64,000 nucleotides of DNA. Origin: Marinobacter salarius (GTDB taxonomy: Bacteria; Pseudomonadota; Gammaproteobacteria; Pseudomonadales; Oleiphilaceae). This document shows, one piece after another, positions 1 to 64,000 of the stretch; the first letter of the stretch is position 1, and each line of letters opens with the position of its first letter. The position numbers and the translations under genes were made by a program. Location of the stretch: NCBI GenBank assembly GCA_000831005.1, contig CP007152.1, forward strand, positions 1,860,001-1,924,000. The letters run 5' to 3'. The notes under the pieces are model-generated. The model worked only from the letters and a program-made list of their open reading frames with translations. It did no database searches and was not told where the DNA came from.

Positions 1-45
1 GCCGGTAAAGAGTACCAGTCTTGCGGTCAGGCGTATCAGTTCCAT
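1..45 (-). CDS. Start of a probable acyltransferase gene (partial, cut by window edge)
   Basis: Only the first 15 codons are visible, reading MELIRLTARLVLFTG from an ATG at 45. A GAGGA ribosome-binding site lies about six bases upstream. It directly follows the OlsB-like gene on the same strand. In ornithine-lipid clusters OlsB is commonly followed by the PlsC-type acyltransferase OlsA, whose N-terminus is often a hydrophobic helix like this one. The assignment is inference from position; the visible residues alone do not identify a family. Confidence 0.4.
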   Translation of the reverse strand, partial: MELIRLTARLVLFTG

Positions 46-81
46 AACCAATCCTCGGGTTGCCAGGGTAGTCCCGGTTGT

Positions 82-846
82 CTACTGGGCCTGTTTACGC
101 ATGAAATGGCGGCTGTAGCGACTGGCCAGGTTGTTGACGTCCAGCACCACCAACAGGTCTGCGCAACGGAAGTCCGGGTCCCAGCAGGGCTCGCCGCAGA
201 CGCGGGCGCCGAGGCGCATGTAGGCCTTGATCAGCGCGGGAACGTCCACCGGGCGATCCTCGCTGACAGTGTGGGTCAGGTGCGGCATTGCCCGTAACGG
301 GGTTACCCGGTACTCCTCGCCGGCCAGGAATTCCCGCTGCAGGTATCGGGCTATGCGCCAGGCTTTCAGGCCGCCATCTGACATACCGATACTGGCGCAG
401 CCAATCAGGTAATCCACGTTTCGCGATACCAGGTATTCCGCAACGGATGCCCACAACAGGCTGATGGTCGCACCATTACGATAGTCCGGGTGCACGCAGG
501 TTCTCCCAAGCTCGGCGACAGTCCCGGGGAGTTGGTAAAGGGAAGAGAGTTCGAACTCACCCTCGGAATAGAAGCCTCCGGCTTCCATGGCCTGGCTGTG
601 GTGAAGCACTCGTGTTGTAGCGACCAGTTCACCGGTGGTCTCATCGGTGACAATCAGATGATCGCAGAATCGGTCAAACTCGTCCGCATCAATGCCAGGG
701 ACGGTAGCCCCCAGGTCAGAACCATACTCTTCCGAGAAAACCTGATAGCGCAATTTCTGAGCGGATTCAACGAGATCCGGCTGTTGGGTAATGACGGTTT
801 TGAGCTGTCGGGCCGAGCGTGACAGGCGGGCGGTCTGGGCGTTCAT
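82..846 (-). CDS. olsB: OlsB-like GNAT N-acyltransferase (ornithine lipid synthesis)
   Basis: The roughly 254-residue protein matches the OlsB/hemolysin-like acetyltransferase family: an N-terminal LRYQVFSEEYG segment, a central ELGRTCVHPDYR acyl-donor region and a C-terminal half rich in aromatic residues. OlsB transfers a 3-hydroxyacyl chain from ACP to the alpha-amino group of ornithine, the first step of ornithine lipid synthesis. The start at 846 (MNAQTARL) is preferred because AGAGG sits eight bases upstream; an upstream in-frame ATG at 933 would add 29 atypical residues. A probable second acyltransferase gene follows at 45. The family also includes proteins of unproven substrate, so the lipid role is inferred. 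Confidence 0.75.
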   Translation of the reverse strand: MNAQTARLSRSARQLKTVITQQPDLVESAQKLRYQVFSEEYGSDLGATVPGIDADEFDRFCDHLIVTDETTGELVATTRVLHHSQAMEAGGFYSEGEFELSSLYQLPGTVAELGRTCVHPDYRNGATISLLWASVAEYLVSRNVDYLIGCASIGMSDGGLKAWRIARYLQREFLAGEEYRVTPLRAMPHLTHTVSEDRPVDVPALIKAYMRLGARVCGEPCWDPDFRCADLLVVLDVNNLASRYSRHFMRKQAQ

Positions 847-989
847 GGCAATGCCTCTTTGTTTCCACTTTTCGACAAGGCTATGAATCCCGTGTGACAT
901 CGGAATGAACGGGGGATGACGACTTTGTGACAAGTCCCGTTATCGGTGTGGAGGTGTGACCTTTGTCACGGGCTGTAACGAACAGGCGG

Positions 990-1031
990 TTCCATGTATA
1001 TTTCTGAATAGCATGTATAATTGCTGTTACA
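990..1031 (+). promoter_or_regulatory. Candidate rstAB promoter with possible RstA-type half sites
   Basis: A consensus TATAAT -10 lies at 1016-1021, with only a weak -35 (TTCCAT at 990-995, 20-base spacer). GTTACA at 1026-1031 and TGTAAC at 974-979 flank it. GTTACA/TGTAAC is the conserved half of the E. coli RstA box, so autoregulation is plausible. The rest of the box is poorly matched. Confidence 0.4.
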
Positions 1032-1145
1032 GGAGGTAGCCTGTATTGTCAGTTGGGTAGCTGATCTTCTGACAGGCAGCTCTGTTCCGGCCATGTGGGG
1101 TGACGTTGGCCGGACGTTTCAGAAACCGGAAAAACAAAATCAGAG

Positions 1146-1883
1146 ATGGATGGCGTGGAACAGACGAACGAAAGTTGGCGGATTCTTATAGTCGAAGATG
1201 ATGAGAGGCTGGCAGAGCTGACCAGGGAGTACCTGGAGAGTAACGGGTTGACTGTCACCCTCGAAACTCACGGTGGGAACGCGGTGGAGCGCATTCGCAA
1301 GGAACAGCCGGACCTGGTCGTGCTTGACCTGATGTTACCGGGTGAGGATGGACTGTCTATCTGCAGGCGTGCGCGGCCTTTTTATCCAGGCCCGATTATC
1401 ATGCTTACTGCCCGCACGGACGATCTGGACCAGGTGCTCGGCCTGGAAATGGGTGCCGACGATTACATCGGCAAACCGGTTCAGCCAAGGGTGCTGCTGG
1501 CGAGAATCCGCGCCTTGCTGAGGCGGGTTACCGAGAATGGTTCGGTGGCTGCGGAAGAGGGTAGCGGTGAAGAACCGGTCAGACTGCAGTTCAACAACCT
1601 GGTGGTGGACAGGTCAATGCGTGAAGCATGGTTGAGCGACGACAGTATCGACCTCACCAGCGCGGAATTCGACCTGCTCTGGCTATTGGCAAGCAATGCT
1701 GGCCGAGTGCTCAGTCGGGAGGAAATCTTCACCGCCCTGAGAGGGATCGAATACGATGGCCAGGACCGTTCGATCGATGTCCGGGTTTCGAGGATACGTC
1801 CCAAGATTGGCGACGATCCCATCCACCCGAGGCGCATTAAAACCGTACGCAGCAAAGGCTACCTGTTCGTAAAGGAAGCCTGA
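1146..1883 (+). CDS. rstA: OmpR-family response regulator, RstA-like
   Basis: The 245-residue protein has an N-terminal receiver domain (about 12-125) with the acidic pair in ILIVEDDERL, the phospho-acceptor Asp in LVVLDLMLPGEDG, the conserved Thr in MLTARTD and Lys in IGKPVQP. A C-terminal winged-helix DNA-binding domain follows (about 150-243), ending RIKTVRSKGYLFV. It is followed 58 bases later by a matching sensor kinase, so the two form a two-component system. RstA homology is judged from overall sequence and the partner; the signal it answers to here is unknown. Confidence 0.85.
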   Translation: MDGVEQTNESWRILIVEDDERLAELTREYLESNGLTVTLETHGGNAVERIRKEQPDLVVLDLMLPGEDGLSICRRARPFYPGPIIMLTARTDDLDQVLGLEMGADDYIGKPVQPRVLLARIRALLRRVTENGSVAAEEGSGEEPVRLQFNNLVVDRSMREAWLSDDSIDLTSAEFDLLWLLASNAGRVLSREEIFTALRGIEYDGQDRSIDVRVSRIRPKIGDDPIHPRRIKTVRSKGYLFVKEA

Positions 1884-1941
1884 CTGTTCAGTCTCTGGCG
1901 CTGGCCCGGCGGGGCCGGCGTTCATTGCCAGGGTTATCGCA

Positions 1942-3516
1942 ATGCCCCTCAAGTTTTTTCTCAAGCTTTACGCCCGGCTGATTGGTCTTACCTTTCTGAT
2001 TCTCCTGTTTTGTGTCGCATTGTTCCTGGGTGTGAATTCCGTCAGGGAGCAGTACTGGCAGGAGCGTTTTTCAGAGCCCCTGTTGCGTTGGCTTGTCGCG
2101 ACTCCTCATCCTCAGCAACAGTATCCCTGGCTCAAGTCTTTCTACGATTTCCGGGTGACGCCGCCGGGTAACCTGTCGGTGTCCGATGTCATCATGGAGC
2201 GCCTTTCCTATGGCCAGGTAGTGGCGATGGACACCAGTATCGGCCAGCAGGTGATGGTCCGGAACGATAGCGGTGGGATCATCGACCTGCGATTTCGGGA
2301 TATCTACAGCGATGTTGCCGAGGCAACCGCTCTCATCGCTCGCCTGCATCTTGATGACATGTCTTCGGATGGCCGGGAAGGTGCCATGTCGCAGCTATCC
2401 GATACGCTCGGGGTAGAGCTGCTGCCGGTTCGAGATCAGGCTGCACTTCCGGATTCCGAGGTTCTCGAACGCGTCTCCGAGCGGGGTATCTCGCTATACC
2501 ATCATCCCTCCCGGGATCGTGCCCAGGTGTTGATCCGTCTGGAAGATGGCACTCTCGTGGACATGGCCATGCCCGCGCCCTTCAGTCCCTGGGCATGGCC
2601 GGTAATGCTGCTATTGCTCGTAGTGGCGGGAAGCGTTCTCGCACTGGCTCTCTATCTGGCGTTAAGGGATGTAGACAGCAATCTCCGGGCCGTGGAGTCG
2701 GTGGCAATCCGCATAGCCCGCGGCGAGATGGGGGCGCGGGTGGATGCAGGCGACAGTCGCCTTGTGTCCCGGTTGGCCGCAGCCTTCAACGGTATGGCGG
2801 AGCATATCCAGCGGCTGGTAGGGGTTCAGCGGGAAATGATCCACGCGGTTTCCCATGAGCTGAGAACACCGGTTGCCCGTATTCGATTCGGTGTCCAGAT
2901 GATCGAAAGCGCCAATTCTCCGGAGGCGCTCCAGAAGCAGCTTGATGGCATTGACGGCGACATCCAGGAGCTTGATGAGCTGATCGATGAAATCCTGACC
3001 TACGCCCGGTTGGAGCAGGGTGGTCCCGTATTTGCGCTTCAGGAGCGGTCGGTCAGTGATATCGTTCGCCAGGTGGTGAGCGAGCAGCAGATGGTCCGCC
3101 CGGACCACACCATCGAGGCAGACATTGACGATGAATCCGAGCGTTGGTCACTGTCTGATGTGGAGCCTCGGTATTTGCACCGGGCGGTTCAGAATCTGGT
3201 AGGAAACGCTGCACGCTACGCGGCCGGCCGCGTGAAAGTCCACTGCCAGTTTGATGAGGATAATTGCCGCATTGATGTGGAGGATGACGGCCCTGGTATT
3301 CCCGAAGAGGATTGGGAAAAAGTGTTTACTGCATTTGCTCGCCTCGATGACAGCCGTACCCGAACCTCGGGCGGTTATGGCCTTGGCCTCTCCATTGTCA
3401 GGAGAATCCTCTACTGGCATGGCGGGCAGGCGTTTGTCAGTCGCAGCGACGAGTTGGGCGGAGCCCGCTTCAGTCTGGTCTGGCCTCGCAAGAAGCCGGT
3501 GGAGCACACCCTCTAA
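1942..3516 (+). CDS. rstB: Sensor histidine kinase, RstB-like
   Basis: The 524-residue membrane kinase has an N-terminal transmembrane helix (about 8-30), a periplasmic sensor region of about 185 residues, a second helix (about 217-240), a HAMP linker, a dimerisation domain with the phospho-accepting His in AVSHELRTPVARIRF, and an HATPase_c domain with the N box (LVGNAARYA), G1 (VEDDGPGIP) and G2 (GGYGLGLSIV). It autophosphorylates and passes phosphate to the adjacent RstA-like regulator. The gene is intact. Confidence 0.85.
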   Translation: MPLKFFLKLYARLIGLTFLILLFCVALFLGVNSVREQYWQERFSEPLLRWLVATPHPQQQYPWLKSFYDFRVTPPGNLSVSDVIMERLSYGQVVAMDTSIGQQVMVRNDSGGIIDLRFRDIYSDVAEATALIARLHLDDMSSDGREGAMSQLSDTLGVELLPVRDQAALPDSEVLERVSERGISLYHHPSRDRAQVLIRLEDGTLVDMAMPAPFSPWAWPVMLLLLVVAGSVLALALYLALRDVDSNLRAVESVAIRIARGEMGARVDAGDSRLVSRLAAAFNGMAEHIQRLVGVQREMIHAVSHELRTPVARIRFGVQMIESANSPEALQKQLDGIDGDIQELDELIDEILTYARLEQGGPVFALQERSVSDIVRQVVSEQQMVRPDHTIEADIDDESERWSLSDVEPRYLHRAVQNLVGNAARYAAGRVKVHCQFDEDNCRIDVEDDGPGIPEEDWEKVFTAFARLDDSRTRTSGGYGLGLSIVRRILYWHGGQAFVSRSDELGGARFSLVWPRKKPVEHTL

Positions 3517-3602
3517 GCCGTTTTGTGATGCGCCTCTCAGCCCCTAACCTGATGTAACAAAGGCGCAACACAACCTCAACTGAAGGCTGGGCAATCCGAG
3601 CC

Positions 3603-3701
3603 GATACTAAATGTGTAAGGGATGACTTTTGAGGTTGTAGTTCTTACGAACTTTCCTTGTTTCATTCGTCATTTGAGGGCCGGTTTTCCGGCCCTTTTTT
3701 T
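3603..3701 (+). ncRNA. Candidate small RNA ending in an intrinsic terminator
   Basis: The 276-base gap between rstB and glpK contains a weak promoter (CTGAAG at 3580-3585, 17-base spacer, GATACT at 3603-3608). About 85 bases of potentially structured sequence follow. ATGAC near 3622 can pair with GTCAT near 3668, an AGTTC-TTAC-GAACT hairpin lies inside, and the stretch ends at a strong terminator. No open reading frame is evident. The arrangement suggests a stand-alone sRNA, but it could be the rstB 3' untranslated region; no known family is recognised. Confidence 0.35.
3677..3701 (+). terminator. Intrinsic terminator before glpK
   Basis: A perfect 7-bp stem, GGGCCGG/CCGGCCC with a TTTT loop, is followed directly by seven T residues. 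It ends rstAB transcription or a small RNA. Confidence 0.85.
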
Positions 3702-3792
3702 ATGCCCGACTTTACCGTAGCGTTCTTATCAATCCTTTGAGAAGATTGCAGCATTGACCAGAACAATGCTGAAGCACCTGAAAGGACGCCCC

Positions 3793-5273
3793 ATGACCCA
3801 GCACCTGCTCGCCATCGATCAGGGGACCACCAGTTCCCGCGCGATCATTTTCAATGCCTCCGGCCAAGCCATCGCCACGGCGCAACAGGAATTTCACCAG
3901 TACTTTCCGAAAGATGGCCAGGTGGAACATGAGCCGGCGAAATCTGGCACAGTACATTGGCGGTGTGCAGGGAGGTTCTCGAGTCGTCAGGGCTGGATGC
4001 CTCAACCCTGGCAGGTATCGGCATCACCAATCAGCGGGAAACCACGGTGATCTGGGATCGGAAAACCGGAGAGCCAATTCACCGCGCGATTGTCTGGCAG
4101 GATCGACGCACAGCGTCTGTTTGCACCAAACTCAAATCCGATGGCCATGAAGGTAGGGTGGTGGAACGCACCGGCCTCTTGATTGACCCGTATTTCTCCG
4201 CCACCAAGATTGCCTGGATACTCGACCATGTGGACGGTGCCCGTCAGAGGGCGGAAGCTGGCGAGCTTGCCTTCGGTACTGTGGACTGCTGGCTGCTCTG
4301 GAATCTGACTGGTGGGCGCTCCCACAAGACCGATGCCACCAACGCCTCGCGCACGGCGTTGTTCAATATCCATAGTCAGCAATGGGACGACGAGTTGTTG
4401 ACCCTCTTCCGGGTTCCCCGGGCGCTGTTGCCGGAAGTGCTCGATTCTGCCGCGGATTTTGGCACCACTGACAGGCAGTGGCTGGGGGCATCGGTGCAGG
4501 TCGCAGGCATCGCAGGCGACCAGCACGCAGCATTGATTGGGCAGGCCTGTTTCGAGCCCGGTATGGCGAAAAGCACCTATGGCACCGGTTGTTTCCTGAT
4601 GCTGAATACCGGCGAAAAGGCGCTACGCTCCGAAAACCGGTTGCTGACAACCATGGCTTATCGTTTGAATGGCAAACCGTGCTACGCCATGGAAGGCAGC
4701 ATCTTTGTTGCCGGCGCCGCCATGCAATGGCTCAGGGACGGGTTGAAGCTTATCAGTCACGCCAGCGAATCCTCTGATTACGCCTCGAAAGTGGGGGCGG
4801 AAAACCCTGTTTATCTGGTTCCGGCCTTTACCGGTCTGGGTGCGCCACACTGGGATCCTCACGCCCGCGGGGCGATTCTTGGCCTTACCCGGGACACCGG
4901 AATCGGCGAGATCGTCACCGCCGGCCTGCAATCCGTCTGCTATCAGACCAAGGACCTGATCCGCGCCATCCAGAACGATGGTGCGTCCCTACAGGCATTG
5001 CGGGTGGATGGTGGCATGGTGGTCAACGACTGGGTGATGCAATTTCTGGCGGATATCCTCAACGTGCCAGTGGACCGCCCCCGCGTGACAGAGACCACGG
5101 CTCTGGGGGCGGCCTATCTGGCCGGGCTGCAGGCCGGTGTATACCAGGGGCTGGACGAGATAGCACAACTCTGGGAGCGGGAACATCGCTTCGAGACGGC
5201 TATGAAGCCGGCACTGCGGGAGACCCTGTACGCCGGCTGGCTGGATTCCGTGGAGCGGGTTTGTAATAACTGA
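3793..5273 (+). CDS. glpK: Glycerol kinase (frameshifted)
   Basis: It phosphorylates glycerol to glycerol-3-phosphate in the cytoplasm. The FGGY-family N-terminus ([17 protein letters not shown]) starts at 3793 behind AAAGGA. Later motifs include [53 protein letters not shown] and the C-terminal [10 protein letters not shown]. The frame changes near 3939: restoring one G in the CCGGCG/GAAATC stretch gives the family-typical VEHEPAEIW. Repaired length is about 494 residues, normal for GlpK. No glpF or glpD is adjacent. The break looks like a one-base deletion of the kind seen throughout this sequence. Confidence 0.88.
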
Positions 5274-5284
5274 GGCTCGGGCTC

Positions 5285-6355
5285 TCAGGTTTTCTCGAAG
5301 GCGATCAGATGGTCTGCCTCCACCCGGACTGGCACGTGTTCGCCCAGGTGAAAGTCCAGATGGCTCCGGAACAGGGCCTCGAACTCGGTGTCTTCCGAGC
5401 AGCGAAAGCGATAGAGCGTCGACGTCCCGGCAAAGGTCTTTTCCACCACCTTTGGCTTAAGTTCGGAGCTGGCATCGTAGACGATGTCGTCTGGCCGGAT
5501 CAGCACGTCGACCAGCGTGCCGGGTTGCCAGGTGTAGGCGCGGTTGCCGCGGATGACCCCCAGCTCGGACTCAATCGTGTCCGGCCCCAACGCTTTTCCT
5601 GGAACGAAGCCTCCTTGGCCCACGAAACCTGCAACAAAACGGTTGGCGGGTTCGTGGTATAGGTTGTAGGGCACGTCCCATTGCTGTATTCCGCCGTCTT
5701 TCAGAACCGCCACCTGATCACACATGGCGAAGGCTTCCTGTTGATCGTGAGTGACCAGGATGGCACTGATGCCCAGTGTCTTGAGGATTTCCCGCACATC
5801 CAGGCTGAGTCGGCGGCGCAGATCTGCGTCGAGGTTAGAGAACGGCTCGTCCAGCAGTATCAACGTGGGTTCCGGTGCCAGGGCACGGGCAAGCGCCACC
5901 CTTTGTTGCTGCCCACCCGACAGTTCATGGGGGTAGTTGTCGGCAAGATCCTGCAGATGAACCACCTTAAGCAACTCGGTGACTTTCTGATGTTTTTCCT
6001 CGCGATCCTCTCTGCGCAAGCCGAAGCCGACGTTTTCGGCAATTGTCAGGTGTGGGAACAGGGCGTAGTCCTGAAACACCATGCCGATTCGGCGCTTCTC
6101 AGGGGCGAGAGTGCGACCGGGCAGGCTGATGGAACTGGACTGCAGGCAAATCTCACCGGTATTGATGGGAAGAAATCCTGCCAATGCCCTGAGGATGGTG
6201 CTTTTTCCGCAACCGCTGGGGCCCAGCAGGCAGCCGATATCGCCGTGACTGAGGGCAAAGTTGACGTTCCTGACCACTGAGCCATCGCCATACCCGCAGG
6301 ACAGGTTGTTTACTTCCAGCAGCCAGTCAGCAGGCTGAGCCAGGCTATCGGTCAT
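5285..6355 (-). CDS. ABC transporter ATPase, FbpC/AfuC iron(III)-type
   Basis: The 356-residue ATPase has Walker A GPSGCGKST (about 45), a Q-loop in GMVFQDYALFPHLT, the signature LSGGQQQRVALARAL (about 143), Walker B LILLDEPFSNLD and the H-loop LVTHDQQEA. A C-terminal TOBE-like regulatory region follows. The sequence is closest in feel to FbpC/CysA-type importers, with iron(III) as the likeliest substrate. No permease or binding protein gene adjoins it; its only same-strand neighbour is argF, four bases upstream. Substrate is inferred. Confidence 0.7.
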   Translation of the reverse strand: MTDSLAQPADWLLEVNNLSCGYGDGSVVRNVNFALSHGDIGCLLGPSGCGKSTILRALAGFLPINTGEICLQSSSISLPGRTLAPEKRRIGMVFQDYALFPHLTIAENVGFGLRREDREEKHQKVTELLKVVHLQDLADNYPHELSGGQQQRVALARALAPEPTLILLDEPFSNLDADLRRRLSLDVREILKTLGISAILVTHDQQEAFAMCDQVAVLKDGGIQQWDVPYNLYHEPANRFVAGFVGQGGFVPGKALGPDTIESELGVIRGNRAYTWQPGTLVDVLIRPDDIVYDASSELKPKVVEKTFAGTSTLYRFRCSEDTEFEALFRSHLDFHLGEHVPVRVEADHLIAFEKT

Positions 6356-6359
6356 TCGG

Positions 6360-7274
6360 TCAGTCCAGTCGATTGAGGATCAGGAATTCCAGCAGCGCTT
6401 TCTGGGCGTGCAAGCGGTTTTCGGCTTCGTCCCAGACCACCGAACGCGGGTGTTCCATCATGTCCGCGGATATCTCCTCGCCACGGTGCGCCGGCAGGCA
6501 GTGCATGAACAGGGCGTCCTTGTCCGCCAATTTCATCAGCGAGGGATTGATCTGGTAGTTCTGGAAGACTCTCTGACGGGCTTTCTGTTCATCTTCCTGC
6601 CCCATGGAGGCCCAGACATCCGTGACCAGGAGATCAGCACCTCTGGCGGCTTCAGCCGGATCATGAACTACAGACACCCGATCCTGATGGGTTTTCAGCA
6701 ATTCACTGTCAGGTTCGTAACCCTCCGGGCAGGCAACGCGCAGGTTAAAGCCGAACTGCGTTGCTGCATTGATGTAGGACTGGCACATGTTGTTGCCATC
6801 GCCAACCCAGGCAACCGTACCGCCACGAATGCTGCCGCGATGTTCCCGGTACGTCTGCATGTCGGCCAGCAGCTGGCAAGGATGGAAATCATCTGTCAGA
6901 GCGTTGATGACGGGCACTCTGGAGGCCGCCGCGAATGCGTCGACGGTATCGTGGGAAAACGTCCGGATCATGACAGCGTCCACCATGCTGGAAATCACGA
7001 TGGCGGAGTCTTCAATGGGTTCTCCTCGTCCGAGCTGGGTATCACGGGGAGAGAGGAACAGAGCAGCGCCACCGAGCTGGGTCATGCCCGCCTCGAAGGA
7101 TACCCGCGTACGGGTTGACGACTTCTCGAAGATCATTGCCAGGACACGATTCTTCAGGGTTTCGCGCACGACGCCCTGGCGCCAATCGTTGCGGAGTTTA
7201 GTGCCGTGGTCGACCAGACTTTCAAGCTCGTCGGAGCTTAAGTCATTGAGTGTGAGAAAATGTCTTGCTGCCAT
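6360..7274 (-). CDS. argF: Ornithine carbamoyltransferase
   Basis: It makes citrulline from ornithine and carbamoyl phosphate in arginine synthesis. The 304-residue protein shows the carbamoyl-phosphate motif SSTRTR near residue 53, the HPCQLLADM motif, the SMG-like loop around [10 protein letters not shown] and the catalytic-cysteine motif [12 protein letters not shown]. Length is typical. The ABC ATPase gene follows after four bases and may be co-transcribed. Confidence 0.92.
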
Positions 7275-7503
7275 GGAGTGGCCCTTAATTAATCGATAAC
7301 CCTATCCAAGAAATCCGGATCTATTCGTGGTTACAACCGGCCCGCGGTGGTCATTGTCCTGAAACGGCAATACGCCAGCACGCGGTGAGAGCCGCACTGG
7401 CGGGAAATACGGAAACGGAGGTTGCCTGAAAGGCAGGGGCTCAAGTCTAGCCCGTCAGGGGGCTGAAGACAACGCCAGGGCATATGCAGGTGTCAGGCGG
7501 TGT

Positions 7504-7531
7504 TTGGTGAGCGTCACGGGACGTGTACAAT
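7504..7531 (+). promoter_or_regulatory. Candidate grxD promoter in the argF-grxD gap
   Basis: TTGGTG (7504-7509) and TACAAT (7526-7531) are spaced by 16 bases, ending about 55 bases before grxD. The rest of the 312-base gap (7275-7586) shows only short stems, such as GGGCT/AGCCC near 7440, and no credible gene. I could not find a convincing ArgR box for argF. Confidence 0.45.
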
Positions 7532-7586
7532 AGTGTCAGGCATGTCGCAACCGGGCGACCCCGTTTCCAATGAGAGGTGAGAGTTC

Positions 7587-7913
7587 ATGGACATCAACGA
7601 AACCATCAAGAGCCAGCTTGAGGAAAACGCCATTATCCTCTATATGAAAGGCACTCCACAGGCTCCGCAGTGCGGTTTCTCAGCGAAGACCGTCCAGGCG
7701 CTGATGGCATGCGGCGAGCGGTTCGCCTTTGTAAATATTCTTGATAACCAGGAATTGCGTGAAGGCCTCAAGGTCTATTCAAGCTGGCCCACCTACCCGC
7801 AGCTCTATATCAATGGTGAGCTGGTAGGCGGCTGCGACATTATTCTCGAAATGTCGGAAAGTGGTGAGCTGGCCGAGCAGGTCAAAGCCGCTGCGAAACA
7901 GGCAGAAGCCTGA
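7587..7913 (+). CDS. grxD: Monothiol glutaredoxin Grx4
   Basis: The 108-residue protein carries the monothiol active site CGFS in APQCGFSAKTVQAL and the glutathione-binding motifs WPTYPQLYINGE and GGCDI. Grx4 proteins bind a bridging [2Fe-2S] cluster with glutathione and act in iron-sulfur cluster delivery and iron sensing. It is a single gene, convergent with the TonB-like gene. The start is supported by GAGAGGTGAGAG upstream. Confidence 0.93.
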   Translation: MDINETIKSQLEENAIILYMKGTPQAPQCGFSAKTVQALMACGERFAFVNILDNQELREGLKVYSSWPTYPQLYINGELVGGCDIILEMSESGELAEQVKAAAKQAEA

Positions 7914-7924
7914 GTTAACCGTGT

Positions 7925-8719
7925 TTAAAGTCGTTCCGGGGCGAAAATGAGTTCGACCCGGAATTGCTTCCTTCCTGAGTATTCTTCCGGTGGTTTTGGA
8001 TAAGGGCTGGCTAGCAGGGCAGCCTGATAAATCGCTCGGTCTATGTCGTTGAACCCCGTCGATTTGGTGACCTTGGCACCAGTAAGTGCTCCGCTTGGGA
8101 GTAGTTTCAGCTCAAGCTGACTGCTCACCGGCTCGGTGACACTGCGGCTGGAAGGAACCGGTCGTTTGCCGAGTTCCTTACCAATGTGTACGGCCAGGCT
8201 TGCCGTATAGGGATCCACATCTCGTGGCGACGAGGTTATCTGAGTGACCTTTTCCGGCGTGTCCTCCACCGGTTGCTCCGGGTTGCCTGCGGCAGTAGCG
8301 GCCGAGTCCTGCGAGGGCGTTGTCCGTGCTGGAGATTGGGGCTCCACCACGGGTGTTTGTGGTGATGGCGCCGAACGCGCAGTTGGTTCTTTGTGCCGGG
8401 GATGACTGGTGTCGACTTGCGGCGATTCCACAGCAACGGGGTCACGCTGGTCGCTGGTGGACGTTGGTTCAGTTGTGATCGTGTTGCGGTCCGGAGCTGT
8501 CGTGCGAGTCGGCGATGTCGCGCTGGCGGCGGATTCCGGCAAGGGAATACTGCCAGGACTGACCAGTTCCACTTTCACCGTCTGGCGATGGCTTTCCGCG
8601 CTTGGAGCCGTATAGGGAAGGGTGGCCATTATCAGGGTATGAAGCAGTAAGGCAACCGATATCGCCAGGGTGATCCGGTATTTGTCCGGGAGGCCGGTAA
8701 CACTGCCATACTCCAGCAT
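7925..8719 (-). CDS. TonB-family energy transducer protein
   Basis: The 264-residue protein has a short cytoplasmic tail, one transmembrane helix (about 15-35: ITLAISVALLLHTLIMA), a long Pro/Ser/Thr-rich periplasmic linker (about 50-185) and a compact C-terminal domain resembling TonB_C (KLLPSGALTGAKVTKSTG...YPKPPEEY). TonB proteins couple the proton motive force of ExbBD to outer-membrane transport. No exbBD or receptor gene adjoins it. It lies downstream of the DUF1631 gene on the same strand. Confidence 0.75.
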   Translation of the reverse strand: MLEYGSVTGLPDKYRITLAISVALLLHTLIMATLPYTAPSAESHRQTVKVELVSPGSIPLPESAASATSPTRTTAPDRNTITTEPTSTSDQRDPVAVESPQVDTSHPRHKEPTARSAPSPQTPVVEPQSPARTTPSQDSAATAAGNPEQPVEDTPEKVTQITSSPRDVDPYTASLAVHIGKELGKRPVPSSRSVTEPVSSQLELKLLPSGALTGAKVTKSTGFNDIDRAIYQAALLASPYPKPPEEYSGRKQFRVELIFAPERL

Positions 8720-8744
8720 TGTTGCTCAGACGCTCCCAGTACTT

Positions 8745-11006
8745 TTAACCTGCCTTGCTCCGCAAGCTGCCCACGACTGCGTCCAGCGCCCGGTCAATCA
8801 GCGCTCCCTGCTCAAGGACGGTCAGACGGCCGCGCCGCATCTCATGCGCCAGGTCGGTGCGGGTTTTCTCGATCACCTTGAGCCCCATGCGATTTACGAA
8901 AACAAAGCAGTCTGCTTCCTCAATGATGGCGGACAGTTTGCAGCGGAAGCTGGCCCCGTTGACCAGGTTGAACTCCACCCAATTGCCGATTTCAATAGCA
9001 TCGATCTGTGCCACATATTCGGCGATGGCGGCGTCCTCAAGCTCCTGTTGGCGCTCGATGGCAGTCTGATGAGCGTGGGGATGTCTTCTTCGGGCTCCGG
9101 CTCGGGAGAGTCCTCCATGGCCTCGGCCAGCGCGTTGGCTCGGAAAGCTTCCGTTAACTCGTGCTTGAGGTCCGCCATCATCTCATCCAGCTTGGATGAG
9201 TTGTAGGAAACCTCTTCAAGCCCGGCCCGGAGTGACTTCAGCAAGCCGGGAACCACGCGAACCCACTGATCCCGCTCTTCATCTTCCTGATGCGGATGCA
9301 GGCACCAAATGAGGTCATCCACCACGCGGACAGTCTGTAGCCAGCGGTGTTCCACGTCGTCCCTCAGGTAAGCCAGGAACATCACCCGGCTCCAGCCGTT
9401 GATCAGGATGTTCCGCACTGGCTCCTGAAGCTTGTATCGCGCCAGTTTTTTCTGCAGCAACTGATCGACGGTTTCCTGAGCTTTCTGCGATTTGATACGT
9501 CCGCGCTCGGATTCCCGGGTGCGCTGCTCCACCAGGGAGGACTTGCGGTTTTCCCTTGCCAGGAACTGTTCGAACTCCTCGCCCAGGGTTTCAAAGAGTG
9601 TTACGTCACCATCGAATTCGTTCAGTATGCGAACGACAATGGCGTGGATCTGCTCGTACAGCTTGTCGCGGGTTTTCTCGTCACTCTCGCTCCAGCCAAT
9701 GCCGGCCCGTGCCAGGGAGTTCAGCAGGCGGCGGGCTGGGTGAGTTGCTTTACTGAAGAATGACTTGTCCTTGATCACCACCTTGAGGATGGGGATCTGT
9801 AATCGGCTGATCAGGACCTGCACGGGGGCCGAGAGGTTGTAATCGTCGAGAATGAATTCAAACAACATGGACACGAGGTTGATCAGGTCCTCGTCCATTT
9901 CCGCCAACGCCGGCTTTTTGCCATCGCTGGTCGTTCCGGCCTGTGCCAGCAACTGTTGGACAACCTGATGGAGGTCAACCATCACCGGCTCGCCGGCACT
10001 CAGGTTGCCGCTAATCTGTTCGCCAGGGGGGTGTTGGGGAAGTGAGCCGAGCAGACTTGCCAGTTCCGCTCCCCCAACGACATGAATATTGGGGTCGGAT
10101 GCCCGCGGCGGAATGCCTGCGTTGGCGCGCTGGAGCGCCAGCATCTGCCGGATCTGGTCGAACATGGCGCCTTCATGGTGCCCTTGCTGACTTTCCGCAG
10201 CAGCGGGTTCCGTCATCGCGCTGGCGTTCCCACCTGTTTCGTCAGCGTGAGTGCCGGATGCTGTCTTGCTCTGCTGTTTACCGGCCTTGCGTGGTAGCGG
10301 AAATTCGGAATCACGCCGGCCTGGATGAGGATTCGGTTGGCTTCGTCCAGCAACATGCCAAGGTTGGAGACAACGTAACGATCAAATTGCTTGAGCAGAA
10401 TCAGGCGTTCGCGTATCTGGATTTCCAGCGCCTGGATGGCTTCCACAAAGGCGCTGCAGAGATGTTCCGGCGCCATGGGGTTAACCGGCGCTTCGTCACT
10501 GGCGCCCGGATAAACCACGCTGAAGCGTGTCTGCAGTTGTAACAGGGGACCCTGAAAGTGGACCTTGGACTTGGTGATCATGGCATTGAGGGCAACCTGT
10601 TCTTCCAGGTCGTCGTCGCTACCAGCGACAGGCTGTCTGAGCTGGTCTGGCTGGCTAGACTTTCGTCGGCTGCCACGCTGCCGCTTTGAGGCGGATTGGC
10701 GAACAGTTGTGCTACCGCATTCTGGAAGTGACGCTCTACACCCTTCCGCTTGATACGGATTTCGCGCATGGCCTCGAAATAGCGGTTTTGCTCGTTGTTG
10801 CTTCTGGCGTTGTTTGCCAGCTCGAACAGCGAGTCATCAACTGCATCAAATGCACCCTGCAACAAATCCCCCAGTCCAGCAACGACAGTGTCGCGGATGC
10901 GAACCACCTGCGCAGGTACGGGATTTGAGCTCCCTGCCTCCCGGTGCTCGCGGAGATAATGTATGCCGGACTGCTTATTCATGGCCGACTCCTGTGTACG
11001 CCTCAA
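8745..11006 (-). CDS. DUF1631 family protein (frameshifted three times)
   Basis: Four overlapping reading-frame segments join into one protein of about 754 residues. They are linked near 10620 (...VAGSDDDLEEQVALNAM), near 10295 (RYHARKAGKQQSK) and near 9071 (TLIQTAIERQQELED). The composition, GMLLDEANRILIQAGV and the PilZ-like C-terminus (IEIGNWVEFNLVNGASFRCKL) fit the DUF1631 family of gammaproteobacterial cytoplasmic proteins of unknown function. A PilZ-like tail would suggest c-di-GMP sensing, which is inference. All three breaks resolve with one-base insertions, so sequencing error is likely. Confidence 0.75.
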
Positions 11007-11265
11007 CCGGATACATGACCGAGCTTACAGCTGTATTTTTTCTTTATACGTTAAATCTACCGCATTTTAACACACGGTAACATGACCAAACGCTAACAAA
11101 ACCCACTAATGTTCCAAAGCACCCTAAGGAACGGCGGATCATATGCCTTACGGCATGTTGTTATTATTTTTTGCGTGACTCCAGTCTTGGGTGGAACCGC
11201 ATTTCGGTCAAGAAAAATATTAAAATTTGATCTTTCTAAATAGTCAGGTGTTATAGCCAGATGAT

Positions 11266-12543
11266 CTAGCCCATAGCGCGCTTTTTCTTCTTTTTGGGGT
11301 GAACGATCGCAGCCTTGACCACATTGTCCTTGATTTGGAGCACCTCAACGCGGTGCCCGCCCACCTTCAGGCACACGTTGGTATCCGGGATGTTTTCCAG
11401 GGTTTCGGTGATGAGGCCGTTGAGTGTTTTGGGGCCATCAATAGGTAGCTTCCAGCCAAGGGTTTTGTTGATGGTTCGCACAGCGGACGTACCATCGATG
11501 ATGTATGTGCCGTCGTCCTGGGGAATGATGTCGGGGCTGGTGGCGGCGTAATCGGTGGTGAATTCGCCAACGATCTCCTCAAGAATGTCTTCCAGTGTCG
11601 CCAGGCCGAGTACTTCTCCGTACTCGTCAACAACGATGCCGAAGCGTCGTTTCTCCTTCTGAAAGTTGATCAGTTGGGTGTTGAGGGGTGTGCTTTCCGG
11701 AATGAAATAGGGCTCACGGCACAGCTGCATCAGCATGGCCTTGTTGATTTCATCGTGAAGCAGGAGTTTTGAGGCGTTGCGCAGGTGAAGCACACCCTGA
11801 ATGTTGTTGATGTCCCCCTTGAACACCGGCAAGCGAGTGTGCTGACTGCTTCTTAGTTGGCGCAGGATGGTGTCCAGGTCATCATCCAGATCGATGCCGA
11901 CCACCTCGTTGCGTGGCACCATGATGTCGTTCACGGTCACTTTCTCAAGGTCGAGGATGCTAACCAGCATGTCCTTGTGTTTGGCTGGGATCAGTGCGCC
12001 CGCCTCATTTACAAGGGTTCTCAGTTCTTCGCGGCTGAGGTGCTCGTTGGCGGCATCGTCGGCGGACACGCCGATGATCTTCAGGATGGCGCCTGTAAAC
12101 AGATTAACCGCCCAAACCACGGGATAGAGTAATTTGAGCAGCGGTCCCAGTACGTGGCTGGCTGGAAAGGCAATCTTTTCGGGAAACAGTGCAGCAAGGG
12201 TTTTGGGGGTGACTTCCGCAAAAATCAGGATAACGATGGTCAGCAGAACGGTGGCAATGGCAATCCCGGCGTCGCCCCAAATGCGGATGGCGATCACCGT
12301 GGCGATGGCTGAGGCAAAGATGTTGACGAAGTTGTTGCCGATCAGGATGACGCCGATCAGCTGGTCGGTGCGATTGAGGAGAGACTGGGCTCTGCGGGCG
12401 CCTCTATGGCCGGTCTTGGCCATGTGCTTCAGCCGGTACCGGTTCAGTGACATCATCCCGGTTTCAGAGCTGGAGAAGAAGGCGGAAAGCAGGATGAGTC
12501 CTGCCAGGATGATGAACAGCGCAGTAAGCGATGTTTCGTTCAA
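11266..12543 (-). CDS. CNNM/CorC-family membrane protein with CBS domains
   Basis: The 425-residue protein has an N-terminal DUF21/CNNM membrane domain (about 8-190) with FSSSETGMMSLNRYRLKHMA, a CBS pair (about 205-330: VTVNDIMVPRNEVVGID...IQGVLHLRNASKLL) and a C-terminal CorC_HlyC domain (about 340-420). Family members are linked to magnesium/cobalt efflux. It lies beside the YpjD-like gene and near ffh, the order also seen for yfjD-ypjD-ffh in E. coli. The 259-base gap at 11007-11265 is AT-rich, with one short stem (ATGCC/GGCAT near 11150) and no gene. Confidence 0.85.
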   Translation of the reverse strand: MNETSLTALFIILAGLILLSAFFSSSETGMMSLNRYRLKHMAKTGHRGARRAQSLLNRTDQLIGVILIGNNFVNIFASAIATVIAIRIWGDAGIAIATVLLTIVILIFAEVTPKTLAALFPEKIAFPASHVLGPLLKLLYPVVWAVNLFTGAILKIIGVSADDAANEHLSREELRTLVNEAGALIPAKHKDMLVSILDLEKVTVNDIMVPRNEVVGIDLDDDLDTILRQLRSSQHTRLPVFKGDINNIQGVLHLRNASKLLLHDEINKAMLMQLCREPYFIPESTPLNTQLINFQKEKRRFGIVVDEYGEVLGLATLEDILEEIVGEFTTDYAATSPDIIPQDDGTYIIDGTSAVRTINKTLGWKLPIDGPKTLNGLITETLENIPDTNVCLKVGGHRVEVLQIKDNVVKAAIVHPKKKKKRAMG

Positions 12544-12639
12544 GACTGAGTGTCCTTATGTTGCCGACAAGTTGGGAAAATAGGTGGTTGAAAGTCGGGG
12601 TGTCAAGTTGGTGTCTGTCCGGGGAAATTCATGGTAGCG

Positions 12640-13445
12640 TCAGCCGCCCCGGTGAAAGATCAGTTCCAGCACGAACTTGCTTCCATAGAAGGCGAGCATT
12701 AACAGGGCGCACCCTGCCAGTGTCCAGCGGCTGGCGGTAATGCCGCGCCAGCCCTTCGTGTAGCGTCCGATTAGCAATGCGATGAAGACGATGAGTGACA
12801 ACAGCGAGAACAGCGTTTTGTGGGCCAGATCCTGAGCGAACAGGTCGTCAATGAACAGGGCGCCGGTCACGATGGCCAGAATCAGCATGACCACGCCTGC
12901 CCACACCAGCTCGAACAGCAATGACTCCATGGTCTGCAGCGGCGGCAGGTTGCGTATCAGGACGCTGTTATAGTTCTGTTTGAGCTGGCGATTCTGCAGG
13001 TAAAGCAGCACCGCCTGTATGGCGGCCAGCGTAAACAGGCTGTAGGCTGTCACCGACAGTGCGATATGGGAGAGCATGCCGTAGTGGTCTTCCGGCACCA
13101 ATCGGAAGGGGAGTGAGTAATCAGACCCATAATGATGGTCAGCGCTGCCAGCGGGTAAACGCCAAGGAAAAGGCTTTGTACCGGTTTGCGAAGGTTGAGG
13201 GCTAGCAGCAAAAAAGCGATCAGCCAGGAAATAAGGACAGAGCTCTGGAAGAAGCCGAAATCGAAACCGCCTTCACGATGAACGGTCTGGGCAATCAACA
13301 GTCCATGTGCTGTCAGGGCCAGCAGGCCGATAAGGGTGGTGATGGCAATGCTGGTGTGTACCCGTCCCCGGAAGCTGAGAGCCTGCAGGGCGGTACCTAC
13401 GCTGTAAAGCAATAACGAAGTGACCGCGAGGATCAACGTTCCCAT
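12640..13445 (-). CDS. YpjD/CcsA-like membrane protein (frameshifted)
   Basis: Two segments join near 13115, giving about 268 residues with roughly eight transmembrane helices. The pattern (LSHIALSVTAYSLFTLAAIQAVLLYLQNRQLK, HKTLFSLLSLIVFIALLIGRYTKGWRG) is that of the cytochrome c assembly/HemX-like YpjD family. The WWD haem-handling motif of true CcsA is not seen, so a direct haem role is doubtful. It is divergent from ffh, as in many gammaproteobacteria. The break looks like one lost base. Confidence 0.75.
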
Positions 13446-13513
13446 GACGTCCTTTTTATAACCACTTTCTGACTCGAGATCGGCGGGGTTCCACGCCGAT
13501 TTGACCGGGCTGG

Positions 13514-13542
13514 TCGTTTCAGGGCGATAGTCTGGTTATAAT
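13514..13542 (+). promoter_or_regulatory. Probable ffh promoter
   Basis: A perfect TATAAT at 13537-13542 lies 86 bases before the ffh start. The -35 region is weak. It stands in the gap between the divergent YpjD-like and ffh genes. Confidence 0.5.
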
Positions 13543-13627
13543 GTCGCGATTATGCAACAGGAATCAAGGAACCTGATCGGGTTCCGGTGTTTCATGCAAC
13601 CAATTTATCCGGGTACGGAAGAGCAAC

Positions 13628-15016
13628 ATGTTTGAAAACCTCCAGGACCGACTTTCCGGCAGTCTGCGCAAGATATCTGGGCAGGCGCGGCTGACCGACG
13701 ACAATATAAAGGAAACGCTGCGTGAAGTGCGCATGGCGCTGTTGGAGGCGGACGTTGCCCTGCCTGTGGTCAAGGCATTTATTGAGGGCGTGCGTCAGCG
13801 GGCAATCGGGCAGGAAGTTCAGCGTAGCCTGAGTCCGGGCCAGGTATTCGTGAAGGTTGTCCAGCAGGAGCTGGAGCGCGTGATGGGGGATGGCAACGAA
13901 TCCCTCAACCTGGCAGTACAGCCACCGGCAGTGATTATGATGGCCGGCTTGCAGGGTGCCGGTAAGACCACCACGGTGGCCAAGCTTGCCCGCTTCCTTA
14001 AGGAAAGGCAGAAAAAGTCCGTTCTGGTGGTGAGTGCCGACGTCTATCGCCCGGCGGCCATTCGTCAGCTGGAAACGCTGGCCGGTGAAGTGGGTGTGGA
14101 GTTCTTTCCCAGTTCTGAGGATCAGGATCCTGTTGATATCGCCAATGGCGCCATGGACGCAGCCCGCAAGAAGCATATTGATGTTGTGATTCTGGATACC
14201 GCCGGCCGCCTGCACGTTGATGAGCAGATGATGGGCGAGATTGGTCGTCTTCATAAAGCCGTCAACCCGGTTGAAACCCTGTTTGTGGTCGACGCCATGA
14301 CGGGTCAGGATGCTGCCAACACGGCCAAGGCCTTTAATGATGCGCTGCCACTGACGGGCGTTGTCCTGACCAAGACCGATGGTGATGCCCGTGGCGGTGC
14401 CGCGCTGTCGGTGCGTCACATTACTGGTAAACCGATCAAGTTCCTGGGTGTGGGCGAGAAGTCCGATGCCCTGGAGCCATTCCACCCTGACAGGGTGGCG
14501 TCCCGGATTCTGGGTATGGGGGATGTGCTCTCCCTTATAGAGGAAGCCGAGCGCAAGATTGATCAGAAGAAAGCCCAGAAACTGACAAAGAAGATCAAGA
14601 AGGGTAAGAGCTTTGATCTTGAAGACTTCCGTGACCAGCTTCAGCAGATGAAAAGCATGGGCGGCATCGGCGGTCTGATGGATAAGCTGCCCGGCATGGG
14701 TCAGATGGCACAGATGGCCCAGCAACAGGTCAATGACAAGTCCATGGGGCAGATGGAGGCCATTATCTGCTCGATGACGGCAAAGGAGCGCCGCTACCCG
14801 GATGTGATCAATAACTCTCGCAAGCGCCGCATTGCGACGGGGTCCGGTACGCAAATCCAGGATGTGAATCGTCTGCTAAAGCAGCACAAGCAAATGCAGA
14901 AAATGATGAAGAAATTCGGCAAGAAGGGCGGAATGGCTAACATGATGCGCGGTCTTGGCGGTATGATGCCGCCGGGTGGCGCAGGCGGTGGTATGCCTCC
15001 GCGTGGGCGTATGTAG
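13628..15016 (+). CDS. ffh: Signal recognition particle protein Ffh
   Basis: The 462-residue GTPase binds 4.5S RNA and targets nascent membrane proteins to FtsY. An N domain is followed by the G domain with G1 GLQGAGKTTTVAK (about 106), G3 DTAGRLHVDEQ, G4 TKTDGDARGGAAL and GVGEKSDALEPFHPDR. The Met-rich M domain (MDKLPGMGQMAQMAQQQ onward) ends in the long Met/Gly tail GGMANMMRGLGGMMPPG. GGAAGAG precedes the ATG. The gene is intact despite the many breaks around it. Confidence 0.96.
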   Translation: MFENLQDRLSGSLRKISGQARLTDDNIKETLREVRMALLEADVALPVVKAFIEGVRQRAIGQEVQRSLSPGQVFVKVVQQELERVMGDGNESLNLAVQPPAVIMMAGLQGAGKTTTVAKLARFLKERQKKSVLVVSADVYRPAAIRQLETLAGEVGVEFFPSSEDQDPVDIANGAMDAARKKHIDVVILDTAGRLHVDEQMMGEIGRLHKAVNPVETLFVVDAMTGQDAANTAKAFNDALPLTGVVLTKTDGDARGGAALSVRHITGKPIKFLGVGEKSDALEPFHPDRVASRILGMGDVLSLIEEAERKIDQKKAQKLTKKIKKGKSFDLEDFRDQLQQMKSMGGIGGLMDKLPGMGQMAQMAQQQVNDKSMGQMEAIICSMTAKERRYPDVINNSRKRRIATGSGTQIQDVNRLLKQHKQMQKMMKKFGKKGGMANMMRGLGGMMPPGGAGGGMPPRGRM

Positions 15017-15169
15017 AAACCGGGATGTTTTCCCTGTTTTCTTTGGCGTTCATTTAGCATAGAATAGCGCCCCTTTCGAGTATGGGTCTTCGCGCCAGCC
15101 AGTGATTTCTGAAGCTTGGCGGGTGTGAATCGTACAAAGTTCGTACAACAGAACAGGATATTGGTCGAA

Positions 15170-15414
15170 ATGGTAATAATCCGTTTGGCTCGTGGCGGCT
15201 CCAAGAAGCGCCCGTTCTACCATCTGACAGTGACAGATAGCCGCAAATCCCGCGACGGTCGTTTTATCGAGCGTGTTGGTTTCTTCAACCGGTTGCCCGT
15301 GGCCAGGAAGAGCGTCTGCGTATTGATCGTGATCGCATCGATCATTGGCTGGGTCAAGGCGCCCAGACCAGCGAGCGCGTTGCACAGCTGCTGAAAGGCG
15401 CTGCTGCAGAGTAA
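15170..15414 (+). CDS. rpsP: Ribosomal protein bS16 (frameshifted)
   Basis: It starts [24 protein letters not shown], the hallmark of bS16, and continues to ERVGFFN. There the frame breaks at about 15290. Inserting one C restores [28 protein letters not shown], ending KGAAAE, an 81-residue protein of normal length. The gene is essential, so the break is almost certainly a sequence error. It heads the rpsP-rimM-trmD-rplS operon; a TAGAAT -10 candidate lies at 15060-15065. Confidence 0.93.
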
Positions 15415-15446
15415 TTGAAAGAACGTTTCACCACCGGGGTTAGGGT

Positions 15447-15974
15447 ATGGCTCAACATTCGCAGGAAACTGTGATTGGTCAGATTACCTCGGTGTTTGGG
15501 GTTAAGGGGTGGCTCAAGGTCTACTCCTATACTGACCCCAAGGACGGAATACTGAACTACCGGGACTGGACCTTGGTTCACAACGGCAAGCGTATCCCGG
15601 CCAGGCTTGAGGAAGGTCGCCGGCAAGGCCAGGGGATCGTCGTCAGGCTAAAAGGTATCGATGATCGTGAAGTGGCCCGCAGTTACTGTGGTGCCGACGT
15701 TGTTGTGTCTACCGAGGAATTGCCGCAGCTCCCCGAAGGGGAATACTACTGGCATCAACTGGAAGGCCTTGACGTTTTCACGACAGAGGATGAGTACCTG
15801 GGTAAGGTGCATCATCTGATAGAAACAGGCTCCAACGACGTCCTGGTGGTGCGGGCAACCGACGCCTCCATTGACCAGCGTGAGCGGCTGATTCCCTATC
15901 TTCCGGACCAAGTGGTCCGGAGTGTGGATCTGGCCGGCTCGCGTTTGGTGGCCGACTGGGATCCGGAGTTCTGA
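15447..15974 (+). CDS. rimM: 16S rRNA processing protein RimM
   Basis: The 175-residue protein assists 30S head maturation with uS19. An N-terminal RimM barrel (IGQITSVFGVKGWLKVYSYTDP) is followed by a PRC-barrel half (EGEYYWHQLEGLDVFT...LIPYLPDQVV). It is the second gene of the canonical operon, just before trmD. Confidence 0.95.
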   Translation: MAQHSQETVIGQITSVFGVKGWLKVYSYTDPKDGILNYRDWTLVHNGKRIPARLEEGRRQGQGIVVRLKGIDDREVARSYCGADVVVSTEELPQLPEGEYYWHQLEGLDVFTTEDEYLGKVHHLIETGSNDVLVVRATDASIDQRERLIPYLPDQVVRSVDLAGSRLVADWDPEF

Positions 15975-15977
15975 CGG

Positions 15978-16736
15978 GTGTGGATTGGCGCAGTCAGTCT
16001 GTTCCCGGAGATGTACGCTGCGGTGACGGATTACGGGATTACCGGAAGGGCCGTTCGTGATGGTCTGTTGACGTTCACGGCTTGGAACCCTCGGGAATTC
16101 ACTCATGATCGTCACCGAACGGTAGACGACCGGCCTTACGGTGGAGGCCCCGGTATGCTGATGAAAATTCAGCCACTGCGGGATGCCATCCATGCGGCAA
16201 GGGAGTCTGCACCCGGACGCGCCTGCGTGGTTTATCTGTCTCCCCAGGGGGAGGCGATGAATCAGGGCGTGGTTGAATCGCTGGCAGCGGAAGAGAGTCT
16301 TATTCTCGTCGCTGGGCGATATGAGGGTGTTGATGAGCGCCTGATATCGGCGGAAGTCGATCGGGAGGTGTCACTGGGAGATTTCGTGCTTTCCGGTGGC
16401 GAGTTGGCGGCCATGGCTGTCATTGATGCGGTTACACGCCTCATCCCCGGAGCGCTGGGTCATGCGCAGTCGGCAGAGCAGGATTCCTTTGCTGACGGTT
16501 TGCTGGATTGTCCGCACTACACCCGGCCGGAGGTTTACGAAGGTCAGGCTGTGCCGGATGTTTTGTTAGGCGGTCACCATGATCAGATCCGGCGTTGGCG
16601 GCTGAAACAGTCGTTGAGGCGAACCCGGGAGCGACGCCCCGACCTGCTGGATAAGCGGGTGTTTACGGACGAAGAGCGTGAGCTGCTGGAAGAGATTTTG
16701 AACGAACCGGGTGCCTCTGAATCATCAGGGCATTAA
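15978..16736 (+). CDS. trmD: tRNA (guanine-N1)-methyltransferase
   Basis: It methylates G37 of tRNAs with SAM. The 252-residue SPOUT protein begins at a GTG three bases after rimM ([26 protein letters not shown]). The trefoil-knot motifs are [14 protein letters not shown] and [25 protein letters not shown] and a basic C-terminal domain follow. Length and order are typical. Confidence 0.96.
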
Positions 16737-16762
16737 AAGATTGGGTATCAGGAGCACATACG

Positions 16763-17119
16763 ATGAGCGGCAAGAACAACATCATCAGTCAAATTGAATC
16801 AGAGCAGATGACCAAGGAAATCCCTGCCTTTGCGCCGGGTGATACCGTGGTAATCCAGGTTCGCGTTACCGAGGGCAACCGTGAGCGTCTGCAGGCGTTC
16901 GAAGGCGTTGTGATCGGCAAGCGCAACCGTGGCATGAACTCTTCCTTCACTGTACGGAAAGTGTCCTACGGTGTGGGTGTTGAGCGTACCTTCCAGACCT
17001 TCTCCAAGCTGATCGACAGCATCAGTGTGAAGCGTCGTGGTGACGTTCGCCAGGCTAAGCTTTACTACCTGCGCGACCTGTCTGGCAAGGCAGCTCGTAT
17101 CAAGGAAAAGCTGGGCTGA
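16763..17119 (+). CDS. rplS: Ribosomal protein bL19
   Basis: The 118-residue protein at the 30S-50S interface contains the family signature [21 protein letters not shown] and ends [14 protein letters not shown]. It is the last gene of the operon, followed by an intrinsic terminator. Confidence 0.96.
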
Positions 17120-17151
17120 TCAGCAGAAGTTGCTGGTACAGTTCGTCAGGA

Positions 17152-17176
17152 AAAGGCAGCCCAAGGCTGCCTTTTT
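17152..17176 (+). terminator. Intrinsic terminator of the rpsP-rplS operon
   Basis: A 10-bp stem, AAAGGCAGCC/GGCTGCCTTT with a CAA loop, runs into a T tract at 17172-17176. Confidence 0.88.
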
Positions 17177-17228
17177 CGTATCCGGTTGCCGGAACTTTTC
17201 GTGCCCGTTTCGTTTCGAGTAGGCCGCC

Positions 17229-18160
17229 ATGCCCCGGAAACCCACCTCCAGAGTTGAGCTTAGATCGCAGGATGAAGCGGTCATTGTGCGCTTCACCGAT
17301 GCCATCTGGCTTGAAGATGGCTTGGGGGAAAAAACCCGTCAGGCGTACCGGAGTGATCTTGAGCGGTTGGCGGCCTGGCTGCAGGAGCAGCCGGGAACGC
17401 CCCTGCTGACCGAGGTGCGCCGGACCGACTTGCTGGGCTGGATATCCCGTGGGTTGTCTGATGGTTTCAAAACCTCCACGGCTGCCCGTCGCCTCTCCGG
17501 TCTTCGTCGTTTTTTCCGCTACCTTTTGCGAGAAGGCGTGATCGCTGAAGACCCTACACTGCGAATAGATAGCCCCCGCCTTCCTCGACGGTTGCCGGAT
17601 TCTTTGTCGGAAGAGACGTGGAAAACCTGTTGTCGGAACCCGATCCTGAAGTGCCCATTGAGCTTCGCGACAAGGCGATGATGGAAATCCTGTACGGCTG
17701 CGGTTTGCGGGTTTCGGAGCTTGTGGCTTTAACGGTGGGTGAGGTGAACCTGCGCCAGGGGGTGGTCAGGATTGTTGGCAAGGGAAACAAGGAGCGCCTG
17801 GTTCCGCTTGGTGAAGAGGCAGTTGATTGGCTGGTACGTTACATGAGGGAGGGGCGAGGTGAGCTTCTCAAGGGGCGGGCCAGCAACGCACTGTTTCCGG
17901 GTAACCGTCCCGCTGCGATGACGCGGCAGACCTTCTGGCATCGGATCAAACATTACGCACTCCGTGCTGGAATTCTCAAGCATCTGTCACCCCATACCCT
18001 TCGCCATGCCTTTGCGACGCATCTGTTGAATCATGGTGCCGACTTACGGGTGGTTCAGATGTTACTTGGGCATTCGGACTTGTCGACAACCCAGATATAC
18101 ACCCATGTGGCACGTCAGCGATTACAATCGCTGCATCAGGCTCACCATCCGCGCGGTTAG
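17229..18160 (+). CDS. xerD: Tyrosine recombinase XerD (frameshifted)
   Basis: XerD acts with XerC at dif to resolve chromosome dimers. The N-terminal SAM-like core-binding domain (LGEKTRQAYRSDLERLAAWL) runs to about residue 110. The catalytic domain has Arg in YGCGLRVSELVAL, HxxR in SPHTLRHAFATHLL, His in LGHSDLSTTQIY and the nucleophilic Tyr in QIYTH. The break near 17614 resolves by one G, giving SEEDVENLLSEPDPEVP. Repaired length of about 310 residues is normal. dsbC and hom follow, the classical xerD-dsbC-hom order. Confidence 0.9.
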
Positions 18161-18308
18161 TTAGAGTGTCGTAACATCCCGGGTTAGTCGGCGGGCATGG
18201 CGCTTGGTACACTGAACTTTTTGCGGGCAGCGGTGTCGCACAAACTCGGCGGAATTCGCCGTCTGACAGGCTATATACCTTCGTGATTCTGGAAAACTGG
18301 AAACCAAT

Positions 18309-19051
18309 ATGCTGATCAAGAACTTGTTTAAACCCATGCTGCCACTGGTGCTCGCGGCTCTGGCGGCTGGCGCTCACACTGCTCATGCGGGCGAGGTCGA
18401 GGATACGATTGCCGACAAACTCACCGCAGCGATTCCGGGGCTGAAGATATCCGATGTCCGCAAATCGGAGGCTGAGGGTTTGTACGAGGTGTACAGTAAT
18501 AACGGCGATACCATTTTCACAACGGCCGATGGTCAGTACCTCCTGACCGGCGACCTGCTGAAAGTGACCGCGAACGGTATTGCCAATATCTCTGAACAGG
18601 GCAGGGCGTCCCAGCGCGCTCAAACCATGGACGAGTTCGGTGATGAGGGCTGATCAGTTTTCCGGCCAAGGGCACCGAAAAGGCTTCTATTGCTGTGTTC
18701 ACCGATATCGATTGCCCATACTGCCGCAAGCTGCATGACGAGGTTCCGCGACTGAACGAATTGGGTATTACTGTCAATTACTATGGCTTTCCCCGTTCCG
18801 GCCCCAATACGCCCTCTTTTCGCAAGTATATTTCCGTCTGGTGTTCCGATGATCCGCAGGCTGCCATGAATGCCGCCAAGCAGGGTCGATCCGTGGATGA
18901 TCAGAGCTGCGAGAACCCGGTCAGGGAGCAATTCGAGCTGGGTAGTCGCGTCGGTGTGACGGGTACCCCGGCGATCGTACTGGAAGACGGTAATATGGTG
19001 CGTGGTTACGTGCCGTCTGAAAAACTGGCTGAAGGCCTGGGGCTGCTCTGA
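18309..19051 (+). CDS. dsbC: Periplasmic disulfide isomerase DsbC (frameshifted)
   Basis: A Sec signal peptide (residues 1 to about 27, ending AHTAHA) precedes the N-terminal dimerisation domain (VEDTIADKLTAAIPGLKISDVRKSEAEGLYEV). The thioredoxin fold has the active site CPYC in FTDIDCPYCRKLHDEVP, the cis-Pro in TGTPAIVLEDG and the second cysteine pair in WCSDD and SCENP. A one-base loss near 18651 (restoring GDEGLISFPAKG) splits it. DsbC shuffles wrong disulfides and is kept reduced by DsbD. Confidence 0.9.
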
Positions 19052-19163
19052 TAGGCTACGGAATGCCTTGTTTGCCTGTTCATCAGGCGGGGCTTATTCG
19101 GGCGCCCGTTAACCGTTATACTATCGCTCCCCACAGCAACCCATCGGGAACAGAGGTGAAAGC

Positions 19164-20465
19164 TTGAAAGACGTCAATGTCGGAATCTGCGGACTGGGAA
19201 CAGTCGGTGGTGGTACGTTCAACGTACTGACCCGTAATGCCAGCCTGATCACAGGCCGGACAGGTTTCAATCTCCGTATTGCCCGGGTGGCGACACGCAC
19301 CCCGCGCAATGATATTGATCTGGGGGATATCCCGTTCAGTACCGACATTTTTGACGTGGTGAACGACCCGTCTGTGGATGTTGTGGTCGAATTGATTGGT
19401 GGTTACGAAACCGCTCGGGAGCTGGTGCTGGCTGCCATCCGAAATGGCAAGCACGTAGTCACCGCCAACAAGGCGTTGATTGCGGTCCATGGCAACGAGA
19501 TTTTCGAGGCAGCGGCGAAGCAGAATGTGATCGTTTCCTACGAGGCTGGCGTTGCTGGCGGTATCCCCGTCATCAAGGCTGTTCGCGAAGGCATGGCCGC
19601 CAACCGCGTTGACTGGATCGCCGGCATCATCAACGGCACCGGTAACTATATTCTCACCGAGATGCGCGCCGGTCGCGAGTTCGCTGAAGTGCTGAAAGAA
19701 GCCCAGGACCTGGGGTATGCCGAGGCGGACCCGACCTTCGATGTGGAAGGCATTGACGCTGCACACAAATTGACGATCCTGGCCTCTGCAGGCTTTGGTG
19801 TGCCGCTGCAATTTGAAAAAGCCTACACCGAGGGGATTTCGGAAATCACCCCTTACGACATCGCTCACGCGGAAATTCTTGGTTATCGCATCAAGCACCT
19901 GGGGATCGCACGTCGCCGCGATGAGGGCATCGAGTTGCGGGTGCATCCCACGCTGGTTCCGCGCAGCCATCTCATTGCACAGGTGGATGGTGTGTTGAAC
20001 GCAGTTCTGGTGGACGGTGATGCCGTTGGCCAGACCATGTATTACGGCCCCGGCGCCGGCGATGAGGCCACGGCATCAGCGGTTATCGCCGATATCATCG
20101 ACGCGGCCCGTTCCGTGGCTGCCAAGAGCAACCAGCGGGTTCCCTACCTTGGCTTCGAGCCTGCGGCAATGGAAGATCTGCCGGTGCTGCCGATGGAGGA
20201 TGTTCAGTCCGCCTATTACCTGCGCATACAGGCGCTGGACCGTCCCGGCGTGCTGGCGAAAGTCGCTTCCATTCTCAGTGAGCACGGCATCAACATCGAG
20301 TCCATTATGCAGAAGGAATCGGAGCTGAAAGATGGCCGCATCCCGGTAATTATCCTGACCCACACGGTCCAGGAGCGACAGATCAACCGCGCTATTGAAG
20401 AGCTGGAAGCCCTGAGCGATATCGACGAAAAAGTCGTCCGTATCCGCGCCGAAAACTTTAACTGA
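19164..20465 (+). CDS. hom: Homoserine dehydrogenase
   Basis: It reduces aspartate semialdehyde to homoserine. The start is a TTG at 19164 with AGAGGTGAAAG upstream. The 433-residue protein has an N-terminal NAD(P) motif GICGLGTVGGGT, the catalytic region with AEADPTFDVEGIDAAHKL and a C-terminal ACT domain (about 350-433: RIQALDRPGVLAKVASILSEHGINIES) that senses threonine. It is coupled to thrC 12 bases downstream. Confidence 0.95.
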   Translation: MKDVNVGICGLGTVGGGTFNVLTRNASLITGRTGFNLRIARVATRTPRNDIDLGDIPFSTDIFDVVNDPSVDVVVELIGGYETARELVLAAIRNGKHVVTANKALIAVHGNEIFEAAAKQNVIVSYEAGVAGGIPVIKAVREGMAANRVDWIAGIINGTGNYILTEMRAGREFAEVLKEAQDLGYAEADPTFDVEGIDAAHKLTILASAGFGVPLQFEKAYTEGISEITPYDIAHAEILGYRIKHLGIARRRDEGIELRVHPTLVPRSHLIAQVDGVLNAVLVDGDAVGQTMYYGPGAGDEATASAVIADIIDAARSVAAKSNQRVPYLGFEPAAMEDLPVLPMEDVQSAYYLRIQALDRPGVLAKVASILSEHGINIESIMQKESELKDGRIPVIILTHTVQERQINRAIEELEALSDIDEKVVRIRAENFN

Positions 20466-20477
20466 CAGGAACGCAAG

Positions 20478-21881
20478 GTGAGATACATCAGTACACGGGG
20501 CGAAGCTCCCGCCCTGGGCTTTGAAGACGTCCTGCTGACAGGCCTGGCCACCGACGGTGGCCTGTATGTCCCGGAATCATTGCCTCATTTCAGCCTGGAA
20601 GAAATTCGCAGCTGGCGTGGGCTTTCCTACAGCGAGCTCGCTTTCAAGGTAATGCACCCGTTTGTCGACGATGCGATTCCTGCGGAGGATTTCCGCAGGA
20701 TGCTGGACGAGACCTACGGTGATGTATTTGCCCATAAAGCGGTGGCCCCACTGGTTCAGTTGGACACCAATGAGTGGGTCATGGAGCTTTTCCGTGGCCC
20801 AACCCTGGCGTTCAAGGATTTTGCCCTGCAACTGCTGGGGCGCCTGTTGGACTACGTGTTGGAGAAACGCAAGCAGCACGTGGTGATCATGGGGGCAACG
20901 TCCGGTGATACCGGCTCCGCCGCCATTGAGGGGTGCCGCCGGTGCGAACACGTCGACATTTTCATCCTGCATCCCCATGAACGGGTGTCCGAGGTGCAGC
21001 GTCGCCAGATGACCACCGTGAAGGGTGACAATATCCATAACATCGCGGTGCGCGGCAACTTTGATGACTGCCAGCGCATGGTGAAGGCGAGCTTTGGTGA
21101 CCAGTCGTTCCTCGGTGGTCAAACCCAGCTTGCGGCGGTGAATTCCATTAACTGGGCCCGTATCATGGCTCAGATCGTCTACTACTTTCATGCTTCCCTG
21201 GCGCTCGGCGGTCCGGATCGGAGTATGGCTTTCTCGGTGCCCACGGGTAACTTCGGCGATATCTTCGCGGGTTATCTGGCCAAGAAAATGGGTTTGCCGA
21301 TCTCCCAGTTGGTGATCGCCACCAACCGTAACGACATCCTGCATCGCTTTATGAGTGGCAATCGCTACGAGCAGCTCCAGCTTGAGCATACCTTGTCACC
21401 AAGCATGGATATCATGGTGTCCAGCAATTTCGAGCGCCTGTTGTTCGACCTGCACGGCCGCGACGGGGCTGCGGTAAAGGACCTGTTGGAGAATGCCACC
21501 AAGGGCCCAGTCAGCATTGAAGATTACCGCTGGAAGCACGCTCGCAAACTGTTTGACAGTGACGCGGTGGGTGATGAGGGCACCACAGACACCATCCGTG
21601 AGGTGTTTGACCAGAACGAGTACTTGCTCGACCCCCATACCGCCATCGGCGTGCGTGCGGCCCGAAACTGTCGTCGCGACCCGGCGGTACCGATGATTAC
21701 CCTGGGTACTGCGCATCCGGCCAAGTTCCCGGATGCCGTGTTGCGCTCAGGTGTTAAAGCCGAGCCGTCCCTGCCGGTGCATATGTCGGATCTGTTCGAA
21801 CGGGAGGAGCGATACACCGTTTTGGATAATGACCTGTCCGCCGTGCAGGACTTTATCGCCAAACACTGGAAAAATACCTGA
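20478..21881 (+). CDS. thrC: Threonine synthase
   Basis: The PLP enzyme converts O-phosphohomoserine to threonine. It starts at a GTG (MRYISTRGEAPALGFEDVLLTGLATDGGLYVPE). It has the PLP lysine in GPTLAFKDFALQLLG, GATSGDTGSAAIEGCR, the VPTGNFGDIFAGY phosphate loop and the C-terminal LGTAHPAKFPDAV. At 467 residues it is of the long (fungal/proteobacterial) type. It forms an operon with hom; recJ starts five bases after its stop. Confidence 0.95.
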   Translation: MRYISTRGEAPALGFEDVLLTGLATDGGLYVPESLPHFSLEEIRSWRGLSYSELAFKVMHPFVDDAIPAEDFRRMLDETYGDVFAHKAVAPLVQLDTNEWVMELFRGPTLAFKDFALQLLGRLLDYVLEKRKQHVVIMGATSGDTGSAAIEGCRRCEHVDIFILHPHERVSEVQRRQMTTVKGDNIHNIAVRGNFDDCQRMVKASFGDQSFLGGQTQLAAVNSINWARIMAQIVYYFHASLALGGPDRSMAFSVPTGNFGDIFAGYLAKKMGLPISQLVIATNRNDILHRFMSGNRYEQLQLEHTLSPSMDIMVSSNFERLLFDLHGRDGAAVKDLLENATKGPVSIEDYRWKHARKLFDSDAVGDEGTTDTIREVFDQNEYLLDPHTAIGVRAARNCRRDPAVPMITLGTAHPAKFPDAVLRSGVKAEPSLPVHMSDLFEREERYTVLDNDLSAVQDFIAKHWKNT

Positions 21882-21886
21882 GTGGT

Positions 21887-23618
21887 ATGACGCCCAAAAA
21901 AATCCTTCGTCGCCCCAGCCCGGACACCACTCCGGACTGGGGCCAGAATCTGCCCCCACTGCTTCGCCGTCTATACGCCGCCCGTGGCGTGACTTCCGAT
22001 GACCAACTCAGCTACACACTGAAACATCTGGCGTCCCCCATGGATCTCAGGGGTATCGACCGTGCCGTGGAATTGCTGTCTGAGGCCATTTCCAGCCAGC
22101 AGCGTGTATTGGTACTGGGTGACTTTGACGCCGACGGTGCCACCAGCACGGCGGTGGCCATGCTGGGTCTGGGCATGCTGGGGCTGAACGACATCGACTT
22201 TCGTGTGCCCAGCCGTTTTTCCGACGGCTATGGCTGACGCCGGGCATCATCCATCGACTTCGGGAGGATGACTCGCTGCCGGACCTGCTGATTACCGTGG
22301 ACAATGGTATTTCCGCAGTCGAAGGTGTTCGGGCCGCCCGCGAGCTGGGTATAAAGGTGGTGGTGACCGACCACCACCTGGCCGGTGAGACCTTGCCCGA
22401 CGCCGATGCCATCGTGAACCCCAATCAGCCCGGTTGCCCCTTCCTCAGCAAGAACGCGGCAGGCGTGGGCGTCATGTTCTACGTGCTCACGGCCCTGCGG
22501 AAACACCTCCGTGAACAGGGGCTGCTGCCGGACCCTCAGCCTAACCTCGGCAACCTGCTGGACCTGGTCGCGCTTGGAACCGTCGCAGACGTGGTACCCC
22601 TGGATCACAACAACCGAATCTTCGTCGAGCAGGGCCTGCGCCGCATCCGCCAGGGCGAAGCCCGCCCCGGTATTCTGGCGCTGCTGGAAGTGGCAGGCCG
22701 CGATCACAGCGAAATCAGCTCCACGGATCTCGGGTTTGTGGTTGGCCCAAGGCTGAATGCTGCCGGTCGCCTGGACGATATGAGTGTGGGCATTGCCTGC
22801 CTGCTGGCAGACAGCCGTGACGAAGCCCAGCGCCTCGCCCGCGAACTGGATACCTTCAACCGCGAACGTCGCACTATCGAAAAAGACATGAAAACCCAGG
22901 CCCAGGACCTGTTGGCGTCCATGTCGCTGGACATTGAGGGCCTGCCGTGGGGCCTGGCCCTGTTCGACAACGACTGGCACCAGGGGGTGATTGGCATACT
23001 GGCAGCCCGCATCCGCGAACAGACCCATCGCCCTACGATCGCATTTGCGCCGGACGACAACGGCGAGGATATCAAGGGCTCCGCCCGTTCCATCCCCGGC
23101 CTGCATATCCGCGACGTGCTGGCCGTGTTGATGCCAGGCGCCCGGGGATGATGAAAAAATTCGGCGGCCATGCCATGGCGGCAGGCATGACCCTCTCCCA
23201 GGGTGATCTGGACGCGTTCAGTGGCGCGTTCGACCGGGCGGTCCGCGATACCTTGCGGGCGGAAGACCTGGAAGCGGCCATCACCACCGATGGCCCTCTG
23301 AGCCCGGATGAGCTCCACCTGGAGACCGCTACTCTGCTAAAGCGTGCCGGTCCTTGGGGGCAGCATTTCCCGGAACCCCTGTTTGACGGCAACTTCCGTG
23401 TAGTCAGCCAGCGAATTGTTGGCGAGAACCACCTGAAGCTGGTGCTCCAGCCGGAGGAGGGCGGCGCCATTATCGACGGCATCGCCTTCAACACCGGGCC
23501 GGAAGTGCCTGACTACACCAAGACTGGCGCTCGAGTGGTTTACAAACCTGATGCCAATACCTTTCGTGGGCGTACTAATCTGCAGCTTCTGGTGGATTAT
23601 CTGGAGCCGCTGGGTTGA
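21887..23618 (+). CDS. recJ: Single-strand exonuclease RecJ (frameshifted twice)
   Basis: The 5'-3' ssDNA exonuclease of the DHH family serves in recombination and mismatch repair. Visible motifs are LVLGDFDADGATSTAVA, VDNGISAVEG, VVTDHHLAGETLPDADAIVNPNQPGC, LVALGTVADVVPLDHNNR, WHQGVIGILAARI and the DHHA1 motif KKFGGHAMAAGMTL. Breaks near 22236 (restoring GYGLTPGIIHRL) and near 23129 (restoring AVLDARRPGMMKKF) each fit one lost base. Repaired length of about 577 residues is normal. This is the last core gene before the accessory block. Confidence 0.9.
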
Positions 23619-23645
23619 GTACGGAATTCCAGGAGTCTGGCACCG

Positions 23646-23725
23646 GGGTGGGTACTCTTTTCTTCTGGGAAAGAACTCGCTTCGCTCAAGACACCTTTTC
23701 CCCGGCAGAAAAGAGGCACACCCGA
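23646..23725. repeat. Long imperfect hairpin at the left edge of the accessory block
   Basis: Nested inverted repeats GGGTG/CACCC, CTCTTTTCT (23655-23663)/AGAAAAGAG (23707-23715) and GGGAAAG/CTTTTCCCC fold a stretch of about 80 bases between recJ and the HNH gene. It could be a MITE-like or extragenic palindromic element, or a rho-independent terminator for recJ. It lacks the GTTA ends of attC sites. Confidence 0.5.
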
Positions 23726-23759
23726 GGATGATGTATTCACAGAAGGGCGGAAAGTCAGG

Positions 23760-24107
23760 GTGTCACATCTCCGAACTGAAAGAAATCGCAAGGTCATCAG
23801 ACACTATTTCCGGCATGCGGATAATCCGAAGCTATGTGATATTTGTCGGGTTGAGGTTGCAGGGCGCTATCCATGGCTTGATAATTTAATCGAAGTTCAT
23901 CATATCCTTCCTCTTTCTTCCCCGCTCAATGTTGATCGTGCTGGGACTTCACTAAATGACCTCGTAGGGCTCTGCCCAAACTGTCACAGAGCTACCCATT
24001 CATTTTATAAAATTGAGCTTGCTAACGAGAATTTGGCCGATTTCGTGTCTGAGGAACATGCTAAAGAAACCTACTATCAGGTAAGATCGCAGTTCCAAAA
24101 CATCTAG
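23760..24107 (+). CDS. HNH endonuclease, probably lacking its N-terminus
   Basis: From a GTG at 23760 it encodes 115 residues with an HNH nuclease fold: CDICRVEVAGRY, IEVHHILPLSS, then LVGLCPNCHRATH. The zinc knuckle pair (CxxC/CxxC) and the catalytic HH are present. The frame stays open upstream to the hairpin, reading EDDVFTEGRKVRVSHLRTERN. That resembles the segment preceding HNH domains in larger restriction nucleases, so a 5' part may be lost at the block edge. It lies just before a cytosine methyltransferase, suggesting the nuclease of a restriction-modification pair. A+T content is well above recJ. Confidence 0.7.
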   Translation: MSHLRTERNRKVIRHYFRHADNPKLCDICRVEVAGRYPWLDNLIEVHHILPLSSPLNVDRAGTSLNDLVGLCPNCHRATHSFYKIELANENLADFVSEEHAKETYYQVRSQFQNI

Positions 24108-24111
24108 TGTA

Positions 24112-24131
24112 TACTGTATAAAAATACAGTT
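24112..24131 (+). promoter_or_regulatory. LexA-type SOS box upstream of the methyltransferase
   Basis: TACTGTATAAAAATACAGTT contains the exact CTGT-N8-ACAG core and matches 17 of 20 positions of the gammaproteobacterial LexA consensus. It lies 14 bases before the methyltransferase ATG and just after the HNH stop, so a bound LexA would repress the methyltransferase. Confidence 0.6.
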
Positions 24132-24145
24132 ATTAGGAAGACAGA

Positions 24146-25351
24146 ATGATACCTTCAGAACTTTTATCATCGCTCCCTAGTCGTCTATCTCAGCTGATAG
24201 AGCGGGCTCTCGATACCGGGGTTGAGCTAGAGCAGCTGTTGAATGGGGATGGTTTAACCTATGATGATCTCCGCTATAACCGCCCGCCAGACCCAGTAGC
24301 TATACAGGGAGAGGGGTACAGAGGGTTGGATCATTTTCGGAAGCCATTCCACGGCACACCAATTGTAAGTTTTTTTTCTGGTGCAGGGGGTCTAGATCTC
24401 GGATTTGAAGCTGCGGGATTCGAGCACTTGGCGGTCATTGAACACAATGAGATCTTTTGCGACACATTGAGGGAGAATCGCGAGTGGGATGTTATTGGCC
24501 CCCCATACAGCAATGGCGATGTATCGCAAAGGGTTCAGCTGTCAAGAGAGCTTGAAGAAAAGGGAGTCGTAAAGCCCTTTAAAGGTGTATTCATCGGAGG
24601 GCCACCTTGTCAGCCATTTTCAATTGCAGCTAATCAACGCTTTTCTAAAAATGGTGAAAACTTCAAGAGAACCGGGTTTGCGCATGAGAAAAATGGAAAT
24701 CTACTCTTTGACTACATTTGGTTTATTGAGAAATATCTACCTGAGGCATTTGTCATTGAGAACGTGCCTGGATTAATTGATGTTGATGGAGGAGAGCAAT
24801 TATCAAAGGTGTATAAGTATCTTGAAGATAGAGGGTACAAACTACACGATCCGTTGAAAATGAATGCGGCGCATTATTCTGTTCCGCAACAACGTGAGCG
24901 GCTATTTATTATCGGGTATCGCGGAAATAAAAAATTCACGCCTCCGAAAAAGGCTGATTCCATTATCGGTTGTATGCAGGCGCTGTTAGATATCCCGAAA
25001 GACTGCCCTAACCACATTACACGCAAACATAAAGCCAGCTCAGTTATGCGTTACGTCAATTTAGACGTAGGCAAACGAGACCAGCTTGGTAGAGTCGATC
25101 GACTCAACCCCAGCCTGCCCTCAAAAACTGTTATTGCAGGCGGATCTTCGGGGGGGGGCAGATCCCACTTGCATCCATTTATACCCAGAACGCTTAGTGT
25201 TCGCGAGTGTGCTCGCTTGCAAACTTTCCCCGACGACTACTTTTTCACTGGTTCGTCTGCCCGCCAGTTCACACAAGTAGGAAATGCTGTTCCACCTGTT
25301 TTAGCTGCGCAAATCGCGACAGCGCTCTACAAATCATACTTCGAAGCCTAA
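24146..25351 (+). CDS. DNA (cytosine-5) methyltransferase, Dcm-type
   Basis: It transfers a methyl group from SAM to C5 of cytosine in a specific site. The 401-residue protein shows motif I VSFFSGAGGLDLGFEAAGF, motif IV with catalytic Cys GGPPCQPFS, motif VI VIENVPGL, motif VIII QQRERLFIIGY, motif IX RECARLQTFPDDY and motif X QVGNAVPPVLA. The target-recognition region between VIII and IX is short. An HNH nuclease gene lies directly upstream. The gene is A+T-rich, and its stop overlaps an integron attC site, marking it as a cassette gene. Confidence 0.9.
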   Translation: MIPSELLSSLPSRLSQLIERALDTGVELEQLLNGDGLTYDDLRYNRPPDPVAIQGEGYRGLDHFRKPFHGTPIVSFFSGAGGLDLGFEAAGFEHLAVIEHNEIFCDTLRENREWDVIGPPYSNGDVSQRVQLSRELEEKGVVKPFKGVFIGGPPCQPFSIAANQRFSKNGENFKRTGFAHEKNGNLLFDYIWFIEKYLPEAFVIENVPGLIDVDGGEQLSKVYKYLEDRGYKLHDPLKMNAAHYSVPQQRERLFIIGYRGNKKFTPPKKADSIIGCMQALLDIPKDCPNHITRKHKASSVMRYVNLDVGKRDQLGRVDRLNPSLPSKTVIAGGSSGGGRSHLHPFIPRTLSVRECARLQTFPDDYFFTGSSARQFTQVGNAVPPVLAAQIATALYKSYFEA

Positions 25352-25418
25352 CCAAGCGCTGCACTCGGACAAATTTTTCGCTGCGCTCTAAATTTGCCGG
25401 TGAGCGCAGCGTTAGGGG
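25346..25418 (+). repeat. Integron attC site (site A)
   Basis: It begins with the R'' box GCCTAAC overlapping the methyltransferase stop and ends with the R' box GTTAGGG at 25411. The two arms are complementary (CCTAAC/GTTAGG, GCGCTGC and CAAATTT/AAATTTG). The loop TTCGCTGCGCTC is typical of chromosomal integron attC sites. It is the best-preserved attC in the window. Confidence 0.8.
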
Positions 25419-25484
25419 GCCGAGTTACCCATGAATAGTAGACACCTTCTATAGTTAGGGTTGCCCCTAGCACGGAGGTGCTCC

Positions 25485-25793
25485 ATGAGCCGCAAGAAGA
25501 CCCAGGCCTACACCGAAGAGTTCCGTCGGGAAGCCGTTCGCAGATCCGATCAGCCAGGTAATACAGCCGCTTCGGTTGCCCGTGAGCTAGGCATTCATCC
25601 GGGCCAGATCTACAACTGGCGTCGTCAGTTCACCCGCCTGTCGGACAAGCAGTTTAACAGCGTTGATGGCGTCGATTATTCCAAGGCCGAGAGCGAAGCC
25701 ATGCGCAAGCTGCGGCGCGAGAACGAGACCTTGAAGAAGGAAAACGAATTTCTAAAAAAGGTGTCTGCGTACTTCGCGAAGTCCCAAGAGTGA
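25485..25793 (+). CDS. IS3-family transposase OrfA
   Basis: The 102-residue DNA-binding subunit has a helix-turn-helix (YTEEFRREAVRRSDQPGNTAASVARELGIHPGQIYNWRRQF) and a C-terminal leucine-zipper-like coiled coil (MRKLRRENETLKKENEFLKKVSAYF). The start at 25485 (MSRKKTQ) follows GGAGGTG. An A6G slippery heptamer (25754-25760), correctly phased as A AAA AAG, lies near its end. A -1 shift there leads with no stop into orfB, so a fused OrfAB transposase is expected. Confidence 0.9.
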   Translation: MSRKKTQAYTEEFRREAVRRSDQPGNTAASVARELGIHPGQIYNWRRQFTRLSDKQFNSVDGVDYSKAESEAMRKLRRENETLKKENEFLKKVSAYFAKSQE

Positions 25794-26647
25794 AGTACGC
25801 GCTGATCAGTGAATTCTGTCAGTGCTACGCGGTGCGCCTGATGTGCCGGGTGATGGAAGTGTCAGCGAGTGGCTATTATCGCTGGAAACAGCGCCCAGTC
25901 AGTTTGAGGGAACAACGCAGGGCGGAAACCGAAGCGGCCATCATGGAGACCTACGAGTGCTTCAAAGCGCGCTATGGTGCCCCACGGATCGCCCAGGAAT
26001 TAACGGCCAGTGGCACACCCTGCTCGGTCAACTACGTGGCCGGGATCATGCGGGCAAAGGACATTCGCGCCCGCAATGGCAAAGCGTTCAAGTACAGCCG
26101 CTCGTCCGAGGCAATGACCAACGTCGCAGACAACCTGTTGTGGCGTCAGTTTGCCGCTGAACGGCCGAACCAGAAGTGGACCACCGACATCACGTATATC
26201 TGGGTGAAAGATCGCTGGCTGTATCTCGCCACCGTGATGGACCTGCACTCCCGCTACATCGTTGGGTGGTCACTGGATATGAGCATGACCGAGACGTTGA
26301 TTACCGATGCCCTGAGCATGGCGTATGGCCGCCGAGAGATTAGTCCAGGGCTGATTGTGCACTCGGATCGGGGTGTGCAATACCGCTCAGTGGGCTATCA
26401 GGAATACCTGCGCTCCAAAGACTGTGTGCCCAGCATGAGTCGGAAAGGGAACTGTTGGGACAACGCCCCGATGGAATCGTTTTTCAGTCGATTGAAGGTG
26501 GAGCTGGTCTATGCCGAGTGTTTCGAGTCGATCGCGGCGGCCAAATCCGCTATCTTCGAGTACATCGAAGTGTTTTATAATCGAAAGAGAAGACACTCCG
26601 CTTTGGGCTATCTCAGCCCGGTGGAATACGAGCGCAGATGCGCATAA
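25790..26647 (+). CDS. IS3-family transposase OrfB (DDE integrase)
   Basis: The 285-residue catalytic subunit has an N-terminal HTH_21 region (YECFKARYGAPRIAQELTASG) and an rve integrase core. The DDE triad is Asp in WTTDITYIWV, Asp in IVHSDRGVQY and Glu in NAPMESFFSRLKVE. The C-terminus YNRKRRHSALGYLSPVEYE is typical. It begins at a GTG overlapping the orfA stop and is probably made mostly by frameshifting. Confidence 0.92.
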   Translation: MKYALISEFCQCYAVRLMCRVMEVSASGYYRWKQRPVSLREQRRAETEAAIMETYECFKARYGAPRIAQELTASGTPCSVNYVAGIMRAKDIRARNGKAFKYSRSSEAMTNVADNLLWRQFAAERPNQKWTTDITYIWVKDRWLYLATVMDLHSRYIVGWSLDMSMTETLITDALSMAYGRREISPGLIVHSDRGVQYRSVGYQEYLRSKDCVPSMSRKGNCWDNAPMESFFSRLKVELVYAECFESIAAAKSAIFEYIEVFYNRKRRHSALGYLSPVEYERRCA

Positions 26648-26686
26648 CCGAGTGTCTACTTTTCGTGGGTAGGACCAGGGGCATTT

Positions 26687-27058
26687 TTGATCAGTCTTCG
26701 CTATTTGAAGTTCGCCCTCATTGCTTATTTGGCAGGTGGGGTGGGCCTCATCCTGATGCTCCCTACGCATCCAGAAATAAATCTTTGGTTGGTTGCGCTC
26801 TCAATTTTTTGCGCAGTTCCATTCATGTCGTTGGTGGTAACGCGTCTGCCGGTGTTCAGAAATTTCTATAGGCAGCATCAATCTATTCTTGATGACGGTA
26901 TTCGAAGCGCCAATGACAGGCGAGCCGCTTCACCAATGGCAGGTCTGGTCACAGGTGGAGTAATAGCTTTAACTTTGCTGTTTCTCGGCGTATCAGACAT
27001 TGTTGTACCGGCGTTCTGTGGTGCCGTTGGGGCCGGGGTTATGAGCTTTTACCATGAG

Positions 27059-27067
<9 letters not shown>
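26687..27067 (+). CDS. Small membrane protein of unknown function (cassette gene)
   Basis: I do not recognise a family. The 126-residue product has four predicted transmembrane helices in two pairs (about 10-25, 30-50, 85-105 and 107-122), joined by a polar loop with VFRNFYRQHQSILDDGIRSANDRR. It starts at a TTG with AGGGGC upstream. Its stop overlaps CCCTAAC, the left half of an attC-like site, so it is a cassette gene. The IS3 element sits 15 bases before its start and may have removed or supplied its promoter. Confidence 0.55.
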
Positions 27068-27729
<662 letters not shown>

Positions 27730-27837
27730 TGCTTTACGTATATTTCGTCTACATTTTTCAGGTGGTGCCAATATAGTTGGAGGGCAATAAACATAGAGGT
27801 TTTCGGTGCGCTAGCACTTTAATCCTGGAGAATGGCC

Positions 27838-27972
27838 ATGAAAAAAATAATGCTAACGTTGGTTCTTGTACTATTCGCGACGACGGCGTTCGCCCATGGG
27901 GGCGGTTGCCGGAAAGACAGTCCTCCCGGGCAATGCTGTCACGCAGGCTCACAGCCCTATCATTGCCACTAA
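27838..27972 (+). CDS. Tiny secreted Cys/His-rich protein (YHYH-like)
   Basis: This 44-residue reading frame has a textbook Sec signal peptide (MKKIMLTLVLVLFATTAFA) followed by a 25-residue mature peptide starting HGGGCRKDSPPG, with four Cys and four His, ending CCHAGSQPYHCH. GGAG lies seven bases before the ATG at 27838. The tail resembles the PYHCH segment of YHYH/excalibur-type small domains, which may bind metal; that is inference. It lies between attC site B and the toxin-antitoxin pair. Confidence 0.5.
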   Translation: MKKIMLTLVLVLFATTAFAHGGGCRKDSPPGQCCHAGSQPYHCH

Positions 27973-27983
27973 AAGCATTTCTT

Positions 27984-28029
27984 CCAGCGGAGGGCACCAA
28001 AAGCGTACCGCTTATGGTGCCTCCGCTGG
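27984..28029. repeat. Strong hairpin between the small secreted gene and higBA
   Basis: A near-perfect stem of 15-16 bp (CCAGCGGAGGGCACCA with TGGTGCCTCCGCTGG) encloses a 15-base loop. It has no following T tract and no attC end boxes. It may be a cassette-end remnant or a transcript-protecting structure. Confidence 0.5.
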
Positions 28030-28061
28030 CGCTCCGGCGTCACTGATGCAGTCTTGATTAT

Positions 28062-28080
28062 TATACGGCATTGCCGTATA
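28062..28080. promoter_or_regulatory. Palindromic operator before the toxin-antitoxin genes
   Basis: TATACGGCATTGCCGTATA is a perfect inverted repeat (9-bp arms, one central base) eight bases upstream of the toxin ATG. Its position fits autorepression by the HTH antitoxin. Confidence 0.65.
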
Positions 28081-28088
28081 TTTTGGTC

Positions 28089-28400
28089 ATGCTATTCATC
28101 GAAACCTCAACGTTCACCAAGTTGTTGTCGAACTACCTCACGGATGAGGAGTACCGAGGACTTCAGAACTACCTTTTGCAGAAGCCGGATGCCGGGGATC
28201 TGATTAAAGGTTCAGGTGGTGTTCGCAAGGTTCGGTGGGCACCGGCGGGTTCGGGAAAGAGCGGTGGTATCAGAGCCATTTATTACTGGAAGAAATCTGA
28301 CCACGAGATATGGATGCTCACGCTGTACAGTAAATCAGAGCGTGCCAGTATTCCTGGTCATACGCTTAAACAGATAGCGGAGGCAATCAAAAATGGGTGA
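28089..28400 (+). CDS. higB: Type II toxin, RelE/HigB family
   Basis: The 103-residue protein beginning MLFIETSTFTKLL matches the HigB-like RelE toxins: YRGLQNYLLQKPDAGDLIKGSGGVRKVRWAPAG, then GGIRAIYYWKKSDHEIWMLTLYSK. Such toxins are ribosome-dependent mRNA endonucleases. The toxin gene precedes and overlaps the antitoxin gene by eight bases, the HigBA order. The start at 28089 is chosen over an in-frame start inside the operator. Confidence 0.85.
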   Translation: MLFIETSTFTKLLSNYLTDEEYRGLQNYLLQKPDAGDLIKGSGGVRKVRWAPAGSGKSGGIRAIYYWKKSDHEIWMLTLYSKSERASIPGHTLKQIAEAIKNG

Positions 28401-28680
28401 CAGGAACCTTGGGGCAGAGATTCTTGACGGTATCAATGAAATCAAGCAATTCAAAAAGGGCAAACTGGCGCTGCGCACTCATGAGTTGTCAGAGCCATCG
28501 CCCCCACAAGTTATTCGGTTGAAGCTGAAAATGTCCCAGTCAGCCTTTGCAGGCCTCATGGGAGTGAGCGTCCGGACCCTCCAGGATTGGGAGCAAGGGC
28601 GTCGAGAGCCGCAAGGTCCAGCAGTTGCGTTGTTGCGTATTGCCGAACAGCACCCTGAAGTCTTTAACCAGTTGCATTGA
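28393..28680 (+). CDS. higA: HTH antitoxin, HigA/NadS-like
   Basis: The 95-residue XRE-type protein has the helix-turn-helix MSQSAFAGLMGVSVRTLQDWEQGRREPQGPA in its C-terminal half and an N-terminal toxin-contacting part (LGAEILDGINEIKQFKKGK). It neutralises the upstream toxin and probably binds the palindrome at 28062. The stop is followed by an attC-like site, so the pair is a cassette, as is common in chromosomal integrons where TA genes stabilise arrays. Confidence 0.85.
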   Translation: MGDRNLGAEILDGINEIKQFKKGKLALRTHELSEPSPPQVIRLKLKMSQSAFAGLMGVSVRTLQDWEQGRREPQGPAVALLRIAEQHPEVFNQLH

Positions 28681-28695
28681 GCCTCTTAGTGCAAG

Positions 28696-28754
28696 GTATA
28701 ACAAGTCACGCAAGGCGGACGTGCTGACGCACGCCGCTTCGTTTCGCGTTATAG
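28696..28754 (+). repeat. attC-like site (site C)
   Basis: GTATAAC at the left and GTTATAG at the right are complementary ends. The arms CAAGGCGGACGTG and CACGCCGCTTCG pair with one extrahelical base, the layout of an attC of 59 bases. It separates the HigBA cassette from the next small gene. Confidence 0.65.
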
Positions 28755-28781
28755 CCTAAAACCAAAAGGAAAATTGGTCGA

Positions 28782-29048
28782 TTGAAATCGAAACTCCTTA
28801 CAAGTCTTATCGTTGGTCTGATAATGCCCTGGGCCTATTTTCTGGTCGTCACTGTTGGTCCGGTAAGGGAAATCAGCGAACCAGGAGAAGTAATCGGAAA
28901 ATCAGGAGTCGCTGGCTTCATCGAGTTTCACGGTCTTGCCGATGCCTTGGGGATCTATGTCCAAGCAAGTGCTGTGTGTGGTGTGCTTGCTTTCGGTGTA
29001 TGTTGGCTCAACGAGGCTATAGCTCATGCTCTCAAGCCAAACCTATAA
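28782..29048 (+). CDS. Small membrane protein of unknown function (cassette gene)
   Basis: The 88-residue product starts at a TTG preceded by AAAAGGA. It has a hydrophobic N-terminal helix (LTSLIVGLIMPWAYFLVVTVG), a polar middle and a second helix (YVQASAVCGVLAFGVCWLNEAIA). No family is recognised. It is bracketed by attC-like sites C and D, so it is a single-gene cassette. Confidence 0.55.
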   Translation: MKSKLLTSLIVGLIMPWAYFLVVTVGPVREISEPGEVIGKSGVAGFIEFHGLADALGIYVQASAVCGVLAFGVCWLNEAIAHALKPNL

Positions 29049-29109
29049 CCATTTGCATCGGTACGCGGCCGATGGCCGCAGGACGCCACTGACTTGGTCC
29101 GCGTTAGAC
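29043..29109 (+). repeat. attC-like site (site D)
   Basis: CTATAAC lies at the stop of the preceding gene and GTTAGAC at 29103-29109. Between them, GCGGCC-GAT-GGCCGC forms the inner stem. The outer arms are less well paired than in sites A and C. Confidence 0.5.
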
Positions 29110-29137
29110 TTCACACATCATTTCCCCCGGAAACCAC

Positions 29138-29537
29138 ATGCAACTACGTGCAGTTCTATTTGACCACGACGGCACGCTCGTCAATTCCGAGCCCATCCAT
29201 TACAGAATGTGGCGCAGGTTCTTCGACGCTACGGGCCAATAAGTTTAATCGCTATTTTTCTGCGGTCGTTTCAGGAGATGACGTCCGAGCAAGTAAGCCT
29301 GCACCTGACTGCTATTTATTAGCACTCCGACGGCTTGGTGTCTCCTCTGGTGAATGTCTGGCAATCGAAGATACGCAACATGGGCTTGAAGCTGCCTCTA
29401 AGGCTGGTATCGACTGTGTGGCACTGCCTACGGAAATGTCTAAAAATCAGGACTTTAATTTGGCAGTTGCGGTTCTCGGCGGTATGCCGGAAGCAGTCGG
29501 GTACGTGCGTAACGCCCTCTATGGTGTTGAAGCCTAA
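29138..29537 (+). pseudogene. HAD-family phosphatase with internal deletion
   Basis: The start MQLRAVLFDHDGTLVNSEPIHYRMWRRFF has the HAD motif I (DxDGT form) of beta-phosphoglucomutase-like enzymes and stops at 29241. In another frame the sequence resumes with motif III/IV material: FSAVVSGDDVRASKPAPDCYLLALRRLGVSSGECLAIEDTQHGLEAASKAGI. The cap domain and motif II, roughly 80-90 residues in relatives, are missing. A real internal deletion, not just one lost base, is therefore needed. It lies downstream of attC site D. Confidence 0.75.
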
Positions 29538-29579
29538 ACGCTGTTTGCTGGACGAGCCTCAATCAAGGAGTTTCATAGC

Positions 29580-30215
29580 ATGTATGTCCCGAGTCATTTC
29601 AAAGAAGACGATATCGGCAAACTTCAGCAATATATTCGTGACTACGGATTTGGTCTGCTGGTAGTAGCAGATGAGGGTGGAATTGAGGCGAACCATGTCC
29701 CCTTTCATTTGATTTCTGAAAACGATGGCTCGCTTGGGCAGCTGCAGTGCCATCTGGCTCGAAGCAATCCTGTCTGGCAGCGTCTGTATAATGGAGTTCG
29801 AGTTCTTGTGATTTTTCAGGGCCCTGATGCCTACGTTTCACCCTCGTGGTATGAGACCAAGGCAGAAACAGGCCGGGTTGTTCCAACGTGGAACTATTTG
29901 GCCGTCCATGCAGAAGGGACTGCTCGCGTTGTTGAGGATTCGACCTGGCTAACACATCATCTTCATCGACTTACAGATCAACATGAGTCGGGCATGGGCA
30001 GTCCCTGGTCCGTTAAGGGAAGCTTCAAACTGCGTTTCAACGTCAAAGACCTGGAGGAGGCCTTGGCGGAAATTAGAGCATGGGGAATCGACGCTGACAT
30101 CACAGAAAACCCTTGGGGCAGGACTATCAACATCAGTGATCCCGATGGCAACCGGGTAGGTGTCAGAGATGAAGCCGGCTTTGTCCGTCAGATCCACGCT
30201 AGAAAAACCGCTTAA
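29580..30215 (+). CDS. PaiB-like/VOC chimeric protein
   Basis: Residues 1 to about 140 match PaiB FMN-binding negative regulators (MYVPSHFKEDD, NHVPFHLISENDGSLGQLQCHLARSNPVWQ, VLVIFQGPDAYVSPSWYETKAETGRVVPTWNYLAVHAEG). After SPWSV the sequence changes to the C-terminal half of a glyoxalase/VOC protein (FKLRFNVKDLEEALAEIRAWGIDAD, DPWGR-like NPWGRTINISDPDGNRVGV). The usual PaiB ending (KWKLSQN) is missing. The frame is open throughout at 211 residues, so a fused product could be made; whether it is functional is unknown. It lies in the cassette block after an attC-like GCCTAAAC. Confidence 0.75.
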   Translation: MYVPSHFKEDDIGKLQQYIRDYGFGLLVVADEGGIEANHVPFHLISENDGSLGQLQCHLARSNPVWQRLYNGVRVLVIFQGPDAYVSPSWYETKAETGRVVPTWNYLAVHAEGTARVVEDSTWLTHHLHRLTDQHESGMGSPWSVKGSFKLRFNVKDLEEALAEIRAWGIDADITENPWGRTINISDPDGNRVGVRDEAGFVRQIHARKTA

Positions 30216-30318
30216 GTACGTTCCCGGCCTTTCGGTGGTCCACCGGACGGTCTTTTCTACGCTTCGCGGCTCACAAATTGCCGCTTAGCTTCGCGTCATG
30301 TGCTTAAGGAGAAGCAAA

Positions 30319-30648
30319 TTGGACATAAGGGATCTACCCTTTGGGGTTACTGACTGGTCTGAAGTTGAGAGGACCGAACACTCAGGGGAGCAGGGAGTTG
30401 CTTATTGGCAGACCCGCACTTTCGGCGATATCCGCGTTCGTATGGTCGAGTACAGCCCCGGCTATCTGGCTGATCATTGGTGCGCCAAAGGGCATATCCT
30501 GCTCTGCCTGGAAGGTGAGCTCCATACTGAGTTAAAGGACGGTCGTTGCTTTGTGCTCAAGCCGGGTTCTAGTTATCAGGTAGCGGACAACGCCGAGCTT
30601 CATCGCTCCTCGACCGAGCGGGGCGCAAAGCTCTTCGTCGTGGATTGA
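30319..30648 (+). CDS. DHCW-motif cupin protein
   Basis: The 109-residue cupin starts at a TTG (LDIRDLPFGVTDW) behind AAGGAGAAG. It contains the naming motif in GYLADHWCAKGHILLCLEGELHTELKDGRCFVLKPG. Members are small single-domain cupins of unknown substrate. The 103 bases before it hold an inverted repeat (CGGTGG/CCACCG near 30233) and a GCGGC/GCCGC stem near 30268, possibly a worn attC. Confidence 0.8.
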   Translation: MDIRDLPFGVTDWSEVERTEHSGEQGVAYWQTRTFGDIRVRMVEYSPGYLADHWCAKGHILLCLEGELHTELKDGRCFVLKPGSSYQVADNAELHRSSTERGAKLFVVD

Positions 30649-30658
30649 AACTCACTAC

Positions 30659-30765
30659 TCAAGCGGTCAGTCGCTCAACGATCCGCCGCACCCACGGCGC
30701 CACAATCGCGACTGTCGGAAAAACTGCCGCAAAAGCGGCGGTGAGGAATCCTGGGCGCTGTTTTC
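30659..30765 (-). pseudogene. DUF2798 gene fragment
   Basis: On the minus strand, 25 codons before a TGA read FLTAAFAAVFPTVAIVAPWV, then RRIVERLTA, resembling the end of DUF2798 small membrane proteins. A stop lies eight codons further upstream, so only the tail is left. It sits at the right edge of the accessory block. The remaining bases to 30874 have a CAAGCC/GGCTTG stem and no gene. Confidence 0.35.
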
Positions 30766-30874
30766 AGCAACCGATAGCCCCGGAGCAACCTACGCCCCCC
30801 AAAAGGCGTTCGGGGAGGACGGCAAGCCAGCCCCGGCTTGTTAGGATCTGGCAGTACCCTTTCCGGAACAGCCT

Positions 30875-32257
30875 ATGGTCCCCAGTTCAGGCCCCGTGCG
30901 CCAGCGGTTGATGACCCTGGCCTGGCCCATCATTATCCAGTTCTATCTGTTTCAGCTCACCGGCGTGGTGGACAATCTGATGGTGGGTCAGTTCGGTGAG
31001 CAGACCATCGCTGCGCTGGGAATCTGCCTGCAGCTGAATTTCCTGGTGGTACTTTGCTACGCGGCCCTGACCGAGGGTGGCGCCGTGATTACCGCCCAGT
31101 TGCGTGGCGCCCGGAAGCACGCCGAGATCCGTGAGACCCTGGCAACCCTGCTGACCGCCGGCCTGTTTACGGGCGTGGCTATTGGGGCTCTCTATATTGT
31201 CTTTGGCGAGTCGCTTCTGGCTTTGCTGACTACGGACCTGTTCCGTGCTCCGGCGGAGCGCTCCGGGCTGCCGGGCATTGGCTATGGCTTTCTGTGGATC
31301 ATCGGGCTGGGGTTGCCTGCTCTGGTGATTGCCCATGTGGCCATGTATGTGCTCCAGTCCCTCGGCAACACCCGCACCCCCATGCGACTGGCCCTGTATG
31401 GCAATGTCTTGAACGCCCTTGGTAACTACCTGTTGCTGTTTGGCGGTGCCATTCAGGGCGTAACCGAGCCCCTGTTTCCGCCTCTTGGGCTTCCCGGTGT
31501 TGCGATCGCCACTGTGCTGGCGTGGTTGTTTCAGGCGGTGTTCATGCTACGCGCCGTTCTCCGCCATCCGGCGGTCAATGCCCGGGTAAGGGATGTCTCC
31601 GGGCTGGCGTGGCAACGGCTCAGGCGAATCCTGTACCTGGGGTATCCGCTGTCCGTAGATGGTTTTCTGTGGCAGGGGTCGGCGTTCATTTACACCATGA
31701 TGTTTAACCGGGTGGGTGCGGAAGCTTACGCGGCCTTTTTGGTGGCGTCGATTATTCGTGGGTTTTCGCTGGCTCCGGGTGTCGGATTGCAGCAGGCCGT
31801 TAGCATTGCCCTGGGGGAATCGCTGGGCGGCCGGCATCCGCAGCGGGCACGAGCCTACACCGCCATGGGTATCCGCATGGTGTTGCTGGTGCTGCCGTTG
31901 CTGACATTGATCGTGGCATTGCTTACCCCCTTGTTCCTGCAGTTCTACGAAATCAGCGATTTAACCCGGGAGCGGGTGATCTGGATGGTGGCCCTGAGCG
32001 TTCTTTACAGCGGTGCCACGGCGTTAACCATGATTATTCCGGGCATTCTGAGGGCCGGTGGCGATACCCGCGCACCGATGGTGATCACCCTGATTGGCTT
32101 TGCCGGTGTCGGGGTGCCCGTGGCCTGGTACTTTGGGCTCTATCTCGGGTTTGGCCTTTGGGGTGTGTTTGCCGGCTTTGTTGCGGATGAAGTGGTGAAA
32201 GCCGTTATCATGGTGATCTACCTGCGGCGTGAAACCTGGCTACGGCGCCTGGCCTGA
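30875..32257 (+). CDS. MATE-family efflux transporter
   Basis: The 460-residue protein has about 12 transmembrane helices in two repeats, starting LMTLAWPIIIQFYLFQLTGVVDNLMVGQFGEQTIAALGI. MATE proteins export drugs or cationic metabolites in exchange for sodium or protons. QSLGNTRTPMRLALYGNVLNALGNYLL and GILRAGGDTRAPMVITLIGFAGVGVPVAW are the paired repeat signatures. The gene is intact and marks the return to core-like composition. Confidence 0.88.
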   Translation: MVPSSGPVRQRLMTLAWPIIIQFYLFQLTGVVDNLMVGQFGEQTIAALGICLQLNFLVVLCYAALTEGGAVITAQLRGARKHAEIRETLATLLTAGLFTGVAIGALYIVFGESLLALLTTDLFRAPAERSGLPGIGYGFLWIIGLGLPALVIAHVAMYVLQSLGNTRTPMRLALYGNVLNALGNYLLLFGGAIQGVTEPLFPPLGLPGVAIATVLAWLFQAVFMLRAVLRHPAVNARVRDVSGLAWQRLRRILYLGYPLSVDGFLWQGSAFIYTMMFNRVGAEAYAAFLVASIIRGFSLAPGVGLQQAVSIALGESLGGRHPQRARAYTAMGIRMVLLVLPLLTLIVALLTPLFLQFYEISDLTRERVIWMVALSVLYSGATALTMIIPGILRAGGDTRAPMVITLIGFAGVGVPVAWYFGLYLGFGLWGVFAGFVADEVVKAVIMVIYLRRETWLRRLA

Positions 32258-32296
32258 CGCCGTTTAACCCGCACCCAACGCTGCGTGTTCATAGCA

Positions 32297-32832
32297 TCAC
32301 TGATTCCGCCAGCGGGAATGCTTCTGAAGCTTCCGTTGCAGGGTTCGCCGGTGCATGTTCAGCGCCCGGGCCGTTGAGGATACATTGCCGTCGTGCTCGT
32401 TCAGCACCCGTTGAATGTGTTCCCACTCCATTTCCTCCACCGTTGGGGGTTCTTCACGGGTTGCCGGTGGGCCGTCCAGTGGGCTGAAACCGGCCGTCAG
32501 TTGGCTCAGTGTGACCGGTTTGCACAGGTAGTTTACGGCACCCCGGCGCATGGCTTCCACGGCGGTGGCGATGCTGCCGTAACCCGTCAGTACCAGCACC
32601 TCCAGTTCGGGTTGAAGGGCCAGCAGCTCGGGCAACAATTGCAGGCCGCTTTCGCCGGCCAGGTTGAGATCCAGCACGCAGCGATGAAAGGTCTGTGATT
32701 CCAGTGCTGCTATGGCCTCCAGACGGTTGAGGGCACACGTGGCCTCGATGTTCTGGCGCTTCAGGGAACGCTGTAGCACCTGCACGAAGCTTCGTCATCG
32801 TCGATCAGCAACCAGGTCGGCTGGCCGTTCAT
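32297..32832 (-). CDS. RegA/PrrA/RoxR-type response regulator (frameshifted)
   Basis: The short regulator has a receiver (LLIDDDEAFVQVLQRSL, Asp in CVLDLNLAGESG, VLTGYGSIATAVEAMRRGAVNYLCKPV) and a Fis-type helix-turn-helix (RVLNEHDGNVSSTARALNMHRRTLQRKLQKH). This is the RegA/PrrA architecture for redox-controlled respiration and carbon genes. The reading frame breaks near 32788, where one base restores DEAFVQV. Its start overlaps the end of the sensor kinase gene. Confidence 0.83.
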
Positions 32833-34096
32833 TCCGCCTCCTTGTCGCCCTGGGTATGGGCTTGCGCTTGTGGCAGGTCGATGATCATGGTGGTGCCCGT
32901 GCGGTCGGCCCTGGCTTTGAGGGTGCCGCCGTGGCGCTGGATGGTGGCGTTGGAGAGGAACAGCCCTACGCCCAGGCCATGTTCGGAGTCTACAACGCCA
33001 TCGCCGGCGGTGTTCTGCAGTGAGAGTTCCAGACCCTTGCCATGATCCTCAACCACGATTGCGACCCGTCCCTCTTCGCTGTCCCCCGCGCTGACCGCGA
33101 CCCACGATGGGCTGGCCGTCAGGGCGTTGGCCAGAAGGTTCAGTATGGCTTGGTCCAGGGTGGCATCCACGGCGACGGGCTGGTCGGGGAATGGCGCCTG
33201 CCAGTGGATGGGCGACGCCGGCCACAACAGCGTGGCTGACTCCCGCAGCCGCATCATCCAGAAGTGCAGCGGAAGGATTTCCTGCTGCGCGGCCTTGGCC
33301 TGCATGGCGGCAGTAGACAGTTGGTGCAGGTGGTTGCTGCAAAGGCCCAGTTGCTTCTCCATCAACCAAGGTCGTCTGCAAGCGAAGGGTCGGTGTGCAC
33401 GGATTTCATTTCGTCCACCAGCAGGGCCATGGTGTTCAGCGGCGTACCCAGCCGATGCGCCACCGCCGCGGCGGACAGGCCCAGGGCAATCACCTGTTCA
33501 TCCCTGAGCCGGTTCTCCCGGAATTCGGCCAGTTGTCCCTGTTTCTGTCGCAACCGACGGGCCAGTGAGCCAACCACCAGCAACAGCATGGTGGCAGTGA
33601 TGGCAAAGGTGGCCCACATGCCCATCAGGTGCAGTTGGGTCAGGTTGGCGTTGTGATGTTCGTGGGTAAGCGGCGTGTGCCACAGCACCATGGCGGTGTA
33701 GAAGCCAAAACCGATGACCGTCAGAGCAATGCTTTCGCGCAAGGGGACCAGGATGATGGCAACGGCAATGGGAAGCAGCAGCAGCGAGACAAGCGGATTG
33801 GTATAGCCTCCTGTGAGGAATAGCCAGGCGCTGATCAGGAAAAGATCCAGGGCGAGCCCGAGGCTGACCGTAACCGTCAAACGGGGAGGCCGGCGGGTAA
33901 ACCAGAGCCAGCCAAGGGTTGCCAGTACGGTGTAGAGCAGGCAGATCAACAGGGCTTCTGGCCGATGGGCCAGGGTGACCATGGTGTCGGCGATGGCAAC
34001 GGCGACCAACTGAATGACCACGATGGCCAGACGCATGGTGAGAAGGTAGCGCGCCGCCTGTTGAAAACCGGTTTGTGAGTGAGTCAGCCATTCCAT
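32829..34096 (-). CDS. RegB/PrrB/RoxS-type sensor kinase (frameshifted)
   Basis: The kinase of about 422 residues has six transmembrane helices, including the segment GGYTNPLVSLLLLPIAVAIIL that matches the quinone-sensing GGxxNP loop of RegB. The H-box is AVAHRLGTPLNTMALLVDEM, with Arg where RegB usually has Glu. An HATPase domain follows (LDQAILNLLANAL, VEDHGKGL, HGLGVGLFLSNATI). The redox cysteine near the H-box of RegB is not seen. One base lost near 33362 splits it. It pairs with the RegA-like regulator. Confidence 0.82.
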
Positions 34097-34166
34097 GGCA
34101 TGCATTCTAGCGGGTTTTCGACGGTGCTACTGCGGGAATGTCTTCAGTCGGATGCGGCATTCTGTC

Positions 34167-35245
34167 TCATGCGCGGTGGGTGTCTGACTCCAGCGGTTCC
34201 AGAAGGCTGGCGGTTGTCTCCGCCGGGATGATCAGATTGCGGCCCCGGTCCTTTGCTTCGTACAGACGTTTGTCGGCTTCTCTTACCAACTGGCGCAGGG
34301 TCTCGCCGTCTGGCCCGAACTCCGCGACGCCACCACTGAGAGTCAGACGGATAACGTCGTTGTTGACGGTCAATGGGGTAGAGGCGACCGCAATACGGAT
34401 TTTTTCAGCCACCTCCAGGCCTTGCTGGCCATTGGTATTGGTCAGCAGTATGCCAAACTCTTCCCCTCCCAGGCGTGCCGCCAGATCGGTTGCACGCAGG
34501 CATTCCCGGAAAATACGGGCAACGTGTTGCAGGGCCAGATCGCCGGTGTCGTGGCCATAGCGGTCGTTGACCTCTTTGAAATGATCGAGGTCGAGCGCGA
34601 GCAGGGTCATCGGCGTGTTATAGCGTCGGCTGCGCTGTTGCTCCCGTTTGAAGATGTCACTGAGCCTGGCCCGGTTGGCAAGGCCAGTGAGGGTGTCGGT
34701 CTGGGCAATCTTGAGCAGTTGGCGCTGTGACTGTTCCCGGGTCACTTCGTAGACGTGGGAGAACACCAGGATGCACAGGGAGATGACGGCAATGTTGGCA
34801 ACTGGCAGCGCTTGCATCATGGCCGGCTCATCGTGATACCTGAGCAGGAAAATAATGCCGGCGACGCTCATATAGAACACGGATATAGCCAGGCCAAGTC
34901 GACGGCCCATCAGTAGGTGAGAGACGATCGGAATCAGGAGCACCCAGGCGTGTACGGTGGCCGAGGCTCTGGGGATGGTCATGGCGAACATCATGGCGGT
35001 GAAAAACGGGATGGCGTAAGCAATGATCCAGCGCTCAAGATGCTGTGTGTTGCGTACCGCCCTGTAAACGAGAATGGCGTATGCACCCATTGCGAGTTCG
35101 ACGATGGCTAACGGATAACTGCCTGTGAGCAGGTTGAGCATGGCAAACAGGCGCCCCCGAGCATGGTGAGAACCAGCAACGCCTTTAATACCGCCTTGCG
35201 ATAGGGGCGAGCCAGGGCTTTCAGGGGTTCTTTGTAGCTATCCAT
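34167..35245 (-). CDS. Membrane diguanylate cyclase (frameshifted)
   Basis: An N-terminal set of five or six transmembrane helices precedes a GGDEF domain (about 190-345). It contains DTLTGLANRARLSDIF, DLDHFKEVNDRYGHDTGD and the active-site variant GGEEF. An inhibitory I-site RATD lies five residues before it. The enzyme should make cyclic di-GMP from GTP. The start at 35245 (MDSYKEPLKALARPYRK) needs one base restored near 35147. The 238-base gap 35246-35483 is AT-rich, with a TATAGT candidate at 35451, and holds no gene. Confidence 0.85.
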
Positions 35246-35483
35246 GAGGCGAGATCTTTGGTGGCCCGGTAACTCAATGTATCCAGGCGGTAAAAATATG
35301 TAGGTAATGTAAGCACAAGTAAAGAGGGGCGAATTAGATCAGATTTTCAACAAAAAAGTGAGGGGAGTTAAGACTAAAGTCGTAGCATTTCTGCCTCTAA
35401 ATCCAAATTCACCAACGTCCCGGCCCGGATCCATAAGGGCATTCGGGTTGTATAGTACTTAAAGATACTGTCCAGCGGAGCGC

Positions 35484-36152
35484 ATGATGGGAAGTCCGGT
35501 ATTGGCCGTTGAAGGGTTAAGCAAAGGTTATATCAGCGGTCGCCAGCGGGTGTCCGTGCTGGCGGATCTGTCCCTGTCGGTTTGTTCGGGGGAGTCCCTG
35601 GCGGTTGTGGGACGATCAGGTTCCGGTAAGAGCACTTTGTTGAACCTGTTGTGTGGCCTGCAGACACTGGATGACGGACGCATCGCCGTCGCGGGTGAGT
35701 CCTTTGCAGCAACTGGCGCAGGCGCCGAAGTGCGCTGGGCAGAACTCCGCCGGCGCACCATTGGCGTGGTGTTCCAGGACGTTAATCTGATGCCCGCGCT
35801 CTCGCTGCTGGACAACGTTCGCCTGCGCTCCCATTTGGCCGGCCACAATGCTGGCGGCGAGCGTGAGTGGCTGGAGCGCCTGGGTGTGGGGGCCGAAGCT
35901 GACCGTTACCCGGATCAGGTGTCAGGTGGCCAGGCCCAGCGAGCGGCACTGGCCATGGTATTCGCCATGGCTCCGGCGTTGATTCTGGCGGACGAGCCCA
36001 CCGGCAGCCTTGATCGTCACACCGCTGATGAGGTGGCGGACTGCCTGTTCACTGTGCAACAGCAAACCGGTTGTGCACTGGTCCTTGCTACCCACGACAG
36101 GGAGCTGGCGTCCCGCTGCGACCACTTGCTTGATCTCAGCACGACTGTTTGA
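35484..36152 (+). CDS. ABC exporter ATPase, LolD/MacB-like
   Basis: The 222-residue ATPase has Walker A GRSGSGKSTLLNLLCG, signature VSGGQAQRAALAMVF, Walker B LILADEPTGSLD and H-loop LATHDRE. It is of the class that partners FtsX-type permeases in lipoprotein or small-molecule export. The permease gene starts three bases after its stop. Confidence 0.87.
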   Translation: MMGSPVLAVEGLSKGYISGRQRVSVLADLSLSVCSGESLAVVGRSGSGKSTLLNLLCGLQTLDDGRIAVAGESFAATGAGAEVRWAELRRRTIGVVFQDVNLMPALSLLDNVRLRSHLAGHNAGGEREWLERLGVGAEADRYPDQVSGGQAQRAALAMVFAMAPALILADEPTGSLDRHTADEVADCLFTVQQQTGCALVLATHDRELASRCDHLLDLSTTV

Positions 36153-36155
36153 CCA

Positions 36156-38195
36156 ATGATGCTTGCGCGCGCCTTCGTCAGCCACTACCGCCGCCACCCC
36201 ATCCAGCTGTTGGCTCTGGCGTTGATGATTGTGCTGGCAACCATGCTTTGGACCGGGGTGACGGTACTGACCGACCAGGCCCGCAATAGTCTGTTGCAGA
36301 GCGAGAATGCGGTGGCGGCTCGCGCTCATGTGATTCGCTCGGATGGGCGACCGGTGGGTGTGGATGACTTTGCTGCCCTGCGTATGGCCGGCGTGTGTGT
36401 GGCGCCCTGGCTGGAGCTGCAGCGACCGCCGCCGGAAGGGCGGGTGATCGGCATCGACCGCTGGCGATGGGGTGTTTCGGTGACACTGGCCTCGGCAGTG
36501 GTGCCGACACGTTGGACGGTGCGCCTTTCCTCGATATCAGCGAGGCCGCAGAACTTTCGAAAGAAGGGTACGGCAGCCGGCTTTACCTGCTGACGCGGGA
36601 TGAGAACCGTGATTTGCCAACCGGTTATATCCTGCGTGAGTTTTCCATGGGCCACCCACCGGTGAACTGGCGGACAGTTTCCTGCTGAATCTGGATGCCC
36701 TGAGCCTCCTGGTGCTTCTGATTACGGGCCTTCTGGTGCGCAGCGTACATCGATTGGGGATTGCTCAACGGCACGGCAGCTTTTCCCTGCTGCACCGGTT
36801 CGGAGTGCCTCGCCAACGGATAACGCAGTGGCTGACCTTGGAGCTGTTGGTGCTGACCGGTATTTGCGTTGTGCCGGGGTTATGGTTGGGGGCAAAGCTT
36901 GCCGGGATGCTGGGTAGCGGTTTCGGCCAGGCCCTCGACAGTCTGTTTGATGTGGCCGTCTATGCCGGCGCTGAAGAAGCGCTGCCCTGGAGGGCCGCCG
37001 CATCGTGGTCTTTCTGGTGCTGGCGGTCTGTCTGGTGGACTGGGTGGTCCCGGCGCATTGGCGGGCGATGGGCTGGCCAGGGCCGGGGGCGAACGATTGC
37101 CTTCCTGATGTTTCTGGTCGGGTTGGTGGGGGTTGCCCTGGCCCCGGCCCTGGCCTGGGTCTTTGTCGCGACGGCGATGGTGTTTGCGGGCGCCGGTTGG
37201 CTGACACCTGGATGGTTGGCGCTGCTTGCCCAACGGCTTTCCAGTCGCACCGGCTCACAAAGAGAAGACCCACTTGCCCGCTGGCGGCAACGGGAACTGG
37301 CGGTGATGTTCCGGCACCTGGCGTTGCCGGTGGTGGCACTGCAATTTGCCATGGCCACGGTGCTGGCGGTGCAGGCGTTGGTGACGACCTTTGAGGGCAC
37401 CTTCGAAACCTGGCTGGCCCAGCGCCTGGAAGCGGAGTTCTATGTGGAGGTGCCTGCGAATGCAGACGCCGACATGGCGGCTGCGCAATTGCAGAGCCTG
37501 GACGGCATCGGGCCGTGGCATCGTGTGATCCGTGGCCAGGCACACATTGCGAGGGCGGATTCCGGGGGGCAACGCGGCCTTGGCAATGAGCGTATTGCGG
37601 TGGACCTGTTTGCCTGATGCCAATCAGTGATCTGGTGACAAAATGGTCTCTGTTGGAAAGTGTTGAGGAGCCCTGGCAAAAGCTTGAGACCGATAGCGTA
37701 ATGATCAATGAGCAGTTGGCCCGGCGCTACCGGCTTGAGGTGGGCGACACCCTCGACATCAGATTAGCGGATACCAATCGCAATGCAGAAGTGGTGGCTA
37801 TCTACGCCGACTACGGGCGGCCTGCGGGGGAAATTCTGATGGCCGGTTCTGCGCTGCCGGCGGCTTTCAAGCCCCACTTCCAAAGCTTTTCGGTGACACC
37901 CGGCGGCGTGGCGATGTCCGACATCCGCGGGCGCCTGTCGGACACTTGGCAGACGTCGGAACTCACCATCAGGGACAACAACAGCATCCGGGCCCTGGCG
38001 TCGAAGGTCTTCAGTCAGACGTTCCTGCTTACCCGCGCCATCAGCCTGTTGACCTTGTTGCTGGCGGCGATGGCCCTGTACCCGTTGTTCTGGATTGAAC
38101 TGGGTTTGGTGGCCGTGGCGACAGGGCTGATAATCGCCCATCTGATGCGCCGGCAGCTTGGCCACACGGACAGCATTAAACAGGTGGAGCCATGA
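36156..38195 (+). pseudogene. FtsX-type ABC permease, multiply disrupted
   Basis: The N-terminus (MMLARAFVSHYRRHPIQLLALALMIVLATMLWTGV) and scattered later segments (GICVVPGLWLGAKLAGMLGSG, PVVALQFAMATVLAVQALVTTFEG, ETDSVMINEQLARRYRLEVGDTLDI, TFLLTRAISLLTLLLAAMALYP) show a large FtsX permease in at least four frames. Beyond one-base breaks, the C-terminus joins LLLAAMAL directly to LFWIELGLVAVATGLIIAHL and ends early. A part of the last FtsX domain therefore seems deleted. This makes true inactivation more likely than for the other broken genes. Confidence 0.7.
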
Positions 38196-39291
38196 ATATC
38201 CAAACCGGCGTTGTTGCCGGCCTACTGGCGGTCGTCCTTGCGGGCTGTACGGATTTGGAGAACGACACCGGATTAGCCGGGCTTGCGCAGCAGACAGGCG
38301 AGGTGGAGCAATCGCAATTCCAGCAGCCGGAGCCAGGCGACACCCTGATCTTTCCCGAGGACTGGGGCCCCATCCGCAACACCGTATTGAATGGTGGTAC
38401 CTGACCGCTAACCTGGAAACCCAGGACGGCAGACCGCTGGGGCTGCAGTGGACACAGTTCCGTCAGGCTTTGAAACCGCGACCCGCCAATGCGGAACCAC
38501 CAGAGGCCAGTGCCTGGCCCCTGGACGCGGCGTGGATGGCACACGCCGCCGTGTCATTTGAGGGTGAGCACTGGTTTGAAGAAAAGCTGGCCCGGGGTGA
38601 TTTGGGGCATGCCGGGGCCAGGGCGGACCCGTTACAGGTATGGCTGGATGACTGGCGGCTGGTATCGCAACCGGATTCCGAACAGTGGCATTTGCAGGTT
38701 GAGGGCGGTAACTGGCGCTACGATCTGCGCCTGAGCAACACCGGCAAACCGGTACCCCATGGGAAAAACGGGTTCAGTGCCAAATCCGCCAGTGGCGAGG
38801 GCTCAATGTATTTCAGCCTGGTGGATCTGCACATTGAGGGTACGGTGACCCTTGGCGATGAAACCCTGGCCGTTTCCGGCAAGGGCTGGTTTGATCGCGA
38901 GTGGAGCAGCCAGTTTCTGAAAGCTGGCCAGCAGGGCTGGGACTGGTTCGCCCTGCATCTGGATGACGGCCATAAACTGATGGCGTTTCGCCTGCGGGAA
39001 GACCAGGGCGCCTTCGTGTCTGGCAGCTGGATAAACGCCGATGGGCAGGTTGAAGCGTTGAACGGAAACGACATCAGCCTGAACCCGCTCAACTGGCAGA
39101 CGTCTCCGCAGGGCAGGGTTCCTGTGGAGTGGCGCCTGCGAATGCCACAGAAAAACGTGGATGTACAGGTTGCCGCGCCGCCCGGCGACTACTGGAACGC
39201 CGGGCTCTACCCGTATTGGGAAAGCCCGGTGACGGTGACAGGTTCCCACGATGGTGTGGGGTATATGGAACTGACCGGTTACCGCAACTGA
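38192..39291 (+). CDS. Lipocalin-like/AttH-CrtC-family lipoprotein (frameshifted)
   Basis: A lipoprotein signal (LLAVVLAGC) is followed, after one base is restored near 38371, by the AttH/hydroxyneurosporene-synthase fold: HRIEWWYLTANLETQDGRPLGLQWTQFRQ, GEGSMYFSLVDLHIEGTVTLG, KGWFDREWSSQFLKAGQQGWDWFALHLDDGHKLMAFRLR. Its start overlaps the permease stop. The ABC exporter plus CrtC-like lipoprotein trio is common in proteobacteria, with an unproven role in envelope lipid or metabolite handling. Confidence 0.8.
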
Positions 39292-39292
39292 G

Positions 39293-40018
39293 CTAGCGGA
39301 TAGCCGGCGGCTGCAGACCGCTGATCAGTTCCTGGATGCCCCGGTGCCACTGTTGGCGGAGTTGGTGGAAGTAATCGTTGTGTTCGTCCACCCGGTCGAC
39401 GAAGCAGGGCTTCAGTTCGTTGTTGCGGTAGATGGCCACATCCAGCGGCATCCCCACCGACAGGTTGCTTTTCATGGTGGAGTCGAAGGAAATCAGGGCG
39501 CACTGGTAGGCCCGGTCCAGCGAGGAATTGTAGTTCACGACGCGGTCGAGGATGGGCTTGCCGTATTTGGACTCGCCAATCTGGAAATAAGGCGTTTCTT
39601 CAGTGGCTTCAATGAAGTTGCCTTCGGGGTAGATGTTGAACAGGCGTACCTGTTCGCCCCGGATCTGGCCGCCCAGTATCAGTGAACAGCTGAAGTCCAC
39701 ATGGTTCACTTTGCCCTCGGGGTTGTCGCGGTGAATAACCTCGCGGATGGTTCTGCCGACAACCTCTGCCGTCTCGAACATGGAGGCGGTGGAGAACACA
39801 TTGGGGTCTTCGGAGCCGGCGCGTTTTTCCAGCAGGCTGATCACGCTCTGGCTGGTGGCCAGGTTGCCCGCCGATAGAATCACCAGTTCCCGTTCCCCCG
39901 GCTGTTCGAAGACATGCATTTTGCGGAAGGTCGAAATCTGGTCAAAGCCCGCGTTGGTGCGGGAGTCGGATGCGAAAACCAGGCCGTCGGCCAGGCGCAT
40001 CGCCACACAATAGGTCAT
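39293..40018 (-). CDS. Anbu-type proteasome-like hydrolase
   Basis: The 241-residue Ntn-hydrolase begins MTYCVAMRLADGLVFASDSRTNAG. After Met removal this exposes Thr2, the expected nucleophile of Anbu (ancestral beta subunit) proteins, with SDSRTN and the SAGNLATSQSVI segment typical of the fold. It is the last gene of a four-gene operon with a transglutaminase, an alpha-E protein and an ATP-grasp enzyme, the known Anbu gene neighbourhood. The cluster is predicted to make and break a peptide modification; substrates are unknown. Confidence 0.85.
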   Translation of the reverse strand: MTYCVAMRLADGLVFASDSRTNAGFDQISTFRKMHVFEQPGERELVILSAGNLATSQSVISLLEKRAGSEDPNVFSTASMFETAEVVGRTIREVIHRDNPEGKVNHVDFSCSLILGGQIRGEQVRLFNIYPEGNFIEATEETPYFQIGESKYGKPILDRVVNYNSSLDRAYQCALISFDSTMKSNLSVGMPLDVAIYRNNELKPCFVDRVDEHNDYFHQLRQQWHRGIQELISGLQPPAIR

Positions 40019-40022
40019 GGGG

Positions 40023-40895
40023 CTACCCTCGGGTCGTACTGAATGCGCTCAGTTTACCCGTTTCTGCGCAGAAAGCATGGGGCGGCGTGTGGAATTTGCA
40101 CAGCTTTTTGTTACTGGCTTTCCCCGGCATGGTGACCCAGGCACGGGTCTGCAGGTGCTCCATACCGCCACCGCTGCGAATGCCCCGCACGGGTGCTGCA
40201 TCCCGGTAATCCAGTCCGGTTGCCAGCTTGATATGGCTTTCAGCAACATTGAGCAGGTTCACCACATCAAAGGTATGCCAGTTGTGGCCCAGCCAGGCCT
40301 CGGCCCAGGCGTGGGTGGCCAGGTGGTCATCGCTGAACGTGTGGATGTAACCGCTGACATACCGCACCGGCACCCCAATGTGGCGGCAGCAGGAGATGAA
40401 TACATGGGTATGGTCCTGGCACACCCCAGCCTTCTGCTGGAAGGCTTCGGCGGCTGTGTGGGTCACCGTGGTGACGCCGGGCGTGAATTCGATGTGCTCG
40501 AGGATACGGTTCATCATTCGCACCAGGCTGCGCTTGTTGGCGGAGAACTGGCTGGCGAAGGCCTTGATGGCTTTGTCGGCGTCGGTTAACGGAGTGTGGC
40601 GCAGGAACACCTCGGGCGGAAACGGTGAGTCGTCCTTGGTTAATGGTTTGCCCGTGAGATCAACCACGCCCTCCGCCGTCAGGGTGATCTCCCTGGTCGC
40701 TTTGTCCATGGTCATGACGGTGACAATATTGCCGAAGCCGTCCGTCATCTGGCTGGTTTCGCCGGGGGCGCTCAGGTGCCACTCCAGTATCTTCTGCTGG
40801 GGTGTGTTACGGGGTGTCAGGCGTAGATACTGGATGCCTTTGTGCATGGGTTCGTCGTAGCTATAGGTGGTGTCATGGCGGATATTCAGCTTCAT
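40023..40895 (-). CDS. Transglutaminase-like protein of the Anbu operon
   Basis: The 290-residue protein has an N-terminal beta domain (MKLNIRHDTTYSYDEPMHKGIQYLRLTPR) and a transglutaminase core. The catalytic Cys lies in KAGVCQDHTHVFISCCRHIGVPVRYVSGY, the His in HLATHAWAEAWLG and the Asp in WHTFDVVN. The ATG at 40895 overlaps the stop of the alpha-E gene as ATGA. The C-terminus runs about 30 residues past the usual GGGxEHLxT end. It probably acts as a peptidase or amide-forming enzyme within the operon. Confidence 0.87.
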   Translation of the reverse strand: MKLNIRHDTTYSYDEPMHKGIQYLRLTPRNTPQQKILEWHLSAPGETSQMTDGFGNIVTVMTMDKATREITLTAEGVVDLTGKPLTKDDSPFPPEVFLRHTPLTDADKAIKAFASQFSANKRSLVRMMNRILEHIEFTPGVTTVTHTAAEAFQQKAGVCQDHTHVFISCCRHIGVPVRYVSGYIHTFSDDHLATHAWAEAWLGHNWHTFDVVNLLNVAESHIKLATGLDYRDAAPVRGIRSGGGMEHLQTRAWVTMPGKASNKKLCKFHTPPHAFCAETGKLSAFSTTRG

Positions 40896-41829
40896 TGTTT
40901 CCACCCCATGTAGTCTTTCTGGATCTGGCCGGCGATGCGTTGGATGCGTTGCAGGAAGTCGGTCAGATACTCATTCAGGCCGCGCTCGGCAATGTACTCG
41001 CGGTCGCCGTAGCGGATGTTGGCATACAGGCTTGTGGCCAGGCGCCGGGCCCGGCGGGCCTCGCCGCTTTCGATCTGCTCCAGCAGATCCGCGATTTCCT
41101 CCAGGCAGGCGTGGAGCGAACGGGGAACATCCGGTTTGAGAATCAGCAGTTCGGCCACATTCATCGGTTCGATATTGTGGCGTAGGTGTTCTGGTAGGCC
41201 TCAAAGGCGGCCAACGAGTGCAGCAGCGCCGTCCATTCGAAGAACGACTGGGTGGGGTGCCCTTCCAGGGATTTGGTGGCCATGTGGTGGCGGATGTTCA
41301 GCACGCGGGCGGTGGCGTCTGCACGCTCGATAAACGTACCCAGGAGCAGGAAATGGAAGGCGTCATTGCGCAGCAGGGTGCCATAGGCTGCACCACGGAA
41401 CACGTTTGAGCGTTCGCGGGTCCAGTCAAACACCCGGCTGGCGTTGGATTCGGTCACCCCTTTATGGCGTAGTTCCTTCAGCTCCATCCAGGCCAGGTTA
41501 ATACTCTCCCAGACATCTGCGGAGAGATTGCCTCGCACGTGCAGGGCGTTATCCCGGGCGCTGCGGATTACACTGAACACACTGGCAGGGTGGCGGTCGT
41601 CCAGAAGCAGGAAATCAATCAGGTTCTGGGGGGTGATTTCCGGGTAGAGCTCGTGAAAGGTTTCGCGGCTACCGGTCACCAGCAATGGCACGGATAGCTG
41701 TTCCTCGCGGTCTTCGGGAACGTCGATCAACGCCATGGTGAGGCTGACGTCCAGCAGACGGGCCTGGGTTTCCGCCCGCTCAAGATAGCGGGCCATCCAG
41801 AACAGACTTGATGCAGCTCGGCTCAGCAT
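40892..41829 (-). CDS. Alpha-E domain protein (frameshifted)
   Basis: It starts MLSRAASSLFWMARYLERAETQARLLDV, the hallmark of the all-helical alpha-E (COG2307) family, with ERSNVFRGAAYGTLLRNDAFHFLLLGTFIERADATARVL later. A one-base loss near 41171 separates ...YATI from IEPMNVAELLILKPDVPRSLHACL. Repaired length is about 312 residues, normal for the family. It always neighbours the ATP-grasp and transglutaminase partners. Confidence 0.87.
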
Positions 41830-43262
41830 TCCTCGCCCTCCAGTACCCAGGTGTCCTTGGTGCCACCGCCCTGGGACGAATTCACCACCAGCGACCCTTC
41901 TTTCAGGGCCACCCTGGTCAATCCACCAGGTACCATCTGCACTTTCTTACCCGAAAGCACAAAAGGCCGCAGGTCGAGGTGTCGGGGCGCTACGCCTTCG
42001 TTTACAAACGTCGGGCAGGTAGACAGGCTCAGTGTGGGCTGGGCAATGTAGTTGTCTGGCCTGGCCCGCAACAGCGAGCGGAAATGGCTCAGCTCTTTTT
42101 TGCTGGCCTTGGGGCCGATCAGCATGCCGTAGCCACCAGCGCCCTGGGTTTCCTTGACCACCAGGTCCGGCAGGTTGTCGAGGATGTACTTGAGGTCTTT
42201 TGGCTTGCGGCCCTGCCAGGTGGGGACATTTTTCAGGATCGGTTCTTCCCCCAGGTAGAAGCGGATCATCTCGGGTACGAAGGGGTAAATGGCCTTGTCG
42301 TCGGCGACGCCGGTACCCATGGCGTTGGCAAGCACCACATTGCCGGTGCGGTAGGCTGCATAGAGCCCGGGGACACCCAGCATGGAATCCGGGTTGCCAG
42401 CCAGCGGATCGAGGAAGTCGTCGTCGACCCGCCGGTAAATCACGTCCACCTGCTGGGGGCCGACGGTGGTCTTCATGTAGACCTTATTGCGACGTACAAA
42501 CAGGTCCGCCCCTTCCACCAGTTCGATACCCATCTGCCGGGCCAGGAAGGCGTGTTCAAAATAGGCACTGTTGAAACGACCGGGGGTTAGCACCACCACG
42601 GTGGGGTTGGGATTTAGCGACGCTGCGCGCAGTGTTTCGCCCAACAGGGCCGGGTAATGTTCAACCGGTGCTACCGGGGCCTTGGCAAACAGTTCTGGAA
42701 ACAGGCGCATCATCATGCGCCGGTTTTCCAGCATGTAGGAGACACCGCTGGGGCAGCGGAGATTGTCTTCCAGCACGTAGAAATCGCCGTCGTTGTGGCG
42801 GATCAAATCGATGCCGGCTATGTGGGAATACAGATTACGTGGCAGCTTGAGGTTTTGCATGCCGGGCTGGTACTGGGGGTTGGCGAATACCTGTTCAGCA
42901 CTGATGACACCGGCGCGAATAATCTCGAACTCGTGATAGATATCGAACAGGAAGCGGTTCAACGCCTGCACCCGCTGGCGCAAACCAGCTTGCAGACGTT
43001 GCCAGTCGCTGGCGGAGATTACTCGTGGGATCAGATCAAACGGGATAAGCCGTTCGGCCCCCTGGTCTTCGCCATAGACGTTAAAGGTGATGCCCAGGCG
43101 TTGGAACAGCACGTCTGCCTCGCGGCGCTTCTCGGCCAACAGGGCTTCGTCGGATCGGATCAGCCAGTCCTCCAGCATCCTGCAGCTGGGTCGTACCCGA
43201 TTATTCTGGTCGAACAGTTCGTCGTAGATACCCTCGGGTGGGGTTTGTATCAACATAACCAT
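41823..43262 (-). CDS. Circularly permuted ATP-grasp enzyme (DUF404/DUF407, COG2308)
   Basis: The protein of about 479 residues reads GIYDELFDQNNRVRPSCRMLEDWL, then RFLFDIYHEFEIIRAGVIS, FYVLEDNLRCPSGVSYMLENRRMMMRLFPELF, VVLTPGRFNSAYFEHAFLARQMGIELVEGADL and VVKETQGAGGYGMLIGPKA. It is expected to form amide bonds using ATP. The start at 43262 is chosen because GGAGAGGG precedes it; the frame extends upstream to 43379 with an atypical hydrophobic leader. It is the first gene of the Anbu operon. Confidence 0.87.
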   Translation of the reverse strand: MVMLIQTPPEGIYDELFDQNNRVRPSCRMLEDWLIRSDEALLAEKRREADVLFQRLGITFNVYGEDQGAERLIPFDLIPRVISASDWQRLQAGLRQRVQALNRFLFDIYHEFEIIRAGVISAEQVFANPQYQPGMQNLKLPRNLYSHIAGIDLIRHNDGDFYVLEDNLRCPSGVSYMLENRRMMMRLFPELFAKAPVAPVEHYPALLGETLRAASLNPNPTVVVLTPGRFNSAYFEHAFLARQMGIELVEGADLFVRRNKVYMKTTVGPQQVDVIYRRVDDDFLDPLAGNPDSMLGVPGLYAAYRTGNVVLANAMGTGVADDKAIYPFVPEMIRFYLGEEPILKNVPTWQGRKPKDLKYILDNLPDLVVKETQGAGGYGMLIGPKASKKELSHFRSLLRARPDNYIAQPTLSLSTCPTFVNEGVAPRHLDLRPFVLSGKKVQMVPGGLTRVALKEGSLVVNSSQGGGTKDTWVLEGEEC

Positions 43263-43424
43263 GACCCTCTCCTGAACACGCCGTCCACCGGATGTGGGCG
43301 GTCGGTATTCAGCCATTCCCATGATGTAAAGGAACAGCAAAAGGCAGGCCACTCTGGCGGCAAACCGTGGGTTTATCACCGGAACGGGTTATTTAAGCAA
43401 AGGCCAGACGGAGGGAAGTGTCAA

Positions 43425-43460
43425 TAAAAAGCATTGCCAGCCGCCGGGAAAGGCGGCTGG
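43425..43460 (-). terminator. Probable amtB terminator
   Basis: A 9-bp stem, CCAGCCGCC/GGCGGCTGG with a six-base loop, is followed on the minus strand, after six bases, by TTTTTATT. It lies just downstream of the amtB stop. Confidence 0.7.
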
Positions 43461-43470
43461 CGGGCAAGGG

Positions 43471-44677
43471 TTATTCCAGGGACGTAGCGCCAATGCGGTG
43501 AATACTGACATCCGCACCGTTGAATTCCTCTTCTTCTGTGAGACGCAGGCCGGAGATGGCGTTAACAATGCCGTAGACGATCAGGCCGCCGACAAAAGCC
43601 ACCACAACACCGGCAACCGCACCGATGATCTGCGACATCAGGCTGACCCCGCCCAGGCCCCCGAACGCTTCCTGGCCAAAGATGCCGGCGGCAATGGCAC
43701 CCCATACACCGCACACACCGTGCAGGGGCCATACACCCAGTACATCGTCCAGGCGCTCAATCTTGTCCTGGGCCCACTCAAACATGTACACGAAGATGGC
43801 GCCGGCGATGCCACCGGTAATCAGCGCACCGACCGGGTGCATCAGGTCCGAACCGGCGCACACCGCCACCAGGCCGGCGAGCGGTCCGTTGTGGATGAAG
43901 CCCGGGTCCTTGCGGCCGACCAGCATGGCCACCAGAACGCCACCCACCATGGCCATGAGGCTGTTCACCGCCACCAGGCCGCTGATGCCATCCAGGGTCT
44001 GGGCGGACATCACGTTAAAGCCGAACCAGCCGACGGTGAGAATCCAGCGCCCAGCGCCAGGAATGGAATGTTGGAGGGGGCAAACGCCACCACGCGGCCA
44101 TTGCGGTAACGGCCTTTACGTGCGCCCAGCAGGAGCACGGCGGCCAGGGCGATCCAGCCGCCCACGGCGTGCACCACGACCGAGCCGGCAAAGTCGTGGA
44201 AGGCTGCACCAAACTGGTTCTCCAGCCAGGCCTGGAAGCCGTAGTTGCCGTTCCAGATCATGCCCTCGAAGAAGGGATATACAAATGCCACGATCAGCCC
44301 GGAGGCGATAAGCATGGGGTAGAACTTCGCACGCTCGGCGATACCGCCGGAGACGATGGCGGGAATGGCGGCGGCGAAGGTCATCAGGAAGAAGAACTTG
44401 ACCAGGTCATAGCCATTTGCGGCCGTTAGCTCTGAAGCGCCGGCCATAAAGTGGCTGCCGTAGGCGATGTAGTAGCCAATGAAAAAATAGGCCACGGCGG
44501 AGATGCCGAAGTCGGTCATGATTTTTACCAGGGCATTCACCTGGTTTTTGTGGCGCACGGTGCCGACTTCCAGGAAGGCGAAGCAGCATGCATGGCCAGT
44601 ACCATGATGGCACCGATCAGAATGAACAGTGTGTTGGCGCTTTCGGTCAGGGTATGTACTGCACTCGTGATGTCCAC
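43471..44677 (-). CDS. amtB: Ammonium transporter AmtB (frameshifted twice)
   Basis: From a GTG at 44677 (MDITSAVHTLTESANTLFILIGAIMVLAMHA) the protein continues across breaks near 44585 (restoring FAFLEVGTVRHKNQVNALVKI) and near 44051 (restoring WILTVGWFGFNVMSAQTLDG). It has the Amt signatures FDFAGS-like FHDFAGSVVVHAVGGWIAL and the twin histidines: H in VVVHAVGG and H in MHPVGALITGG. Repaired length is about 402 residues with 11 helices. It conducts ammonium across the inner membrane. No glnK is adjacent. Confidence 0.88.
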
Positions 44678-44751
44678 GGGTTGGTTGCTCCTGATTTTTT
44701 GGTTTTATCCACCTGTCACGGGCGGGTTGTGCATTGATAGCGTGCACACCA

Positions 44752-44767
44752 AGCAAGGAGTGTTCCA
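44752..44767 (-). promoter_or_regulatory. Sigma-54 promoter of amtB
   Basis: Read on the minus strand, TGGAACACTCCTTGCT has the -24 GG and -12 GC spaced by exactly ten bases, with one mismatch to TGGCAC-N5-TTGC. It lies 75 bases before the amtB start. Candidate NtrC half sites (GGTGC at 44865, GCACC at 44885) lie about 100-130 bases upstream, the usual distance for enhancer sites. Confidence 0.65.
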
Positions 44768-44900
44768 TTTTGAGGCAAATTCAGAGCGGGTAGTCGATTA
44801 GGTGATTTTCCGCTCTGAAATTGGGCGGGGTTGAGTTGAAGACGGGGTGTTTGCGCTCTTTAATGGTGCATTAATGGGCCGAGCGCACCAATATGGCCGT

Positions 44901-45818
44901 CTACCACAGTAATTCGTCCTGGTCGGAGTCGTCGGAACTGCGGGAATCCGGTGCAGCAGACACATCGGCTTCGGGGTTCATGAGTTCCCTTAACCGCATC
45001 TCCTGTTCCTCGATCGGTCCGGACAGATCGATAATGATTTCCACCCGGCGATTTTTGGCGCGGTTCTCCGAAGAGGTGTTTGGTACTCGTGGCTCGGTAT
45101 AAGCGAGACCGGTGACCGCCAGCCGGGCAGGCTTCAGATTACCCTCGGCGAGGAGCGCATTGGCAACCGCTGCCGCCCGGGCGGCGGATAGATCCCAGTT
45201 GCTGTAGAACCGCTGCGTACGGATGGGAACATCGTCGGTATGGCCTTCGATGGTCAGCTTGCCGGGGATCTGCACCAGTATGTCGGCCATTTCCAGCAAC
45301 AGACCTTCAAACTCCCAGGTCAGGTCCGCCGAACCGGAGGGGAACGCCCCCTTCTCCTCAACGCGAACAATGATTCTATGATTGTCCTGGATGAGGTTGA
45401 CCCGGCCGTCTTCGATGGCTGTCTCAAGAACCGATCGAACCTGTTCCAGGGTCTTCTCGAGCTCTTCCTGGATGGCGGATTCCACAGCCACATCCGTAGG
45501 GCTTTTCAGGGTTTCCAGTTCGGGCTGCTCGTCGGTGGTTGTCTGTTTGACTTCGTTGACGACGGTGGGCTCGGGCGGTGCCGGAGAAAACTGATCGAAA
45601 ATCGGGCTGGTGCCCATGGGTACCTCAAGGACGGGCACCTCGCGCTGCACACCAAACGCTTTCGACAGTTCACCAGCGATCTGTTTGAACTTCTGTGCGT
45701 CGATCTCGGAGAACGACAACAGCAGGACGAAAAAGCACATCAGCAGCGACATCAGGTCCGCGAATGTCACTACCCAGGCGGGAATGCCCGCTTTTTCCTC
45801 TTCTGGTAATTCGTCCAT
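44901..45818 (-). CDS. Stator protein MotB/PomB-like
   Basis: It has one transmembrane helix with the ion-binding Asp in WVVTFADLMSLLMCFFVLLLSFSE and the plug region after it. A long linker (about 90-150) precedes an OmpA-like peptidoglycan-binding domain (LTIEGHTDDVPIRTQRFYSNWDLSAARA...NRRVEIIIDL). The sequence KFKQIAGELSKAFGVQ is typical of sodium-type PomB. The start at 45818 (MDELPEEE) follows the motA stop by one base. With the MotA-like protein it forms the flagellar torque unit. Confidence 0.87.
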   Translation of the reverse strand: MDELPEEEKAGIPAWVVTFADLMSLLMCFFVLLLSFSEIDAQKFKQIAGELSKAFGVQREVPVLEVPMGTSPIFDQFSPAPPEPTVVNEVKQTTTDEQPELETLKSPTDVAVESAIQEELEKTLEQVRSVLETAIEDGRVNLIQDNHRIIVRVEEKGAFPSGSADLTWEFEGLLLEMADILVQIPGKLTIEGHTDDVPIRTQRFYSNWDLSAARAAAVANALLAEGNLKPARLAVTGLAYTEPRVPNTSSENRAKNRRVEIIIDLSGPIEEQEMRLRELMNPEADVSAAPDSRSSDDSDQDELLW

Positions 45819-45819
45819 G

Positions 45820-46595
45820 CTAAACGCCTGCGGTCTCGGCTTCTGAGTTTTTCTCACGTTCTTTCGGGGTCAGGTAACTCGACAGCATCTGTTCGATAAT
45901 CCGCGGATTGGTGCCTTCCTTGATAGCAACCAGCGCATCAATATAGAGCGATTGCAGACGCGCTTCCTCAGTCATTCGCAGCGAGAGTTTGTCCGCGATG
46001 GGGGTGGCGATCATGGTGGCAATCATTGCGCCGTAGAGTGTGGTTAGCAGGGCAACCGCCATGGCAGGACCGATGGATTTCGGGTCTTCCATGTTGGACA
46101 GCATCTGCACCAGCCCGATCAGGGTTCCGATCATCCCCATGGCAGGGGCCACATCGGCCATTGCCGTAAAGACTTTTGCGCCAGACCGGTTGTGATCCAG
46201 CGTCAGTAGGCGCTCCTTGGACAGCAGGTGTTTGATGGTTTCAGCATCCTGGCCATCGACCAGCATCTGTATTCCCTGGCCGAGAAACGGCGAGCCAACT
46301 TCGCGCTCTTCCAGGCCGAGCATGCCTTGCTTGCGGGCAACATTGGCTACCTCAATCAGTTCATCAATGCTTTCACGGGTGTCCGGCAAACGGAATTTGA
46401 ACGCTCGAGCGGCCACTTTGAAGGCGCTGAAAAACTGGTTGAAGCTGAATTTCGCCAGCACAACCAGCATGGTGCCACCGACCACAATCAGTATGGAGGG
46501 GGGATTGATAAAAACATCCGGCGACACGCAAGAATGACGGCTGAGGCTATAAGCAGGATGGCCCCAACAAGGCCGATCAGGGTGGCAAAATCCAC
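45820..46595 (-). CDS. Stator protein MotA/PomA-like (frameshifted)
   Basis: It starts at a GTG (MDFATLIGLVGAILLIASAVILA). After one base is restored near 46527 it reads SPDVFINPPSILIVVGGTMLVVLAKFSFNQF. The cytoplasmic loop has charged residues for FliG contact (LPDTRESIDELIEVANVARKQG). The last helices contain VAPAMGMIGTLIGLVQML and TTLYGAMIATMIATPIAD. Repaired length is about 258 residues. PomA-like channel partner of the adjacent PomB-like gene. Confidence 0.87.
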
Positions 46596-46659
46596 ATTAG
46601 CTCCAAAGGGTTTTGTGATTCAGAGGGCTTTCGAAGATTAACGGTAGTCCACTATTGAA

Positions 46660-47079
46660 TCAATCGCTATCCGTAAGCGTTTGTGTTTCTATTTTAAGAT
46701 CTTTCCACGCTGCGTAACGAAGCAGGTCGGATTCCACCAGGGCCAGGCATGCGGCCACCACACCGGCGTCGTCCAGCAGGCCGAATCCCAGCAGCAGGTC
46801 CGGAATCAAATCCAGGGGATTGAGTACGTAAACAAGGGCACCGGCGATCGCCGCAATGCTTTTCCAGGGTACTTCGCGATAGTTGCCCTGCCAGTAGTCC
46901 CTGAGCATGGAAAACATCAGCCGGATGTCAGTGCTGAACCGGCTCAGTTTGCCACTGTTCCTGACTTTGTCCTCGATGGCCTGCTGGCGGTCGAGCAGGG
47001 CGCCCACATCTCTGCGGTGAACCTTGTCCGTCTCTTGATTCAACTGTTCGTTTGCCGTGCGCTTGCTAAAACCTGTCAT
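46660..47079 (-). CDS. DUF1232/YkvA-family membrane protein
   Basis: The 139-residue protein has the DUF1232 core VPWKSIAAIAGALVYVLNPLDLIPDLLLGFGLLDDAGVVAACL, where NPLDLIPD is the family motif, and a charged N-terminus. It is a small inner-membrane protein of unknown function. Unrelated genes flank it. Confidence 0.8.
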   Translation of the reverse strand: MTGFSKRTANEQLNQETDKVHRRDVGALLDRQQAIEDKVRNSGKLSRFSTDIRLMFSMLRDYWQGNYREVPWKSIAAIAGALVYVLNPLDLIPDLLLGFGLLDDAGVVAACLALVESDLLRYAAWKDLKIETQTLTDSD

Positions 47080-47114
47080 CGGGCTATTCCTGTGTGGGAT
47101 GGCCTTGCAGCTCC

Positions 47115-47942
47115 ATGATCCATGAAGCCTGTGACAAAGCCAAGGATGTTTGCGAGGCGATTTCCGATCATGGTTATACTGGTGGTATGACCGATTTCGT
47201 GAAACAGAATCCCTCGTCCTTTCCCGATGCGCTGTTGTGCGAAGCGCGAGGTCTTGAGGTTTTGGCAGGCACTCTCAGGGCGGCCGGTGTCAGCGGATTG
47301 CGTGTGCCGGAGGTGAAAGCTGTCTCAGCCCACGAACTGGTGATTCCGAAGATCCACTCCGGCCCGGCGAGCGAGGAAGCCATGGCCGCGCTTGGCGAAG
47401 GCCTGGCGCAAATGCATGCGGTACGTCAGCCCGAGTACGGATTCGACGCCGACAACATGATTGGGATGTCACCCCAGAAGAACCGCCTGACGGACGATTG
47501 GGGGGCGTTTTTCCTGAGAGATCGACTGGGTGTGCAGGTAGGCATGATCCGCAATGACCATGTCCGGAAAGAGTTTGAAGCGGTGCTTGAGCGTCAGGGC
47601 GACGAGCTCGCCCGGTTTCTGAATGAGCATTGCGAACACCCAAGCCTGCTCCACGGCGACCTATGGTCCGGGAATGTCCTGTTCGACAGCGCCGGGCCCT
47701 GGCTCATTGATCCGGCGGTTTATTACGGTGACCGGGAGGCGGACATTGCCATGACAGAGCTGTTTGGTGGCTTCTCCTCGGCTTTTTATCGTGCCTATGA
47801 CCGGGTCTACCCCAGAACGGATGTCTACGACACCAAGAGGGCCACCTACAACCTGTACCACACCCTCAATCACTACAACCTTTTCGGGGCATCCTATCTG
47901 AGCGCCTGTCGCCACAACCTTGACGTGGTGGCCTCGCTGTAA
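47115..47942 (+). CDS. Fructosamine/ketosamine kinase-family protein
   Basis: Aminoglycoside-kinase-like fold: FVKQNPSSFPDALLCEARGLEVL (ATP-binding lysine region), catalytic SLLHGDLWSGNVLFD, DPAVYYGDREADIAMTELFGGF and the C-terminal NLYHTLNHYNLFGASYL. FN3K-type enzymes phosphorylate sugar-amine adducts on proteins for repair. The N-terminus is shorter than usual and the glycine-rich loop before FVKQN is not clear, so the start is uncertain (47115 or 47187). Confidence 0.75.
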   Translation: MIHEACDKAKDVCEAISDHGYTGGMTDFVKQNPSSFPDALLCEARGLEVLAGTLRAAGVSGLRVPEVKAVSAHELVIPKIHSGPASEEAMAALGEGLAQMHAVRQPEYGFDADNMIGMSPQKNRLTDDWGAFFLRDRLGVQVGMIRNDHVRKEFEAVLERQGDELARFLNEHCEHPSLLHGDLWSGNVLFDSAGPWLIDPAVYYGDREADIAMTELFGGFSSAFYRAYDRVYPRTDVYDTKRATYNLYHTLNHYNLFGASYLSACRHNLDVVASL

Positions 47943-47951
47943 GCGTGGCCG

Positions 47952-48431
47952 CTACCACCAGGCCTTGTCCCACATTTCAGGATTGGCCCAGTTGTCGGGA
48001 TTGTTCCAGGCGCGTTTGTGGTTGTAGCTGTCGATGTTGTAGGTGTAGAGCGTGAGTGGGCTGTCTTCGTCACCAAGCTCAGCCTGCCGGCGGAAGCCCA
48101 GCCCGATGAAGTCCGTAAACGACCAACCGGGGCAGTCTTTCACCACAACGGCAATCTGGTGGGTGCCGTAGTTGCGCAGTTGGCCCAGCAGTACTTGGCC
48201 CTCGTCGTGGTTCAGGTGTTCGAGCGTGTTGGTCACCAGGGCCAGGTCCTGGGTCTCGGGCAGAGGGAAGGCATCGTTGGGGGCGCTGGTATCCAGGGTG
48301 GTCATGGCCGACTCGCTGTGGTGCCGGCACCAGTGATCCCCAACCTCACCAGCGATCTCGCCGCAAACCACCAGTGTGGCCGGTTGGCAGGTATCGATAA
48401 TGCGGGCCAGGGCCTGCTGCACAGTGGTCAT
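47952..48431 (-). CDS. DUF6231-like protein
   Basis: The product of about 159 residues (MTTVQQALARIIDTCQPATLVVCGEIAGEVGDHWC onward) has a methyltransferase-like shape (DLALVTNTLEHLNHDEGQVLLGQLRNYGTHQIAVVV) and an aromatic-rich end (YNHKRAWNNPDNWANPEMWDKAWW). It resembles small marine gammaproteobacterial proteins labelled DUF6231, of unknown function. An alternative GTG at 48470 adds 13 residues. Confidence 0.6.
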   Translation of the reverse strand: MTTVQQALARIIDTCQPATLVVCGEIAGEVGDHWCRHHSESAMTTLDTSAPNDAFPLPETQDLALVTNTLEHLNHDEGQVLLGQLRNYGTHQIAVVVKDCPGWSFTDFIGLGFRRQAELGDEDSPLTLYTYNIDSYNHKRAWNNPDNWANPEMWDKAWW

Positions 48432-48529
48432 GTTTGGTGTGTCCGTCTGGAATGGAACAACCAGTATCACACCCGCCTGTCGGCGGCATCAACCAGATGC
48501 ACGCCGACAGCGTTCAGCAAGCAACAGCC

Positions 48530-49279
48530 TTAGAGCTCCTGAGCCGTTGGCCGCAGGATAATTTCGTTGATATCCACGTCCGCAGGCTGTTCGATGGCAT
48601 AGACGATGGCCCGCGCCACCGCATCGGAATCAATCGCCACCTTGTAGAGTTCATCCGCTGCCTGTTTGGCGTTCGGGTCAGTGATGGTGCTGGTCAGCTC
48701 GGTGTCGATGGCGCCCGGTGAGATATTGGTGCTGCGGATCTCGTCGCCGGCTTCCATGCGCAAGCCTTCAGACAGCGCCTTCACCGCGTATTTCGTGGCA
48801 CAGTACACAGCGGCGCCGGGGAACAGTTTGTGTCCGGCAACGGACGACAGGTTGATCACATGCCCGCTGTGTTGTTCCCGCATGGTCGGCAGCACAGCCG
48901 CGATGCCATACATCACGCCTTTAATGTTGACGTCCACCATCTGGTCCCACTCATCGACCTTCAGGGCGTCCAGCGGTGCCAGTGGCATCAGGCCGGCGTT
49001 ATTGATCAGTACGTCGATCCGGCCGAAGGTTTCTTTCGCGGTGGCAGCCAGTGACTCCACCTGGTTTCGGTCAGTCACATCGGTAACCTTCCAGGTGACT
49101 TCAGCACCCTCGGCTTTCAGGTCTTCTGCCAGTTTGGACAGGCGGTCTTCGCGACGGGCTGCAAGCACCAGCCGGGCTCCTCGCGCTGCCAGGCGGCGGG
49201 CAGTTGCCTCACCCAGGCCACTGCTGGCGCCGGTGATAATCACGACTTTGCTATTGATTGGGTCGTTGGTATTGCTCAT
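48530..49279 (-). CDS. Short-chain dehydrogenase/reductase
   Basis: The 249-residue SDR has the cofactor motif [16 protein letters not shown], the NNAG motif [13 protein letters not shown], the catalytic Ser and the YxxxK pair in [34 protein letters not shown]. Closest in type to NADP-dependent YdfG-like oxidoreductases. It follows the old yellow enzyme gene on the same strand and probably shares its promoter and TetR operator, pointing to detoxification of reactive carbonyls. Confidence 0.87.
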
Positions 49280-49311
49280 GGTTTGACTCCTTACTCGTGT
49301 GAAAGTGATGT

Positions 49312-50432
49312 TCAGACGCTGGGTTCAAGTTCCTTCAGCGTCGGGTAATCGGTATAGCCGCGCTCATCGCCGCCGTAGAAGGTGCTGTCATCCCATTTGT
49401 TCAGTTCCGCATGCTGGCGGAAACGCTCGGGCAAATCGGGGTTGGCGATAAATGGACGGCCAAAGGTCACCAGATCACAGCGGTCATTGCCGATCCGTTT
49501 GCGAGCTTCCTCAGCGGTGTAGGCGCCGTTGGCGATGTAAGTGCCGTGGAATCCAGCCTGGATGGCATCGATCACGGATTCCGGACGGCCGTTCGCATGG
49601 TTGCCCTGGAATGAGTCTTCCACGACCTCGATGTAGCTGATGCCCAGATCGTTCAGCCGCTTCGCGAATTCACCAAAGGTTTCGACCGGGTCCTCGTCGT
49701 ACATGGCGTTGAAACTGCCAGTCGGGCTGACCCGAACACCGACGTTGCCCTTGCCCCATACGTCGATCACGGCTTCTATCACCATCAGTGGCAGGCGCAT
49801 CCGGTTTTCAACGGAGCCGCCAAACTCATCACTGCGGTGGTTGCTGCCGCTCTTGAGAAACTGGTCCAGCAGGTATCCGTTGGCGGCGTGTACTTCGACG
49901 CCATCAAATCCGGCCGCTTTGGCGTTCAGCGCACCCTGGCGATACTGTTCCACGATGTCCGCCATTTCGCCGGCTTCAAGAGCTCTGGGCTCGGGCACGT
50001 CCACCATGCCGGAGTCGGCACTGATGAAGGTCTTGGCGCCTCGGGTTTGATCGCCGATGGTGCTACAGGCTTGTTGCCATTCGGCTGCAGCGCCGTATGG
50101 GAAATTCGGCCAACGTGCCAGAGCTGCATGTGAATGCGTCCGCCCGCCATGTGCACCGCACTGGTGACCTTGCGCCAGCCTTCGATTTGCTCCTCCGAGT
50201 GGATGCCTGGCGTGAATGCATAGCCCTTACCCTGAGGTGACACCTGGGTTGCTTCGCTGATGATCAGTCCTGCACCGGCCCGCTGCTGATAGTACTGCGC
50301 GTTCATGTCGTTCGGTACGTCTCCAGGCTGGCTGGAGCGCGAACGGGTCAGGGGCGACATTAGCACACGGTTGGGCAGTGTTAGGGTGCCGAGATCGTGC
50401 GGTTGAAACAGTGCGTCGTTTACGTTGTTCAT
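49312..50432 (-). CDS. nemA: Old yellow enzyme-type alkene reductase (frameshifted)
   Basis: An FMN-dependent NemA-like reductase: [56 protein letters not shown], then after a break near 50030 [37 protein letters not shown] with the His/Asn substrate pair, and [20 protein letters not shown]. Repaired length is about 373 residues. It reduces N-ethylmaleimide-like and nitro compounds in E. coli. A shared operator lies upstream at 50467. Confidence 0.87.
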
Positions 50433-50466
50433 TGATCGCTCTCCTTGAGGATTAACTGAGTGTAAT

Positions 50467-50484
50467 TAGACCAGTCTACTAGTA
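50467..50484. promoter_or_regulatory. NemR-type operator before the alkene reductase
   Basis: TAGACCAGTCTACTAGTA matches the site at 51106 in 15 of 18 positions. It has the TAGACC half site of NemR-like operators and lies 35 bases before the reductase start. Confidence 0.65.
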
Positions 50485-50507
50485 ATGACTGAAAAAAATG
50501 TGGGTGT

Positions 50508-51094
50508 TCAGTGAATACCAAGACATTGGCGGAAAAAGACCCGCACAAACCGCTCCATGGGCTCGGTAGACTTCAGAACCTTGGCTCTGAGAATGGCGCC
50601 TTCCCAGCCGGAAAGCAGAAAGCTGGCTACGTCGCAGGATCGATGGATGCATCGATATCGCCGGCCTGGCGAGCCTCTTCAACACAACGCTCAAAGCGTT
50701 TTTCCCAACCCTGGAAAACGGTGTCCAGGCGCCTGCGGAAGGTTTCGTTCTGCCCGGCCAGTTCCTGGCCAAGATTGCCAATCAGGCAGCCCCGGGTGAA
50801 TTCGCAGCTGGTCATGGTTTCCAGCCCGGCGTCGAAATAGGCCCTTAAGCGATCCACGCCCGAGCGGCTGTGGTCGTTCAGAATCAAATCCAGCTTGGTG
50901 TCGTATTCCTGCGCAAAGGTGTCGATGACAGCCAACCCGAAATCGTTCTTGCTGCTAAAGTAATGGTAGAACGACCCTTTGGGTACACCGGCGGCGGTCA
51001 GCACGGCATTGATGCCCGTCGCGCCGAAGCCTTTTTGACCAATCAGGTCGGCGCCGGTGTGGATGATGTGATTGCGGGTGTCGTTCGATGTCAT
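50508..51094 (-). CDS. nemR: TetR-family regulator, NemR-like (frameshifted)
   Basis: An N-terminal TetR helix-turn-helix (HTGADLIGQKGFGATGINAVLTAAGVPKGSFYHYFSSKNDFG) and the TetR_C_6-like region with CLIGNLGQELAGQNETFRRRL. A break near 50632 is bridged by one base into VASFLLSGWEGAILRAKVLKSTEPMERFVRVFFRQCLGIH. Repaired length is about 195 residues. The Cys in TSCEFTRGCLIGN corresponds to the redox cysteine region of NemR. It lies just upstream of nemA and divergent from adhC, with operators on both sides. Confidence 0.85.
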
Positions 51095-51105
51095 GGCTGG
51101 TATAT

Positions 51106-52292
<1,187 letters not shown>

Positions 52293-52391
52293 TAGGGCAC
52301 AAAACCATTCTTAAAGTCCGGGCAGGGACGCCCGTATTCCAGATTTCTACGCATTTCGGTTAGCCCCTCCGCCCAGGTACCAGGTGTCGTA

Positions 52392-53929
52392 CTAACAGCT
52401 GCTGGCGCCCCACATGGTAGCAACCGCCTGGCCTGCTTCGACGGTATCCTGAAGCTGTTCGCTTGTCTTGATGGCCAGTTGATGGATGTCGTGAATTTCC
52501 TCGTTCAGTTGTGAAACGGTCTGGCTCTGTTGCTCACTGGCAGCCGCAATCTGCTGGTTCAGGCCGTCGCTTTCGGCAATGCCCGCCACAATATTACGGA
52601 TTGCCTCTGCGGTGGCGGATACCTGCTCCACGCTCCTCTCGGACTGCTGTTTTCCCTGTGCGATGGATTCGACCACCCGGCGGGAGCTTCCTGCAAGGCA
52701 GTGATCATTTGCTGGATTTCATTGGTGGATTCCTGGGTGCGCTTTGCCAGGGAACGAACTTCATCGGCAACCACCGCAAAACCGCGCCCACTTTCGCCGG
52801 CCCGGGCGGCCTCAATGGCGGCATTCAGGGCCAGCAAATTGGTCTGTTCAGCGATCGCGACGATCACATCCAGAATCCGGCCAATCGATTGGCTGTTCTG
52901 ATCAAGTTCCTCCACGGTTTGGCTGGTTTCCTCGAGCTCACTCGCCAGGGCAAGAATACTGTCGCGCGCGGCGGCTGCAGAACGGGCGCTGTTTTCCCCG
53001 GAATCACGGTTTCGCGCACTGAGACCAGCAGCCTGCTGGGTATTCTCCGAAACTTCGCGAATGGTAGCGGTGAATTCCTCGATGGAGGTCGCCACGGAGG
53101 AGAGTGCTGATTGCTGCTGACCGCAGGCCTCGGAACCGCCTTGTAGCAGAGAGTTGGCCCGCAGGACATTGTCTTCGATCTGTCCGCCGCTGTCGCTGAT
53201 ACGTGCCACCATGACCTTCAGCCGGACTTCCACCAGCCGCATAGCTAGCTCAATCTGGCCCGCGACGCCGGCGTTTCCGGTGTAGACCAGTTGCTTGATG
53301 GGATGGCTGACAACAGCTCGACAACGCGTGAACAGCCGCGCCAGTGGGCGATTGAGTTGGTAGAAGAGGCCGAGGGAGAGTGTGCTGCCAAGAAGGAACA
53401 AGAGGACCGCCAGCGTTGGAGTGCCGAACATTCCAGCCATTGTGGCGGGGGCAAAACAGAGGCTGGCGACCAGCCACTGCAGGGTAGCAGGGGGCAGCCG
53501 TGGAATCCTGAGGGCAAGGGGCTGCCGGCCTTGGCTGCGGGCATGGTAAACCTGTTCGGTTCTCCGAATGGTGGCTTCATCGGGTAACCGGTAAATGGCC
53601 TGGTATTCCAACAGTGTTCCGTCCGTGTCGGTAATCGGGCTAACGAAGGCATCCAGCCACCAGTTGGTCCCATCTGCCCTACGGTTGCGGATCATGCCCA
53701 TCCAGGATTCTCCGCGGCCAATGGTTTCCCACAGGTCGTTCAGCGGCGCTCCGGGCATGTCGGGGTGCCGCAGTTTGCTGAAAGACATGGCTTTCAGTTC
53801 CTGTTTCGAGAAGCCGCAGGTTCTGCAAAAGGCGTTGCTGGCGTAGGTAATGGCACCCTTGCTGTCAGTGAGTACCAGCAGTTGGTCGTCTTCGTGGAGG
53901 GCGTCGGGTAGGGGCTCATATCGGGACAT
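52392..53929 (-). CDS. Aer-like PAS chemoreceptor (frameshifted)
   Basis: An N-terminal PAS domain ([45 protein letters not shown]) resembles that of Aer. It is followed by a transmembrane pair (about 170-210) and a methyl-accepting signalling domain with the hairpin tip [43 protein letters not shown]. One base lost near 52688 shifts the last 95 residues ([22 protein letters not shown]). It probably signals redox or energy state to CheA. The start at 53929 ([15 protein letters not shown]) is chosen by PAS alignment. Confidence 0.85.
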
Positions 53930-53949
53930 AAATCTTATCCTCCGAAACC

Positions 53950-53975
53950 AAAAAGGGGCCCGCCAAAGCGGGCCC
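53950..53975 (-). terminator. Intrinsic terminator of the YCF48-MMPL-DUF1302-DUF1329 operon
   Basis: A perfect 8-bp stem, GGGCCCGC/GCGGGCCC with a four-base loop, is followed on the minus strand by a CTTTTT tract. It ends transcription 18 bases after the DUF1329 stop. Confidence 0.85.
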
Positions 53976-53992
53976 AAGGGCTAGCACCAGGC

Positions 53993-55321
53993 TTAGCTGC
54001 CGGTTGCGCGGAGATGCTGCACGTTGAACATATTGGGGGGGGACAGCTCGGGGTCGACCTGGCCCTTGAACTGGCCGGTGGTGCAGTGGCTGGCCTGCAC
54101 GTCGATCATGCTGAAGCTGTCGTCAATGGATACACCGGTACCCTCGTTCTTGGGCAGGTGGTGGTCTGGATGGGCCTGTCCGATGGTGAAGGTTTTCCAC
54201 AGGCTGCCCTTACGGTCATAGGCGACGGTGCGGGGAATGGTGAACGTCTGGGCGTCCATGTAGTGGATACGTTTCGACAGCGGATGGCTTTCATCCACCG
54301 GTTTCGCCTCCACTTCGTACACCTTTCTGAGCTGCCAGGTGATGTCCGGGAAACAGCCGCCCTTGCCACTGAAAGCCACCACCTGGTAACCATTGCTGTC
54401 GCTGTGGGTTTCTTCGTCCAGCTTCAGCTCGTTGTGGTTGTAGAACGGCATCAGCATGTAACGGGTGCCCTTATAGGTCCAGTCCATGTCGGAAATGCGG
54501 CCGTTGTAGCCCTCGAAGTCTTCGATCATCAGGTCCGAACCGAGAAAGGCATCGGTAACCTGGCCTGTGGCCAGGCGGCGCACGCGGCGCTGGAAGCCCA
54601 AATAGAGCCAGGAGTTATCACGTTTGAGGTCGTCGGCGGCCCGGTGAATCAGAAGTTGCGTATTGCGGACGTCCGCTGGGTCGAGTACCTGTACATAGAT
54701 GGCGCGGAACAGGTCAGACGGGTTGGGCGTGATTTCCGGGGTGGGTTCCTGTATCACTCGGCCCTTGTAATTCAGGAAGTGGAAGTTGAATTTGATGGTC
54801 CGCTCCACCTTGGCTGATTCCATGTCCCGGTACTTCCAGTAGAACGGCATGATGGCGGCACTGTCGCCCCAGTTGTAGCCGTACTTGTAGTTCCAGGCCA
54901 GTTTTTCGCCGGCGCGGGGGTCATCCGCATCCGGCTCCTGCGGGAACGGGCGACCGGCTTTCCAGCCGTTAATTTCCCCGACCTGCTCACCCAGGGAAAC
55001 CTCACCCAGGGCGTTGCGGGTTGCGTCCACATAGGCAGGGTGCAGGTCGAAGGACGTGGTCTTTCCCACGGCAATGGATGTCCAGCCGTTCTCGATGAAG
55101 GTATAGAAGGCCGGATCGATCACGTCCTTGAACTGTGCCACGTTGGATTCGTCGATGGTCATGCCGGCGCTAAGCCCTTCGTGGCTTGGCATTTGATCCT
55201 TGTATGGATGGAACGATTCGTTGATGACCTTGTCACTGGCAAAGGCGCCAGCGGAGAAGGCGCCCGCCGTAAGACCGATCACCAGGCCATTAAACACGGA
55301 TTTTCGGAATGCTCGTTTCAT
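53993..55321 (-). CDS. DUF1329 domain outer-envelope protein
   Basis: The 442-residue protein has a signal peptide (residues 1-28, ending AFASDKV). The DUF1329 body contains NGWKAGRPFPQEPDADDPRAGEKLAWNYKYGYNWGDS, FNFHFLNYKGRV, WLYLGFQRRVRRL and KVYEVEAKPVDESHPLSKRIHYMDAQTFTIP. The fold is LolA-like beta-rich in related proteins. It pairs with the DUF1302 gene 15 bases upstream; such pairs are linked to hydrophobic compound or lipid trafficking. Exact cargo is unknown. Confidence 0.85.
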   Translation of the reverse strand: MKRAFRKSVFNGLVIGLTAGAFSAGAFASDKVINESFHPYKDQMPSHEGLSAGMTIDESNVAQFKDVIDPAFYTFIENGWTSIAVGKTTSFDLHPAYVDATRNALGEVSLGEQVGEINGWKAGRPFPQEPDADDPRAGEKLAWNYKYGYNWGDSAAIMPFYWKYRDMESAKVERTIKFNFHFLNYKGRVIQEPTPEITPNPSDLFRAIYVQVLDPADVRNTQLLIHRAADDLKRDNSWLYLGFQRRVRRLATGQVTDAFLGSDLMIEDFEGYNGRISDMDWTYKGTRYMLMPFYNHNELKLDEETHSDSNGYQVVAFSGKGGCFPDITWQLRKVYEVEAKPVDESHPLSKRIHYMDAQTFTIPRTVAYDRKGSLWKTFTIGQAHPDHHLPKNEGTGVSIDDSFSMIDVQASHCTTGQFKGQVDPELSPPNMFNVQHLRATGS

Positions 55322-55336
55322 GATGTTTCCTCTATA

Positions 55337-57236
55337 TCAGAAGCTGTAACGCATGGTCAGTTGAAGCTCGTCTTCTTCCTGAGCCATTCCAATGGGGCCA
55401 GATTGGAAGCGGCCCAGCGGCTCGTATCCACCCAGGCCGGCAGACTCCCCGGCCGGTTGCCCCGGATAGGTGGCGGTGAACGGATCCCAGGGGTTGCAGC
55501 TACGGCAGTCATCGAATTTGCGCGCGCCGGTACCCACCTTGATGTTTGCACCGGCCGTGACACGGAAGTTGTCACTGACCAGCCACTCAACAGACGGCGC
55601 GATCGCGGTTGCCCCGGCTCGGAAATCATGTGCGGTGATGATCTGCGGGCTGAGGCGGCCATTCATGTAGAAGCCTTTGATCAGCAGGGTGCCTGTCCAG
55701 TTTTCTTTCCAGTCGGGAATACCGGCTTCACCAAACCGACGCTGCTCGCGCTCGTGATCCAGGATGTGCTGACCGAATACCTGGCCGGAGAACAGGAATG
55801 CCTGGTGTTCGTTCAGGAGGGGAATGAAGATGTTCTTGTCAGCGCCGACCACGTAGCGAACCACGTCGCTCTCGGAGTAGAGATCTTCCTCCAGCGTATT
55901 GGCGAATTCCTCGCCGGTGGTATAGGCCGCTTCAAGCCTGAGGACGGTATCAACACTCTGGGCGTAATAATCCAGGGAGCCACCGAACAGGTTGACCCTC
56001 GGGAAGTGGATATCGAAGGCAATCAGGCTTGGCCATATACCGGTTTCACCGGTAAAGCCGTTTTGTGCGGGAATACCGCCCCGAAGAGAGGGCAGTTGGG
56101 AGCGATAGGTCAGGGCGTTGAGCGAGAAGCCCAGATCACCATAAACGCCTTCCATCTTGAGGCCGACCTGGGTATTCGCCAGGCTCCAGCTTGGCATGTG
56201 CGCTTCGCGGATACCGATCTGGCCGGGGCCGAAATCCGTTGCCGCTTCGCCGCCTGCGAAGTTGGCCACTGTGCCACCATTTTCCCAGAGGCTGTTCATG
56301 CCGCGGAAGAAGCAGCCGGCATCGAGAATAACGTTGGGCTGACCGCACTGGCCGATATCGTGCGGGCGGAACTTGTCGAAGTTCCATACCAGCTGGAAAT
56401 TAAGGTCGTCGAAGGCGAGGCCATCGAACACCTCGGTTGGCCCCATGCGGTAGTCGGTCCGGAGTATCCACATGGGAATCCGGATGTCTTCCAGTTCGTC
56501 GTAGATATTGTTGCGGGAGTAATCCACCGGGTTGATCACATCCAACACCCGAAAAAGGTCGGTACGTCCCCAGATGACTTGCTGCTTGCCTAATCGGGTG
56601 CTGAGGATATTACCGTTCGAGAAGTTGTAATCGAAATCCACGTAGAGTTCGCGGATGAAATCGGCGCGGTCGTTGAACTCCTGGAATCGCATGTCGTTGG
56701 TGTCTTTGTCCAAATAACCGTCGATACACCCTCGTTCGTCCTCGTCACAGGGGCGAACCGGCACGCCGAAGGCTACACCGCCGTCGGTATCATGCAGGTT
56801 TTCACCCAACACGATCATGCCTTCGTTGGGGTTGTTCGCTTCACTGAAGGAGTTCGGCAGCTTCAGGCCGCCACCGTGGGGCACGGTGGCGTTGGGTCCC
56901 GCTGCCCGGTTTTCCAGGCGGACCGGTCCACCGGCATTGCGGCCGTATTCGTCATCATTAAGGTCGTAAACACCGTCATAGCTACCACGGAGCGTGGCGT
57001 TGACGGAGACATTACTGAAAATGCCGACATCTCCAGCCCGTTTCTCTGCTTCCAGCTGTAGTGTGTTGCGGAATTTTGAAAGCCCTACGCCATCCCGGCC
57101 GTAGGTTGCATTCTCGTAGAAGCCGTTTACCCGGGTACCTTCCTGGGCGACGGCGGAGTTGATTGGTAACAGCGCCAGGCCGGCACTTCCCGCAAGTATA
57201 GCACCAGAGCCTCAGGCCTTTTATTGTTGTTTGCAT
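55337..57236 (-). CDS. DUF1302 outer-membrane beta-barrel protein (frameshifted)
   Basis: The start MQTTIKGLRLGAILAGSAGLALLPINSAVA is a signal peptide after one base change near 57205. The mature protein of about 600 residues has alternating beta segments (RVNGFYENATYGRDGVGLSKFRNTLQLEAEK, IRELYVDFDYNFSNGNILSTRLGKQQVIWGRTDLFRVLDVINPVDY) and ends in Phe (LQLTMRYSF), the outer-membrane assembly signal. DUF1302 proteins are predicted outer-membrane channels of hydrophobic substrate operons. GAGGA precedes the ATG. It sits between the MMPL and DUF1329 genes. Confidence 0.85.
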
Positions 57237-57279
57237 GGCATGTCCTCGTTACAGGTTTTAGTGGAGTGTCCTACCGGGC

Positions 57280-59744
57280 TCAGGCCCGGTACGGCTCTCC
57301 CGGCACGAACCCATCCTCTTGTTCCCGTGGGGAACCGGACGATGGAGATGGTGTTGGTGGGTGACGATCAGCATGGAGAATGCCGTCTTCGTCGGCGTAA
57401 ACATCGGTAACAAAGCGGGGCTTGAAGACCAGTACCCAGGAAGGCACCAGAAGCATGGCCGCGATGCCGTTGATCACGATCATGACGCACAGCAGCAATG
57501 CTGCATCAGACTGGAATCGGAGGTCTGAGAAAATGACCACATGATGATGCCCGCCATCAACGTCAGCGCGGTGAAACTGATGGCCATGCCGGTGGTGGAT
57601 ATGGCTCGCCTGACGGCGTCCCTCAGGTTGCCAAGTCGGGCCATTTCTTCCCGTATCCGGTCCATCATGTAGATGGAATAATCGATGCCGACGCCGATAC
57701 CCACGGCAATCACCGGCACGGTATTGATGTCGATATTGAGCGCATTAAAGCCCATATAGGCGTAGGTGAGAGTGGTTGCGAAAATCATCGCCAACAGCAT
57801 CATCAGCCCGGCGTGTAATGAGGTGTAGAACAGCATGACAAAGGCAAAGATCAGCAGGAAAACCAGTGGCAGAACAATGACATTGGTCTCGAAGGCTGAT
57901 TCGTTCATTGCGGCGGCAACACCAAGGGTTCCCCCCGCGAGTTTGATGGTCAGGCCCTCAACGCTGTCACCGTTCTCCGCGATCCATTCCTTGGCCATGT
58001 GAATGGCACGGCGGATGGTCTCGCCCTGGCGGTCCTTGTAATAGAACACCAAGTTGGCAACGCGGTCGTCGGTGTCGTTGAATTCATCAAGGGCCCCGGG
58101 AATCGGGCTGGAGGCCATGTAGGTAAACATCAGCCCGCCGACATAGCCCGCATCGTGAGGAATCTGGTACCAACGGGGGTCGTCGTTGTGCATCAGGCGG
58201 TTAACTTGCTTAACGAGGTCGGGCAGGCCTTTGCTGCCGCCCACTTCCGGGTCCTTCAGCATGTGGGATTGCAGATCAGAAAGGGCAGCCAGTACCTCCG
58301 GACGTTTCAGGCCCCCTTTCTCTTCGGTTTCCGCCACGATGTAGAGCTCCTCGGAGCCCGGGAAGCGCTCATTCACCACGCGGGAAGAAACGTTGTAGTC
58401 GTGGTCGGGATACAGGATGGGAGAGCCTGGCTCCGAGTCGCCAATCTGCACGTTGGACGCCGCTAATAGTCCTGCGGCCATCGCCAGTGCCGCGACACTC
58501 AGCACCACTTTCGCCGCGCCTGGCCGTGCAACCGTGCGTGAGCAACTGGCGCCGATATGGCGCAGGGCGGTTTCGCGCAGGTTCGGGTCTTTGGGCGTTG
58601 GCAGAATGGATAACAGAAGTGGCACGCCGATCAGCACCGTGAACACAACAGTGATCGCCCAAAGGGAAGCATAGATGCCCAGATGGGTATTCAACGGAAT
58701 GGACCCGATGGCAATGAGCGACAGGCCAATAGCATCCGACACAACACCCAGGGAACCAGGGCGGAAAAGACTGTCAAAGGTCGCTTTTGCGGCTTTGGGG
58801 CCACTACCCAGTTCGCGGGTTTCCGCATAGTAGCGTTCAACGAGCTGTACGCCATGGCTCATCGCCCTGGCTGCAATCAAAAAGGGGATCACCAGCCCGA
58901 GCGGATCCAGGTTGTAACCGAGCAGGCTGATGATCCCAAGCCCCCAGATCGTGGAGACCAAAACGCCGCCCAGGGGGATCAGCACACCGTAGGCCTTGCG
59001 GAAATGGAAAACGAGTAAGGCCAGCATGGTGATTACGGTGAAAATAAAGATCTGGAGGATCTGCTCCATGTACGTGTAGGCCCACCCCACCAGGACTGGC
59101 TGTCCCGTGGCGTAGATCCTGACTCCCGCGCTTTCCTCCGCTTCACGCAGCTGTTGTAACTGTGCAAACGTCTTTTCGTAATCCAGCTTGCCTTCAATCA
59201 GTTGCGCCTTGACCAGGGCCATTTTCATATCTGGAGACACAAGGGGGCCGTACACCCGTGGGTTGGCCGCCACATCGGCTTTCATGGCAGCCAGTGCTTC
59301 CCGTGAGTACTCGCCGGAGGTGGAGTCGTAGTAGGGTTCCGAGTTGATGCTGCCGACTTCCGTAAGCCAGATTTTGCGGGAATTCCGGTGAGTCACGCTG
59401 GACACAAGGTTGTGGTTAACCCCAGGCAGGTTGTCCACGGCCTGGGTGATTCGGTCGATCTTGGCGAGATTCTCGTTGGTAAAAATGTCGCCATCTTCGA
59501 ATTCGACACCCACCGTAAGAACGTTGGCGCCGCCAAAGCTGTCCTTGATGCTGTTGTGCAGTTCGATATAGGGATGTTGCTGCGGCAGCAGGTCGGCGAA
59601 GTCGGTGTAGATTTTCAGCCCGGGGATACGCAGGGCGAACGCCAGCGTGAGGATGGTGATCACGCTCAATACCTTGCGCGGGTTGTTGAAGATCCATAGC
59701 TCCAGCGAATGCAGGAGATGGGTGAATCGATGCAGTCCAGGCAT
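57280..59744 (-). CDS. MMPL/RND-family exporter (frameshifted near the end)
   Basis: The protein of about 821 residues has the 12-helix RND/MMPL plan: a first helix at about 22-40, a large periplasmic loop, the helical bundle with LVIPFLIAARAMSHGVQLVERYYAETRE, then the second half with NALNIDINTVPVIAVGIGVGIDYSIYMMDRIREEMARLG. The Asp in GIGVGIDYSIY matches proton-relay residues. The break near 57538 is bridged into VVFSDLRFQSDAALLLCVMIVINGIAAMLLVPSWVL. It is expected to move lipidic or aromatic molecules with the DUF1302 and DUF1329 proteins. Confidence 0.87.
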
Positions 59745-59755
59745 GGCGGAGTTCC

Positions 59756-60745
59756 TCAGTCAGTGCTGGCCGAGTGGGCCACGGGAGTTTCAAGGTTCAG
59801 CAGCAGGCCACGGCCACCAGCGGCGAGTAGTCGGTGGTCGGGGAGAATCAGGCCGGTACGCAAATACAGGGGTTGGTCGGACGCGGAGATCTTCTGCCAG
59901 GATCGCCCCGTCTGCTGCAATACGGTGGCGTTATCCGCCAGGGCGTATAACCCTGAAGGGCCGGCAACGAAACCGAATATCGGGGCGTTGATGCCGGTGG
60001 GGGATTTCTCCCAGTTCTCTCCGCCGTCGGCGGTGTGGTAGATGAAACCGTTCAGGCCGCCAACCCAACCTTCATTGTCTGAACGGAAATAGCTGGAATG
60101 GGCGTAAAACTCATCCGGAAGGTAGCCGGCATAGTCCCAGTTCTCTCCGCCGTCCGTGGTTTTGAGTACCAGGCCATACTCACCGGTTATGAAAGCATGG
60201 TCGGCATCGATGAACTGGAGGTTGTTGAGGATGGCGTCTTCGTTGAGTGAAGTCTCAGTCCAGGTCTCACCCTGGTCAGCGCTGCCCTGAATAGTGGTGA
60301 AAGCACCTGCTGCCCACCAGTTGCCGTCCGGAGCGCAAGCGGCGGTCATCATCTGTTCCTGGCTGGGCAGGGAATGCGCCGTCCAGTTATCTCCGCTGGT
60401 ATCGCCATGCCAGATTTCGTTGTTGAACGTCAGCGCAATAAAGCTGTTGTCCGGGCATACGTCCAACGCAAGGAAGCTTTCCGACGTTGGCGTCTGCCGT
60501 TTCCAGCTTTCTCCGTTGTCTGAGCTGACCAACACAACACCGTTGTTGCCAGTCAGCACGATAACCTCGTCATTGCGAGCAATGGCTTGATAGAAATCGG
60601 TCCGTTTAACGGCCTGTCCCGACTGATCTCGAACCGCGTCAAGATCCAGGGGCGCTTCGCAACCCGTTAACAGAACCGAAAACAATCCGACCAGCGATAC
60701 GGCTGCGCCGGTAGTGCGCCATTTGCGCAGGGGGGCATTTCGCAT
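59756..60745 (-). CDS. YCF48-like beta-propeller lipoprotein
   Basis: The 329-residue protein has a lipobox signal (LVGLFSVLLTGCEAP). A repeat propeller follows, with the BNR/YCF48 motifs SSDNGESWKRQ, SADQGETWTET, TTDGGENWDYA and TADGGENWEKS. It is the first gene of the operon leading into the MMPL transporter, with 11 bases between them. Genes of this kind accompany RND-DUF1302-DUF1329 sets; the propeller may scaffold the envelope complex. It follows a sigma-54 promoter. Confidence 0.85.
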   Translation of the reverse strand: MRNAPLRKWRTTGAAVSLVGLFSVLLTGCEAPLDLDAVRDQSGQAVKRTDFYQAIARNDEVIVLTGNNGVVLVSSDNGESWKRQTPTSESFLALDVCPDNSFIALTFNNEIWHGDTSGDNWTAHSLPSQEQMMTAACAPDGNWWAAGAFTTIQGSADQGETWTETSLNEDAILNNLQFIDADHAFITGEYGLVLKTTDGGENWDYAGYLPDEFYAHSSYFRSDNEGWVGGLNGFIYHTADGGENWEKSPTGINAPIFGFVAGPSGLYALADNATVLQQTGRSWQKISASDQPLYLRTGLILPDHRLLAAGGRGLLLNLETPVAHSASTD

Positions 60746-60794
60746 TTTATGTCACCGTCTTTGTTTTTGTGGATAACGCGACTGACGGTGATTT

Positions 60795-60810
60795 AGCAAC
60801 GCGTGTGCCA
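60795..60810 (-). promoter_or_regulatory. Sigma-54 promoter of the YCF48-MMPL-DUF1302-DUF1329 operon
   Basis: On the minus strand TGGCACACGCGTTGCT is a full match to TGGCAC-N5-TTGC with GG and GC ten bases apart. It ends 50 bases before the YCF48 ATG. Confidence 0.82.
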
Positions 60811-60912
60811 TGCACGTTTTCGCGCTGTTAACTGTCTGTATTTAATGGTGAAGGTGACGGTTTTAGAGAGCTTTAGGGAAGTTTGGTGGGGCAGTTAATA
60901 GGATTGAGATTT

Positions 60913-60956
60913 ATCAAATGATGAAACGGGTGGGGCGTTTGTTGATATCGTCAAAC
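60913..60956. promoter_or_regulatory. Upstream activator sites for the leftward sigma-54 promoter
   Basis: A 14-base box, ATCAAATGATGAAA (60913-60926), and an imperfect 20-base palindrome, GTTTGTTGATATCGTCAAAC (60937-60956), lie about 110 and 138 bases upstream of the -24 element. The box also occurs twice in the dmpK upstream region. The spacing fits enhancer sites of a DmpR/XylR-type activator. Confidence 0.6.
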
Positions 60957-61003
60957 CAGAAAACGAACCGTGGACATCCCTGTCATGGCGCGACGGTTGT
61001 GGT

Positions 61004-62709
61004 TCAGCTTTCGGCGAGAATGCCGGATTTCTTGAGCCGGTAGGCGAGAGCGGGGCGGCTCAGACCAAGGATACGCGCTGCGCCGGAAACGTTCTGGTTG
61101 GCCTCTTCCATGGCACGCCGCATCAGCGTTTCCTCGACATCGTCCAGGCCGATGCCATTGCCCAGTATCTGGCTGGCCCAGTCGCCCCTGGACGTTTCAG
61201 ATGTCTTTTCAACAAGTTGTCCGTGGCTGTCGACAATACCCTGGGGCTGGCTAGGTTGCGGCTCGGGAACACCTGCAAACAGGGATTCGCGGCTGATGGA
61301 CTCATTGTTGTCGGTCAGGATGACGCCACGCTCGATAACGTTTTCAAGCTCCCGGATATTTCCCGGCCAATGGTAGTGCAGGCAGAGTTCAAGGGCCTTG
61401 TCGGAGAGTCCGAGTGTGCGCTTGTTATACTCAGAGTGGAATTTATTGAGGAAATGCTCGGCCAGTAGCGGCAGGTCTTCCAGCCGTTCCCTGAGCGGTG
61501 GAATCTTCACCGGAAACACATTGAGTCGGTAAAACAGATCGGAACGGAAACGGCCCTCTTCCACGGCTTTTTCAAGGCTTTCGTTGGTAGCCGCAATAAC
61601 CCGGACATCGACCGCCCGTGTGCGGTTGTCACCCACGCGCTCCAACTCCCCTTCCTGCAGCACCCTCAGCAGTGTGGCCTGAGCCCGGGGCGTGAGCTCA
61701 ACCACCTCGTCGAGAAAAATGGTGCCGGTGTTGGCTCGTTCAAACCGGCCCGGCCGGGACTGGTTGGCACCGGTGTAGGCGCCTTTTTCCACGCCAAACA
61801 GTTCCGCTTCGATCAGGTCCGGGGGAATAGCGGCGCAATTGACCGCGATAAAGGGTTGTTCGGCTCGTTCACTGCGAAGGTGAACGCTGCGGGCAATCAC
61901 TTCCTTGCCTACGCCGGTTTCGCCTAGCAATAAGACCGACACTTTACCAGAGCGGCCTTGTCGATCATCTTGCAGACCTTGTTGTAGGAGGCGGACTGGC
62001 CTATGCCGTAATACTGCCCCTCCTGCTTTTCGAGGCTGCTGCGTAAAGAACTGACTTGGCTCTGGAGGTCATACAGTTCTTCCATGATGGTGTCTGCCTT
62101 GAAGTATTGGGCAAATTCGGCGGCGTCCTCCCATTCCTCGGCAGGCTTGCCCACGATCATGCATTTTTCGTCACCACAGCCACGGCAGCTGACCTCGCGA
62201 AAGATGATTTCCCGGCCCATAAACGAGGAGGTGTAGGCGCAGGCGTATCCAAGCAGTGACCAGCAGACCGGTTCATCCATCTGCCCAAGTTCTGTCTGGC
62301 AGATATCCACTTCAAACGAATCAACCCATTCCAGCTCGCCATAGAAGCTGCCGGAGTCGTGATCAATGTCGATCTCCATGGGAACGACTTTGACCATGCC
62401 CTTGAGTGAATGCAGTTGGGGGCCAGCGAGAAAGATGTCGAGTTCACTGCAGTGCGGGCGAAGCTTCCGGGCCAGTTCGGCGTCTTTCAGTCCGGACTGG
62501 TATCCCAGGCGCAGGAGAAAGCCCTTCGCGCGCTCAATACCCATGGTATTCACCATTTCGCGACGAAAGGCGGCCATGGCACTGACTTGCATCAGTAGCA
62601 TGCGTTGCTCGCCAAACCAGATTTTGCCTTCCGTGCTCTGGAACCGGATCTGCTCCGTAAGATCCTGAAAATCCACATACTGCAATTGTGGTTTGTAGGT
62701 AATAGCCAT
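61004..62709 (-). CDS. dmpR: DmpR-type phenol-responsive sigma-54 activator (frameshifted)
   Basis: Repaired length is about 568 residues. The N-terminal XylR_N/V4R sensor (about 1-210) reads [69 protein letters not shown] and the cysteine-rich [24 protein letters not shown]. The AAA+ core has Walker A GETGVGKE, the sigma-54 contact loop GAYTGA, Walker B GTIFLDEV and [16 protein letters not shown] Fis-type helix-turn-helix ends it ([22 protein letters not shown]). One G restored near 61950 ([13 protein letters not shown]) joins the halves. The start at 62709 follows DmpR/MopR-type relatives. It activates the phenol hydroxylase operon on binding phenol. Confidence 0.92.
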
Positions 62710-62822
62710 ACTCAGGAGCCCCGTTTGTAATTGTATGGGGTCGCGTCCTGGAAAGGTCGTCCAGCGCGAAGGCAGCCGAACGCCGCCTTTTTCATATAAC
62801 ACCCTATCCTTGTCACAAATCA

Positions 62823-62836
62823 ATCAAATGATGAAA
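62823..62836. promoter_or_regulatory. ATCAAATGATGAAA box, distal copy
   Basis: An exact copy of the boxes at 60913 and 62901. It lies about 205 bases upstream of the dmpK -24 element and about 114 bases upstream of the dmpR start, so it might also influence dmpR. Confidence 0.5.
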
Positions 62837-62863
62837 TTTCAGGCGAAAGTCACGGTTGGCTGC

Positions 62864-62914
62864 TGATCTGAGCATTTGCTCAGATCACGATTTCATGTTG
62901 ATCAAATGATGAAA
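62864..62914. promoter_or_regulatory. Upstream activator sites for the dmpK promoter
   Basis: A perfect inverted repeat with 11-bp arms TGATCTGAGCA/TGCTCAGATCA and a TT spacer (62864-62887) is centred about 160 bases upstream of the -24 element. The box TTGATCAAATGATGAAA (62898-62914) follows. Two sites about 30 bases apart at this distance match the layout of DmpR/XylR upstream activating sequences. Confidence 0.75.
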
Positions 62915-63034
62915 AATTCGTCTGGCTTCCTGATCTCACCCTTCGATAATCCACTCTGTATCAGCGCCCGCCTTTCTATATAAAGCCTTTTAAAACAGAA
63001 GTCTGGGTTTTTATTGACGGCAGGTTTCGATGCT

Positions 63035-63050
63035 TGGCACAGCCGTTGCT
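63035..63050 (+). promoter_or_regulatory. Sigma-54 promoter of the phenol hydroxylase operon
   Basis: TGGCACAGCCGTTGCT is a perfect -24/-12 element (GG and GC ten bases apart), with transcription expected near 63061 and dmpK starting at 63091. Confidence 0.9.
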
Positions 63051-63090
63051 CCAGCTGTGGCAACCCATAACAAACACAAGGGTGTCAACG

Positions 63091-63342
63091 ATGACTGAGC
63101 ATGCAAAAAGCTTCGACGAGCTGACCCGCTACATCCGGGTCCGAAGTGGGCCAGAGGACAGATTCGTAGAGTTCGATTTTGCCATCGGACATCCCGAACT
63201 GTTTGTTGAGCTTGTCCTTCCCCGCGAAGCGTTCGAAATCTTCTGCAAGCACAACAATGTCGTTCACATGGATTCCGACATGATCCGCGAGATTGATGCG
63301 GACATGGTCAAGTGGCGCTTCGGCGAGAAGGGTCACCGCTGA
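63091..63342 (+). CDS. dmpK: Phenol hydroxylase assembly subunit DmpK
   Basis: The 83-residue protein (MTEHAKSFDELTRYIRVRSGPEDRFVEFDFAIGHPELFVELVLPREAFEIFCKHNNVV) matches DmpK/PhyK, the small accessory subunit that helps assemble the active multicomponent phenol hydroxylase. It is the first gene of the operon. An in-frame start at 63034 is rejected because it lies inside the promoter. AAGGGTG is the likely ribosome-binding site. Confidence 0.92.
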   Translation: MTEHAKSFDELTRYIRVRSGPEDRFVEFDFAIGHPELFVELVLPREAFEIFCKHNNVVHMDSDMIREIDADMVKWRFGEKGHR

Positions 63343-63390
63343 ACGTCACCAAATCGATCATCCACTCAAAACAACAAACGGTAAGTTGAT

Positions 63391-64000
63391 ATGAGCATTG
63401 AGATCAAAACCAATTCGGTGGAACCCATCCGCCAGACATACGGGCACATCGCCCGTCGCTTCGGCGACAAGCCGGCCTCCCGCTACCAGGAAGCCAGCTA
63501 TGACCTGGAAGCCAAAACCAACTTTCACTACCGCCCGCTGTGGGATTCAAAGCACACGCTGAACGACCCCACACGCACGTCGATCCGCATGGAAGACTGG
63601 TACGCCGTCACCGATCCCCGCCAGTTCTACTACGGCGCCTATGTTGGTAACCGGGCCAAGATGCAGGAGGCCGCGGAGACCAGCTTCGGGTTCTGCGAAA
63701 AGCGCAATCTGCTGACCCGACTTCCCGAAGCCACTCAGAAGCAGATCCTGAGGTTGCTGGTGCCTCTGCGCCACGTGGAGCTGGGTGCCAACATGAACAA
63801 CAGCAAGATCGCGGGCGATGTTAACGCCACGACGGTCTCGCAGATGCACATATATACCGCCATGGATCGCCTGGGCATTGGCCAGTACCTGTCTCGAATT
63901 GCCCTGATGCTGGATGGCAGTACCGGTGCAGCACTGGACGAATCCAAGTGCTACTGGATGGATGACGAGCTGTGGCAGCCAATGCGCAAGCTGGTGGAAG
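63391..64000 (+). CDS. dmpL: Phenol hydroxylase beta subunit DmpL (partial, cut by window end)
   Basis: An open frame from the ATG at 63391 to the last base encodes 203 residues. It starts MSIEIKTNSVEPIRQTYGHIARRFGDKPASRYQEASYD and continues WDSKHTLNDPTRTSIRMEDWYAVTDPRQFYYGAYVGNRAKMQEAAETSFGF, clear DmpL/PhyL sequence. DmpL is the structural beta subunit of the diiron hydroxylase that turns phenol into catechol. DmpM, N, O and P should follow outside the window. Confidence 0.93.
   Translation, partial: MSIEIKTNSVEPIRQTYGHIARRFGDKPASRYQEASYDLEAKTNFHYRPLWDSKHTLNDPTRTSIRMEDWYAVTDPRQFYYGAYVGNRAKMQEAAETSFGFCEKRNLLTRLPEATQKQILRLLVPLRHVELGANMNNSKIAGDVNATTVSQMHIYTAMDRLGIGQYLSRIALMLDGSTGAALDESKCYWMDDELWQPMRKLVE

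Follow-up and report, generated by a model that had tools for sequence, protein, structure and literature searches.

Gene content of the dmpR locus

The analysed window, a 64,000-nucleotide stretch of the Marinobacter salarius genome (contig CP007152.1, positions 1,860,001 to 1,924,000), contains a dmpR gene flanked by two divergent operons, a phenol-degradation operon to its right and a likely export-pump operon to its left. The dmpR gene (61004..62709, minus strand) encodes XylR_N, V4R, sigma-54 AAA+ and Fis HTH domains, found in two in-frame pieces, a set that places the product in the DmpR/XylR subclass of NtrC-family activators. Its sensor matches DmpR/CapR 6iy8 best (E 1.6e-122), and in the alignment His100 and Trp128, the phenol-anchoring residues (PMC7264223), are kept. 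The zinc-site Cys and Glu residues are also identical to 6iy8 in the alignment, with the Cys numbers printed in PMC7264223 differing by two.

In the assembly, dmpR is not one uninterrupted reading frame, being broken near 61942. Among the 53 relatives used for the frame test (L024 was left out), the matched stretch of dmpR showed no stop or frame change in any, and the frame was open to its end in 52, with both match and frame ending early in L048. Because of these 52 open frames, the break is read as a probable assembly error, and the breaks in the MMPL and DUF1302 frames described below are probably of the same kind; the first-pass annotation mentions none of the three. The genome encodes only two XylR_N proteins; the second, DmpR2 at 4.298 Mb, has a sensor 89% identical to that of DmpR, and its frame is also broken in the assembly. 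If the breaks in both genes were real, the strain would have lost its regulators.

On the plus strand, dmpK (63091..63342) is followed by dmpL from 63391, and the dmp operon runs past the window end. On the minus strand, the left operon starts with a predicted YCF48/COG4447-like lipoprotein (AmeC-like; 59756..60745), assigned by domain match, for which a loose lipobox pattern was present in 34 of 34 relatives. It continues with an MMPL/HAE3-type RND transporter (AmeD-like; 57280..59744, frame broken near 57537), whose best NCBIfam model, HAE3 TIGR00921, scored 118 bits on the broken frame against a curated cut-off of 352. The third gene encodes a DUF1302 protein (AmeA-like; 55337..57236, frame broken near 57196, upstream boundary estimated from locus L013), by analogy located in the outer membrane, and the fourth a DUF1329 LolA-like protein (AmeB-like; 53993..55321, domain match), by analogy periplasmic. 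Thus, the four families of an AmeABCD-type cassette (DUF1302, DUF1329, COG4447/YCF48-like and RND) are found together, in an order other than ameABCD. An intrinsic-terminator-like hairpin on the same strand (53956..53975), with 8 G-C pairs and a T run, marks the probable end of the four-gene operon; the region contains three terminator-like sites where shuffled sequence gave 2.2 on average, so that by number alone they do not exceed chance. Since the hairpin lies in between, the PAS-MCP gene that follows DUF1329 was set aside as a fifth operon member. An MCP match after DUF1329 was seen in 12 of 54 DmpR loci from relatives.

Sigma-54 promoters and enhancer pairs on both sides of dmpR

A motif scan of the window with TGGCACN5TTGCW, allowing 0 mismatches, returned only two sites, at 63035..63050 (plus strand; TGGCACAGCCGTTGCT) before the dmpK operon and at 60795..60810 (minus strand; TGGCACACGCGTTGCT) before the YCF48-MMPL-DUF1302-DUF1329 operon. 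Both are where the first-pass annotation had placed them, and both show the GG-N10-GC spacing of a -24/-12 element. The whole 4,616,532-base genome contains 7 such perfect sites, including the 2 at the dmpR locus. An enhancer-type site 60-260 bp upstream accompanies only 3 of the 7, namely the two dmpR-locus promoters and one before the dmpK of a second phenol hydroxylase operon.

The 14-mer ATCAAATGATGAAA, reported earlier as a threefold repeat, indeed has exact copies at 60913, 62823 and 62901, which are the only ones in the genome; a copy with 1 mismatch is found at 312124. The 14-mer is part of an enhancer palindrome (UAS) of the XylR/DmpR type. On the right, a distal UAS (62864..62887, plus strand), which is a perfect inverted repeat with 11-bp arms and a 2-bp loop, and a proximal UAS (62898..62914, plus strand; TTGATCAAATGATGAAA), which holds the copy at 62901, have their centres at 62875.5 and 62905.5, 30 bp apart, with the proximal centre 129 bp from the first base of the sigma-54 site. 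On the left, the promoter-proximal UAS (60910..60926, minus strand) holds the copy at 60913, and its centre (60917.5) lies 107 bp from the first base of the sigma-54 site and 29 bp from that of a weaker distal UAS (60937..60956, minus strand; centre 60946.5). This bears out the proposed pairing of one 14-mer copy with an inverted repeat on each side, with the reservation that the left repeat (5-bp arms, 10-bp loop) is weak alone and has 4 mismatches in 12 positions as a UAS. Both pairs agree with the published spacing of 29-42 nt at about 100-200 nt upstream of the promoter (PMC6449761). The third copy (62820..62836, plus strand; 14-mer at 62823) belongs to neither pair and lies approximately 115 bp upstream of the dmpR start, where it may be an autoregulatory site of dmpR.

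Conservation of the control sites in relatives

The search for the boxes and -24/-12 elements in related genomes, which had been proposed as a check, was run on both strands of 54 DmpR loci (1,011,984 bases), with a composite site defined as a sigma-54 site with at most 1 mismatch and a UAS with at most 2 mismatches 90-180 bp upstream. The comparison of control sites left out L024 (no control-domain match), and the shuffle and conservation counts also left out L011 (a remnant). The relatives are not phylogenetically independent.

In total, 72 composite sites were found: 32 toward dmpK, 28 before YCF48, 10 downstream of dmpR in loci where YCF48 was not detected, and 2 elsewhere, one of which (L048) is also downstream of dmpR. 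The reversed sequences of the same 54 loci gave 0 composite sites, and 50 shuffles of each region (1750 for the left side, 1950 for the right) never produced a sigma-54 site (at most 1 mismatch) combined with an enhancer (at most 2). Together with the motif scans and the genome count, these controls led us to reject a chance origin of the sites.

YCF48 lies downstream of dmpR in 34 of the 54 loci, all gammaproteobacterial by record title, and all four families are found beside dmpR in 31 of 54; in L037 (Haliea), the YCF48 match is partial only and an MMPL match was not found. All 34 loci with YCF48 downstream carry the left sigma-54 site with at most 1 mismatch (35 of 35 with the window included), and in 28 of the 34 an enhancer with at most 2 mismatches accompanies it. 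For the left partner UAS, 29 of 35 loci had a site with at most 5 mismatches, compared to 1.3% of shuffles. With the search for the UAS confined to distances of 100-122 bp from the promoter, the left promoters of L020-L023, L051 and L056 (6 of 35) offered nothing better than a 4-mismatch site; in L020-L023, better matches lie at 60 and 137 bp. UAS identity between Marinobacter and Halopseudomonas-like loci was 79%, and 71% to Pseudomonas, figures for hand-formed groups that are inflated by taking the best match in a fixed interval as the UAS, while the unconserved spacers reached 32% and 35%. In all 3 Alcaligenes loci, dmpR and phenol hydroxylase are present without the left operon and without the downstream site. 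Within the Marinobacter salarius genome itself, none of four other DUF1329 loci has a composite site, and their co-regulation was rejected on this ground; two show a sigma-54 site with 1 mismatch but no UAS, and only L090 has YCF48- and MMPL-like neighbours.

The exact 14-mer occurs in only 11 of 124 Marinobacter genomes, this one counted. It is one drifted form of a palindrome that is itself conserved, and its reading as a repeat meaningful in itself was rejected. IHF has the consensus WATCAANNNNTTR, from which the 14-mer region deviates by one mismatch, and on the dmpR strand the interval between dmpR and YCF48 yielded no terminator-like site. These observations would fit 14-mers that are IHF sites or serve dmpR and dmpK only, with the left operon transcribed by read-through from dmpR. 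We regard this as highly improbable given the perfect palindrome TGATCANNTGATCA (0 mismatches) in L027, L030, L031, L032 and L038 and the left sigma-54 site conserved in every locus compared. Moreover, in L039 and L042-L044, where the gap between dmpR and YCF48 is approximately 0.9-1.7 kb, UAS and promoter still lie at YCF48, with the same 107-bp spacing, and thus go with YCF48 and not with dmpR.

If DmpR and DmpR2 share a binding site, as their closely similar sensors and the same UAS type at both loci would suggest, the left promoter might instead be driven mainly by DmpR2, or by both regulators. The adjacency of dmpR to YCF48 in most of the relatives' loci and the broken frame of dmpR2 speak against this, and we consider it quite unlikely.

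Predicted dual control and known systems

Both divergent operons start with a consensus sigma-54 promoter and paired XylR/DmpR-type enhancers, from which we predict their joint control; as such paired enhancers are near-exclusive to these sites in the genome and the sites are conserved in relatives, the prediction is well supported. DmpR very probably switches on phenol hydroxylase and meta-cleavage together with a likely AmeABCD-like RND export operon when it senses phenols. Phenol would bind the sensor domain through the retained His100/Trp128 anchor, DmpR would bind the palindromes, which are spaced 29-30 bp and, relative to each -24 element, lie approximately 107-160 bp upstream, and remodelling of sigma-54 RNA polymerase would follow at each promoter. 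Export of phenols or their toxic intermediates would fall to the left operon, with YCF48/AmeC as its lipoprotein and AmeD as its RND component, next to AmeA and AmeB, while the right operon would degrade phenols.

A broader reading, which we put forward tentatively and at slightly under even chances, is that dmpR forms the core of a two-output cassette, in which the downstream sigma-54/UAS slot is an old second output with exchangeable protective cargo. In Marinobacter, Halopseudomonas and some Pseudomonas, this cargo might be an AmeABCD-like pump that accompanies phenol degradation; in another group, mostly Pseudomonas/Stutzerimonas, it might be a small-protein/aldehyde-dehydrogenase operon. 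The latter group comprises 11 loci whose flanks, as far as they were fetched, gave no match to phenol hydroxylase; 9 of the 11 have a composite site downstream of dmpR, and the small-protein/aldehyde-dehydrogenase gene content was taken from 4 of them.

The findings indicate that the textbook phenol regulator DmpR probably serves a second, conserved function in marine gammaproteobacteria, in which the breakdown of a toxic substrate is tied to a dedicated pump in the envelope. For DUF1302/DUF1329/YCF48/MMPL operons, this supplies a specific predicted inducer and a role open to experiment, which is of relevance to phenol biosensors built on DmpR and to strains used in bioremediation.

Pseudomonas DmpR (phenol, dmpKLMNOP) is of the same regulator type, with a palindromic UAS approximately 100-200 bp upstream of a sigma-54 promoter, whereas a second, envelope-transport target does not appear in the passages of PMC7264223. 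The Buc cluster of Zoogloea oleivorans, a betaproteobacterium, similarly combines a sigma-54 Fis-family regulator, DUF1302 and DUF1329 with dmpKLMNOP; control sites are absent from the relevant passages (PMC7012976).

The likely export role of the left operon rests by analogy on one betaproteobacterial study, of the tetrapartite RND (HAE3) transporter AmeABCD of Castellaniella defragrans (PMC6394551). AmeABCD has the same four component types (DUF1302, DUF1329, COG4447 and HAE3 RND) but differs in its order (ameABCD compared to C-D-A-B in Marinobacter) and its location in a monoterpene island, and a regulator is absent from the passages of that study. Deletion of ameABCD lowered monoterpene tolerance and increased Nile Red accumulation, while real-time Nile Red efflux of the mutant was almost identical to that of the wild type. 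The latter result, and the fact that uptake would also suit envelope components beside catabolic genes, could point to an importer of phenolic compounds. Considering the deletion phenotype and the description of the cluster beside etpR as a putative solvent efflux system (PMC4630880), we judge import to be unlikely, while giving it some weight, and favor export.

For AphR (XylR/DmpR group) of Burkholderia sp. 383, control of DUF1302, PF07044, COG1033 and COG4447 has been predicted (PMC6449761). This regulon likewise unites phenol hydroxylase with the same four families and has paired palindromes 29-42 nt apart; it differs in being betaproteobacterial and a prediction only, while in the loci studied here the operon commonly adjoins dmpR. 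Another precedent is EtpR (DmpR family) of Aromatoleum aromaticum EbN1, whose gene lies between p-ethylphenol catabolic and "efflux" clusters with sigma-54 motifs at both, and whose deletion abolished the transcripts and proteins of both clusters (PMC4630880), although a later paper calls EtpR a "repressor" in one sentence (PMC10715001). That system differs in serving an anaerobic p-ethylphenol pathway of a betaproteobacterium, and the passages of PMC4630880 do not name the gene families of the efflux cluster. The first-pass annotation had proposed that DmpR also targets the envelope operon and knew of no description of such an operon under DmpR. The proposal gains from the conservation of promoter and boxes in relatives, while the novelty falls, because EtpR is needed for both of its clusters and AphR is predicted to act on the same four families; dual-output control by a DmpR-family regulator is therefore not unprecedented.

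Promoters and enhancer sites flanking dmpR

The dmpR gene (61004-62709, minus strand), encoding XylR_N, V4R, sigma-54 AAA+ and Fis HTH domains, is flanked on the right by dmpK and dmpL, identified by domain and family matches, and by the remaining genes of the phenol hydroxylase and meta-cleavage operon, which were judged by eye. On the left, YCF48, MMPL, DUF1302 and DUF1329 follow in that order and in the same direction as dmpR. A terminator-like hairpin lies after DUF1329 (53975-53956), in a region with 3 terminator-like sites compared to a shuffle mean of 2.2. Directly after the hairpin, a PAS-containing chemoreceptor (MCP) gene is found (52392-53929); in 12 of the 54 relatives' loci, DUF1329 is followed by an MCP match, and a paralogue (L012:8059-9597) adjoins the second phenol hydroxylase cluster of the genome.

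As the first-pass annotation had described, sigma-54 promoters point from dmpR toward both operons. With 0 mismatches, TGGCACN5TTGCW occurs 7 times in the whole genome (a single contig of 4,616,532 bases) and twice in the window, 5' of dmpK (63035-63050, plus strand) and 5' of YCF48 (60795-60810, minus strand). Three of the 7 perfect sites, those of dmpK, YCF48 and a second dmpK (4,287,312), have a TGATCANNTGATCA-type site 60-260 bp upstream (at most 3 mismatches). The 14-mer reported at 60913, 62823 and 62901 was indeed found without mismatch at these three positions and nowhere else in the genome. On the right side it belongs to the palindrome TTGATCAAATGATGAA; the AphR motif is printed as GCTTGATCATTTGATCATGC and is there likened to DmpR, XylR and HbpR sites (PMC6449761). 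The proposed pairing with an inverted repeat was likewise recovered: at both promoters, a proximal 14-mer site is accompanied by a palindrome farther out, and the distance between the two centres is 30 bp on the right and 29 bp on the left. For AphR's regulator group, 29-42 nt is reported (PMC6449761).

A third copy of the upstream activating site (UAS), at 62820-62836, precedes the dmpR start by approximately 115 bp and may serve in autoregulation. A similar site was found 207-211 bp from the dmpK promoter in at least 20 of 39 sequences, considering the three best sites in each.

Conservation among DmpR loci

With the DmpR sensor as query, 54 loci were obtained, 34 of which encode YCF48 downstream of dmpR; all four left genes are present in 31 of these. 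Of the other three, L023 and L057 are cut off early, and L037 matches YCF48 only in part and lacks an MMPL match. The other 20 comprise three loci with phenol hydroxylase whose downstream part, short or absent, gave no YCF48 match (L024, L035, L050), three Alcaligenes loci with phenol hydroxylase and without the left operon, eleven loci without either, two contigs of short length, and one MAG of Colwellia (L065). In the latter, dmpR lies near DUF1329/DUF1302/MMPL in a different orientation with an MCP gene between, and no composite sigma-54/UAS site was found.

The promoter and boxes first read in the window recur in relatives. Including the window, the left promoter has a sigma-54 site with at most 1 mismatch in 35/35 sequences, combined with a UAS at 90-140 bp in 28/35 (at most 2 mismatches; not L017, L020, L021, L023, L041, L051 and L056); the UAS with at most 3 mismatches is present in 33/35. 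For the right promoter, the corresponding counts are 39/39, 31/39 (not L017, L018, L019, L028, L034, L036, L037 and L056) and 38/39. A partner UAS 28-32 bp farther out (at most 5 mismatches) was detected in 29/35 left and 38/39 right promoters, compared to 1.3% and 2.4% of shuffles, respectively. By eye, the distance from UAS centre to promoter is mostly 105-107, 115-119 or 127-132 bp, and distal UAS lie farther away. No conservation is seen in the spacers, whose identity is 41% within Marinobacter and 32-35% between groups, compared to 71-85% for UAS and 84-88% for promoters; groups were made by hand, and UAS and promoters were chosen as best matches. Where dmpR and YCF48 are approximately 0.9-1.7 kb apart (L039, L042-L044), the control sites remain with YCF48.

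Blind scanning of the 54 loci for composite sites, on both strands of 1,011,984 bases and with the UAS at 90-180 bp, yielded 72 matches, compared to 0 on reversed sequences: 32 toward dmpK, 28 toward YCF48 (28/34 loci), 10 downstream of dmpR at loci without detected YCF48, and 2 elsewhere, one of which (L048:11909) is also downstream of dmpR.

Separately, a TTTCA stretch between UAS and promoter, at positions -31 to -27 relative to the sigma-54 site, is conserved in 34 relatives' left promoters. Loci L047, L048, L049, L052-L055, L058 and L062, whose fetched flanks contain no phenol hydroxylase match, also carry a sigma-54/UAS site downstream of the dmpR-like gene, at about 11900. In the four inspected (L047, L048, L052, L062), the genes that come next encode a small protein whose start resembles a signal peptide and a protein of aldehyde-dehydrogenase type, with Pfam applied to L047 only. 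L045 and L046, likewise without both operons, have no sigma-54/UAS site downstream of dmpR.

Reading frames and the second DmpR locus

The approximately 12 kb surrounding dmpR are 96% identical at the DNA level to Marinobacter algicola DG893 (L013), which makes Marinobacter the very probable genus of the genome. Relative to L013, one or two bases are missing in dmpR (near 61942), MMPL (57537), DUF1302 (57196) and the MCP gene (52422 and 52688). While these frame breaks may represent true loss in this strain, all coding gaps in the comparison fall in the window and none in L013, and this one-sidedness indicates that they are likely assembly errors. In 53/53 relatives tested, the dmpR match runs without a stop or frame change; dmpR is open to its end in 52/53, since match and frame both stop early in L048 (Stutzerimonas).

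The frame of the second dmpR (L011:2807-4900; genome 4.2978-4.2999 Mb) is also broken. It encodes the other of the genome's two XylR_N proteins, with a sensor 89% identical. Its neighbours are the second phenol hydroxylase cluster and a cluster for a multicomponent monooxygenase, judged by eye to be of the toluene-monooxygenase type. Downstream, there are one UAS (one mismatch) and a YCF48 remnant of 49 residues (76% identity); a sigma-54 site is missing, the closest match having 4 mismatches. With this orphan UAS, missing promoter and truncated remnant, the locus appears to be a copy of the two-output arrangement that has decayed. The genome has five DUF1329 genes; scans of 18-19 kb around each of the other four yielded no composite site, and only one of the four has YCF48- and MMPL-like neighbours.

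Sensor, left operon and known systems

The DmpR sensor matches the solved DmpR/CapR structure 6iy8 (E 1.6e-122) and retains His100 and Trp128, which position the phenol hydroxyl (PMC7264223). A lipobox-like pattern, loosely defined, is present in the YCF48 protein of 34/34 relatives. The four part types of AmeABCD are all present in the left operon, and AmeABCD deletion is reported to lower monoterpene tolerance and raise Nile Red accumulation, with real-time dye efflux nearly equal in mutant and wild type (PMC6394551). From this, we infer that the left operon may export phenols.

Within the open-licence PMC literature searched, no Marinobacter or Pseudomonas description linking DmpR to MMPL/DUF1302, or phenol hydroxylase to DUF1329, was found. 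The first-pass annotation knew of no described DUF1302/DUF1329 operon under DmpR; this view is corrected by precedents. The EtpR gene lies between catabolic and efflux clusters, and expression of both requires EtpR (PMC4630880). In Zoogloea, a gene for a sigma-54 Fis-family regulator, DUF1302 and DUF1329 are clustered with dmpKLMNOP (PMC7012976). In Burkholderia sp. 383, the four families of the left operon are among the predicted targets of AphR, and in Azoarcus a related operon controlled by AphT includes a chemotaxis transducer as well (PMC6449761).
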